Shown: positions 1 to 41,419 of the stretch, one piece after another | How the letters are laid out: every line of letters begins with the position of its first letter | How positions within the stretch are numbered: position 1 is the stretch's first letter | Source of the DNA: Desulfurellaceae bacterium | GTDB taxonomy: Bacteria; Desulfobacterota; Binatia; Bin18 | Length of the DNA stretch: 41,419 nucleotides | Reading direction: 5' to 3' | Assembly (NCBI GenBank): GCA_021296095.1 | Contig: JAGWBB010000017.1 | Coordinates: 44,859 to 86,277, forward strand | Translations under genes and position numbers: made by a program | The notes under the pieces: generated by a model | What the model was told of the DNA's origin: nothing | The model's database searches: none | Seen by the model: only the letters and a program-made list of their open reading frames with translations

Positions 1-586
1 CCGGACGGTAGCCGCACTCCGGCAGCCAGCAGCCCTGTGCCAGGGTCCCGAAATGGTGTTCGGAACAGGCCACGCCAAGCGCAATCTGGGCCTGGACAGC
101 GGCATCCGTGCCGAGCAGGGGCAGATAGGCGTGGCTGGCGGCCGAGGTCAGCATTTCGACCCCAGCGGTCGTTTGCAGCTGGCGAAAACCGCCGATGATA
201 TCGGCCGCCAGCTCGTGCTGAAAAAATCGCCCGGTATGTTGGTAATAGCTCGCCCACAGGCCGGCCACGCGGGCCAACTCAGCCTCGTTACGGGCGGTGA
301 ACGTCCGCTGGTCGTCCCACGCGGCCCAGGTTTTGCGCTCCAGGTAGGACACAAAGCGCGGGGCGAAGCGCGGGTCGGCCAGCTGTTCCAGCAGAACCGG
401 GGTCAGCCCCAGGGTGACCTGAGGCGCGATGTTCTGGGCAATCAGCCCGCGAAAGCCCTGCAGCAGGGGCAGATAGGACTCGGCTACGGCTTCAAACAAC
501 CATTCCTCTTCGAGTTGGTCGTGGCCGAGGACATAGGGAATATGGGAGTGCAGGACGATCGCAACCGCCCCGTAAGGTCCGGGCAT
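1..586 (-). CDS. GH57 family 1,4-alpha-glucan branching enzyme, N-terminal part (runs off left edge)
   Basis: The first 195 codons are present and the rest lies beyond base 1. The product should be a cytoplasmic GH57 enzyme that forms alpha-1,6 branches in glycogen-like glucans. Visible marks are the N-terminal strand ending in HSHIPYV (residues 13-19), typical of GH57, and WLPECGY (187-193). E190 stands where GH57 branching enzymes carry the catalytic nucleophile. The region between is rich in aromatic residues, as in the (beta/alpha)7 barrel. The ATG at 584-586 has an AGGA ribosome site that overlaps the stop of the ferritin-like gene. That gene ends only 6 bases upstream, so the two are co-transcribed. 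An amylopullulanase-type or other GH57 activity is possible because the C-terminal half is missing. Confidence 0.85.
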   Translation of the reverse strand, partial: MPGPYGAVAIVLHSHIPYVLGHDQLEEEWLFEAVAESYLPLLQGFRGLIAQNIAPQVTLGLTPVLLEQLADPRFAPRFVSYLERKTWAAWDDQRTFTARNEAELARVAGLWASYYQHTGRFFQHELAADIIGGFRQLQTTAGVEMLTSAASHAYLPLLGTDAAVQAQIALGVACSEHHFGTLAQGCWLPECGYRP

Positions 587-592
587 TGGGTC

Positions 593-1009
593 CTATTCTT
601 CAAGCATCTTGCGAACTTCTTCGGCGTCCTCTTCGGCGCTGGCCAGCGCGCCTTCCAGAAACACGCGCAGGGCAGTGTTGTCGCTCGCCGTGGCCAACCG
701 GATGCACTCCTGATACTCCTCGACCGCCGCCTCTTCCAGGGCCAGACTCTCGCTCAGGATGACCTCGGACTTGGTCGAATGGGTGATCTCGGGCACCTCG
801 GTGGTCGGGATGCCGCCCAGGGAGACAATCTTGTCGGCCAGCTTGAAGGCGTCCTGCATTTCCTTCTGGACCATGCCGCGCAACCAGCCGACCATTGCCG
901 GCCGGCGCATGCCCTTGACCATATACGAGTTCTGCACGTACTGAAAAATCGTGCGGTATTCACTCTGCAAGGTCTTGTTCAGCTGTGCCAGCAATTGTTC
1001 GTCAGCCAT
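593..1009 (-). CDS. Ferritin-like / bacterioferritin-like four-helix protein
   Basis: A 138-residue protein with the length and helix pattern of the bacterioferritin/ferritin-like superfamily, which stores or oxidises iron in the cytoplasm. Carboxylate positions of a di-iron site are recognisable: E17 followed by Y18, E50, E92/E93 and E126/E127. The loop GGIPTTEVPEI (65-75) matches the conserved turn after the second helix. The two histidines of the usual ExxH pairs are missing: the first pair reads E50-M-Q-D53 and the second has A129 or E130 in that place. An open frame extends further upstream, but the ATG at 1007-1009 has a strong AAGGAGG six bases ahead. The gene is first in an operon with the GH57 gene. 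Iron chemistry is therefore uncertain although the fold is clear. Confidence 0.8.
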   Translation of the reverse strand: MADEQLLAQLNKTLQSEYRTIFQYVQNSYMVKGMRRPAMVGWLRGMVQKEMQDAFKLADKIVSLGGIPTTEVPEITHSTKSEVILSESLALEEAAVEEYQECIRLATASDNTALRVFLEGALASAEEDAEEVRKMLEE

Positions 1010-1084
1010 CGCCGCCCTCCTTGTTGTGGCTGCCGTATGACAGCCGTCCCGCTCTCGGCCGAGCGCAAAAGAACACCCGCCCGC

Positions 1085-1114
1085 ACTATAGGCCAAGAGC
1101 CCCGCTGCTGACAA
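1085..1114 (-). promoter_or_regulatory. Sigma70-like promoter of the ferritin-GH57 operon
   Basis: On the minus strand TTGTCA (1109-1114) and TATAGT (1085-1090) are separated by 18 bases. The expected start near 1078 gives a leader of about 70 bases before the ferritin-like ATG. Called from sequence match only. Confidence 0.5.
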
Positions 1115-1150
1115 GTTCTCATTATATCACCCAGATACGACTTGCACGAC

Positions 1151-1193
1151 TTGACTGTTGACCGGAACTTGGGCTAGTAAAAGCACTCCGAAT
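1151..1193 (+). promoter_or_regulatory. Candidate promoters of the CBS-domain gene (sigma70-like and ECF-like)
   Basis: TTGACT (1151-1156), 18 bases, then TAGTAA (1175-1180) is a weak sigma70-type match. Overlapping it, GGAACTT (1164-1170), 16 bases, then TCCGAAT (1187-1193) resembles the sigmaE/ECF layout. Either would give a leader of 75-90 bases. Which one is used cannot be told from sequence. Confidence 0.3.
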
Positions 1194-1272
1194 CTCGCCC
1201 CAGCCTGAGTGAACGGCCGATTGGGCAGCCTCTTTTTCTATGAATTTTTCTATGAACAAGGAGACGCGAGAC

Positions 1273-1836
1273 ATGGCAGCAGATGACCCGACAATGCGAT
1301 ATGCGAGCGAGGGCCTGGAAGAGGAAGAACATATCATTGAGGAGCGGACGGCGCCGGCCCGGCGCCCGCTGGATGAGGACGCGCTGCACGAACCGATCAG
1401 CACCCTGCCCTATGTCCCTCCTCTGAATGTCACGCCCCAGACGAGTGTGGCCGAGGCCGTCCGCCTCATGCAGGAACAGCGTGTCGGCTGCGTGCTGGTC
1501 CAAGAGGCCGAGCGCCTGGTGGGGATTTTTACGGAGCGCGACCTGCTCAACAAAGTGCTGGGCAATGACCAGGATTTGAGCCAGCTTCAAATCGAGACGG
1601 TCATGACCGCCGACCCGGAAGCCCTGCCGACCGATGCCCCGCTGGCCTTTGCCCTGAACCTCATGGGCGAGGGCGGCTTTCGGCGGCTGCCACTCGTCGA
1701 CGAGGCGCACCGTCCGGTCGGCATGCTGTCGGTCAAGCACATCATTTCCTACCTGGCCGAATTCTTTCCCGAGGCCGTCCTCAACCTGCCCCCCCGGGCC
1801 GAGCTGCTGCACCCCGGTGAGGTTGACGGCGGCTGA
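1273..1836 (+). CDS. CBS-domain pair protein
   Basis: A 187-residue protein with two CBS motifs, which usually bind adenine nucleotides and act as energy or redox sensors. A charged N-terminal tail of about 45 residues is followed by CBS1 (starting near the sequence VTPQTSVAEAVRLM, with GIFTERDLL) and CBS2 (TVMTADPEALPTDAPLAFAL, with LPLVDE and GMLSVKHI). No catalytic domain is attached, so it is a stand-alone sensor or an adaptor for an unknown partner. The ATG at 1273 is preferred over one 33 bases upstream because AAGGAG lies 9 bases before it. It faces the SDR gene tail-to-tail and is divergent from the ferritin operon. The target is unknown. Confidence 0.85.
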   Translation: MAADDPTMRYASEGLEEEEHIIEERTAPARRPLDEDALHEPISTLPYVPPLNVTPQTSVAEAVRLMQEQRVGCVLVQEAERLVGIFTERDLLNKVLGNDQDLSQLQIETVMTADPEALPTDAPLAFALNLMGEGGFRRLPLVDEAHRPVGMLSVKHIISYLAEFFPEAVLNLPPRAELLHPGEVDGG

Positions 1837-1874
1837 GGCTGAGGCTGGGGCGGCCGTGCCCGACCGAGCGCCGC

Positions 1875-2675
1875 TCAGCCGATCCGGGCGCTCTGGCCAC
1901 CGTCGACTGGCAGGATCACCCCGGTAATAAAGCGCGCCTCGTCCGAGGCCAGAAACAGCGAGGCGTGGGCAATATCCCAGCCCGTGCCCATTTTTCTGCC
2001 TAAGGGCACCTGGGCGTCGCGTTCCTGGCGCAGGGCGTCTTTGCCGATATTGCGCGCGGCCGAAATGCCCTCGATGGCCATCGGGGTATCCATCAAACCG
2101 GGCATGATGGCGTTGACCCGAATGCCGTACTTGGCATTGCCGAGCGCCATCTGATGGGTCATGGCGTTGATGCCGGCCTTGGAGGTCTTATAGGCCAACA
2201 TGCCGACCGAGCACACCGCCGCGATCGAGGAGATGCTGATGATGCTGCCGCTGCCCTGCTGGCGCATCACCGGCAGGCTGTGCTTGCAGGGCAAGAAGAC
2301 GCTCTTCATGTTGACCTCCATGATCCGGTCCCAGGTCTCCTCTTCCAGGTGGGTCGGCCCCGAGTCACGGTCGCCAATGCCGACATTGTTGTGCAGAATA
2401 TCCAGCCGGCCAAAGTGTTGGACACACTGCTCGACCATGCGCCGACAGTCGTCCGAGTTGGTCGCATCAGCCCCAAAGGCCACGGCCTGGCCGCCGTCTT
2501 TGGCGATCATTTCGCAGGTGTCCTGGGCCGACTCCAGCCGTCGGTCAACCACCAGCACCCGCGCGCCCTCGCGGGCATACACGATTGCGGTCGCCCGGCC
2601 GTTGCCGATCGTCTCGCCCGGTGTCTGGCCTGCCCCAACAACAATCGCTGCCTTGCCTGTGAGTCGGTCTGCCAT
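1875..2675 (-). CDS. Short-chain dehydrogenase/reductase (SDR)
   Basis: A 266-residue classical SDR, an NAD(P)-dependent oxidoreductase of unknown substrate. The catalytic set is S149/S150, Y162 and K166 (AYKTSK), and the C-terminal end is PVDGGQSARIG. Two details are unusual. The glycine-rich cofactor loop is lengthened (VVGAGQTPGETIGNG, residues 12-26) rather than TGxxxGxG, and NNAG reads NNVG (96-99). A D-R-R stretch after the second strand hints at NAD(P) choice but does not settle it. The start at 2675 is chosen because AAAGGAGG lies just upstream; the frame is open 19 codons further. It is a single gene with its own promoter, facing the CBS gene. Confidence 0.85.
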   Translation of the reverse strand: MADRLTGKAAIVVGAGQTPGETIGNGRATAIVYAREGARVLVVDRRLESAQDTCEMIAKDGGQAVAFGADATNSDDCRRMVEQCVQHFGRLDILHNNVGIGDRDSGPTHLEEETWDRIMEVNMKSVFLPCKHSLPVMRQQGSGSIISISSIAAVCSVGMLAYKTSKAGINAMTHQMALGNAKYGIRVNAIMPGLMDTPMAIEGISAARNIGKDALRQERDAQVPLGRKMGTGWDIAHASLFLASDEARFITGVILPVDGGQSARIG

Positions 2676-2722
2676 ACGTCCTCCTTTACGCCAGGGCCAT
2701 GCGCCCTGCGGTGTTTCACCGG

Positions 2723-2751
2723 ACGCTAGCACCGTGCCCGGCCAGGGACAA
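2723..2751 (-). promoter_or_regulatory. Sigma70-like promoter of the SDR gene
   Basis: On the minus strand TTGTCC (2746-2751) and TAGCGT (2723-2728) are exactly 17 bases apart. The predicted start near 2716 gives a 40-base leader. The same TTGTCC -35 box precedes the operon promoter at 30604-30632. Confidence 0.5.
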
Positions 2752-2828
2752 GAAAGGCGATGCCGACCGAATTAGGTGAGCTTATCCTTATCGTCTTCAC
2801 ATTTCATGAAAGTTTCATAAAAAGCGGC

Positions 2829-2856
2829 TTGACTGAATGAACGTTCATGTCATATT
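2829..2856 (+). promoter_or_regulatory. Promoter with a TetR-type palindrome in the spacer, upstream of the DUF1329 gene
   Basis: TTGACT (2829-2834) and CATATT (2851-2856) are separated by 16 bases. The spacer holds the perfect 12-base palindrome ATGAACGTTCAT (2837-2848). A second small palindrome, TTTCATGAAA, lies at 2802-2811. A palindrome lodged between -35 and -10 is the usual arrangement for a TetR-family repressor site. No TetR gene is in the window. Confidence 0.55.
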
Positions 2857-2941
2857 TGTAGCCCTTGGCAAACCACAGGAAGGGACCACGGGCGATACCG
2901 TTGGGATGGCAGAGCCACCCGGATCGTACCCAGGAGGCACA

Positions 2942-4273
2942 ATGAGGCACCGAGCTGTCCGGCTCGTCGCACTTTCCGTCTTGGCGGCTCTGCTCGCCGC
3001 AGACCGACCGGTCGCGGCTCAGGAAACCGCCCGGCGCAGCTGGAAAACCCTGGACGAACTGTCCGCCCAGGAACTCCAGGTCATTGACCGGGCGACCGCC
3101 ACCCCGCGCCACCCCGAGGTGCCCTACCTGCCGGCCGAACCCTACCCGTTCACCCCGCCCTACACCGCGGAAGAGATGGGCTATCGGCTGATGGAGTACA
3201 ACCCCCGTCCGCGCTGGTCGGGAGTCGTGGCTAACAGCTGGGCCTCAATCGGCGACACCGGCGTACTGCTGAATCCCGGCAAGTCGATTACCTTTGTCTA
3301 TTATTCACCGAGCGATCGCGGGATCACCGGGGTGCAGGCCGAGTTTCGTCTCAAGCCCGGCGAGGAAGTCTACCGCTCGCTGAGTCAGGGCGTTGCCCCG
3401 CCTGCGGCCGAGGGCTCGCAGTGGATTGCCATCCATTATCGGACCGACAAGAGTTTTCACAAGAAAGAAGAACGTTTTCGCTACTCGTCGTCCATTCGAC
3501 GCGTGCGCCATCAGGTGCCCCGACGGCGCCAGAGCCGTTTCCCCAACATGGCGCTGACCCCCGACGACTCCTACGGCCGCGACGCCTGGGAATTCCGCTG
3601 GCGGATTCTGGGTACCGACGTGGTGCATGAAACCATACGTTTTCCTCACACGCGGCCGACTATCACGCTGCGTGACCTCGACACCAACGAATTTCGCCAG
3701 TATCAGACCAAGGCGCTCAAGCCGCTGGGCGAATCCTATCCCCACTACCGGGCCGACGGCGGGGTCGAGGCCTACGTTGTCGAGGCTGTTGCCCGCGAAG
3801 ACTGGCTACCCAACTATTATGTGCCGCGTCTGATTTTCTGGCTGGACAAACACACGTTTTTTCCCCTGCGGGTCGAGCAGTACGGTCCGGACGGGAAGCT
3901 GATCCATATTGAGGTCCGGATGGCCGAGCTGTTCAACCCGGCCCTGGGCGAACACGGCTACGGCACCCGTTTCATCGTCCATTGGCATATTCCGGGCGAT
4001 ATCATGTCCTACATGTGTAACGACAGCCATAAGGTGATCGATTGGGACGAACGGGAAGCCGCAATCTACTTCAACCCCGACTTCATGCGCCGCCAGTGGT
4101 ATCTGGACACCTCCATCAAAAGCCAGGCCGAGGTGAGGTGCCGCACATCTGGCCGGGCCGGTTTCCCGACCAGCGGCCCATACACCTGTCGGCCGCCATG
4201 CAGGCCAAGCTGCACGCCCAGAATACGGCCAACCGGCTGGTTTTTCAGGGAGACAGCGCGCCTGTCCAGGTAG
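2942..4273 (+). CDS. DUF1329 family exported protein, frameshifted near the 3' end
   Basis: The protein starts with a Sec signal peptide (RHRAVRLVALSVLAALLAA, likely cut after VAA at residue 26) and continues as a DUF1329 protein, a LolA/LolB-like outer-membrane-associated family often found beside lipid and hydrocarbon catabolism genes. Typical stretches include the TP-DD-SYGRDAWEFRWR region and RRQWYLDTSIKSQAEV. Right after that point the frame changes: the annotated end (about 45 residues, rich in Arg, Pro and Cys) looks like nonsense. The frame starting after 4140 instead continues a normal DUF1329 tail (FPDQRPIHLSAAMQAKLHAQ) to a stop at 4366-4368. Removing one copy of a 5-base repeat at 4130-4139 restores a 473-residue protein. 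The ATG at 2942 has AGGAGG four bases upstream. The gene may be inactive or carry an assembly error. Confidence 0.85.
   Translation: MRHRAVRLVALSVLAALLAADRPVAAQETARRSWKTLDELSAQELQVIDRATATPRHPEVPYLPAEPYPFTPPYTAEEMGYRLMEYNPRPRWSGVVANSWASIGDTGVLLNPGKSITFVYYSPSDRGITGVQAEFRLKPGEEVYRSLSQGVAPPAAEGSQWIAIHYRTDKSFHKKEERFRYSSSIRRVRHQVPRRRQSRFPNMALTPDDSYGRDAWEFRWRILGTDVVHETIRFPHTRPTITLRDLDTNEFRQYQTKALKPLGESYPHYRADGGVEAYVVEAVAREDWLPNYYVPRLIFWLDKHTFFPLRVEQYGPDGKLIHIEVRMAELFNPALGEHGYGTRFIVHWHIPGDIMSYMCNDSHKVIDWDEREAAIYFNPDFMRRQWYLDTSIKSQAEVRCRTSGRAGFPTSGPYTCRPPCRPSCTPRIRPTGWFFRETARLSR
4130..4139 (+). repeat. 5-bp tandem duplication (GAGGT x2) causing the frameshift
   Basis: GAGGT occurs twice in a row, followed by G. 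With one copy the codons run GCC GAG GTG CCG CAC ATC TGG and join the upstream and downstream DUF1329 frames exactly. The true reading frame would then extend to 4368. Confidence 0.75.
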
Positions 4274-4381
4274 CGGCCGAGCAGACACCCGCCAGCCCAG
4301 ACCAGACCGGCACCAACGAACACGACACGGCGGCCCGCTACGTCCAGAGTCCGGCCGACCGTCCCTGACCCGTTCCCTCCT

Positions 4382-4422
4382 GCGGGCGGGAGGCTCTGTG
4401 CCCTCCGGAGTCTCCCGCCCGC
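4382..4422 (+). terminator. Strong inverted repeat after the DUF1329 gene
   Basis: GCGGGCGGGAG (4382-4392) pairs perfectly with CTCCCGCCCGC (4412-4422). The loop holds a smaller palindrome, CTCCGGAG. There is no T-run, so it may slow or stop transcription without being a classic intrinsic terminator. It begins 13 bases after the restored stop codon. Confidence 0.45.
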
Positions 4423-4516
4423 GCCCTCCAGACCGCCAGCCCTCCCCTGCCCTTGTCCCCCACCGCCGGGCGACCTATGCTCTGGCCTATCCTCTTCCGC
4501 CCAGAAAGGACTCAGC

Positions 4517-5317
4517 ATGGAGTTCCGTTACCTTATCGTCGAGCAGGCAGACGGCATCGGTCGTATCACCCTCAACCGCCCCGAGCGGCTCAACGCCATC
4601 AACGTCCGCGTCGGTCTCGAACTCCTGGAAGCCTTTGAGGACTGCGAGCGGGACGCCGACGTGCGGGTCGTGATTCTGACCGGCGCGGGCCGGGCGTTCT
4701 GCGCCGGCGACGATCTCAAGGGTATGGCCGAGCCGGGTGAGCCCTACCGGGTGTACGACGATCCGGTCAAGCAGTACGTCCAGGGCGAGGGCCGCTGGCC
4801 CCTGGTCCTGGCCAAGATGCGAGCCCTGTCCAAGCCGGTCATCGGCATGATTAACGGCCACGCCCACGGCGCCGGCTTCAATCTGGCCCTGGGCTGCGAT
4901 CTGCGGGTGATGGCCGATACGGCCACCCTGTGCATCCCGTTCGTCAAGCGCGGGATCGCCACCGGCACCAGCCTCCTCCAGCAGTTTGTGGGGATTGGCA
5001 AGGCCATGGAGTGGGCCTTACTGGCGCCTCAGCTGTCGGCCCAGGAGGCCGAGCGCTGGGGGCTGGTCAATCGGGTCGTTCCCCTCGACCAGCTCGAAGA
5101 CGCGACCCTGGAGTGGGCACGCGAGTTTGCCCAGGGGCCGACCCTGACCTACGGCTATACCAAGTCGGCCATCCTGCACGGCTGGGAAACGACAACGCCG
5201 GACAAGGCCTACGAATATCAGGGCCAGGCCCTGTATTACGCCCGCCAGACCGAGGACTTTGAGGAAGGCCGACGGGCGTTTCTGGAAAAACGTTCGCCCC
5301 GCTTCACGGGCAAATAA
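4517..5317 (+). CDS. Enoyl-CoA hydratase/isomerase family protein lacking both hydratase glutamates
   Basis: A 266-residue crotonase-fold protein acting on acyl-CoA. The fold is clear from TLNRPERLNAI (18-28), the oxyanion-hole strand AFCAGDDLKGM (60-70) and the second oxyanion loop NGHAHGAGFNLALGCD (113-128). The two acid residues of true enoyl-CoA hydratase are not in place. N122 stands where the first glutamate is expected, and the IPFVKRGI stretch (140-147) lacks the second. The protein is therefore more likely an isomerase, hydrolase or other crotonase-family enzyme than a beta-oxidation hydratase. AAAGGA precedes the ATG. It ends 6 bases from the stop of the SDR on the other strand. Confidence 0.8.
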   Translation: MEFRYLIVEQADGIGRITLNRPERLNAINVRVGLELLEAFEDCERDADVRVVILTGAGRAFCAGDDLKGMAEPGEPYRVYDDPVKQYVQGEGRWPLVLAKMRALSKPVIGMINGHAHGAGFNLALGCDLRVMADTATLCIPFVKRGIATGTSLLQQFVGIGKAMEWALLAPQLSAQEAERWGLVNRVVPLDQLEDATLEWAREFAQGPTLTYGYTKSAILHGWETTTPDKAYEYQGQALYYARQTEDFEEGRRAFLEKRSPRFTGK

Positions 5318-5323
5318 GGCGCC

Positions 5324-6196
5324 TCACAAGTCCCCGACCCGGCGTGAGGTCACGGCCTCCCCGGTGCTGCCCCGGTTGACATGGCTGTTGCGCGCCTGCG
5401 CCTCCTGCTTAAGCGAAAAGCGCCGCCACATATCCGGGCCGATGGCGGTCAGCCCACCGTCGACGACCAGGGCTTCGCCGGTCACGAAGGCGGCGTCCTG
5501 GCTGGCCAAAAACAGGGCCGCGCCGGCGATGTCCGCCCCTTTGCCGTGTTCCGGCCAGGGTTGAAAGCCGTCCATCGCCTGGGCCGTCTGCTGGGGGTCG
5601 CCCTGGTCGGTCAGCCCGGTCAGAATCGCGCCCGGGCAGATGGCGTTGACCCGAATCCGGTCCGGCGCCAGCTGAACGGCGGACGATTTTGTCAGATTGA
5701 TCACCGCCGCCTTGGCCGCCGAATAGACCAGCGGGCCGGACCCGCCGCTCAGCCCGGCGGTTGAGGCGGTATTGATAATCGCCCCGCCGTGGCCCTGTTT
5801 TTTCATGACCCGGGCGGCGTGCTTGATGCCCAGGAACACGCCCTTGGTGAGCACGTCAAACGTATAGTCCCACTCCTCGACCGCAATATCCCAGACCGGT
5901 CCGACCACCCCGCCCACCCCGGCATTATTGAAAATAATGTCGAGCCGGCCGAACTCCGACACCGCCAGCTCGACCATGGCCACAATATCGGCCTCTTTGG
6001 CCACATCGGTGCGGATAAACCGCGCCGTGTCGGTATGTCCGGCTCCGCGGGCCAGGCCGAGCGTTTTCTCGCCGTTGTCGGCGTTGTAATCGGCAATCAC
6101 GACGCGCGCCCCTTCGTCAAGAAAACGCAGGACCGTCGCCTGGCCCATTCCGCTCGCCCCGCCGGTAATCACTGCCACTTTGCCTTCGAGTCTCAT
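5324..6196 (-). CDS. Short-chain dehydrogenase/reductase (SDR) with C-terminal tail
   Basis: A 290-residue classical SDR. Cofactor loop TGGASGMG (11-18), an aspartate after the second strand (IADYN, D36) that favours NAD, NNAG (90-93), and catalytic S145, Y158 and K162 (YSAAK) are all present. The core ends near VVDGG. About 30 further polar residues follow, longer than most family members, with no recognisable motif. The ATG at 6196 is chosen over a longer open frame because AAGGAGG lies 8 bases upstream. The substrate is unknown; the neighbourhood of acyl-CoA and luciferase-like enzymes suggests an alcohol or hydroxyacyl substrate in a catabolic route. Confidence 0.85.
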   Translation of the reverse strand: MRLEGKVAVITGGASGMGQATVLRFLDEGARVVIADYNADNGEKTLGLARGAGHTDTARFIRTDVAKEADIVAMVELAVSEFGRLDIIFNNAGVGGVVGPVWDIAVEEWDYTFDVLTKGVFLGIKHAARVMKKQGHGGAIINTASTAGLSGGSGPLVYSAAKAAVINLTKSSAVQLAPDRIRVNAICPGAILTGLTDQGDPQQTAQAMDGFQPWPEHGKGADIAGAALFLASQDAAFVTGEALVVDGGLTAIGPDMWRRFSLKQEAQARNSHVNRGSTGEAVTSRRVGDL

Positions 6197-6289
6197 GGCG
6201 GCTGCCTCCTTGTGTGTTGCGTAGAAAGTCCGGCCACTGTAGCGCACTTTGGCTCGGCCGACACCACCGTCCGCCGTCCGCCACGTCTC

Positions 6290-6318
6290 TTGCATTTCCG
6301 TGGCCAGGGGTTGATAAG
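6290..6318 (+). promoter_or_regulatory. Sigma70-like promoter of the luciferase-like gene
   Basis: TTGCAT (6290-6295), 17 bases, then GATAAG (6313-6318). The predicted start near 6325 gives a leader of about 23 bases carrying the AGAGGA ribosome site. Confidence 0.4.
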
Positions 6319-6347
6319 GCAGAAAGCTCTTGAGAGGATTTTTCTCT

Positions 6348-7328
6348 ATGCAGTGTGGTATTTTTTATCAGCTCCCGTGCGCGCCCCAGCAGTCAATGCA
6401 GACCCGCTATCGCCAGACCCTGGAGCAGATCGTGTACGCCGATGCGCTCGGCTTTGACTCGGTCTGGCTGGCCGAGGCGCACTTCAACCCCAGCTTCTCG
6501 GTCATGCCCCGGCCGCTGACCGTGGCCGCCGCCTTGGCCGCGCAGACCACACGCATCCGGCTCGGCATTGGCGTCAGTCAGCTACCGCTCCACCACCCCC
6601 TGCACATTGCCGAAGAGGCCGCCACGGTTGATATGCTGAGCGATGGCCGCCTGGAGTTCGGGGCCGGCCGCGGGACCTGGAACCAGAATTTTGAGACCTT
6701 TGGCGTGCCCTGGGAGGAGCGCAGCCAGCGCCTTGAAGAAGCGTTGGATATCATTGAGCGGGCCTGGACCAGCCCGCGTTTCTCCTACCACGGCGACTAC
6801 TACGACTTTGACGCGGTCGAGGTCGTGCCCAAACCTGTCCAGCAGCCCTGCCCTCCGATTCATATAGCCGCCAACAGCCCGAGCACGGCCGTCTTCACCG
6901 GCCGCCGTGGCTATCGGGTACTCATGGCCGCCCCCATCCATCCCTGGCCCGACGATTTTCTGGGCCACCTGAAGCTCTACCGTGATACCTGTCAGGAGGT
7001 TCACGGCTCGCCGACAGCTGGGGGAGTGTCGGCTCTGTTTTTCGTTTATCCCGGCAACGATAGGGCTGATGTACGCGCCCAGGTGGCCGAAAGCCTGGCC
7101 CACCATCCTATCGGCGCCGGTCTCGACTATGCGGTGGCCGAGGAACGCATGGCGATCTACGGTCACCCAGACGAGTGCATTGCCAAGATTCGGAGCATCC
7201 AGGACAAGATTCAGTGCGACCAGCTGCTGTGCGCCCTGAATCCGGGCGGCCTGATTCCGCACGACACCATGCTCGTCGCCCTGCGCCGCCTTGCCGAAGA
7301 AGTCCTGCCGGCCATCCGCGACCTGTAG
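6348..7328 (+). CDS. LLM class flavin-dependent oxidoreductase
   Basis: A 326-residue member of the bacterial luciferase-like monooxygenase superfamily, a TIM-barrel enzyme that uses FMN or F420. Characteristic segments are the opening strand QCGIFYQLP, GFDSVWLAEAHF with the conserved barrel turn, the cis-peptide/flavin region around IRLGIGVSQLPLHHPLHIAE, and LSDGRLEFGAGRGTW. The length and the RGTWNQNFETFG stretch resemble the alkanal monooxygenase-like subgroup rather than the F420-dependent reductases further along the window. Start chosen at 6348 with AGAGGA nine bases upstream rather than at a TTG six codons earlier. Substrate unknown. Confidence 0.85.
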   Translation: MQCGIFYQLPCAPQQSMQTRYRQTLEQIVYADALGFDSVWLAEAHFNPSFSVMPRPLTVAAALAAQTTRIRLGIGVSQLPLHHPLHIAEEAATVDMLSDGRLEFGAGRGTWNQNFETFGVPWEERSQRLEEALDIIERAWTSPRFSYHGDYYDFDAVEVVPKPVQQPCPPIHIAANSPSTAVFTGRRGYRVLMAAPIHPWPDDFLGHLKLYRDTCQEVHGSPTAGGVSALFFVYPGNDRADVRAQVAESLAHHPIGAGLDYAVAEERMAIYGHPDECIAKIRSIQDKIQCDQLLCALNPGGLIPHDTMLVALRRLAEEVLPAIRDL

Positions 7329-7353
7329 GGGCGGGTTTAAAGCCCGTCCCTAC
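7325..7353. repeat. REP-like palindrome / possible terminator between convergent genes
   Basis: GTAGGGGCGGGTTT is followed at once by AAAGCCCGTCCCTAC, a near-perfect dyad with one G-T pair and one bulged base. It includes the stop codon of the upstream gene. Sequences of this kind (reading GFKPAPT on one strand) are a familiar dispersed palindromic repeat in many bacterial genomes. Only one copy is in this window. Confidence 0.5.
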
Positions 7354-7371
7354 CGCCTCTTGCGTCATCCC

Positions 7372-8610
7372 TCAGACGCGAGGATGAATCTCCAGGCTAT
7401 CGACCTGTCTCAGCTGGGGAAAGATTTTTGCCCACAGGCTGACGATGCCAATCGTGCCCAGACCACCCAGCACAACCGCTGGCACCACCCCAAACCAGGC
7501 TGCGGTCACCCCGGACTCAAACTCTCCCAACTCGTTCGAGGCGCCGATAAAGACCGCCTCAACCGCGCTGACCCGCCCCCGCATGTCGTCGGGCGTGGCG
7601 ACCAGGACCAAGACGCGCCGAATCACCACGCTGACCATGTCGGCCGCGCCCATCAGAAACAGCATCGGGAGCGACAGCCACAGCGTTTCAGACACGCCAA
7701 ACACAATCGTGGCCGCCCCGAACACCCCGACAGTGACGAGCAAAATGCGGCCGGCGTGCTGCCGAATGGGGCGGCGGGCGACAATCATGGCGGTCAGCAG
7801 TGCCCCGGCGGCCGGCGCGCTGCGCAGGATGCCCAGGCCGGTCGGTCCCACAAACAGGATATCCCGGGCGTACACCGGCAGCAGCGCGGTGGCCCCGCCC
7901 AGCAGCACGGCAAACAGGTCGAGCGAGATTGCGCCCAGCACGATCGGCTGGGTGCGAATGAAGTGGATACCGGCCACAACCGTCGCCCAACTCGCGGCTT
8001 TTTTCTGGCTCACCACCCGCTGAATCCGAATCGACACCACCAGCAGCGAAGAGCCGAGCAGCAGCAGGCCGGACACCCCATACACGACCGCCGGCCCCAA
8101 GACGTAAAGCATGCCACCCACCGCCGGGCCGGCAATGGTAGCCGTCTGCCAGGCCGAAGAACTCCAGGCCGCAGCATTCACATAGTGGTGCTGGGGCACC
8201 AGGTTTGGCATCAGGGCGATGCCGGCCGGAAACACAAACGCCCGGGCAATCCCGAACAGCACCAGCACGCCGAAAATCAACACGACATTGGTATTGCCGC
8301 TCAGGATCAGGGCCAACAGCAGGACCGAGCAGACGGCCTCCAGCCCGGTACACAGACCCAGGATCGCGCGTCGGTCGTAGCGGTCAACCACATAGCCGGC
8401 GATCAGAGCCAAGCCCAGGCCGGGTAAAAACTGGGCCAGGCCGACAAAGCCCAGGTCCAGGGGCCGGTGGGTCATGTCATACACCTGCCAGCCAATTGCG
8501 ACCGACTGCATCTGGGTGGCCAGGGTGGAGAGCAGCCGAGAGGCCCAATAGCGCCGAAAGGCGGGGTAGGAAAACGCGGATGTCGCAGAGTCAGCAGGTG
8601 TTTGTGCCAA
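7372..8610 (-). CDS. MFS transporter, EntS-like
   Basis: A 412-residue integral membrane protein with about 12 hydrophobic segments and the short N-terminal cytoplasmic lead (FSYPAFRRYWASRLLS) typical of the EntS/MFS_3 exporters. Conserved cytoplasmic loop DRYDRRAILG follows helix 2 (MFS motif A). The second half contains the PDDMRGRVSAVE loop that is common in this subfamily. Such proteins export siderophores, drugs or other small molecules in exchange for protons. The start is a TTG with GGGAGA about 12 bases upstream; no ATG or GTG is available in frame before the previous stop. It is transcribed alone. The substrate cannot be inferred. Confidence 0.85.
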   Translation of the reverse strand: MAQTPADSATSAFSYPAFRRYWASRLLSTLATQMQSVAIGWQVYDMTHRPLDLGFVGLAQFLPGLGLALIAGYVVDRYDRRAILGLCTGLEAVCSVLLLALILSGNTNVVLIFGVLVLFGIARAFVFPAGIALMPNLVPQHHYVNAAAWSSSAWQTATIAGPAVGGMLYVLGPAVVYGVSGLLLLGSSLLVVSIRIQRVVSQKKAASWATVVAGIHFIRTQPIVLGAISLDLFAVLLGGATALLPVYARDILFVGPTGLGILRSAPAAGALLTAMIVARRPIRQHAGRILLVTVGVFGAATIVFGVSETLWLSLPMLFLMGAADMVSVVIRRVLVLVATPDDMRGRVSAVEAVFIGASNELGEFESGVTAAWFGVVPAVVLGGLGTIGIVSLWAKIFPQLRQVDSLEIHPRV

Positions 8611-8774
8611 TTGAGAAAATGGTCTCCCGGGATGGTATTCGGTACAGGAAGAGCGGGTAGCTTAGCAGACAAACGGGAGGCCGTCACACCGCCGGCGTCC
8701 CTCACGGCAGCTGTACCTATCCATCTCCTTGCTGGAAGCGGTTGATTCTTACGCGAAGCCTGGCAAGGTCTGTA

Positions 8775-8805
8775 GCAGTCGGACTGCAAAGCTCTTGTTG
8801 CTTTG
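8775..8805. promoter_or_regulatory. Two adjacent dyads upstream of the restriction-modification genes
   Basis: GCAGTC-G-GACTGC (8775-8787) is a perfect palindrome. CAAAGC (8787-8792) pairs with GCTTTG (8800-8805). They end 25 bases before the endonuclease ATG, where an operator or a 5' leader hairpin would lie. No controller (C) protein gene was seen. Confidence 0.35.
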
Positions 8806-8830
8806 AGACGAAAGGCGATAAAAAATCGGT

Positions 8831-9646
8831 ATGAACGGCACGGATGGCGAATACTTGCAGATCGTGCTTGATGCGATCCGAGTTTGTGCGCATTACAAGC
8901 CGAAATTCGGACAAGGAACGAAGGGCGGCGGGTTGACGCTGGAGCAGTTCCAAGAACTCTATCAGAGAGACGCGTTTTACGGCTGGTTCGGATTGGATAA
9001 CCCGATGATGTACGCGGCACACAAGGCTGCTGGAGGCATGACGAGTGTGTACCGACAGATCGGAATCGGGTGCGAAAAGTTGTTTCGTAGAGTGGTGAAA
9101 GATTCTTTCGATCTGTCAGAAGAAGATGTGACTTGGTCGTATCAGGTAAGATTGGCAAGTGGGCGGAAGCGGACACTGTATCTGGACGGGCGGGTTCCGC
9201 TTGAGAAGATCAGCGATAAGGCCAAACGGGACCGTTTCCATAGGTGGATGAACGATTCTGCAAAGATGTTGGATATTGACCAGAAGGTGTTCGAGAGCTT
9301 GACAGGCACGATTTTTGAGATTCGGCAGGGTTACAAGAGCAAGGACTCGAAGCGGCAGAATGCCGATATCGCCAATGCTGCCGCGGCGTATACAAAAGGA
9401 TATTTCCCATGCGCAGTCATCCTATCGGGACAGATCGACAACGACGTGCTTGTCCGTTATCGCGCCGAGAAATGGTCGGTTGTGACGGGAATCGTCGGCC
9501 CGCCGGACCCGTTGATATCAACCTATGACTTCATGCGGGATGTCGTTGGATATGACTTGGCAGCATTTTTTGAGCGGAATAGTGCCAGGCTTCGCGAGGA
9601 AATCGACACTGTTCTCGCAGTCCTTTTAGCCCCGGAGACGCCATGA
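8831..9646 (+). CDS. Probable type II restriction endonuclease
   Basis: A 271-residue protein whose identity rests on two things. It overlaps the start of a DNA methyltransferase by four bases (ATGA), and it holds a PD-(D/E)xK-like core, FEIRQGYKSKDSKRQNAD (162-179), with E163, K169 and K171 as candidate catalytic residues before a strand FPCAVILSG. That core resembles type II endonucleases I remember as related to the AvaI/BsoBI type, but I cannot confirm the family or target. Base composition is visibly lower in GC than the flanks. Only a weak AAAGGCG site precedes the ATG. It would cut DNA not modified by its partner. Confidence 0.65.
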   Translation: MNGTDGEYLQIVLDAIRVCAHYKPKFGQGTKGGGLTLEQFQELYQRDAFYGWFGLDNPMMYAAHKAAGGMTSVYRQIGIGCEKLFRRVVKDSFDLSEEDVTWSYQVRLASGRKRTLYLDGRVPLEKISDKAKRDRFHRWMNDSAKMLDIDQKVFESLTGTIFEIRQGYKSKDSKRQNADIANAAAAYTKGYFPCAVILSGQIDNDVLVRYRAEKWSVVTGIVGPPDPLISTYDFMRDVVGYDLAAFFERNSARLREEIDTVLAVLLAPETP

Positions 9647-10884
9647 GGGCAGTTGCCAGAGAAGAACTCCGCCAAAGAGCGGACTATACGCATAAGTTTA
9701 ATGTAAAAACGGGGCGACATGGCTGGTTACGGCTGACCCCGGCGTATTCGGTGAAAATTGTTGAAGAGATCATGGACCGGAACAAAGAGCCGCTGCGCGT
9801 GCTAGACCCTTTTTGCGGAACGGCTACAACAGCGCTCAGCGCGGCATATCACGGGCATGAAGGCGTGACGACGGATATCAATCCGTTCTTAGTCTGGCTT
9901 GGCCAAGCGAAGACGGCGCAATACTCTGGCGCCGAGATAGCCGCGACGCAGCAGGCATGCGTACGAGTGGTTGAGTCGATGGAGCGGGAAGCGGTCGAGC
10001 CTGTGAAAGCGCCCCCTATTCATAACATTGAGAGGTGGTGGTCGCCGGAAGTTCTGGAGTTTCTATGTGCGTTAAGGGCCAGTATCGAAGCAGAGAGTGA
10101 GGACGCTTCGCCAGAAAGGGCGCTTCTGCTGGTAGCGTTTTGTAGAACATTGATTGGCCTTTCGAATGCGGCTTTCAATCACCAATCCATGTCTTTTAAG
10201 AATGATGGGCAATTGCATCTCCCGTTTGACATCAACATGAGTCACGGATTCAGCCGAGAGGTACAGTTCGTGTTGGAGGGTGCGAAGGAGAATCCGGAAG
10301 GGACGGGACATGTGGTTTTTGGCGATTCAAGGAACTTGGCGGGAGTGGTAGAAGGCCCCTTCGATCTGGTGATTACGTCTCCGCCATATGCAAACCGGAT
10401 GTCGTACATCCGCGAGTTGCGGCCATACATGTACTGGCTCGGATTTCTGGATAGCGGCCGGGACGCCGGAGAGCTAGATTGGATGGCGATCGGCGGCACC
10501 TGGGGCGTAGCAACCAGCAGACTGCTTGATAGAGAACGTCCAGCTAAGCCGTTCGAACACCAGTTGCTTGATGAGGCATTGGATAGGATAGCACATCGCG
10601 ACAATAAGAGCGGGGAAATATTGGCGCATTACGTAGCGAAGTATTTCGACGATATATGGGAGCACTTTAACTCTCTGATTTCCGTGCTGAGCAAGGGCAG
10701 CCAGGTTCACTACATTGTGGGGAACTCCGCGTTCTATAACGTACTCCTGTCGGTCGAGAAGCTCTACGCCTCTATGCTTGAGCGCTTGGGATTCGAAGGG
10801 GTTGAATGCCGCGCGATACGTAAGCGGAATTCCAAGAAAGAGTTGTTTGAGTTCGATGTTTCGGCACGATGGATGAGAGGATAA
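9643..10884 (+). CDS. Type II DNA methyltransferase (SPPY motif, probably N4-cytosine)
   Basis: A 413-residue amino-methyltransferase. In order: a motif X-like region HGWLRLTPAYS (26-36), motif I DPFCGTATT (55-63) with acidic DIN (78-80), and motif IV TSPPYANRMSY (245-255). The SPPY form is typical of N4-cytosine methyltransferases, and the order X-I-IV places the protein in the gamma arrangement. It protects host sites from the upstream endonuclease, with which it overlaps in ATGA, implying coupled translation. Like its partner it is lower in GC than the neighbouring genes and was probably acquired horizontally. The recognition sequence is not predictable. Confidence 0.85.
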   Translation: MRAVAREELRQRADYTHKFNVKTGRHGWLRLTPAYSVKIVEEIMDRNKEPLRVLDPFCGTATTALSAAYHGHEGVTTDINPFLVWLGQAKTAQYSGAEIAATQQACVRVVESMEREAVEPVKAPPIHNIERWWSPEVLEFLCALRASIEAESEDASPERALLLVAFCRTLIGLSNAAFNHQSMSFKNDGQLHLPFDINMSHGFSREVQFVLEGAKENPEGTGHVVFGDSRNLAGVVEGPFDLVITSPPYANRMSYIRELRPYMYWLGFLDSGRDAGELDWMAIGGTWGVATSRLLDRERPAKPFEHQLLDEALDRIAHRDNKSGEILAHYVAKYFDDIWEHFNSLISVLSKGSQVHYIVGNSAFYNVLLSVEKLYASMLERLGFEGVECRAIRKRNSKKELFEFDVSARWMRG

Positions 10885-10902
10885 ACAATGAATCGGTAAG
10901 GA

Positions 10903-11064
10903 CTATTGTTTCGCGAGTGTTTCTCGCGCTATTTGCTCGAAGTACGACTTCTTGGACGGAAAGTCTGGATCAGAAATCCACTCTCCGACTTCCAGTTCTC
11001 GAATCAACTGCCGCTCTTCTTCGTCCAGTGGCTCTTCTTGAGGACGGATATTTTCGTGGGGCAT
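10903..11064 (-). CDS. Short antitoxin-like protein, probably truncated
   Basis: A 53-residue product starting MPHENIRPQEEPLDEEERQL after a strong AGGAGGA site. The segment LDEEERQLIRELEVGEW followed by a Lys/Tyr-rich helix ending ARETLAKQ resembles the N-terminal half of CopG/BrnA-type antitoxins. Those normally continue with a basic ribbon-helix-helix DNA-binding segment; here a stop codon falls exactly at that junction. No toxin gene is recognisable on either side. It lies 18 bases from the end of the methyltransferase gene, at the edge of the low-GC island. It may be a remnant broken by the insertion, or a short stand-alone member. Confidence 0.5.
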   Translation of the reverse strand: MPHENIRPQEEPLDEEERQLIRELEVGEWISDPDFPSKKSYFEQIARETLAKQ

Positions 11065-11237
11065 GGCTCCTCCTCGCTCAGGGCATTCCATCAACTCTGC
11101 GGTACACGCGCAACAGGCGGCTATCGGTCCAGCTTGGACGTGAACCTGCCTTTTTTGGCGAGCGCATCAGCCGAAGGCTCTCACCGCTCGCCCGCCTTTC
11201 TGCTAGGCTTAGGCCAAGTCTGGAAAGGAGTACGCCA

Positions 11238-12077
11238 ATGCCTGAGCCAACCGACAGCCCGAACACACGTCCCATTGATACCGGAACACAGCAGCTCTTG
11301 TGCCATATTGAAGGCGGCGTCGGGGTAGTGACCTTTAACCGCCCGGAAGCCCGTAACGCGCTGTCCGATATCCTGACCCCGGCCCTGCGCCGCATCATGC
11401 CTGAGCTGGCGGCCATGCCCGAGGTCGGCTGCATCCTGCTGACCGGTGCCGGCCAGGCATTCTGTGCCGGTGGCGATGTCAAAAGCATGAACGCCGGCCC
11501 ACCAGTCGAACAGACCACCGAACAGAAAATCGCGACCCTGCGTCACAAACAGGCCACCCTGACGGCCATGATCTACGAGTTGGAAAAGCCCGTCATCGCC
11601 GCCCTGCCCGGCCCGGCCGCCGGCGCCGGCCTGTCGATCGCCCTGGCCTGCGATATTCGGATTGCCGCCGAGCGGGCGTTTATCACCACCGCCTTTCGGA
11701 ATATCGGTCTGTCGGGCGACTACGGCGGCAGCTGGTTTCTGACCCAGCTGGTAGGCACCGCCAAAGCCCGAGAGCTGTACTACACCGCCGACCGGGTCAG
11801 CGCGCGCGAGTGCGAGCGGCTCGGCATCGTCAACCGGGTGGTGGCCGACGACGAGTTGCACGCCGAAGCCCTGGCCCTGGCCAAACGGATTGCCGCCGGA
11901 CCGCCCATCGCCATCGGCTATATGAAAGAAAATCTGAACCGGGCGGTAAGCCAGGATCTGCGCACCTGTCTCGACATGGAGGCCGACCGCATCATCCGCG
12001 TCCAGCAGACCGAGGACTTTCGGGAGGCGGTCAGGGCTTTTGTTGACAAGCGGCCGCCCACTTTCCGGGGCCGTTAG
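11238..12077 (+). CDS. Enoyl-CoA hydratase/isomerase family protein, PaaG-like
   Basis: A 279-residue crotonase-fold protein. Oxyanion-hole strands AFCAGGDVKSM (75-85) and GPAAGAGLSIALACD (125-139) are intact. The first hydratase glutamate is replaced by S133. The stretch AFRNIGLSGDYGGSWFL (152-168) with D161 resembles the acidic residue in PaaG-type ring-opening isomerases, where PD-x-GG is usual. An isomerase on a 2-enoyl- or aryl-CoA thioester is therefore more likely than a simple hydratase. The N-terminal 20 residues are polar and not part of the fold. AAAGGAG lies 7 bases before the ATG. It is transcribed alone and faces the transporter gene. Confidence 0.8.
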   Translation: MPEPTDSPNTRPIDTGTQQLLCHIEGGVGVVTFNRPEARNALSDILTPALRRIMPELAAMPEVGCILLTGAGQAFCAGGDVKSMNAGPPVEQTTEQKIATLRHKQATLTAMIYELEKPVIAALPGPAAGAGLSIALACDIRIAAERAFITTAFRNIGLSGDYGGSWFLTQLVGTAKARELYYTADRVSARECERLGIVNRVVADDELHAEALALAKRIAAGPPIAIGYMKENLNRAVSQDLRTCLDMEADRIIRVQQTEDFREAVRAFVDKRPPTFRGR

Positions 12078-12142
12078 CGCGTGGGAGAGACGCTCTCAAT
12101 AAAGATTCTTGTTGGCGGGAATGTTCGGCAATTGCTCATGCA

Positions 12143-12997
12143 TCACGCCTCAGCACCCCGCACCTCCGCACCCGTCGTCAGCTTCCCATAGGCAACACTG
12201 ACGAGCAGGGACAGGAGGCCGAAGACAAAGACAATCGTGACCACCGCGGTGCCGGGAAAATTGGTCCCGGCGATGAGCAGAGCCAGCGCGACATTGCGAA
12301 TCGCCGTGGACACGGCCAGCGACCGGCGCAGGGCAGCCGCCTCGCCTCGCATCATCACATTCCCGATCAGGAGACACACCAGAACGGACAGCAGGGCGGC
12401 CAGAGGCGGCACAACCCCCAGGCCAACAATCTGCCGGGCTTGCAGGGCAGCGATCAGGCTCAGAGTCAGCACAACACCGATCAGGGCGAGCTTGGGCAGG
12501 AACTGCAGCAGTTTCTCCGCCCACCCCGGCCTGACATGCTGGATGACCATACCGACACTCAGTGGGATCAGCTGAGCGGTCAGGAGGATCCGGATGACTC
12601 TCCAGGGGTCGATTTCCAAGCCGGCCTCGCTCGGCGGCAGGCACACGGCGAGGATGAGCGGCGTGAGCGGGACGCACAGGAAAGCCACAATGAGCATCAG
12701 CCCCACCGCGTAGGGCAGGTCGCCCTTGGCCAGTCCGACAAAGGGAGGGGCGGCCGAGGCGACCGGGACGGCGGCCATGACCAGCAGGCCGATGACGATG
12801 TCGGGGCCCAGCGGCAAGCCTTGCAGCGCGAGGACGAACACGACAGGAACGATGAGGAAATTCGCCACCAGGCCGCGTAACACGAGACGATACTGCCGGG
12901 CGACGGCGAACACCGCTGCAAAGGGGGTGCGCAAGCCGACACCCAGCAACAGGCACATGAGCGAAATCAACATCAGCGTATTGACAACGTCGACCAT
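12143..12997 (-). CDS. Bile acid:sodium symporter family (BASS/SBF-like) transporter
   Basis: A 284-residue membrane protein with eight to nine hydrophobic segments. The order of helices, the motif GLLVMAAVPVASAAPPFVG in the fourth segment and the later AIRNVALALLIA region match the SBF/BASS family, which takes up organic acids with sodium. The N-terminus is ambiguous: a GTG at 13091-13093 would add 32 hydrophilic residues, but the ATG at 12997 has AGGAGG 11 bases upstream and begins right before the first helix, so it is preferred. It is downstream of the two luciferase-like genes on the same strand, 141 bases away, and may import their substrate. Confidence 0.75.
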   Translation of the reverse strand: MVDVVNTLMLISLMCLLLGVGLRTPFAAVFAVARQYRLVLRGLVANFLIVPVVFVLALQGLPLGPDIVIGLLVMAAVPVASAAPPFVGLAKGDLPYAVGLMLIVAFLCVPLTPLILAVCLPPSEAGLEIDPWRVIRILLTAQLIPLSVGMVIQHVRPGWAEKLLQFLPKLALIGVVLTLSLIAALQARQIVGLGVVPPLAALLSVLVCLLIGNVMMRGEAAALRRSLAVSTAIRNVALALLIAGTNFPGTAVVTIVFVFGLLSLLVSVAYGKLTTGAEVRGAEA

Positions 12998-13138
12998 CGG
13001 CGAACCGACCTCCTCCTCTGAGAGCCGCACCTGGGGCGCGGCCGGCGCCCCCTCCTCATCACCGCCAGCAGTCGGCTCCCCGTACCGCTCCACACGGGCC
13101 GAACACCCGCCGGGCAGCGTGGGTGTGCCGTGGGCCGA

Positions 13139-13984
13139 CTAGGAAAATTTCGGCACAAACTCAGCATAGCGGTCCAGCTGCGGCAGGACCTTGTCTGCGG
13201 TTTGCGGACGGGCGCCAAACACCACCCGCTCCACGCCCAGGTCTTCATACTGGCGCAGCAGCTCTTCCTTGCCCGGCGCGCTGAAGATGGTCACCGACAA
13301 CTCGTGGGGATCGCGGCCGGCCTGCCGGGCGCGGTCGCGCAGGTCGCTGAGGCTGGCGGCCAAGTCCTTCATCACCAGACCGATCGGAATCCAGCCGTCG
13401 CAGTAGCGCACCACCCGGTTCATGCCGCTTGAGGTATGCGTGCCCAGAACAATCGGCGGATACGGCTTCTGGACCGGCTTGGGATGACACCAAATCGGGT
13501 CGAAGTTCACGAACTCGCCGTGATACTCGGCCTCTTCTTCGGTCCAGATGACTTTCATTGCCTCGATCTTCTCGCGCAGCACCTTCCAGCGTCGGTCAAA
13601 CGGCGTGCCGTGGTTTTCCATCTCCTCCGCGTTCCAGCCGCCGCCGATACCCAGGATCAGCCGGCCCTGGGACAGCCGGTCAACCGAGGCGACCTGTTTG
13701 GCCAGCTTGATCGGGTCGTGCTCGATGACCAGGCAGATGCCGCTGCCGAGCTTGACGCGGGTGGTGACCGCAGCCGCCGCCATCAGCGCCACAAACAGAT
13801 CATGGGCGTGCCAGTACTCCTTGGGCAGCTCGCCGCCGATCGGCCACGGGCTCTTACGGCTGGCCGGGATGTGGGTGTGTTCGGGGAACCAGACCGACTC
13901 AAAGCCGCGCTCCTCGACGGCGCGGGCAAAGTCGTCGGGCCGCATCGAATAGTCGGTAGAAAACATCATCATGCCGAGTTTCAT
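13139..13984 (-). CDS. LLM class F420-dependent oxidoreductase (paralogue 1)
   Basis: A 281-residue luciferase-like protein of the TIGR03619-type F420-dependent group. Seen: GFESVWFPEHTHIP, the barrel segment LGSGICLVIEHDPI, GIGGGWNAEEMENHG, and the C-terminal VERVVFGARP. It most likely reduces or oxidises a substrate with F420; the host must then make F420, for which no gene is in this window. It is the downstream half of a tandem pair, 57 bases after its paralogue, with the same length and no gaps between them. GGAG lies about 7 bases before the ATG. Substrate unknown. Confidence 0.85.
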   Translation of the reverse strand: MKLGMMMFSTDYSMRPDDFARAVEERGFESVWFPEHTHIPASRKSPWPIGGELPKEYWHAHDLFVALMAAAAVTTRVKLGSGICLVIEHDPIKLAKQVASVDRLSQGRLILGIGGGWNAEEMENHGTPFDRRWKVLREKIEAMKVIWTEEEAEYHGEFVNFDPIWCHPKPVQKPYPPIVLGTHTSSGMNRVVRYCDGWIPIGLVMKDLAASLSDLRDRARQAGRDPHELSVTIFSAPGKEELLRQYEDLGVERVVFGARPQTADKVLPQLDRYAEFVPKFS

Positions 13985-14041
13985 GGCACACTCCGGGGCG
14001 GGCGCGGCAGCAGACGGCCAGGCAGGCCATTACGCAAGCTG

Positions 14042-14887
14042 CTAGGCGAACTTGGGGACTGAGGCGGCGTAGCGGTCGAGCAGCGGCAGGACCTTATCGG
14101 CGCCCTCGGACGGCGTGCCAAACACCACCCGCTCGACGCCCAGCTCCTGGAACTGACCGAGCTGGGCCTCATCATCGCTGGCCATGAACATGGTGATCGA
14201 CAGCTCGTCCGGTGAGCGGCCGGCCTGTTCCGCCCGGCCGCGCAGATCGGCCGTCATTTCCTTGACATCCTTGAGCCCGCCGCCGACCGGGATCCAGCCG
14301 TCACAGTAATTGACCACCCGGTTGAGGCCGCTCGAAGTGTGGGTGCCCAGCAGGATCGGCGGATGGGGTTTCTGGACCGGCTTGGGATGACACCAGATCG
14401 GGTCGAAGTCCACAAACTCGCCGTGATACTCGGCGTTTTCCTCGGTCCAGATGACCTTCATCGCCTCAATCTTCTCGCGCAGTACTCTCCAGCGGCGGTT
14501 GAACGGCGTGCCGTGGTTTTCCATCTCTTCGGCGTTCCAGCCGCCGCCGATACCGAACAGCAGGCGTCCGTTCGACAGCATGTCAACCGAGGCGACCTCC
14601 TTGGCCAGCTTGATCGGATCGTGCTCGATGACCAGACAGATGCCGCTGCCGACCTTGATCGTCTTGGTCACCGCAGCCGCCGCCATGAGCGCCACGAACA
14701 GATCGTGGGTATGCCAGTAATCGCGCGGCAACTCGCCGCCCAAGGGCCAGGGGCTCTTGCGGCTGGCCGGAATGTGGGTGTGTTCGGGATACCACACCGA
14801 CTCAAAGCCACGCTCTTCGCACTCCTTGGCGAACTGGTCCGGCGGTACGGCATAATCCGTGGCAAACATTGCAACTCCCATTTTCAT
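14042..14887 (-). CDS. LLM class F420-dependent oxidoreductase (paralogue 2)
   Basis: A 281-residue protein that aligns with its downstream neighbour without gaps and is roughly three quarters identical by eye. Shared blocks include EHTHIPASRKSPWP and GIGGGWNAEEMENHGTPF. Differences cluster in the first 20 residues and in the segment around residues 210-265, where substrate or partner contacts may lie. The ATG at 14887 is chosen over a longer frame because AAGGAGG is 5 bases upstream. It is the first gene of the unit LLM2-LLM1-transporter and is divergent from the GST gene. Confidence 0.85.
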   Translation of the reverse strand: MKMGVAMFATDYAVPPDQFAKECEERGFESVWYPEHTHIPASRKSPWPLGGELPRDYWHTHDLFVALMAAAAVTKTIKVGSGICLVIEHDPIKLAKEVASVDMLSNGRLLFGIGGGWNAEEMENHGTPFNRRWRVLREKIEAMKVIWTEENAEYHGEFVDFDPIWCHPKPVQKPHPPILLGTHTSSGLNRVVNYCDGWIPVGGGLKDVKEMTADLRGRAEQAGRSPDELSITMFMASDDEAQLGQFQELGVERVVFGTPSEGADKVLPLLDRYAASVPKFA

Positions 14888-15033
14888 AGCTGCCTCCTTG
14901 TGGGTCCTGATCTCACCGCCCTTCATGCCAAGTTGGGGCAGACAGGTCAAGCACAAGCCGGTCTCTCGGTCCGGTGGAACTTGCAGCCCCCGGCCAGACG
15001 GGGTATGCGAGGAGGACACCCAGGAGGCTGTCC

Positions 15034-15651
15034 ATGCTCAGCATCTACTACCATCCGCTGTCAACCTTTGCCCGCCGGGTCCGTATTGTGCTGATTGAAA
15101 AGGGCCTGGAGACGAACGTCGAGCTGGTCGAAGTCGATATGACGGCCGGCGCCCACAAACAGCAGCCCTACGTGTTGCTCAACCCCTACGGCCGGGTGCC
15201 GAGCCTGCAAGAAGACGACGGTTTTGTCCTGTACGAGTCAAGCGCCATTCTGGAATACCTCGAAGCCCTCCACCCCACGCCGCCCCTCGTACCGGCCGAC
15301 GCGCGTGGCCGCGCCCGCGTTGTCCAGCACATGAAACTGTGCGACCTCCAGCTCACCCGACAGACTGGGACGATCATCTTCCCCAAGCGTTTCCTGCCCC
15401 AGGAGCGCTGGAACACAGACGCCATGGCCCGGGCCAAACGGGAGATTGAGAGTCACCTGGACATTCTCGACACGCAGCTGCACGACACCGACTATGTGGT
15501 CGGCAACAGCTACAGCCTGGTCGAGGTGTGTTACACCCCGTTTGTCGAATTCCTGCCCCTGATGGAGATCACGCCGCCGCCCCACGTCGCGGCCTGGACC
15601 GCCCGGATACTCGCCCGGCCCAGCGCCCAGGCGACCAAACCGGCCCGCTAG
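15034..15651 (+). CDS. Glutathione S-transferase family protein
   Basis: A 205-residue cytosolic GST. The N-terminal thioredoxin-like domain has YYHPLSTFARRVRI (5-18; S10 or T11 could be the thiol-activating residue), the cis-proline loop GRVPSL (53-58) and the glutathione-gamma-glutamyl motif ESSAI (68-72). The C-terminal all-helical domain includes the conserved N-capping region DYVVGNSYSLVEV. It would conjugate or isomerise electrophiles, or act in dehalogenation or ring cleavage. AGGAGG lies 6 bases before the ATG. The SnoaL-like gene follows 24 bases later on the same strand, so they are probably co-transcribed. Confidence 0.85.
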   Translation: MLSIYYHPLSTFARRVRIVLIEKGLETNVELVEVDMTAGAHKQQPYVLLNPYGRVPSLQEDDGFVLYESSAILEYLEALHPTPPLVPADARGRARVVQHMKLCDLQLTRQTGTIIFPKRFLPQERWNTDAMARAKREIESHLDILDTQLHDTDYVVGNSYSLVEVCYTPFVEFLPLMEITPPPHVAAWTARILARPSAQATKPAR

Positions 15652-15675
15652 GCCCCATCCCGCACGGAGCAGACG

Positions 15676-16146
15676 ATGACAGACGCGAGCATGCTGCACG
15701 AACTCTTTGAGCGCGACCGGATTCGAGACATCGTCCACCGCTACTGCTGGGCGGTCGATAGAGGCACGCTGGAAGAAGTCATGGCCCTGTTCGATGACGA
15801 GTGTGACCTGTTGCTCATCCCGGGCAGCAGACGCGCCGGCCGTGAAGCCGTCGAGCGCTGGTACGGCCGCTATATGAGTCACCGGCTGGAGTGCCTGCGC
15901 CACCTGATCCACAACCAGGTCATTACGCTCGACAAGGACCGGGCGACGTCCAAGAGCTATTTTGATGCGGTCGGCGATCTGCGGGGCGAATCCATTGTGG
16001 TCGGCGGTTTTTATGAGGATACGCTGCGTAAGGTCGACGACCGGTGGAAGTTCAGCGAAAAAATTATCCGGGTCGATTTCATGGGCCCCCTGAGCCAGGG
16101 CTGGGGCGGCGAAAAGATCAAAACCAAACCGTGGTGGTACGACTGA
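15676..16146 (+). CDS. SnoaL-like / NTF2-like fold protein
   Basis: A 156-residue protein of the SnoaL-like domain family. The start LHELFERDRIRDIVHRYCWAVDRG is the usual first helix, followed by LFDDECDLL, and the later strands WKFSEKIIRVDF match the cone-shaped NTF2 fold. Members act as small hydrolases, isomerases, dehydratases or ligand binders; H21 and D27 near the first helix are possible active-site residues but no specific reaction can be assigned. GGAG is 7 bases before the ATG. It follows the GST gene closely and ends 26 bases from the convergent DUF2332 gene. Confidence 0.75.
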   Translation: MTDASMLHELFERDRIRDIVHRYCWAVDRGTLEEVMALFDDECDLLLIPGSRRAGREAVERWYGRYMSHRLECLRHLIHNQVITLDKDRATSKSYFDAVGDLRGESIVVGGFYEDTLRKVDDRWKFSEKIIRVDFMGPLSQGWGGEKIKTKPWWYD

Positions 16147-16172
16147 GCCCAGGGTCGGCTTATCTCCCCGTC

Positions 16173-17261
16173 TCACTCGTCAGCAGCCGCTTGCCACGCC
16201 AACCACCGGCCGTGGGCGTGGCAGTCAGCCCGGTGTCGCCGGCCGATCCGGCCGTCCACAAAATCCGTCAGATACAGACGCCCCCAGCCCTCTCGTACCC
16301 CCTCCATGGTCAGCAAGGCGACCGGACGATCCTGTGAGCAGGCGCTGAGCAAATCTCGCAGCGCCTGACGCCCGTCGGCCGAGAACTGGTTCAGCACCAT
16401 GGTCGCGTACACACACAGCTGGCTGGCCGGTGGCACTTCTTCGAGCAGGGCCGGCAGCCGCTCAAGCGCGTCGCCCTTGAGAACCGGAACCGGATGGGCT
16501 CGGGCCACCCGGGCCGCAGCCTCAAGCGTTTGGTGTCGCTCGATATGCTCGGGAAAAATCAGGGCGCGTATCCAGCGCATGGCGGCAACGTCGTTCACGT
16601 CAATCGGATTGAGGTCGATGCCCCGACGCCACGCCACCCGCATGGCCGGGGGCATGGCGGGCAGAGGAGTATCACCCCGGACCTGGGTCGTCAGGTGGAC
16701 CGGCGAGCCGACATCTCCCCAGCTGTGGGACACGCCCGAGGGGAGAGCGTAGCGGTGATAATAGCGGTCCCAGTGCAGATTCAGGCCGGCGCTGGTGCCG
16801 ATTTCAATCAGGGCCAGCGGCAGGTCGGCGGCACGCCGGGCCACCTCGGCGAACAGCGGCAGCAGACAGGTCGTCCGCCGCACGACATTGGTCTGGACCA
16901 AGCGTGTTTCAAGCACCGACCGGATGTGCTCCTGCCGGCTCCAGACAAAATCCTGGAACAGCGCGTAGGTCTCGGGGCCGGGCGTACGCGCCGGATTTTC
17001 GTCGGCCAGCACATCGGGGTAATAGGCGCGCAGCGGATGCTGCACCCCGCTCAGCAGCAGCTCGTGGACTGCGGCAAACAACAGGTTGGCCGAGAGTTGG
17101 GACGGCGGGCAGGAGGCGGCAAAGCGCAGCATGTCCGGGTCGTTCAGCACGCCGCGCGACAGAACCTGATACAGGGGCGAGCCGTTTTCCGGCGCCTGGT
17201 ACTCGGCGAAGTTGTGGAAGTAGCGCCGCACCCGGTCGATATCACTGCGTGGAGGAGCCAT
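16173..17261 (-). CDS. DUF2332 family protein
   Basis: A 362-residue protein matching the DUF2332 family: an N-terminal helical part (YFHNFAEYQAPENGSPLY), a central LALIEIGTSAGLNLHWDRY motif that looks like a Rossmann-type nucleotide or SAM loop, and a C-terminal VYATMVLNQFSADGRQAL region. The family has no established biochemical function; the EIGTSAGLNL loop suggests a methyltransferase-like fold. It is transcribed alone and is divergent from the acyl-CoA-dehydrogenase-like gene. Confidence 0.75.
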   Translation of the reverse strand: MAPPRSDIDRVRRYFHNFAEYQAPENGSPLYQVLSRGVLNDPDMLRFAASCPPSQLSANLLFAAVHELLLSGVQHPLRAYYPDVLADENPARTPGPETYALFQDFVWSRQEHIRSVLETRLVQTNVVRRTTCLLPLFAEVARRAADLPLALIEIGTSAGLNLHWDRYYHRYALPSGVSHSWGDVGSPVHLTTQVRGDTPLPAMPPAMRVAWRRGIDLNPIDVNDVAAMRWIRALIFPEHIERHQTLEAAARVARAHPVPVLKGDALERLPALLEEVPPASQLCVYATMVLNQFSADGRQALRDLLSACSQDRPVALLTMEGVREGWGRLYLTDFVDGRIGRRHRADCHAHGRWLAWQAAADE

Positions 17262-17350
17262 ATATTCCTCACTGGGCCAGAGCGGTGTTGGTCCCCGTAC
17301 TCGGCATATGCGCCGTTTTGTCCCAAACCAGCGTCTGATACAAGAGTGCC

Positions 17351-18520
17351 ATGAACACTACAGATCCCCAGACCTTTCTTGAGGCCGTTCGTGGTCTCGC
17401 CCCCCAGATTCAGGCCCGGATCGCCCAGATGGAGGCCGACCGCTGCCTGCCGGTCGAGCTTGCCCAGATCATGGCTGAACTCGGCATCTTTCGCCTGATG
17501 ATTCCCAGGAGTCTGGGCGGGCTGGAAATGGACCTCCTGCCGGCCCTGCACGTGTTTGAAGAAATTTCCCAGATAGACGGCTCGACCGGCTGGTGCGCGA
17601 TGATCGGCGCCACCGGCGGCACGACGAGTGCCTTTCTGAGCGAAGAGGTGGCACGGGAGATCTACGCCAGCGACCCCAAGGTCATCACCGCCGGCGCCAT
17701 TGCCCCCTACGGCCAGGCCCAGCCCACGAACGGCGGCTACCGGGTGACCGGCCGCTGGCCGTTCAACAGCGGCTGCCAGCACAGCCAGTGGCTGATGGGC
17801 ACTAGCGTGATTGTTGACAACGGCCAGCCGCGTAAGGCGCCAAACGGCTACCCGGAAACGCGGATGATGATTTTTCCGGCGGCCGAGGTCGAGATTCTCG
17901 ACACCTGGTCGGTGTCTGGTCTGCGCGGCAGCGGCAGCCACGACATTGCGGTCCAGGACGTGTTCGTGCCCGATGAGCGGGCCGTGGCGTATGGGGTTGG
18001 CACCCGCCACCAATCCGGCCCGCTGTACACCTTTCCCATTTTTGGCCTGCTGGCCGTCAGCGTGGCCAGCGTGGCTACCGGGATGGCCCGCGGCGCCATC
18101 ACAAACTTTGTCGAACTGGCAAAAACCAAGCATCTGACCGGCAGCAGCCGTCTGCTGAGCCAGCGCGCCGTGATCCAGACCCAGGTCGCCCAGGCCGAGG
18201 CAACCCTGCGGGCCGGCCGGGCATTCATGTTCCAGACGGTCCAGGACGTGTGGGACAGGGTGGTGGCCGGCCACAAGATCGGTCAGCGCGACAGAGCCCT
18301 GCTACGCCTGTCAGCCTGCCACGCCACCAGCGCCTCGGCCCAGGCTATCGACCTGATGTACCAGGCGGCCGGGACCGCAGCCATCTGGGACACCAGCCCG
18401 CTGCAGCGCCACTTCCGCGACGTGCACGTCCTCAGCCAGCACGCCGTTATTGCCCCACCGATTTCAGAGGTAGCGGGAAAAATCCTGCTGGGGGTCGAAA
18501 CGACATTTCCGATGTTGTAA
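17351..18520 (+). CDS. Acyl-CoA dehydrogenase-fold flavoprotein, probably group D monooxygenase-like
   Basis: A 389-residue protein with the acyl-CoA dehydrogenase fold. The N-terminal helical domain carries LGIFRLMIPRSLGGLEMDL and DGSTGWC (residues 76-82). The DGST form is typical of the HsaA/HpaB/IacA-like two-component monooxygenases rather than acyl-CoA dehydrogenases. The beta domain has YRVTGRWPFNSGCQHSQWL and the SGLRGSGSHDI stretch. It may hydroxylate an aromatic or indole-type substrate using reduced FMN from a separate reductase, which is not nearby. No Shine-Dalgarno sequence is visible. A TACAAG box (17339-17344) would place transcription start at the ATG itself, so the message may be leaderless. 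Confidence 0.75.
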   Translation: MNTTDPQTFLEAVRGLAPQIQARIAQMEADRCLPVELAQIMAELGIFRLMIPRSLGGLEMDLLPALHVFEEISQIDGSTGWCAMIGATGGTTSAFLSEEVAREIYASDPKVITAGAIAPYGQAQPTNGGYRVTGRWPFNSGCQHSQWLMGTSVIVDNGQPRKAPNGYPETRMMIFPAAEVEILDTWSVSGLRGSGSHDIAVQDVFVPDERAVAYGVGTRHQSGPLYTFPIFGLLAVSVASVATGMARGAITNFVELAKTKHLTGSSRLLSQRAVIQTQVAQAEATLRAGRAFMFQTVQDVWDRVVAGHKIGQRDRALLRLSACHATSASAQAIDLMYQAAGTAAIWDTSPLQRHFRDVHVLSQHAVIAPPISEVAGKILLGVETTFPML

Positions 18521-18542
18521 ACAAGCGAGCATCAGCCGTTGG

Positions 18543-18561
18543 GCACGCCGTCCGAGCGTGC
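18543..18561 (+). other. Hairpin in the msrB leader
   Basis: GCACGC (18543-18548) and GCGTGC (18556-18561) form a 6-base stem with a 7-base loop between the acyl-CoA-dehydrogenase-like stop and the msrB ribosome site. There is no T-run. It could be a weak terminator or leader structure. Confidence 0.3.
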
Positions 18562-18588
18562 TAAGACGACAGGCAGGAGGATATCGGC

Positions 18589-18996
18589 ATGGCACGAAAA
18601 GTTGAAAAAACAGACGCAGAGTGGAAAGAGATTTTGAATCCAGCCCAGTTTGCGGTGTGTCGGGGCAAAGGCACCGAACCGGCCTTCAGCGGCAAATACG
18701 CCCACTCCAAGGACCCCGGCGTCTACCAGTGTTCGTGCTGCGGGGCAGACCTGTTCGACTCTGAGACCAAGTACGAGTCGGGCACGGGCTGGCCGAGCTT
18801 CTGGCAGCCGCTCGAGGCCGAAAATGTGGAAACCGAGGAAGATCGGAGCTGGGGCATGGTCCGCACCGAAGTCACGTGCAGTTCCTGCGGCGCCCATCTG
18901 GGCCACGTCTTTGAAGACGGCCCGGAGCCGACCGGTCTGCGCTACTGCATGAATTCGGTGTCGCTGAATCTGGTGCCTAAGGACGGCAAAGACTAG
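18589..18996 (+). CDS. msrB: Peptide-methionine (R)-S-oxide reductase MsrB
   Basis: A 135-residue cytoplasmic MsrB that reduces the R isomer of methionine sulfoxide in proteins. All landmarks are present: zinc ligands C48 and C51 (CSCCG), C97 and C100 (CSSCG); GTGWPSFW (65-72); [10 protein letters not shown] (103-112); and the catalytic cysteine C120 in RYCMNS. It is a stand-alone MsrB, not fused to MsrA. AGGAGG lies 8 bases upstream of the ATG. It follows the acyl-CoA-dehydrogenase-like gene by 68 bases and ends 12 bases from argC on the other strand. Confident call. Confidence 0.95.
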
Positions 18997-19008
18997 CCCG
19001 GGCTGGGT

Positions 19009-19959
19009 CTACACCGGCAGGCCGGTTGTCTCGGCCACGCCGAGCATCAGATTCAAGTTCTGAATGGCTACGCCGCACGCCCCTTTGCCCAGATTATCCA
19101 GGGTTGCCACCAGCAGGATATGGCCCGAGGGATGCGGCAACACGTGGAGTTCCAGCCGGTTGGTGTCATTACACGCCTGGGGGTTGAGGCTGCGCTCCTC
19201 AAGGATTCCCCCCGGGGGTACGAGCCTGACGAAGGGTTCATGTTGGTAGCGCTGCTGAAAGACCTCCCACACCGCCTCACCCGTCGTGCCGGGCGGCAGG
19301 AGCGAGGCGTGGAGCGGCACCTCAACCCGCATACCACAGCGAAAGGGACCGACGGCCGGCACGAACTGCGGGTCGTGGTCCAGTCCGGCGTAACACACCA
19401 TCTCGGGGATATGCTTGTGGCGGCTGGTCAGCGCATACGGGGCCTCGTAGGGCAGCCCGCCCAGCCCCAACTGCGGGTCCTCCCACTTGTCGATCAGCGC
19501 CCGGCCGCCGCCCGAATAGCCGGACAGGGCATGGATGGACAGCCCGGCCTGGGATGTCAGCACGCCGGCGTCAATCAGCGGCCGGACCAGTAGCACGAAG
19601 GCCGAGGCGTAACAGCCGGGGTTGGCGACCCGCTTGGCGGTCCGGATGGCGTCCCGCTGTTCCGGTTGCAGCTCGGGCAAGCCGTAGACCCAGCCGTCTG
19701 CCACCCGGTGCGCGGTGCTGGCGTCAATCAGACGGGTCGGGCTGTCTTTGACCCAGTCGGCCGCCTGTTGAGACGCCTCGTTGGGCAGACACAGCACCGC
19801 GATGTCCGCAGCCAGCAGACACTCCCGACGCGCAGCCTCGCTCTTGCGGCGGTCCTCGGCCGGGCTGATGATTTCGAGGTCGCAGCGGTTCGCCAGCCAC
19901 TCCCTGATACGCAGGCCGGTCGTGCCGACATGCCCGTCAATGTAGACCTTTGGACGCAT
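19009..19959 (-). CDS. argC: N-acetyl-gamma-glutamyl-phosphate reductase, type 2
   Basis: A 316-residue enzyme of arginine biosynthesis that reduces N-acetylglutamyl phosphate to the semialdehyde with NADPH. The N-terminal dinucleotide fold starts VYIDGHVGTTGLRI. The catalytic cysteine is C116 in ANPGCYASA, and RHKHIPE (180-186) supplies the general-base histidine H183. The short length (about 310 residues) and the LSGYSGGGRALI stretch point to the type 2 form. It is 51 bases downstream of the esterase gene on the same strand, not beside other arg genes. AAAGGA is about 10 bases upstream of the ATG. Confidence 0.9.
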   Translation of the reverse strand: MRPKVYIDGHVGTTGLRIREWLANRCDLEIISPAEDRRKSEAARRECLLAADIAVLCLPNEASQQAADWVKDSPTRLIDASTAHRVADGWVYGLPELQPEQRDAIRTAKRVANPGCYASAFVLLVRPLIDAGVLTSQAGLSIHALSGYSGGGRALIDKWEDPQLGLGGLPYEAPYALTSRHKHIPEMVCYAGLDHDPQFVPAVGPFRCGMRVEVPLHASLLPPGTTGEAVWEVFQQRYQHEPFVRLVPPGGILEERSLNPQACNDTNRLELHVLPHPSGHILLVATLDNLGKGACGVAIQNLNLMLGVAETTGLPV

Positions 19960-20010
19960 ACCCCGGAGATCCTTTCGTCCGCTCAGGCTATCCCTGTCGT
20001 CACTGGGCGG

Positions 20011-21135
20011 CTAGGCCGCCGACCTGGCCTCCAGACTCTCGAACCAGGGCAGCACCACGGTTTCGTTGATGCTGTAGGGATAGGCGTGGCCCCAGTCCGG
20101 AATCTCGCGAAAGGTTATCGGATAGCCGAGCCCGCTGAGCAGTTGCTGGGTCTGGCGGGCAAAGTCGATGGGAAAGATCGGGTCCTTTTCGCCGTGGACG
20201 AGCAGGATGGGCAGGTCCAGACCCCGCCCCCGTCGCAGCAGTTGATCAGCCGCAGTGTGGAGCTGGGAGGAAATCGGCGCAATCCCGGCAAACAGCTGGG
20301 GAAAGCTCAGGCCCAGGATATGGGTGAAAATCCCCCCGTCGGAAAAGCCCGAGGCGTACACCCGGCTGCGGTCAACCGCGTAGGTCTGCCACACCTCGTC
20401 GAGCATCAGACGGACGGAGCGCAGATCGATGACCGGGTTGGGCGGTGTGCCCGGTGTGCGAATGGCCGACCAGGTCTCGCGAGACGATTTGGGCGACAGC
20501 AGCAAGTAGCCCTTGCTCTTGGCCAGGCGCAGCCAGGTCAGAATGTAATCGTCGTCCCGACTATAACCGCCGTGCAGACACACAATGAGCGGCCACGTTT
20601 TGTGCGGCGTGTAGTTCTCGGGCACGTATAGCGAGTAGGCATAGCGCTGCTCGGTCTGTTCTTTCCGGATCAGACCGACCGGCACGTCGAGGTCCGGGCT
20701 CCGGGTTTCCAGGCGGGTCAGCTCGGGCAGGACCTCGGGCAGCACCCAGTACTGCTGGAGCAACGGCAGGTCGGCCCGGATGCGATACAACACCTGTTTG
20801 CCCAGACACAGCAGAAAGCGACCCTTCAGAAAACGGATGGCAAAGTCGCGTCCGACGGCGCTTGCAAACGCTCCATAGGCGTCAGCGCAGTGCTCAATCG
20901 CCTTGCCAAAACTGGTGTGAAAATCGCTCAGCTGCTGGGGGGGAGCGAGGTCGGCCAACTCGATCTTGAGGTCGTGAAACAGCTCACCGACCGTGGCTTC
21001 CAGGGCATCCCGCTGCTCGGCCAGGCGCGACATATGCAGCTGTTCCTGATAGGTCTCCATCGTCCGCAAAAAGGGCAGCAGTTTTTCTTCAAGCTGGTGA
21101 ATGCCGACGGTGTAGCGTTCCGTTGCAGCGTCCAT
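20011..21135 (-). CDS. Alpha/beta hydrolase (esterase/depolymerase-like) with N-terminal helical extension
   Basis: A 374-residue protein. The C-terminal 220 residues are an alpha/beta hydrolase of the polyhydroxyalkanoate-depolymerase/dienelactone-hydrolase type: oxyanion strand IVCLHGGYS (184-192), nucleophile S265 in SGFSDGG, acid D318 in HGEKDP and base H350 in WGHAYP. The first 150 residues are almost all helical and unlike the usual lid or signal peptide; no signal sequence is present, so it is cytoplasmic. The start at 21135 has GGGGAGG upstream. It is divergent from the WS/DGAT gene, which supports a role with storage esters or polyesters, but the substrate is inferred only from context. 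Confidence 0.75.
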   Translation of the reverse strand: MDAATERYTVGIHQLEEKLLPFLRTMETYQEQLHMSRLAEQRDALEATVGELFHDLKIELADLAPPQQLSDFHTSFGKAIEHCADAYGAFASAVGRDFAIRFLKGRFLLCLGKQVLYRIRADLPLLQQYWVLPEVLPELTRLETRSPDLDVPVGLIRKEQTEQRYAYSLYVPENYTPHKTWPLIVCLHGGYSRDDDYILTWLRLAKSKGYLLLSPKSSRETWSAIRTPGTPPNPVIDLRSVRLMLDEVWQTYAVDRSRVYASGFSDGGIFTHILGLSFPQLFAGIAPISSQLHTAADQLLRRGRGLDLPILLVHGEKDPIFPIDFARQTQQLLSGLGYPITFREIPDWGHAYPYSINETVVLPWFESLEARSAA

Positions 21136-21266
21136 GGCCCCTCCCCTTTGTGGCTCAGTCTGGTGGTCTCTGCCCGGCCAGACTGTCACAAGCACGACCG
21201 AAAAGGCAAGCCAACCGCCCGGACGGGCTCTGTCCAGGTGCGAGTATTCTTGCTACACACACGGGT

Positions 21267-22703
21267 ATGCCCGAACACCACCAGCGCCGGCTGAGTTCCC
21301 TGGAAGCCTCCTTCCTGTACCGCGAGCAGCCCTGTCAGCCCATGCACATCGGCGGCTGCGGGGTCTACGAGGGCGAGGTCTCGCGCCAGACCCTGGTTCG
21401 TCTGCTCGAGGAGCGCCTCCATCTGCTGCCCCGCTACCGACAAAAAGTGGTGGCCGCTCCGTTCGGTATTGCCCACCCGAGCTGGCAGGACGACCCGCAG
21501 TTCGACCTGTCCCACCACATTGAGGAGCGAACGCTGCCCGAGCCCGGCGATGACCGGGTGTTATCCGTTGTTGGCGGCCGGATTTTCGCCGAACCCCTCG
21601 ACCGGACCCATCCGCTGTGGAAGCTCAGCCTGATCCGCGGCCGCCGCGACGGCAACACCGCGATTCTGGCCAAGGTCCACTACGCCATGGTCGAAGGCGT
21701 GACCGGTACGGCGCTGACCACCGTCCTGCACGACCTGCGGCCCGACGCGCCCCCGCCCTCGCCCCCGTCCGGCGCCTGGACGGCCGAGCCCGGGCCGGAC
21801 TTTTTGGGCCAGCTGCAAAACGCTCTGCGCGACGCCATCGCCACCACGGCCACGCTCACCGTCGATCAGGCCCAGCGTGTATGGTCTAGCTGGCAGGCTT
21901 CCTCAGACTCTCAGCCTCAATTCAGCACGGCTACCGAGGTACTGTCTCCCCTGCTGCGACCGGTTTCCCAGCTGCCGTTTAACGGCTGCCTGTCCGGCGC
22001 GCGCCAGTTTGCCTGGACCGAACTCGCCTTTCCCGAAATCCGGGCGATTCGGTCGGCCTTGGGGGGCAGCGTCAACGATGTCGTGCTGACGATTATCTCC
22101 GGCGGTCTGGGCAGCTATCTGCGGACCAAGGGATACGCGCTGGACAGCCTCGAACTCCGCCTCGCCTACCCAGTGACGTTGCGGCGTCATGCCGGCGGAA
22201 ACGGTGCTGCGGATGAGACACAGGCGCCGCTTGTTTCGACTATGATCGTGCCGCTGTACCCGGGCATTGCCGACCCGGTCCGACGTTTTACGGCCGAGCA
22301 CCGTGCCCTGGAAGCACTCAAGACCCAGCGCCAGGCCCAGACCCTGGCCGAGTTCCAGAGCCTGGGTCGCCTCCTACCGCCGGCCCTCCAGGCTCTCAGC
22401 CAGCAGCTCGGACTGCCCGTGGCCAATACGGTCTCGCTCAACGTTCCCGGCCCCCAGATTCCGCTCTATCTGGCCGGCCATAAGCGCCTCGCCCTCTACC
22501 CGATCGGTCCGCTCAACGCCAACATCGGCCTGTTCCACATCACCTCCAGCTACCACCACAGGCTGACCATCGGTGTCACCGTCGATCCCCAGCTGATGCC
22601 GGATGTGTGGCACTACACGGACTGCCTGCGTGGGGCGTTTCAGGAACTGCGCGACGCGGCCGACCGCAGTCCATCCGACAAGACGACCCGGCACGTCGCC
22701 TGA
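21267..22703 (+). CDS. WS/DGAT family acyltransferase with altered active-site motif
   Basis: A 478-residue protein of the wax ester synthase/diacylglycerol acyltransferase family, which makes wax esters and triacylglycerols from acyl-CoA. Seen: SSLEASFLYRE start, PLDRTHPLW (110-118), AKVHYAMVEG (135-144), SVNDVVLTIISGGLGSYL and NVPGPQIPLYLAG near the end. The hallmark HHxxxDG reads HYAMVEG here: the second histidine is Y139 and the aspartate is E143. In characterised members that histidine is essential, so activity is doubtful or changed. The frame is open further upstream, but 21267 starts at the family's usual N-terminus; no clear ribosome site precedes it. Confidence 0.85.
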   Translation: MPEHHQRRLSSLEASFLYREQPCQPMHIGGCGVYEGEVSRQTLVRLLEERLHLLPRYRQKVVAAPFGIAHPSWQDDPQFDLSHHIEERTLPEPGDDRVLSVVGGRIFAEPLDRTHPLWKLSLIRGRRDGNTAILAKVHYAMVEGVTGTALTTVLHDLRPDAPPPSPPSGAWTAEPGPDFLGQLQNALRDAIATTATLTVDQAQRVWSSWQASSDSQPQFSTATEVLSPLLRPVSQLPFNGCLSGARQFAWTELAFPEIRAIRSALGGSVNDVVLTIISGGLGSYLRTKGYALDSLELRLAYPVTLRRHAGGNGAADETQAPLVSTMIVPLYPGIADPVRRFTAEHRALEALKTQRQAQTLAEFQSLGRLLPPALQALSQQLGLPVANTVSLNVPGPQIPLYLAGHKRLALYPIGPLNANIGLFHITSSYHHRLTIGVTVDPQLMPDVWHYTDCLRGAFQELRDAADRSPSDKTTRHVA

Positions 22704-22705
22704 GC

Positions 22706-22719
22706 CCGGTCTGGACCGG
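22706..22719. other. Short palindrome between convergent genes
   Basis: CCGGTC-TG-GACCGG lies between the WS/DGAT and GNAT stops. It may help stop transcription from either side; no T-run is present. Confidence 0.25.
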
Positions 22720-22726
22720 TCGTCCG

Positions 22727-23296
22727 CTAGACCGTCGGCTCGGTCAAGCCCGTCACGTCATAGGCCATGATCATCAGATCGTGGGTCTGGCCATCCCGAT
22801 CAATCACAAAATCGGACAGCAGGGCTTCGGGCTGAAAGCCCAAGTGCTCAAAGGTCGCAATTGCCCCTTTTTGCTCGGGCATCATCTGGGCCACGATGCG
22901 GCTCAGCCCCATGTCACGGGCCAGGACGAAGATCTCGCGGGCCAGTTGACGGCCCAGCCCCTGGCCGCGATAGGCGGGGCCGATCAAAATCCGGATTTCT
23001 CCCAGATGGCGCTGCCAGGTGACTTGATGGTGGTGCAGAATCGCATAGCCGGCAATCTGGCCGTCGGCCTCGGCGATGATGGTGGCGGTGGTATTCTCTT
23101 CGAGCTGGCGCACCCATTGTCTGACCACCTCGGGCTTGGTGATGTCCATCCGCAGGTGGAGCAGGTCGGAGGCTGGCAGACTGTTGGCAAAACTGACCAG
23201 TCGATTGGCGTCGAACGCACTCATCGGTCGCAGGGTGACGGCCAAGCCGTTGCGCAGGGTGATAAGCAGAGGAGAGGTGCGCTGTGTGTGTTCCAT
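22727..23296 (-). CDS. GNAT family N-acetyltransferase
   Basis: A 189-residue GCN5-related acetyltransferase. The acetyl-CoA pyrophosphate loop is YRGQGLGRQL (residues 108-117), after the strand EIRILIGP, and the last conserved region is FEHLGFQPEALL. The target could be a small molecule, a peptide or a protein N-terminus. GGAG is 8 bases before the ATG. It is convergent with the WS/DGAT gene and divergent from the lipase gene, separated from the latter by a 138-base control region. Confidence 0.85.
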   Translation of the reverse strand: MEHTQRTSPLLITLRNGLAVTLRPMSAFDANRLVSFANSLPASDLLHLRMDITKPEVVRQWVRQLEENTTATIIAEADGQIAGYAILHHHQVTWQRHLGEIRILIGPAYRGQGLGRQLAREIFVLARDMGLSRIVAQMMPEQKGAIATFEHLGFQPEALLSDFVIDRDGQTHDLMIMAYDVTGLTEPTV

Positions 23297-23394
23297 GCCG
23301 GGACTCCAGTCTCAGGTCTTGCTCCAGGTCGCGTCTTCTTATCCCAGTCTGCCATGGGCTGGCAAGAGCGGCGCCCGCAGCCGACCCGGGTCAA

Positions 23395-23426
23395 TGCTTG
23401 CAAAATTTCCCATCCCTTGCTAGCAA
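23395..23426 (+). promoter_or_regulatory. Shared promoter/operator element of the lipase gene
   Basis: TGCTTGCA (23395-23402), 16 bases, GCTAGCA (23419-23425). Inside it, TTGCAA (23398-23403) and TAGCAA (23421-23426) form a -35/-10 pair with a 17-base spacer. The predicted start near 23433 is two bases before the ATG at 23435. The same element occurs at 26125-26155 and 26567-26597. Confidence 0.7.
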
Positions 23427-23434
23427 TGGCGAGC

Positions 23435-24217
23435 ATGAACTGGCACTCCGCTCCGGCCTATCCCGACTATGTGTGGCAGCTGTCTCACCTTCTGCCCTCC
23501 CCCATATACCGGGCTCCTCCCCTCTCCCCCGGCACGGGTGAACCTATCCTGTTGATTCCGGGTTTCCTGGCCGGCGACTGGACGCTGCGGGTGATGGCCG
23601 GCTGGCTGAACCGTCTCGGCTATCAGTCCTACCTGTCGGGCATTGACTGGAATGTTGACTGTCCGAACCGGACCGGTGAACTCCTGGGCTGGCGGGTTGA
23701 CCACATTCTTCAGGAAACCGGTCAGCCGCTGACCGTCATCGGACACAGTCTGGGCGGCATGCTGGCCCGTTTTCTGGGCGCGACCTATCCGACAAAAATC
23801 AGCAGCGTCATTGCCATCGGCTCACCGCTCAGCCCGCCCGTCAAGGTCAACCCCATCGTCCTGGTTGCCTCGCACGTCTTATACCCGATCAGACGGGTGC
23901 GCGGCCGCGTTCCCGCCGAGTGCGGAAGCCTGGAGTGTAGCTGCCAGTTTCAACAGACCGCGTTCGGCCCCTTTCCCCCGCGCGTCGGCTTCGCCTCCAT
24001 CTTCTCCAAAGACGACGAAATCGTCGCCTGGCACTCCAGCGTTGACCCCGAGGGCCAAAACCTCGAGGTGCCGGGCAGACACCTGGGACTGATTGTGAAT
24101 CGCTATGTCTATCAGGCCCTGCTCCAGGTCCTGTCAGGGGAGGAAGACGAATCCGTTGGCACCGAGGCATCGCTTGGCGCCAACGGACAGGCGGGAGAAG
24201 ACGACAACGCGGACTGA
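23435..24217 (+). CDS. Lipase-like alpha/beta hydrolase
   Basis: A 260-residue alpha/beta hydrolase of the lipase type: oxyanion strand ILLIPGFLAGDW (38-49), nucleophile S105 in VIGHSLGGML, acid D193 or D194 in SKDDEIV and base H216 in GRHLG. A Cys-rich stretch (C163, C168, C170) sits in the cap region. There is no clear signal peptide, so action on internal neutral lipid is plausible. The ATG at 23426 overlaps the -10 box and is rejected; 23435 follows the predicted transcription start by two bases and has no Shine-Dalgarno, so the message is probably leaderless. It shares its promoter element with the phasin-like and XRE genes, tying it to lipid-granule metabolism. Confidence 0.8.
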   Translation: MNWHSAPAYPDYVWQLSHLLPSPIYRAPPLSPGTGEPILLIPGFLAGDWTLRVMAGWLNRLGYQSYLSGIDWNVDCPNRTGELLGWRVDHILQETGQPLTVIGHSLGGMLARFLGATYPTKISSVIAIGSPLSPPVKVNPIVLVASHVLYPIRRVRGRVPAECGSLECSCQFQQTAFGPFPPRVGFASIFSKDDEIVAWHSSVDPEGQNLEVPGRHLGLIVNRYVYQALLQVLSGEEDESVGTEASLGANGQAGEDDNAD

Positions 24218-24243
24218 GGGCGACGGCTTGGCCGTCCGTCCGC

Positions 24244-24732
24244 TCAACGGCTATACGGTTCCTTGTATACTTCGTCCGGCTCATCCATCGGCGTTTCAAA
24301 CGACTTGGCAGCGTCGTTTCTTGCGATGACATCCTTGGTATAGATATTCACGTCCCACAGGGCCTCGCCGGCGCCGTCTCCATTCGTAAAGGTGAAGCGG
24401 ACCCAGTAGTTGCCGGCGCGAAACTGATCGAAGACGTTGAAATACTGACTCAGGGTCTCGACAAAGCGGTCCTTCTGAGAAGGCATGCCGGCTGTCCATG
24501 GCCCCAACTCCCAGGGCTGGCCGGCTCGGGCACTGTCCCGCGAGCGTTTCTCGATATTCGAGATCACGCTGAACAGCCCCTCTGCGGTATGCGATTTGAC
24601 CATCTGAATGGCCTGCTTTTCCTTAGCCCCCATCTCGGTCGGTTCACTGCATCCAGCGACCAGGGCCAGCCCAAGCACGGCCAGTAGCGGTGCCCTCAGC
24701 GCGTTCTTGATGTACTGCAATGTGGATTGCAT
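24244..24732 (-). CDS. Small lipoprotein of unknown function
   Basis: A 162-residue protein with a lipoprotein signal: basic start, hydrophobic segment APLLAVLGLALVAGC and lipobox LVAGC with C28 as the lipidated residue. It would be anchored to the membrane facing the periplasm. The mature part (EKQAIQMVKSHTAEGLFSVI, YWVRFTFTNGDGAGEALWDV) forms mixed helix and strand and shows no family I recognise. The start at 24732 has GGAG 9 bases upstream and begins right at the signal peptide, so the longer open frame is rejected. It ends tail-to-tail with the lipase gene and is divergent from the CRP/FNR gene. Confidence 0.75.
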   Translation of the reverse strand: MQSTLQYIKNALRAPLLAVLGLALVAGCSEPTEMGAKEKQAIQMVKSHTAEGLFSVISNIEKRSRDSARAGQPWELGPWTAGMPSQKDRFVETLSQYFNVFDQFRAGNYWVRFTFTNGDGAGEALWDVNIYTKDVIARNDAAKSFETPMDEPDEVYKEPYSR

Positions 24733-24916
24733 CCCCTCGCCCTCCAAATGAGCAGAATTCGGCCGGAGCGAACTGCTTGCGGCGCTCACGCTATCCGATC
24801 CCGACCGTTGCTCGGGGATTGTACAACGAAAGAGGCCCTCGGTCCATCAGCATAGCCGGCTTCGGATCGGTCTCTGACCGGAAAAGACGGAAACACAGCG
24901 GACCGCGTCTTGCTTT

Positions 24917-24936
24917 TGTGTCACCTAGGTGACACA
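24917..24936. promoter_or_regulatory. 20-bp perfect palindrome upstream of the CRP/FNR gene
   Basis: TGTGTCACCTAGGTGACACA is fully symmetrical. It contains TGTCA-N6-TGACA, the spacing of CRP-family sites, and lies 65 bases before the regulator's ATG. A closely related site is at 26173-26186. Probable autoregulatory site; it may also affect the divergent lipoprotein gene. Confidence 0.65.
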
Positions 24937-25000
24937 TAGAGAGACGACAATTACCGAGCCAGCCCCGCATGTTCCAGACACCCAAGCGAGACGAGGCAGA

Positions 25001-25705
25001 ATGACACGCCAACCCGTTCTGAATATCATGAGCCTACGTCGGATGAGGACGTTTGCCAGAGCTTCCGACCGCCAACTCAAGACCATTTTGTCCGAGATCA
25101 CCCTGGAGCGCTTCGAGCGCCGGACCACCCTCTTCCGCCAGGGCGACCCGTCCGACTCCCTGTACGTCCTGGTCTCCGGGGTGATCAAGCTATCGCTGCG
25201 CACCCCAGAGGGCGAGGATATTCTGGTCAGCCTGATTTCGCCGGGCGAACTGTTCGGCATCACCTCTCTGCTGCCCGGCATGCAGCGGCCGTTTCGGAGT
25301 GAGGCGTTCAGTGACTGCTGGGTCGGCCGCCTGTCGGCCGATACTCTGGTCAGCACCCTGCTGGGTGTTCCGTTTGCCGACTTCAGCGCGCTGATGGACG
25401 GGACGGTCAGCCGCTGGTTCGGCCTCCTGCACCGTTACGCCCACTTTCAGGGTCTCGACCTCCAGCATCGTCTGGCCTTTGCCCTGCTGGAGCTGGCGCA
25501 AAAATTCGGGGCTCAGGACTCGCGGGGCACGCTCCTGATTCTCCAACTCACCCACGAGGATTTGGCCGATTTGGTCGGCGCCTCGCGTCAAAAGGTCACC
25601 GAACACATGCGAACCCTGGAGCGCAAGGCTCTGCTCCAGCGGGAGGGACGCCGACTCATTGTGTCAACCCAGGGCCTGCGCGAACTGGTCCAGATTGAGC
25701 ACTAA
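25001..25705 (+). CDS. CRP/FNR family transcriptional regulator
   Basis: A 234-residue regulator: cyclic-nucleotide-like beta-roll (FRQGDPSDSLYVLVSGVIKL, 45-64; SPGELFGITSLL, 80-91), dimer helix, and C-terminal winged helix-turn-helix (LTHEDLADLVGASRQKVTEH, 183-202). There is no FNR-type N-terminal cysteine cluster, and the phosphate-contacting R-S-A triplet of cAMP binders is not clear, so the ligand is unknown. In the recognition helix R196-Q197 replaces the CRP pair Arg-Glu, which fits the TGTCA half-sites found upstream. The ATG at 25001 has GAGG 4 bases upstream; a GTG 72 bases earlier lies inside the palindrome and is unlikely. Confidence 0.85.
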   Translation: MTRQPVLNIMSLRRMRTFARASDRQLKTILSEITLERFERRTTLFRQGDPSDSLYVLVSGVIKLSLRTPEGEDILVSLISPGELFGITSLLPGMQRPFRSEAFSDCWVGRLSADTLVSTLLGVPFADFSALMDGTVSRWFGLLHRYAHFQGLDLQHRLAFALLELAQKFGAQDSRGTLLILQLTHEDLADLVGASRQKVTEHMRTLERKALLQREGRRLIVSTQGLRELVQIEH

Positions 25706-25727
25706 AAAAGGGGCTGCACGCAGCCCC
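25704..25727 (-). terminator. Intrinsic terminator of the phasin-like gene
   Basis: On the minus strand GGGGCTG (25727-25721) and CAGCCCC (25716-25710) form a 7-base stem with a 4-base loop, followed by six T residues (25709-25704). It starts 33 bases after the phasin-like stop. The T-run overlaps the CRP/FNR stop codon on the other strand. Confidence 0.85.
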
Positions 25728-25760
25728 TGTGGATACGACACACGCCAAGATGCCAAAGGA

Positions 25761-26066
25761 CTAGAGGCCGACCTTGTCTTCGGTCGACTTGTCCAGCTGC
25801 CACAGTTGGCGCGCCAGGCTTGTTGAGGAACCAACGAGCTGCTTGGCCAGCGAAAGCTGGGCCTCAACCATCGGTGCCATCGGGGTTTCCTTGGCCCAGG
25901 CGGTGGTTTTTTCGCTCATCTCCAGGGCTTGACTCGCCCATTTCTCGCTGTTGTCAATATACTGCGCGGCCATCTCTCGCATCGGCGCCAGCATCGGCAG
26001 ATTGGGCAGGTTCAGTTCGCCACACATCTTGCTGAAAGGATTATTGGTCCACATATTCTCGGCCAT
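25761..26066 (-). CDS. Phasin-like granule/lipid-droplet coat protein
   Basis: A 101-residue protein, mostly amphipathic helix with many Met, Ala, Gln and Lys residues (APMREMAAQYIDNSEKWASQ; AQLSLAKQLVGSSTSLARQL). It lacks a signal peptide, TM helix or enzyme motif. The make-up, the length and the pairing with a small XRE regulator fit phasins and related proteins that coat polyester or neutral-lipid granules. AGGAGG is about 9 bases upstream. It has the shared promoter/operator element, a CRP-type site near -62, and its own terminator, so it is a highly controlled single-gene unit. The function is inferred from composition and context rather than from a strong family match. Confidence 0.65.
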   Translation of the reverse strand: MAENMWTNNPFSKMCGELNLPNLPMLAPMREMAAQYIDNSEKWASQALEMSEKTTAWAKETPMAPMVEAQLSLAKQLVGSSTSLARQLWQLDKSTEDKVGL

Positions 26067-26123
26067 GGTATTGTCCTCCTCTGATCGCGTTCACCTGTCC
26101 GGTGCTTGCTTGCTTTCCGATAG

Positions 26124-26155
26124 ATGCTAGCTCAATCCGCTAACTTTTGCAAGCA
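26124..26155 (-). promoter_or_regulatory. Shared promoter/operator element of the phasin-like gene
   Basis: Minus strand: TGCTTGCA (26155-26148), 16 bases, GCTAGCA (26131-26125). -35 TTGCAA (26147-26152) and -10 TAGCAT (26124-26129) are 17 bases apart. Predicted start is near 26117, giving a 50-base leader that contains the ribosome site. An extra pair of TGCTTGC-like half-sites (26103-26113) lies just past the start. Confidence 0.7.
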
Positions 26156-26172
26156 AAACAGCCACCAAAAGC

Positions 26173-26186
26173 GTCACCTGGGTGAC
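26173..26186. promoter_or_regulatory. CRP-type site upstream of the phasin-like promoter
   Basis: GTCACCTGGGTGAC is the same dyad as at 24917-24936 with one central change. Its centre is about 62.5 bases before the predicted phasin start, the classic class I activator position. It lies between the XRE stop and the phasin promoter. Confidence 0.55.
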
Positions 26187-26189
26187 ACA

Positions 26190-26558
26190 TTAGACCGATT
26201 CTTCGCTTTCGTTGACCTTACGGAATGAGCGGTACATGTCGATCAGCATTTCCCGCTGCCGAGCCGACAGCTGGGGATCGTGCATGACCGCTTTGACCAC
26301 ATCGCTGTCTTCGGTTTCCTGGGGGTCCAGAATACCGGCCTGGGTATACAGGGTTTCGGCCGAAATTTTGAGTCCCTTGGCCAGAGACTGGAGGATCATG
26401 CTGCTCGGCATGCGCAGGCCGCGCTCAATCTGGCTCAAATAGGGGTTGGAAATGCCGCACAAATCGGCCAGCTGGCGGATGGACAGCTGGGACAGCTCGC
26501 GCTGACGGCGCAGAAACTCGCCCAGGCTCGCATACGGATCGGGTTTTTTTGCAGACAT
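26190..26558 (-). CDS. XRE family regulator resembling lipid-droplet regulator MLDSR
   Basis: A 122-residue DNA-binding protein. The helix-turn-helix covers residues 14-68 (LGEFLRRQRELSQLSIRQLA, GISNPYLSQIERG), followed by ISAETLYTQAGILDP and a conserved C-terminal helix (HDPQLSARQREMLIDMYRSF). The whole layout matches the small XRE regulators next to phasin and lipid-droplet genes, such as MLDSR of Rhodococcus, which represses a droplet-protein gene and is released by binding the droplet. The ATG at 26558 has no Shine-Dalgarno and lies next to the predicted transcription start, so the message should be leaderless. The shared element directly upstream implies autoregulation. Confidence 0.8.
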   Translation of the reverse strand: MSAKKPDPYASLGEFLRRQRELSQLSIRQLADLCGISNPYLSQIERGLRMPSSMILQSLAKGLKISAETLYTQAGILDPQETEDSDVVKAVMHDPQLSARQREMLIDMYRSFRKVNESEESV

Positions 26559-26564
26559 GCGCTC

Positions 26565-26597
26565 AGTGCTAGCGCACTTTGCTTGCGGATGCAAGCA
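26565..26597 (-). promoter_or_regulatory. Shared promoter/operator element of the XRE gene
   Basis: Minus strand: TGCTTGCA (26597-26590), 16 bases, GCTAGCA (26573-26567). -35 TTGCAT (26589-26594) and -10 TAGCAC (26566-26571) are 17 bases apart. It also contains the dyads TGCTTGC-N4-GCAAGCA (26580-26597) and AGTGC-N4-GCACT (26565-26578). Predicted start 26559. Confidence 0.7.
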
Positions 26598-26615
26598 GTC
26601 GTGGCCGCCGGCAGG

Positions 26616-27500
26616 TCACTCGAGCGGCATTCCGGCCGCCTTGGCCCGCTCCAACACGATGCGTTCGATGTCGGCAATCGGACCGTCAATCATCCGCCCC
26701 TGGAAGGCCACCGCCCCCTTGCCCTCGGCCACCGCCTGCTCGAAAGCCGCAACTAGGTCTCGGGCATAGGCGACCTCTTCGGCGGTCGGGGTATAAACCG
26801 CATTCACCGGCTCGACCTGGCTGGGATGGATACACGCCTTACCCTCATAGCCGAGCTGTTTGCCCTGACGGGTTTCGGCCTCCAAGCCCTCCGCATCGCG
26901 AATATCCAGATACACATTATCGATCGGCACGATGCCGGCCGCTTTGGCCGCGGTCACCACCTGGCAGCGGGCGTGCAGGACAATCCCGTCGATCGACGGG
27001 GCGGCCGCAATGCCCATCGCCAGCGAAAAATCCCCATGCCCGAAGGCCATGCCGGCCAATCGCGGGCTGGCCTGGGCCAGGCTGAAGGCGTTGCCAATCG
27101 CCTGTGGCTGTTCGATCAGCGGCAGCAGCACGACCGAGCCCGGCTCGCGCCCGGCCCGTTCCTCGGCCAGAGAGACCAGCTTATCGACAAACCGGATACC
27201 CTCGACCGTATTGGTCTTGGGCACGACCAGCCCGTCCGCCCCGGCCTCGACCATGGCCAGCACGTCATCCAGAAAGTACGGCGTATCGAGGTCGTTGATG
27301 CGCACCGTCCGCTCGAAGCGCGCAAAGCCGCTATCGCTCAACACGTCTGTGAGCGTCTCACGGGCAACGGCTTTGCGTTCCGGGGCGACGGCGTCTTCGA
27401 GGTCGAAGATCAGGCTATCGGCCTGGGAACTCTGGGCTTTGACAAAAAACCGCTCGCTACTGGCCGGGACAAACAACAGACTACGGCGGAGACGTGACAT
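26616..27500 (-). CDS. HpcH/HpaI aldolase/citrate lyase family protein (CitE-like CoA-ester lyase)
   Basis: A 294-residue TIM-barrel lyase of the CitE/malyl-CoA lyase type. Seen: RSLLFVPASSERF start, DSLIFDLEDAV (28-38), R67 in TVRIND, metal ligands E130 (LIEQP) and D157 (GHGDFS), and GYEGKACIHPSQV near the end. Such enzymes cleave or form beta-hydroxyacyl-CoA such as malyl-, citramalyl- or methylmalyl-CoA. It is the last gene of a four-gene operon, 28 bases behind a CaiB CoA-transferase. That pair suggests activation of a dicarboxylic or hydroxy acid to its CoA ester followed by C-C cleavage. Confidence 0.85.
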   Translation of the reverse strand: MSRLRRSLLFVPASSERFFVKAQSSQADSLIFDLEDAVAPERKAVARETLTDVLSDSGFARFERTVRINDLDTPYFLDDVLAMVEAGADGLVVPKTNTVEGIRFVDKLVSLAEERAGREPGSVVLLPLIEQPQAIGNAFSLAQASPRLAGMAFGHGDFSLAMGIAAAPSIDGIVLHARCQVVTAAKAAGIVPIDNVYLDIRDAEGLEAETRQGKQLGYEGKACIHPSQVEPVNAVYTPTAEEVAYARDLVAAFEQAVAEGKGAVAFQGRMIDGPIADIERIVLERAKAAGMPLE

Positions 27501-27528
27501 GGAACACCTCTTCCCCTAGACGGAGCGC

Positions 27529-28731
27529 TCAAATCACTCCCGACTCTTTCAGCTCGGCCAGACGCTCGGGCGTCAGGCCCAATTTGCCACAGTAGATCTC
27601 TTCGTTGTGGGTTCCCATGTGGGTCGGACCGGTCCAGCGGATCGCGCCCGGCGTCCGGCTCAGGGTCGGCACCACATTTTGCATTTTGAGCGGGCCCAGC
27701 TCCGGGTCTGTGACCGTGGTCACCGTTTCCCGGGCCTGGAAGTGGGGATCGGCCAGGATAGCCTCAATATCGTACACCGCCACGGCCGCGCAGTCGTACT
27801 GGTCAAACTGTCTGAGCGCCGCTTCAAGCGTCTGCTGGGCAATCCAGCCGCCCACAATCGCATCGACCTGGTCAATATTTTCGATCCGCGCCCGGTTATC
27901 CTTGAAACGTGGATCGTGGATCAGGTCGGGCTGGCCTATGGCGGCAAACACCCGTCCGGCCAGGGCGTGGGCGTTGGCCGACAGGGCCAGCCACTTGCCG
28001 TCTTCGGTCTTATAGATATTGCGCGGCGCGCCAATGGACGGCACGCGGTTGCCGGTCCGCTGCTGGATGATGCCCAGCTGGTCATAGCTCAGCGCCTGAT
28101 CTCCGGTCAGGGTGAAAATCGGTTCCATCACGCTCAGATCAATCATCTGGCCGGTGCCGCTGTGATGATCGCGTTCATACAGGGCAAACATCACCGACCA
28201 GGTCCCGAACTGGCCGGCCACGGCATCCGCCAGCCCAAAGCCCGGCAGGGTCGGCGGCCCGTCCGGCTGGCCGGTGATATGGGCAAAACCGCTCATCGCC
28301 TCGGCCAGGGTCCCGAAGCCGGGTTTGTCCTTATACGGGCCGGTCTGGCCAAAGCCCGACACCCGGACCACTATCAGCCGGGGGTTCAGGGCGTGCAAGA
28401 CCTCCCAGCCCAGCCCCCAGCGTTCGAGCGTGCCGGGCCGGAAATTTTCGGTCAGCACGTCGGCATCGGCGACCAGCTGTTTGAGGATGTCCTGGCCCTC
28501 GGGTTTGCCCAGGTCCAGGGTCACGCACTTTTTATTGCGGTTGGTGATCTTCCACCACAGCGGAATCCCATCCTTGGCCGCCCCCAGCGAGCGCAGGCTG
28601 TCGCCCAGCCGGGGGTGCTCAACCTTGATGACCTCGGCGCCGAAATCGCCCATGTTCTGGGAAATCGTCGGCGAGGCAAACAGGACGGAAATATCAACAA
28701 CCTTGAGTCCTTCGAGCGGGAGTCGTGGCAT
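27529..28731 (-). CDS. CaiB/BaiF family type III CoA-transferase
   Basis: A 400-residue type III CoA-transferase, an interlocked dimer that moves CoA between carboxylic acids through an aspartyl-CoA intermediate. Conserved: LEGLKVVDIS start, FGAEVIKVEHP (30-40), NRNKKCVTLDL, ADVLTENFRPG (90-100), SGFGQTGPY (125-133), and the catalytic aspartate D169 in GFGLADAVAG. It is the third gene of the SDR-AKR-CaiB-CitE operon, 46 bases behind the AKR gene. It most likely activates the acid that the next enzyme cleaves; donor and acceptor are unknown. Confidence 0.9.
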   Translation of the reverse strand: MPRLPLEGLKVVDISVLFASPTISQNMGDFGAEVIKVEHPRLGDSLRSLGAAKDGIPLWWKITNRNKKCVTLDLGKPEGQDILKQLVADADVLTENFRPGTLERWGLGWEVLHALNPRLIVVRVSGFGQTGPYKDKPGFGTLAEAMSGFAHITGQPDGPPTLPGFGLADAVAGQFGTWSVMFALYERDHHSGTGQMIDLSVMEPIFTLTGDQALSYDQLGIIQQRTGNRVPSIGAPRNIYKTEDGKWLALSANAHALAGRVFAAIGQPDLIHDPRFKDNRARIENIDQVDAIVGGWIAQQTLEAALRQFDQYDCAAVAVYDIEAILADPHFQARETVTTVTDPELGPLKMQNVVPTLSRTPGAIRWTGPTHMGTHNEEIYCGKLGLTPERLAELKESGVI

Positions 28732-28777
28732 GACTGGCCATTCCTTCTGTGGCGATCGGGTGCGGGGCTGGCAGGCG

Positions 28778-29776
28778 TCACTCCCGCTCTAACCACACAT
28801 CCGGCGCGGTCTCAACCCCGCGTCGGGCAAAGATGGCGCTGATCTCCGCCATATCCACCTCTGAAATCTCCCAGCCCAGGGCGCCGGTATTGTCCTCGAC
28901 CTCGGCCTTGTTGCGGCAGCCGACCAGGGCGGTGCTGACCACCGGGTTGGACGTTGTCCAGCGCAGGGCAAACTGCGGCAGGCTTTTGCCATAGCCGGCG
29001 GCCATGCCTTTGAGTTCTTCAACCGCAGCGATATTGCGGGGGAAGTAGTCGGGCCCGAACAGGGTCTGGAACAGATTGATGCCACCCATCCGGCCCTGGC
29101 GGGAACGCCAGTCGTCCGACTCAAAGTTCATATCCGCGCTGAAGGTCCCGGTCAGCAGCCCGTAGGCCAGGGAGCCGTAGGCCATGACCCCGATCTGCTG
29201 CTCATGACAGTAGGGAAAGATCTCTTTGTGCATGCGCTGGTCAAACATATTCCAGCAGTACTGGGCCACATCGACCCGGCGGGTCTGCATGCAGGTCTCG
29301 ATCTGCTGGCGCCGGAAGTTGGAGATGCCGACAAAGCGGACCTTGCCCTGCTGGACCACATCGTCGAGCGCGCGCATGGTCTCCTCAAACGGGGTGTTCA
29401 CGTCCGGCCAGTGGACCAAATAGACGTCAACGTAGTCGGTGTCGAGGTTGGTCAGGCTTTTTTCGATAGAATCCATCACCCGCTGGTGGCTGCTGTCGCG
29501 GAAGTTCGGCGCCTCCTGATAGCCGACCCCGAATTTGGTGACTACGATGGCGTCTTTGCGCCGTGTGCCGAGCGCCTTGGCCAGCGATTTTTCCGAGGCG
29601 CCAAAGCCGTAGGCTTCGGCCGTGTCAAAGCAATTGATGCCGAGGTCGAGGCCGCGCTGGACCGCTTCGATGAACTGACTCTCCTCGATACTGCCGTAGC
29701 CGCCGCCAATCTCCCAGCACCCGATGCCAATGGCCGAGACCTGTAGACCCGTGTTTCCAAACGCCCGATATTCCAT
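28778..29776 (-). CDS. Aldo/keto reductase
   Basis: A 332-residue NADPH-dependent aldo/keto reductase. The catalytic tetrad is D51 and Y56 (FDTAEAYGFGASE), K81 (VVTKFG) and H122 (LVHWPD), all in place. The C-terminal region NPVVSTALVGCRNKAEVEDN is the usual cofactor-binding segment. It is similar in form to the YajO/general-stress AKR group. AAGGAGA is 5 bases before the ATG. It is the second gene of the operon and begins 24 bases after the SDR stop, so the pair may interconvert carbonyl and alcohol forms of one pathway intermediate. Confidence 0.9.
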   Translation of the reverse strand: MEYRAFGNTGLQVSAIGIGCWEIGGGYGSIEESQFIEAVQRGLDLGINCFDTAEAYGFGASEKSLAKALGTRRKDAIVVTKFGVGYQEAPNFRDSSHQRVMDSIEKSLTNLDTDYVDVYLVHWPDVNTPFEETMRALDDVVQQGKVRFVGISNFRRQQIETCMQTRRVDVAQYCWNMFDQRMHKEIFPYCHEQQIGVMAYGSLAYGLLTGTFSADMNFESDDWRSRQGRMGGINLFQTLFGPDYFPRNIAAVEELKGMAAGYGKSLPQFALRWTTSNPVVSTALVGCRNKAEVEDNTGALGWEISEVDMAEISAIFARRGVETAPDVWLERE

Positions 29777-29800
29777 ACATTTCTCCTTGTTACGGCTGCC

Positions 29801-30547
29801 TCAGCGGGCAATAAACCCGCCGTCGATAACCAGCTCTGTTCCGGTCACGAACGACGCCTCGGGTGAGGCCAGATACAGCACGCCATAGGCGATTTCATCC
29901 GCCTCGGCGATGCGCTTCATCGGGTGAGCATCGACCGCACGCTGTTTCCACTTTTCGCCGAACGGATTCAGGATCTCGGTATCCACCCCGCCCGGATGCA
30001 CCGAGTTGACCCGAATATTTTCTTCGGCGTACTGCACCGCCGCAGTCTTGGTCAGCAGGCGCACCCCGCCCTTGCTGGCGTGGTAGGCCGGCAGGCCGCC
30101 GCCGCCAACCATGCCGGCGATGGACGAGATATTGATGATTGAGCCGTGGCCGGCCGTGCGCATGGCCGGCACGACATACTTCATGCCCAGGAAGACCCCG
30201 GTCAGATTAACCGCCAGCGTCCGGTGCCAGGCGTCCAGGGGGGTCTGTTCAATACCCCGGTCCTCACGCAGCCCGATCCCGGCATTGTTGACCAGGATCG
30301 TCACCCGGCCAAAGGTGTTGACGCCGGTTTCGACAACCCGTTTCCATTCGTCCTCTTGGGAGACGTCATGCTTGAGGAACAGGGCGGCCGGTCCGATCTC
30401 TCCGGCGACCTGCTGGCCCAACTCGTCCAGGATATCGGTCAGGACCACTTTCGCTCCTTCTTGGGCGAACAGACGCGCCTCAGCCTCACCCTGCCCGCGG
30501 GCCGCTCCGGTGATAATCGCCACCTCACCCTCAAGTCGTCCGGCCAT
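29801..30547 (-). CDS. Short-chain dehydrogenase/reductase (SDR), first gene of operon
   Basis: A 248-residue classical SDR: TGAARGQG (13-20), D38 after the second strand, favouring NAD, VNNAG (86-90), catalytic S142, Y155 and K159 (YHASK), and VIDGGFIAR at the end. The length is standard. AAAGGAGG lies 8 bases before the ATG, and a good promoter lies 50 bases upstream. It leads the operon SDR-AKR-CaiB-CitE and probably oxidises a hydroxyl group of the compound that the CoA-transferase and lyase then handle. The substrate is inferred from context only. Confidence 0.9.
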   Translation of the reverse strand: MAGRLEGEVAIITGAARGQGEAEARLFAQEGAKVVLTDILDELGQQVAGEIGPAALFLKHDVSQEDEWKRVVETGVNTFGRVTILVNNAGIGLREDRGIEQTPLDAWHRTLAVNLTGVFLGMKYVVPAMRTAGHGSIINISSIAGMVGGGGLPAYHASKGGVRLLTKTAAVQYAEENIRVNSVHPGGVDTEILNPFGEKWKQRAVDAHPMKRIAEADEIAYGVLYLASPEASFVTGTELVIDGGFIAR

Positions 30548-30603
30548 GGGGAATGCCTCCTTTATCTCTCAGTGTCTTTCGATCTGTCAGCAGTTCTCCC
30601 CAG

Positions 30604-30632
30604 GCTATATCTGGCCGGACGCAGCCGGACAA
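30604..30632 (-). promoter_or_regulatory. Sigma70-like promoter of the SDR-AKR-CaiB-CitE operon
   Basis: Minus strand TTGTCC (30627-30632) and TATAGC (30604-30609) with exactly 17 bases between. Predicted start near 30597, leader of 50 bases. Confidence 0.55.
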
Positions 30633-30660
30633 GGGTTGCGGCAGACAGGCCGCTCACTCT

Positions 30661-31371
30661 CTACGGCCTGTCCACAAATAGCTGGGTGAGGTAGATGAAC
30701 CCGCCCTCCCCGCGTGCGCTACCAACGCCGGTCAGGTCGAATTCACCCTCAATCGTCTTCCGATGGTTCTCGCTGCCCAGCCAGCCGTTGAGAGCGCGCC
30801 GGGGGGCGCGGTGGACCGGAGCATTGTTGAAGGCGATGTTTTCCGCAAATGTCTTGAGTCGGATGATATCCTGCGCGGCTCGCATGCGGATCGGCGCACC
30901 GGCATGGCTGAAGCTGCTCCGCCCGGTCGCCATGGCCCGGCTGTGCTGACGCGCAATCGCCGCCAGCGCTTCACTGTACTCCAGCGCTGGAAGCCCAATC
31001 GAAACCCGATAGTCGTTGACCAAGTCGTACGTACGCCGCTCAATATCTTGCCCGGCCAGGATACCCGGACGGTCCGGGACGCCGGCGCTCGGACTGTCTG
31101 CCTGCCCGGGAGGCAACTCGGCGCGATGAGGTTGGTCTCCTGACCGCTCCCCAGTGACGAGGCGCCTGGCCGGCTCCCAGCGGCCGAGCGCAGCAATGCC
31201 CACGGCACCGAGGCTCACGATGGTCAGCAGCACAACCACACCTTCGACGTTCCAGCCTTGCCGACGAGAAGAGGTGACGGGACCGGAAGATCTTGGCAAG
31301 CGCGCCCTGCAAGATGCACAGAAGCGGGCTTGGTCTGTGTTGTGTCGGCCGCATGACTGACAACGCTTCAT
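30661..31371 (-). CDS. CAP/SCP-domain protein with N-terminal zinc ribbon and membrane anchor
   Basis: A 236-residue protein built of three parts. Residues 4-21 form a CxxC...CxxC zinc ribbon (C4, C7, C18, C21). Residues 43-62 are one hydrophobic helix. After a polar linker, residues from about 112 to the end form a CAP (SCP/PR-1) domain, with YDLVNDYRVSIGLPAL, AIARQHSRAMA, FAENIAFNN and GWLGSENHRKTI. The ribbon would face the cytoplasm and the CAP domain the outside. Bacterial CAP proteins have no settled function. A run of AGGAGG precedes the ATG. The gene is alone between the operon and the toxin-antitoxin region. Confidence 0.8.
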   Translation of the reverse strand: MKRCQSCGRHNTDQARFCASCRARLPRSSGPVTSSRRQGWNVEGVVVLLTIVSLGAVGIAALGRWEPARRLVTGERSGDQPHRAELPPGQADSPSAGVPDRPGILAGQDIERRTYDLVNDYRVSIGLPALEYSEALAAIARQHSRAMATGRSSFSHAGAPIRMRAAQDIIRLKTFAENIAFNNAPVHRAPRRALNGWLGSENHRKTIEGEFDLTGVGSARGEGGFIYLTQLFVDRP

Positions 31372-31404
31372 CCTCCTCCTCCTGTTGCTCCGCTTTTCGG
31401 CTAG

Positions 31405-31480
31405 AGTTCGTGGTCTGGACGCTCACAGGTATCAGCGCGCATCGAAATCTCCCGATTCAACATATTGCAGGTATACCTCA
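31405..31480 (-). pseudogene. Fragment of a second copy of the methyltransferase-like gene
   Basis: These 76 bases align without gaps to 32432-32507 inside the intact gene, with 58 identities counted by hand. The best part is 31435-31476, where CATCGAAATCTCCCGATT pairs with CATCGGAATCTCCCGATT. The fragment still reads NREISMRADTCERPDHEL in the matching frame, against NREIPMSADTFERALHEL in the intact protein, then stops. Start and end of the gene are missing. It is on the opposite side of the toxin-antitoxin pair from the intact copy and in the same orientation. Confidence 0.7.
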
Positions 31481-31569
31481 TGGCGAGAACAGAGACCACG
31501 ACCGCGAGTAGACACCTACAGGACAGCGGATCCTCAGTGAAAGCCGTAGCACGCTTCCCCCTCTGAGCC

Positions 31570-31618
31570 TATATATAGCGATACGCTTGATTATTAGTAA
31601 AGCATTTCGCTATATATA
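31570..31618 (+). promoter_or_regulatory. Palindromic promoter/operator of the toxin-antitoxin pair
   Basis: TATATATAGCGA (31570-31581) and TCGCTATATATA (31607-31618) are a perfect 12-base inverted repeat. A -35 box TTGATT (31587-31592) and a -10 box TATATA (31611-31616), 18 bases apart, fall within it. Predicted start is near 31623. The AT-rich dyad over the -10 box is a likely binding site for the antitoxin. Confidence 0.6.
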
Positions 31619-31638
31619 CACGGAAGAACGGGGCTGCC

Positions 31639-31899
31639 ATGTACCGGCTGACGATCAGGCACCACGCCATCAAAGCCCTGCAAAGAATGCCGGCCCGGGA
31701 GGCGCGCCGCGTGCGGGGTGCATTGGACAAACTGGCCCAAGACCCGGACCGGCGCGATATTGATGTAGCACGCTTACAGGGCCGCCCAGGCTTTCGGCTG
31801 CGGGCTGGCGGCTGGCGCGTCATCTTCGAGCGAATTGAAAGGACGCGTGAGATCAATGTGCTCCGCATCGGCCCGCGTGGCGATGTCTACAAGTCCTAG
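31639..31899 (+). CDS. RelE/ParE-family toxin
   Basis: An 86-residue basic protein of the RelE/ParE fold. Seen: YRLTIRHHAIKALQRMP (2-18), then LDKLAQDP, and the core FRLRAGGWRVIFERIE with RIGPRGDVYK at the end, where R and Y serve in RNA-cleaving members. It is most likely a ribosome-dependent mRNA interferase, but a gyrase-poisoning ParE type cannot be excluded. The toxin gene precedes its antitoxin by 9 bases, the HigBA-type order. No strong ribosome site is present ahead of the ATG, which may keep toxin output low. Confidence 0.85.
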   Translation: MYRLTIRHHAIKALQRMPAREARRVRGALDKLAQDPDRRDIDVARLQGRPGFRLRAGGWRVIFERIERTREINVLRIGPRGDVYKS

Positions 31900-31908
31900 G
31901 AGAATGAT

Positions 31909-32280
31909 ATGACAAAACCGCAGATCATCCGCGACGCGAGCGGCAAGCCGGCCTTCGCCGTCCTGCCGTGGCGGGAATACGAACGCTTGACAACAGCCAG
32001 CGCCGAGGCGGGACTACGTGATGAAGCGCTGTACGACCGCGCCAAGACCGAGGACGAGGAGTCCTTTCCCATCGCTGTGGCGGACCGTTTGTTGGCGGGC
32101 GAGAACGCCGTGCGGGTCTACCGCAGCCATCGTGGTATGACCCAGCAGCAGCTGGCTGCAGCCGCCGGTATCAACGCCCTGTATCTTTCACAGATCGAAC
32201 GGGGCCGTCGCACCGGTTCGGCTCGGACCCTGGCCGCTCTGGCTACGGCTTTGCGTATCGACGTGGACGCTTTGCTCTGA
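31909..32280 (+). CDS. XRE family antitoxin
   Basis: A 123-residue protein. The N-terminal 30 residues (IIRDASGKPAFAVLPWREYERL) look like a Phd-type fold; the middle is acidic and would wrap the toxin; the C-terminal 60 residues are an XRE helix-turn-helix (RGMTQQQLAAAAGINALYLS, then QIERGRRTG). It neutralises the upstream toxin and, with it, represses the operon through the palindrome at 31570-31618. AGGAGA is 6 bases before the ATG, a better ribosome site than the toxin's. It ends 9 bases from the convergent methyltransferase-like gene. Confidence 0.85.
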   Translation: MTKPQIIRDASGKPAFAVLPWREYERLTTASAEAGLRDEALYDRAKTEDEESFPIAVADRLLAGENAVRVYRSHRGMTQQQLAAAAGINALYLSQIERGRRTGSARTLAALATALRIDVDALL

Positions 32281-32289
32281 AAGCTTCGC

Positions 32290-32958
32290 CTACGCCCCAG
32301 GCTCTCCCCGCTCAAAAACCGACACCAGGGGGGTGTCGAGCAATGTCCGGCACGACTGGCCCAGCCGCTGTTCCAACACGCCGGCCGAGCCGCGACTGAA
32401 AACAAAGCCGCTCGGGACCAACACCCGCAGCAGCTCGTGCAGCGCCCGCTCAAAGGTGTCGGCGCTCATCGGAATCTCCCGATTAAACATATTGGCGGTG
32501 TACACCACCCGTATCGACCGGTCGGTCAGGGCGCTGAGATCGCTGACCGTGGCGTGGTGTAAGCGAATCTTGTCCGCCAGCCGGGCGTCTTCTCTCAGGT
32601 GCAGAAACCGGGCAGCCTCGATTACCTGGGCGCCAATCCACTCATAGCCATGCACCCGGTCCAACCCAAAAACCGTCAGTACATCGTAGGGTTCGAGCGC
32701 ATTCGCGCCAAAGCCCAGACACAGCCCATGGGCTGGCCGGTTCGCCCGCAGCCTGTCCAGCACATCCACCTGCGTCATGGCCTTGACCAGTCCAATGGCC
32801 TGTTGCAGCGCGGGCGCCACATGGCCACCAATACTGTCGCGCAGGCCCGGATAGTCCAGGATTATCGCGTAGGCAGGGTCATCCCGCCACGGCGCTTGCG
32901 CGTCAGGATACACCTCCCCCTCAATAAACGCCCGCCAGGCCTGATCTTCAGCCGCCAT
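32290..32958 (-). CDS. SAM-dependent methyltransferase-like protein
   Basis: A 222-residue protein with a class I methyltransferase-like Rossmann core: LCLGFGANALEPYDVL (motif I region, near residue 80), VHGYEWIGAQVIEAARFL (motif II-like), RLHHATVSDL (acidic adenine-binding turn), IRVVYTANMFNREIPM and LLRVLVPSGFVFSRG. The order fits a small-molecule methyltransferase, but motif I departs from the common GxGxG, so activity is not certain. A broken partial copy lies at 31405-31480. The gene is divergent from the SDR pair. Confidence 0.65.
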   Translation of the reverse strand: MAAEDQAWRAFIEGEVYPDAQAPWRDDPAYAIILDYPGLRDSIGGHVAPALQQAIGLVKAMTQVDVLDRLRANRPAHGLCLGFGANALEPYDVLTVFGLDRVHGYEWIGAQVIEAARFLHLREDARLADKIRLHHATVSDLSALTDRSIRVVYTANMFNREIPMSADTFERALHELLRVLVPSGFVFSRGSAGVLEQRLGQSCRTLLDTPLVSVFERGEPGA

Positions 32959-33028
32959 AGGTCTCGCTCGGCTCTTGCAATCTCGCAGTAATTAGGCCAT
33001 GTCCTGCCATACGACAGGAGGCAACACA

Positions 33029-33844
33029 ATGGGTGTCATGGACAGACTGCGCCTGGACGGCAAGACGATCATCATGACCGGGGCCGGCCGCGGCCTGGGC
33101 CGGGCCATGGCCCTTGACCTGGCCGAGGCTGGGGCCGATTTGGTGGCGGCCGCGCGGACCACAGCCCAGATTGAGGAAACGGCCGAGATGATCCGGGCCA
33201 CAGGCCGACGCTGTCTGGCCGTGCCGGTGAATATCACCGATTCCAGCGCGGTGCAGGCCATGGTTGAGGCCAGCCTGGCCGAGTTCGGCCGGATTGACGT
33301 GCTGGTCAACAACGCCGGCGGGGCGAGCCGGGGCTGGAACAAGCCGCTCGAAGACATCACCGACGAGGAGTGGCGCAAAGGCATTGACACCAATCTGACC
33401 GGGGCGGTCTTCTGCTGTCGGGCGGTGCTGCCCCACATGCTCAAACACGGCGGCGGCAAAATCATCAACATCACCTCCGGCCTCGGGGTGCGGGCCAGCC
33501 GCTACAACTTCATGTACTCTGCGGCCAAGGCCGGGCTTAACAACTTCACCCGCTGTATGGCCATGAACTACGCCGATAAAAATATCCAGACCAACCTCAT
33601 CATGCCGGGCATTTTTCCGCACGACGATCCGGCACTGGTCAGATTCTGGCAGGGCGGCAAATTCATCCCGGTCGGCCGGGTGGGCAAAGACGACGAGTTG
33701 GGCCACCTGTGCGTATTCCTGGCCTCAGACGCGTCCAACTACATGAACGGCGAAATGCTGTGTACCGAGGGCGGGGGCTTGGCCGGCGGACAGGTCCCGA
33801 CCGGCTTTGCCCCGCTGGTGGCGCTCGAAGGAGAGCCGCAATGA
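33029..33844 (+). CDS. Short-chain dehydrogenase/reductase (SDR), catalytically complete partner
   Basis: A 271-residue classical SDR: TGAGRGLG (17-24), R43 after the second strand, which favours NADP, VNNAGG (93-98), catalytic S150, Y163 and K167 (YSAAK). The stretch after K167 and the loop PGIFPHDDPALVRFW are standard substrate-loop positions. AGGAGG is 7 bases before the ATG at 33029; an ATG 30 bases upstream is rejected. Its last four bases overlap the next SDR gene (ATGA), which points to coupled translation and perhaps a mixed oligomer with that protein. Confidence 0.9.
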   Translation: MGVMDRLRLDGKTIIMTGAGRGLGRAMALDLAEAGADLVAAARTTAQIEETAEMIRATGRRCLAVPVNITDSSAVQAMVEASLAEFGRIDVLVNNAGGASRGWNKPLEDITDEEWRKGIDTNLTGAVFCCRAVLPHMLKHGGGKIINITSGLGVRASRYNFMYSAAKAGLNNFTRCMAMNYADKNIQTNLIMPGIFPHDDPALVRFWQGGKFIPVGRVGKDDELGHLCVFLASDASNYMNGEMLCTEGGGLAGGQVPTGFAPLVALEGEPQ

Positions 33845-34608
33845 GCGCCTTCTCCCTGACCGGCAAGTCGGCCCTGATCGTCGGCGCCTCCACCCCGATC
33901 GGCAGTGCTCTGGCCCTGGCCCTGGCCGAGGCCGGGGCCAATACAGCCCTGTCTACCGTGCTGCCCTCGCCCCGCGAGGTGGCCGCCATCCAGGTCTGCG
34001 GGAGTACGATTCGCGCTATGGGCCGAGACGGCTTTGCCCAGACGATTGACATCACCAGCGAACGCGATGTACAGGCCCTGGTCGAGCGCACGGTGTCCGA
34101 ACTGGGCGGCCTCGACATCCTGATCAACGCCCCGGACCTGGCCTTTGCCAAGCCCGTCCAGGACAGTTCGCTGGCCGAGTGGAACCGGGTGCTGGCCGTA
34201 AACCTGAGCGGCGTGTACCTGAGCTGTCGGGCGGCCGCCGGCCCAATGCTGTCCCAGCAGCGCGGCCGGATCATCAACCTCGTTTCCGTACTCGGCCAAC
34301 GCGGCATGGCCAACGGCAGCGCCTACTGTGCGGCCCAGGCCGGCGTGCTCAACCTGACCCGGGCCCTGTCCCAGGAATGGGCCCGCCAGGGCATCACGGT
34401 CAACGCCATCGGGGCCGGCTGGACCGAGGGCATGGCCATGATTCAGGACGACGCGACCAAGAAACAGCTCAGCCGCTACATTCCCCACAAACGGCTGGCC
34501 CAGCCCCAGGAGGTTGCCGACGCGGTGCTGAGCTTTTCCTCGGACCGTTCCGGTTTTATTACCGGCCAGGTGCTGTGGCTGGAGGGCGGGGTGTTGAGCC
34601 GCCTGTAA
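33841..34608 (+). CDS. SDR-fold protein lacking the catalytic lysine
   Basis: A 255-residue protein with the SDR fold but a damaged active site. The tyrosine is kept (Y162 in AYCAAQ) but the lysine four residues later is Q166. NNAG has become NAPD (96-99), and the cofactor loop is VGASTPIG (14-21) rather than TGxxxGxG. It is fully open and well conserved in length, so it is not a decaying gene. Translation is coupled to the complete SDR upstream. A non-catalytic or regulatory subunit of a mixed tetramer is the simplest reading; binding a ligand without reduction is another. Confidence 0.8.
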   Translation: MSAFSLTGKSALIVGASTPIGSALALALAEAGANTALSTVLPSPREVAAIQVCGSTIRAMGRDGFAQTIDITSERDVQALVERTVSELGGLDILINAPDLAFAKPVQDSSLAEWNRVLAVNLSGVYLSCRAAAGPMLSQQRGRIINLVSVLGQRGMANGSAYCAAQAGVLNLTRALSQEWARQGITVNAIGAGWTEGMAMIQDDATKKQLSRYIPHKRLAQPQEVADAVLSFSSDRSGFITGQVLWLEGGVLSRL

Positions 34609-34659
34609 AAGAGCCAAAACCGTATTGTCCTTGGCCGGTGTTCAGGTTAAAGGAACACC

Positions 34660-35505
34660 ATGGCACAGGCTCTCAAACACAACGGATTGAGCGACGACTG
34701 GATCTGGCAGACGGTGCGGGAAGAGGCGGCGCGGGAAGAGGAACGTGAGCTGGTTCTGGCCAGCTTTCTGCACTCGATCATCCTCAACCACTCCTCGCTG
34801 GAGGAAGCGCTGAGCTTTCATCTGGCCGGCAAGCTGACCAACCTGAACCTGCCGTCCATGTCGCTACGCGACATCATTATCGAGGCGATGCTGTCGGATG
34901 CCACCATCGGCGCGGCGGTTCGAGCCGATATACGTGGCGCGCGGGAGCGCGACCCGGCCTGCTCGTCCTACCTCGTCCCCCTGCTGTACTACAAGGGCCT
35001 GCACGCCCTGGAAGCCTACCGGGTTGCCCACTGGCTGTGGACCCAGGACCGCAAAACCCTGGCCTTTTGTTTTCAGAACCGTATCTCCGAGGTCTTCGGG
35101 GTCGATATCCACCCGGCGGCTCGTATCGGCTCGGGTGTGTTTATCGACCACGCCACGAGTCTGGTTATTGGCGAGACCGCGGTGGTGGAAGATGACGTGT
35201 CCATGCTCCAGGAGGTGACCCTGGGCGGCACCGGCAAGGAGAGCGGCGACCGCCACCCCAAGATTCGGACCGGGGTGCTGATCAGCGCCGGAGCCAAAAT
35301 CCTGGGCAATGTCGAAGTCGGGGCCGACGCCAAGGTCGGGGCTGGCAGCGTGGTCCTGACCGATGTGCCGGCCGGCTGCACGGTGGCCGGTGTGCCGGCC
35401 AAAGTCGTGGGGCGGTGCGCCAAAACCACCAGTCACCCGGCCCTGGAGATGGACCATCAGCTGCCGACCGGCATCCCCGACTACGAGCCGCTCGAAGAGC
35501 ACTAA
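34660..35505 (+). CDS. cysE: Serine O-acetyltransferase
   Basis: A 281-residue CysE that makes O-acetylserine for cysteine synthesis. An N-terminal helical domain of about 140 residues (WIWQTVREEAAREEERELVL) is followed by a left-handed beta-helix of hexapeptide repeats (DIHPAARIGSGVFIDHATSL, GETAVVEDDVSMLQEVTLGG). The catalytic pair is D149 and H164, matching Asp143 and His158 of the E. coli enzyme. The tail ends PLEEH, without the C-terminal isoleucine that docks into CysK, so a cysteine synthase complex may not form. AAAGGA is 6 bases before the ATG; it lies 51 bases behind the SDR pair. Confidence 0.95.
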   Translation: MAQALKHNGLSDDWIWQTVREEAAREEERELVLASFLHSIILNHSSLEEALSFHLAGKLTNLNLPSMSLRDIIIEAMLSDATIGAAVRADIRGARERDPACSSYLVPLLYYKGLHALEAYRVAHWLWTQDRKTLAFCFQNRISEVFGVDIHPAARIGSGVFIDHATSLVIGETAVVEDDVSMLQEVTLGGTGKESGDRHPKIRTGVLISAGAKILGNVEVGADAKVGAGSVVLTDVPAGCTVAGVPAKVVGRCAKTTSHPALEMDHQLPTGIPDYEPLEEH

Positions 35506-35518
35506 AGCCGAACGGGCA

Positions 35519-36598
35519 TCAGTAGCGGGCGATCACCTGCTGGGCAAAATCACGAAACACGTTGCGGCTCTCGGCCATTGACGGCAGCAGGACAACCGTA
35601 TTCAGCCCGGCTTTCTCGGCCTGGCGGATTTGCTCTACCACCTCGTCCGGTTTGCCGACCAGGCAGGTGCCGCGAATCGCTTCCGGGGTGATGAAACGGC
35701 GCTCTTCCGGCACATAAAACGTGCAGTGGCCGTTGTGGATCTGGAGGTAGCGCTTGTCTTTGGGCGTCTGCATATGTTCGACGTGGGCACAGTACTCCTC
35801 CCAGAAGCCCCGATACGCTTCCGGCACGACCTCCTCCTGGCCGGTCTGCTGATAAATCTCGTATACAAAATGAATAATCGCCGTCACATACGAGCCACAC
35901 TCTTCAATGACCCGGTCGGAGCGCAAGTCCTCGCCCGGCTTGAGCACTACCGCACAGGTAAAGGTGGCCGTCGGCAGGGGCTCGGGCAGCGTCCGGCCGG
36001 CCTTTTCCGCACCAAGCCGGACTATGGCCAGATGCTCCTGTAGCACCTCGGGCCGGTCGTTAAACACCGACACGAGGCCGTCGCCATACTCCCCGGCCGT
36101 CCTCAGCGCCCGTGGGCCGTTGGCCGCAACGTAGATTGGAATCGGATCGTGAATATTGATGAAATGCTGGTCCAGGTGCAGGAACCTGATGGTGCGCGCC
36201 CGGCCATCGAGGGTATATTCGACCTCTTTGCCGTGCAGCAGCTCGCGCACCACGCCGAGATATTCGCGGAAGGCGGCAATCTTCATCGGCTCCATACCCA
36301 TCACCCGCATGGCGGTATGGCCGGTGCCGATGCCTAAAAAGACCCGTCCCGGAGCGAGCTGGTTAATCGACGCAATCGAATGGGCGGTGACCGGAGCAAT
36401 CCGGGTACCGGGAATCGCCACGCCCGTTCCCAACCGCATCCGCGAGGTGTTGTGGGCGGCCAGGGCCAAGGTGGCATAACAGTCGGACCAGATCATCTGC
36501 GAGTCGGGCACCCAACCCATGTCAAAACCCAGCTCTTCTGCGTATGTGATCAGCTGCCAATCGTCGATCTTGGTCGAAACCGAAACGCCAAATTCCAT
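35519..36598 (-). CDS. LLM class oxidoreductase, F420-type reductase-like
   Basis: A 359-residue luciferase-like protein, longer than the others in this window. Seen: EFGVSVSTKIDDWQLITYAE start, LGTGVAIPGTRIAPVTAHS, LAPGRVFLGIGTGHTAMRVM, and IPIYVAANGPRALRTAGEYG. The layout resembles F420-dependent methylene-tetrahydromethanopterin reductase-like and glucose-6-phosphate-dehydrogenase-like members. About 80 additional residues in the C-terminal half (around YEIYQQTGQEEVVPEAYRG) are less usual. The ATG at 36598 has AGGAGG about 8 bases upstream. It is divergent from the aminopeptidase gene. Substrate unknown. Confidence 0.8.
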   Translation of the reverse strand: MEFGVSVSTKIDDWQLITYAEELGFDMGWVPDSQMIWSDCYATLALAAHNTSRMRLGTGVAIPGTRIAPVTAHSIASINQLAPGRVFLGIGTGHTAMRVMGMEPMKIAAFREYLGVVRELLHGKEVEYTLDGRARTIRFLHLDQHFINIHDPIPIYVAANGPRALRTAGEYGDGLVSVFNDRPEVLQEHLAIVRLGAEKAGRTLPEPLPTATFTCAVVLKPGEDLRSDRVIEECGSYVTAIIHFVYEIYQQTGQEEVVPEAYRGFWEEYCAHVEHMQTPKDKRYLQIHNGHCTFYVPEERRFITPEAIRGTCLVGKPDEVVEQIRQAEKAGLNTVVLLPSMAESRNVFRDFAQQVIARY

Positions 36599-36671
36599 GT
36601 CTCTTCCTCCTGTGGTCAGCCCGTAGTGCGAACGATAGTGGCAGATGCGGGGCGCGATGCAAGCCGGGCAG

Positions 36672-36701
36672 TTGAATCCCGCCCCCACAAGCCTCTATGA
36701 T
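36672..36701 (+). promoter_or_regulatory. Sigma70-like promoter of the aminopeptidase gene
   Basis: TTGAAT (36672-36677), 18 bases, TATGAT (36696-36701). Predicted start near 36708. The upstream ATG at 36697 lies in the -10 box, which supports the TTG start at 36760. Confidence 0.55.
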
Positions 36702-36759
36702 GCAGCCATTACGCTTGCTAAAGAGTGATGCCGGAATTTTTCCCCAAGGAGGGTGCGTC

Positions 36760-38613
36760 TTGGATACCGTGTCTGTGACCAACGAGCAGATCGCCCAGCG
36801 AATCACCGCATTGTGCCACCATCTCCAGGAAGCCCAGGTCGACGCTTACCTGGTCCCGTCCTCGGATTCCCACCTCAACGAGTATGTATCTGCCTACCAA
36901 CAACGTCGGGCCGCCATCAGCAATTTCAGCGGCTCGGCCGGAGACGCCCTGATCAGCCCCCACGGCAGCCATGTGTTCGTAGACTCACGCTACTACCTGC
37001 AGGCCGAACAGGAGGTCGATCCGGCCCTGTTCCAGATTCACAAACTGGGCATGGAGGGCGAGAAAACCCTCACCGAGTGGCTATGCGAAATGGAAAAAGA
37101 GCGTGGCAGCCTGCGGGTCGGCTACGATCCGTTTGTGGTGGCCATGGACATGCACGCCGCCTACGGCCAGGCGCTCAAATCCGAGGATTCGGCCCTGGTG
37201 CCGATTTCCGGCAATCTGGTTGACGCGGTCTGGCAGGATCGCCCGCCGGCTCCGTCCCACCCCATCTATCTGTTGTCAGAGGACGACACCGGCCAGTCGG
37301 TGGCCGATAAGCTGGCCGCAGTGCGGGAAAAAATGGCCGAGGAAGAGGTCGCGGCCCTGGTCTTGACCAAACTCGACGAGATCGCCTGGCTGACCAATCT
37401 GCGCGGCAGCGATGTGTCCTACAATCCCGTCTTTGAGTCCTACTGCGTGATCGAGTCTGAGCGGGCGACCTGTTTTACCCGCCTCACCCCCACCCCCGAA
37501 ATTCAGGCCGGCCTAGCCCCAGCCCTGAGCTTTGCCCCGTATGCCGCCTACACCGAGACCCTGCGACGCATTGGCAGCCAGGCAAACGAAAAAATCTGGC
37601 TCGACCCAAGCGGCACGACCATGGGCACCCGCCTGCTGCTGCCCGAAGCCCAGCCCGTGTACGAGGCGCGCAACCCGGTCGTGCTGATGAAGGCGCTCAA
37701 GAATAAGGTTGAGCTGGCGCGCAGCCGCGAAGCCCACGAACGCGCGGCCGCAGCCAAGATTCGCAGCCTGGCGCGCATGGAACAGATGCGGGCGGGCGGC
37801 CAGACGCTCAGCGAAAAAGCCTACGCCCAGCTTTTGCGCGACGAGTACGCCCGCGAAGACGGCTTTCGCGACCTGAGCTTTGCTACCATTTCGGCGGTCG
37901 GTGCTAACGGGGCGATTGTCCACTATGGCGGCGCCAACGACGAGGTCGCCCTGCGGGACGGCGAGCTGTTGCTGGTCGACTCCGGCACCCAGATGGGCGC
38001 CGGCACGACCGATGACACGCGGACGATTTGCATTGGCACGCCGACCGAGCGTCAGCGCCAGCTGTATACCCTGGTCCTGCGCTGTCACATCCAGCTGGCC
38101 CGCCAAAAGTTTCCCGAAGGCACGGGCGGGGTCGCGCTCGACGCCCTGACCCGTGGCCAGATGTGGAACGCCGGCCTCGACTACGGCCACGGCACCGGGC
38201 ACGGGGTCGGCGCCCTGCTCAACGTCCACGAAGGCCCCCAGCGGGTCGCCACCCGTGGCAGCGACGAACCCCTGCAGCCGGGCATGATTATCTCCAACGA
38301 GCCCGGCTATTACGAGGCTGGCTGGGGCGGTATCCGGCTCGAGAACCTGTATGTCGTCACGACCGACGACACGCTGCCGGACCATCCCAGCGGCAAGAAG
38401 TGGCTCCAGCTGAAAACACTGACCCTGATTCCATTTGACCACCGTCTGATTGACTGGGACCAGCTCAGCCAGACCGACCGGGCTTGGCTGGCCGACTACC
38501 ACAGGCAGGTGTTCGACACCATCGCTCCCCGGCTCAACGGCGACGACCGGGCCTGGCTCCAGGCCGCGTGTGAGCCCTTCGACTGGAATGCGTCAGGGCG
38601 GCAGGCCGTTTGA
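36760..38613 (+). CDS. Xaa-Pro aminopeptidase P family (M24B metallopeptidase)
   Basis: A 617-residue cytoplasmic aminopeptidase that removes N-terminal residues before proline. It has the three-domain build of the eukaryotic-type aminopeptidase P: two creatinase N-like domains (LVPSSDSHLNEYVSAYQQRR; later SEDDTGQSVADKLAAVREKM) and a C-terminal pita-bread domain. The two-metal site is complete: D407 (LLVDSGTQ), D418 (TTDDTRT), H481 (GHGTGHGVG), E514 (SNEPGYY) and E528 (IRLEN); H388 and H490 are the expected catalytic histidines. The start is a TTG with AAGGAGG 7 bases upstream; an upstream in-frame ATG lies inside the promoter. Single-gene unit. Confidence 0.9.
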   Translation: MDTVSVTNEQIAQRITALCHHLQEAQVDAYLVPSSDSHLNEYVSAYQQRRAAISNFSGSAGDALISPHGSHVFVDSRYYLQAEQEVDPALFQIHKLGMEGEKTLTEWLCEMEKERGSLRVGYDPFVVAMDMHAAYGQALKSEDSALVPISGNLVDAVWQDRPPAPSHPIYLLSEDDTGQSVADKLAAVREKMAEEEVAALVLTKLDEIAWLTNLRGSDVSYNPVFESYCVIESERATCFTRLTPTPEIQAGLAPALSFAPYAAYTETLRRIGSQANEKIWLDPSGTTMGTRLLLPEAQPVYEARNPVVLMKALKNKVELARSREAHERAAAAKIRSLARMEQMRAGGQTLSEKAYAQLLRDEYAREDGFRDLSFATISAVGANGAIVHYGGANDEVALRDGELLLVDSGTQMGAGTTDDTRTICIGTPTERQRQLYTLVLRCHIQLARQKFPEGTGGVALDALTRGQMWNAGLDYGHGTGHGVGALLNVHEGPQRVATRGSDEPLQPGMIISNEPGYYEAGWGGIRLENLYVVTTDDTLPDHPSGKKWLQLKTLTLIPFDHRLIDWDQLSQTDRAWLADYHRQVFDTIAPRLNGDDRAWLQAACEPFDWNASGRQAV

Positions 38614-39067
38614 TCATCCGCGTCGCAAACGGCAGGAAGGGAAACCCGGCCAGCCTTGCTTGAACCGGCTCCCCGGATACCACCCGATCACCCGAACTCG
38701 GACCCGTCGGTAACAGCCGGGCGGCGCTCGAGCCGCAGACGGGCGTACAACCGCAGCCCTCAGAAGGCGTCAAGCCCCCACCGCAACCGGTTCTTCCCAG
38801 CCGTCGGTCGCCTCTCTCCGCGCCTCTGCTCGGATCAAAGTCCGTACAGAGGCAGTATCAGGTCTCTCGCCGACCACAGCGACCATTTCCTCGTGTGGGG
38901 CTGCCCTCCGGAGTCGTAGGCCGGTTTTTTGTAGATATCCCCGTAATCTTACGAAAATACTCATAATTTTTTGACATATCCCCGTATTTTTAGGAGGGTA
39001 ATGCTGGGCTCGATAGCATATAGGGGAAAGCAAAATGCGTTTATGGATGAAATGAGGAAGCGGCGTC
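38614..39067. other. Gene-free stretch; AT-rich control region in its last 140 bases
   Basis: The first 310 bases are GC-rich and hold no coding region I can support on either strand. From about 38925 the composition changes to AT-rich. This part contains the repeats at 38935-38986, a perfect TTGACA (38971-38976) without a good -10 partner, the dyad CGTAA-TC-TTACG (38942-38953), and ATATAGGGG (39018-39026), which is an inverted partial copy of the repeat. It is the control region of the LuxR-type gene. Confidence 0.5.
38935..38986 (+). repeat. Direct repeat ATATCCCCGTA x2 upstream of the LuxR-type gene
   Basis: ATATCCCCGTA occurs at 38935-38945 and 38976-38986, starting 41 bases apart, about four helical turns. 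Each copy is followed by an AT-rich stretch. Likely binding sites for the regulator encoded just downstream or for another regulator. Confidence 0.55.
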
Positions 39068-40198
39068 ATGAGCGACCAAGACGCGTTCGAACGCATCCTG
39101 GCATCGTTATACGACGCCATGCTTGATGAGGCCCTGTGGCCGGCCACCTCGGCCATGCTTGATGAGGCCTGCGGCATGCAAGGCAATGCCCTGTTGGTCG
39201 CCGAAGGCCCCAAGGACGATGTCCGGGCTCTTTTCCTCGGGCTCTACTACCGGGGGGAGCGCCGCGCAGACTGGGAACGCGAGTACCTCGACATCTATCA
39301 TCCCATAGACGAGAGCGTGCCGCGCTTCCGGCAACTGCCCGACAGCCACCTGGTTCACACCCATGACCTGTACACCGCCGAGGAGTTGAAAACCTCGCCC
39401 GCCTACCAAGAGGGGCTACGTCGGTTCAGCGGCCAGGATGGCTTAAGGGCACGCCTGGACGGGCCGGACAGCTGCCACTACGCCTGGGTCACCGCGGACC
39501 CCGTTACCCCGGGCGCCTGGGAAGCCCCGCAGGTCGCGCTGCTCAGAGGTCTGCTGCCCCATCTTCGGCAGTTTGTCCGCGTCCGTCAGGCGTTAGTCCA
39601 CACCAAGGCGCTGGGCGCGTCCGTGACCGGCCTGCTCGACAACACGCGGGTCGGCGTCATCCACCTGAACCGACACGGGCGGATCGTCGTCGCCAATGAC
39701 CGCGCCCGCGACATCCTGCGCCGCGGCGATGGGCTGTCGGACCGAGACGGGGTGCTGCGCGCCCGCGCACCGGCTGACCAGGCCCAGCTTGAGCGGCTGG
39801 TGGCGGACGCGCTGCCGGCCGCCGGCGCCGTCAGTGGGTCGATGCTGCTTCGCCGCACGTCGGTGTTGCCGCGGTTCGTGGTCCACGTCAAACCCGTAGG
39901 TCTGCGCCAGCCGGACTTCGGAGCCCAACGCACTGCCGTGCTGGTGTTGCTTGTCGAGCCGGGCAATCGTCCCCGGATTGACCCCAACCTGGTCGCCACG
40001 ACCCTGGGGCTGACGCCGGCTGAGAGCCGGATCGCGGTCTGGTTGACCGAAGGCCGCACGGTGCGCGAGATTGCCGCCACTACGGGACGGCGGGAAAGTT
40101 CCATCCATTGGCACCTGCGGCAGATTTACACCAAGCAGGCCATCTCGCGGCAGGTGGACCTGGTACGGCTGGTGCTGTCGGTCGCCAAGTTCGCCTGA
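39068..40198 (+). CDS. LuxR-type helix-turn-helix transcriptional regulator
   Basis: A 376-residue regulator. The C-terminal 70 residues are a LuxR/GerE helix-turn-helix (LGLTPAESRIAVWLTEGRTV, REIAATTGRRESSIHWHLRQ). The N-terminal 200 residues form a sensory region without a recognised ligand; a PAS-like part follows (VGVIHLNRHGRIVVANDRAR). There is no receiver domain, so it is not a response regulator, and it lacks the autoinducer-binding pattern of LuxR itself. AGGAAG precedes the ATG. It is preceded by an AT-rich region with direct repeats. Signal and targets are unknown. Confidence 0.85.
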   Translation: MSDQDAFERILASLYDAMLDEALWPATSAMLDEACGMQGNALLVAEGPKDDVRALFLGLYYRGERRADWEREYLDIYHPIDESVPRFRQLPDSHLVHTHDLYTAEELKTSPAYQEGLRRFSGQDGLRARLDGPDSCHYAWVTADPVTPGAWEAPQVALLRGLLPHLRQFVRVRQALVHTKALGASVTGLLDNTRVGVIHLNRHGRIVVANDRARDILRRGDGLSDRDGVLRARAPADQAQLERLVADALPAAGAVSGSMLLRRTSVLPRFVVHVKPVGLRQPDFGAQRTAVLVLLVEPGNRPRIDPNLVATTLGLTPAESRIAVWLTEGRTVREIAATTGRRESSIHWHLRQIYTKQAISRQVDLVRLVLSVAKFA

Positions 40199-40248
40199 TC
40201 ATACGCGGAGCCCCTTCCCATCAGGGCGCGGCCGGTCCAGCCAGTGGG

Positions 40249-40677
40249 TTAAGCGATTTCGACCAACTCGATATCGAAGGTCAAATTTTTGCCGGCCAGC
40301 TCGTGGTTGGCGTCAAGCGTGACTTTTGTTTCGGACAGGGCGGTGACCTTCACCACTAGCGCCTGCCCTCCTTTTTGGCGCATCTGGAGACGTTGGCCGA
40401 CTTTGACCTCGAGTTTGTCCGAGAGCTGGCTGCGGTCGAGTTCAGCCACCATTTCCGGGCGACGTGGACCGTAGGCTTCCGCGGCCGGAATGTCCACCTT
40501 GACCGACTCGCCGGGACGCATCCCGGCGACCGCTTTTTCAAAACCGGGAATCAGCTGTCCTTTGCCAATCGTGAACTCAAGCATGGCCTTGCCCGCAGAG
40601 GAATCAAAGATCCTGCCGTCATCGAGTTTCCCGGTGTAATGAACGCGTACCGTATCGCCCTGTTTTGCGTGTGCCAT
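40249..40677 (-). CDS. FKBP-type peptidyl-prolyl isomerase, SlyD-like
   Basis: A 142-residue FKBP/SlyD protein that isomerises prolyl bonds and assists folding. FKBP halves are VRVHYTGKLDDGRIFDSS (start) and NLTFDIELVEIA (end), split by an insert-in-flap domain (AYGPRRPEMVAELDRSQL to ANHELAGK) that gives chaperone activity in SlyD. Unlike E. coli SlyD it has no histidine/cysteine-rich metal-binding tail. The ATG at 40677 has GGGGGAG a few bases upstream; two upstream in-frame starts are less likely. It is transcribed alone, with a stem-loop just ahead of it. Confidence 0.9.
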   Translation of the reverse strand: MAHAKQGDTVRVHYTGKLDDGRIFDSSAGKAMLEFTIGKGQLIPGFEKAVAGMRPGESVKVDIPAAEAYGPRRPEMVAELDRSQLSDKLEVKVGQRLQMRQKGGQALVVKVTALSETKVTLDANHELAGKNLTFDIELVEIA

Positions 40678-40703
40678 ACTCTCCCCCTCAGAGGGCATGA
40701 AAA

Positions 40704-40737
40704 GGCTCCTGGAAGCGTGAGCAGGATTCCGGGAGCC
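40704..40737 (-). terminator. Probable terminator of the CaiB gene
   Basis: Minus strand: GGCTCCCGGAA (40737-40727) pairs with TTCCAGGAGCC (40714-40704) with one G-U, a 12-base loop, then TTTT. It lies about 120 bases after the CaiB stop and ends just before the SlyD ribosome site. Confidence 0.5.
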
Positions 40738-40858
40738 CCATCTTTTGTGAACCAAGCCGACTGTGCTCAGCGAATGTGGGCCTCAGCTTACGAGGTTCCC
40801 GGTCTGAATACAAGCCGAACCTCCGGGCGGCCGCTCAGCAGGCTCGTCATCGTCCCAG

Positions 40859-41419
40859 TCAGCCAACAACACGCGCCGCTCTCAGGTCCCGAATCTCGTC
40901 CGTACTGTAGCCCAACTGGCGAAGAATCTCGTCGGTGTGCTGGCCTAGGTCGGGCGGCGGACTGTGCACCGCAGCTGGGGTGTCTGAGAAACCCCACACC
41001 GGCCCAATCGTCTCAAACGGCTCGGCGTTCGGACGCCTGATCTGGCGCACGACGTCCAGCTCCTCGACCTGGGGATGCTGAAACACGGTGGTGTAGGTGG
41101 TGAACGGCACCGCGTCGCCCTGAAACTCGTGGATCAGCCGGACGATCTCGGCGTTGCTGCGCTGGGCAAAGGCGCGCTCCCAGATCGGCTTGACCTCGGC
41201 CACATAGCGACCCACCCCGGTCGCTTCGCGCCCAAAGTCGTCAAAGCGGGGGTCAGCCAGGCAGTCCTCCATGCCGAGCGAAATCAGGAGTCGGTCCCAG
41301 TCTTCGCTGCTGCCCCGCCGCAGGCTGAAAAAGACGTGACCGTCTTGGGTCTTATAGCCCTCATCGGGCGGCTTGGTGTAGTTGTTGAGGTGGAAGCCGT
41401 ACCAGTCGTCCGGGGCGGT
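40859..41419 (-). CDS. CaiB/BaiF family CoA-transferase, C-terminal part (runs off right edge)
   Basis: The last 186 residues of a type III CoA-transferase; the N-terminal half with the catalytic aspartate is beyond base 41419. The open frame enters from the edge without a start. Family features are [20 protein letters not shown], then [40 protein letters not shown] and the closing [18 protein letters not shown], which matches the conserved C-terminus of CaiB proteins. It is a second CoA-transferase, not closely similar to the one at 27529-28731. Substrate unknown. Confidence 0.85.

Follow-up and report, generated by a model that had tools for sequence, protein, structure and literature searches.

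Three genes in the 41,419-nt window analysed here (the whole stretch of DNA under study) encode an XRE regulator, a phasin-like protein and a lipase-like hydrolase, and each is preceded by the same promoter-like element. The original prediction described TGCTTGCA-N16-GCTAGCA in three exact copies with a fixed 16-base gap, at 23395-23425 (+), 26125-26155 (-) and 26567-26597 (-). We confirmed these coordinates and strands, and 0/100 dinucleotide shuffles of the window contained the pattern. The genes and their promoter regions are as follows.

23395..23426, + strand: lipase promoter/operator; box A GCTTGC 23396-23401, box C GCTAGC 23419-23424
23398-23403 and 23421-23426, + strand: lipase promoter, -35 TTGCAA and -10 TAGCAA with a 17-nt spacer; inner box degenerate
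23435..24217, + strand: lipase-like alpha/beta hydrolase; GHSLGG box, Pfam Abhydrolase_1 over cut-off
25761..26066, - strand: phasin-like granule coat protein, 101 aa, helical; Phasin_2 match under cut-off
26124..26155, - strand: phasin promoter/operator; box A GCTTGC 26154-26149, box B GTTAGC 26144-26139, box C GCTAGC 26131-26126
26152-26147 and 26129-26124, - strand: phasin promoter, -35 TTGCAA and -10 TAGCAT
26190..26558, - strand: XRE regulator, 122 aa, MLDSR/Rv0474 family by homology, recognition helix and operator
26566..26597, - strand: XRE promoter/operator; inner dyad 26596-26581, box C GCTAGC 26573-26568
26594-26589 and 26571-26566, - strand: XRE promoter, -35 TTGCAT and -10 TAGCAC

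When the whole genome to which the window belongs (G000; 4.32 Mb, 185 contigs) was scanned, the window's three copies were the only exact matches, and a backward-read control of the same pattern gave 0 matches in the 4.32 Mb. The family (Candidatus Binatia) was represented by 16 genomes, and 15 of these, counting the window's own, encode an XRE orthologue (79-98% identity). A relaxed pattern, GYTTGC-N17-GYTAGCA, produced 30 matches in 15/16 family genomes across about 79 Mb, and each of the 30 preceded an orthologue of the XRE gene, the phasin-like gene or the lipase gene. The scans thus placed the element at the same three genes rather than at random or housekeeping sites, and they support the proposal of a small XRE regulon made up of the regulator, the phasin and the lipase.

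The element stands upstream of the XRE and phasin-like genes in every readable relative, and the phasin operator was found in 14/14 relatives scored. Using a position matrix we found that the lipase operator is kept in genera g1, g2, g3, g4 and g7; in genus g6 the lipase is located elsewhere and the matrix found no operator ahead of it. The promoter matrix gave XRE and phasin orthologues, and most of the lipase orthologues, upstream scores of 23-49 bits, and stayed below zero ahead of the CRP, lipoprotein, WS/DGAT, HpcH and CaiB neighbours in the conserved block. The lipase copy in the window lies in an intergenic region that is common with a divergent GNAT gene, and GNAT genes score with the matrix only where their upstream region is the one common with the lipase.

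We found that every copy scanned contains the sigma70-like pair originally given as TTGCAW-N17-TAGCAN, in the general form TTGCNN-N17-TAGCNN with a 17-base spacer. The 16-base gap is exact, but it represents promoter spacing and not operator geometry. Similarly, the description of inverted TGCTWGC half-sites 17 apart correctly put half-sites over the promoter boxes but was incomplete, because it missed an inner half-site (GTTAGC or GCAAGC). In the XRE and phasin copies this third half-site lies inside the spacer, which gives the arrangement GCTTGC-N4-GTTAGC-N7-GYTAGC. What is conserved across phyla is the inner dyad of 16 bp, GCTTGC-N4-GYTAGC, which forms the core of the operator. The half-site centres of the dyad are 10 bp apart, or one helical turn, a spacing that suits an XRE dimer. 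In the window's XRE copy the inner dyad, GCTTGC-ATCC-GCAAGC, is perfectly palindromic. The lipase copy in the window has lost the inner half-site (TTTCCC) and may therefore be bound weakly, while several relatives' lipase copies retain GTTATC or GTTACC as the inner box. Part of the invariance of the element stems from the -35 and -10 elements. Sites consisting of the dyad only, elsewhere in the family, accounted for 16/40 matches, a number comparable with the 21 that the backward control gave. None was common between genera at granule genes, and those inspected (two in G014, one in G010, two in G000) were not at recognisable granule genes.

The XRE protein shares about 50-62% identity with actinobacterial orthologues; membership of the MLDSR/Rv0474 family was judged against these orthologues. 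Its AlphaFold model is of low confidence (pLDDT 64). The recognition helix SNPYLSQIER was present in 15/15 family XREs and in nearly all actinobacterial sequences. We also considered XRE homologues from other Binatia families (46-54% identity) as members of the regulon and rejected them; they have a different recognition helix, no operator and no adjoining phasin. In particular, Binatia homologues with AAVLREIE-type helices have no operator upstream. The common recognition helix, the common operator and the lack of an operator at homologues with other helices suggest that the XRE protein is most likely the binder of the element. The operator upstream of the XRE gene itself is, as far as sequence goes, what is expected for autoregulation.

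The original prediction drew an analogy with MLDSR, the regulator of a lipid droplet protein in Rhodococcus jostii RHA1 (ro02105). Upstream of the mldsr-mlds operon MLDSR binds GNT(T/A)GCTNNTGCTANC, as demonstrated by EMSA and mutation, and it is sequestered by lipid droplets (PMC5504291). As at our locus, that system consists of an XRE regulator, an autoregulatory 16-bp palindromic box and an adjoining droplet-coat gene (PMC5504291). The inner dyad agrees with the MLDSR box at 10/12 specified positions when position 12 is taken as C or T. The phasin dyad, GCTTGCAAAAGTTAGC, departs from the box at positions 7, 10 and 12 (T, T and C in the box; A, A and T here). Positions 7 and 10 are mostly A both in the Binatia sites and in the actinobacterial orthologues, and T in the published MLDSR box.

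Among 79 actinobacterial loci, whose XRE orthologues were picked by protein similarity alone, 73 carry GCTTGCAAWAGYTAGC or close variants at most 150 nt ahead of the XRE gene. No further copy of the dyad was found in 400 kb of the same loci, and in four Streptomyces genomes it occurs exactly once each, upstream of the XRE gene. Column frequencies of the dyad are nearly identical in Binatia, in Streptomyces and relatives, and in Mycobacteriales. In most actinobacterial loci the next gene downstream of the XRE gene is MLDS/HbhA-like, recognised by eye from a APLLAALGAADLA or TPLYAVAGAGDLA start and a Lys/Ala/Pro-rich tail. The analogy is therefore borne out and can be put more strongly: the XRE protein is homologous to actinobacterial regulators that stand ahead of MLDS/HbhA-like genes, and the operator is common to both. 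In Mycobacteriales the dyad precedes the XRE orthologue in 66/70 loci, mostly with an HbhA-like gene downstream, and we take these loci to be orthologues of Rv0474/hbhA. To our knowledge Rv0474 has no phasin or lipase target. Rv0474 of Mycobacterium has been described as a copper-responsive autoregulator (reviewed in PMC10961391), and its reported copper response and rpoB target set it apart from the Binatia regulator. In an unrooted tree of XRE proteins the Actinobacteria stay one group. A recent transfer of the regulator from Actinobacteria was considered, and this tree neither supports nor opposes inheritance or acquisition.

The phasin-like gene directly follows the XRE gene in 14 relatives. 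Phasin_2 (PF09361) was the sole recurrent Pfam family among its orthologues, with a match at E<1 in 6/10; the best orthologue scored 23.0 bits against a curated cut-off of 24.9 (E about 7.7e-5 to 9e-5). The AlphaFold model of the protein is helical, at low confidence (pLDDT 64). No homology to MLDS could be detected: hhalign between the phasin-like and MLDS-like alignments gave a probability of 0.2%. For the lipase, the nearest solved relatives are the triacylglycerol lipases of Chromobacterium, Burkholderia and Pseudomonas (E ~1e-6). One further gene of the window bears on the type of granule.

21123-22703: WS/DGAT

A class III PhaC-like gene lies on another contig of the same genome, and its close relative in G007 matches TIGR01836 with an E of 3e-84, under the cut-off. 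With both a WS/DGAT and a PhaC-like gene in the genome, the stored material may be PHA or neutral lipid, or the cells may store both.

The phasin promoter alone appears to have a second input, of the CRP type, from the following features.

24919..24934: CRP-type palindrome TGTCACCTAGGTGACA ahead of the CRP-like gene
25001..25705, + strand: CRP/FNR-type regulator (cNMP-binding domain and HTH_Crp_2); gene order kept in relatives
26172..26187: CRP-type palindrome (CGTCACCTGGGTGACA on the + strand) ahead of the phasin, centre about -61.5

These are the only two such palindromes in the genome at <=2 mismatches, and the XRE and lipase promoters have none. The position of -61.5, counted from the predicted phasin start site, is the distance of a class-I activator, and the distance is equal in other relatives with an intact site. 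In genus g2 the palindrome is also present upstream of an operon of phaE/phaR-like and class III phaC genes, and of a second phaC-like gene.

The element could be simply a recurrent strong promoter, TTGCAA-N17-TAGCAT, serving co-expressed genes with no dedicated regulator, and the invariant ends are indeed the -35 and -10 boxes with a spacer of always 17. We regard this as very unlikely: a common promoter is expected genome-wide, yet there are just three exact copies and no family matches at other genes. Furthermore, the invariance extends beyond the hexamers to their GC flanks (GC before TTGC, GYTAGC), and the inner dyad within the spacer matches the MLDSR operator across phyla. It is highly improbable that some other factor controls the three genes through the element, although the CRP-like gene does lie inside the conserved block and PhaR is the known proteobacterial repressor of phasins (PMC3570403). 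The CRP-type sites are a different palindrome, confined to crp and the phasin. The PhaR domain PHB_acc_N (PF07879) was found in 0/16 family genomes, while the positive control, Caulobacter, was detected. In addition, the element tracks the XRE orthologue into Actinobacteria, where the coat-gene neighbours differ.

Less remote than these two readings, though still unlikely, is that the XRE protein is mainly an activator or a concentration-dependent dual regulator of the three genes and not a simple repressor. MLDSR was reported to be an activator at a low protein:DNA ratio and a repressor at a high one, and MLDS fell on deletion of mldsr as well as on its overexpression (PMC5504291). Arguing for repression, the half-sites here cover both the -35 and the -10 box, a layout that usually blocks polymerase, and the phasin promoter already has a candidate for activation in its CRP-type site. 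We think it likely that the XRE protein, as an autoregulator of the MLDSR family, represses the phasin and lipase genes along with its own, with repression probably relieved by binding to storage granules.

Binding, the sign of control and granule sequestration are what we infer from the homologous MLDSR and the analogous PhaR systems. An XRE dimer would bind at the -35 box and the spacer, both overlapped by the inner dyad GCTTGC-N4-GYTAGC. With the further half-site over the -10 box also occupied, RNA polymerase would be blocked at the promoters of the regulator itself, the phasin-like coat protein and the intracellular lipase. As granules form, whether of polyhydroxyalkanoate or as neutral-lipid droplets, the regulator would probably be titrated onto their surface, as has been reported of MLDSR at lipid droplets and of PhaR at PHB granules. 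Its release from DNA would then allow coat protein, lipase and regulator to be produced in step with the granule surface. The CRP-type site would additionally activate the phasin promoter. PhaR-phaP of Ralstonia eutropha and rhizobia follows the same logic, in that PhaR is an autoregulated repressor with two binding partners, the phasin promoter and the granule (PMC3570403). PhaR, however, belongs to a protein family unrelated to XRE (PF07879/PF05233).

Taken across phyla, our data favour, with some reserve, a granule-sensing operator-regulator pair of the MLDSR type that is common to Actinobacteria and Candidatus Binatia and is wired to non-homologous coats, MLDS/HbhA in the one and a phasin-like protein in the other. 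Compared with MLDSR-MLDS, a single operon with one promoter for the regulator and the coat gene, the Binatia system is new in coming from a second phylum, in having separate promoters each with its own operator copy, in its coat without detectable MLDS homology, in the added lipase and in the CRP-type site on the promoter of the coat gene only. Literature searches for an XRE regulator of phasins, and for the operator in papers on XRE proteins, turned up nothing relevant. If this reading is true, the coat and the mobilising enzyme in Binatia answer to one granule signal, and an uncultured phylum gains a concrete, testable storage-granule circuit without PhaR. The near identity of 16 bp across phyla, at genes whose controlled coats are unrelated, points to the MLDSR operator as an old regulatory code of great stability. 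The operators of Rv0474/HbhA in mycobacteria and of the Streptomyces orthologues are predicted as well. The finding also suggests that what the regulator senses is the granule surface and not a particular coat protein.

The three transcripts are predicted to differ at their 5' ends. The XRE start codon lies 7 nt past the -10 box in the window and 6-9 nt past it in 14/14 species, so the XRE mRNA is predicted to be leaderless. The lipase ATG is 8 nt past the -10 box, which predicts a leaderless lipase mRNA, in the window's genus only. The phasin promoter and its operator copy are located 35-66 nt past the XRE stop codon, and the phasin mRNA has a predicted leader of ~50 nt with a ribosome-binding site.

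The genes for the WS/DGAT acyltransferase, GNAT and the lipase (21123-24217) share a conserved block with the phasin and XRE genes across genera. Since these genes are kept together as one block, this suggests that they form a storage-lipid island.

We found that, throughout Streptomyces, Actinomadura and Mycobacteriales (loci L127-L205 and L247-L316), the orthologue of Rv0474/MLDSR is preceded by the GCTTGCAAWAGYTAGC operator, with one copy per genome in the Streptomyces genomes scanned. The literature searches made found no paper that describes this operator across these taxa. The -10 box lies 6-9 nt upstream of the XRE start codon in 14 of 14 species (26558-26571, minus strand, in the window, and the orthologues), and the mRNA of the regulator is predicted from sequence to be leaderless, as a conserved feature. 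In contrast, phasin has a leader bearing a ribosome-binding site. Other Binatia families (L019-L029) carry an equally long XRE paralogue whose recognition helix differs (AAVLREIE); there the phasin neighbour is absent.

A CRP-type palindrome was found at two positions.

24919-24934, TGTCACCTAGGTGACA, ahead of the CRP/FNR-type regulator gene
26172-26187, TGTCACCTAGGTGACA, ahead of the phasin gene

A genome scan showed that TGTCACCTAGGTGACA is confined to these genes in the window's genome, and in genus g2, of the same family, class III phaC operons have it upstream as well (loci L319 and L321). This distribution suggests a CRP-like regulator devoted to storage polymer genes.

Judged by eye, one further gene pair resembles a type II toxin-antitoxin pair.

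31640-32280, plus strand, small RelE/ParE-like toxin frame, then an XRE antitoxin-like gene
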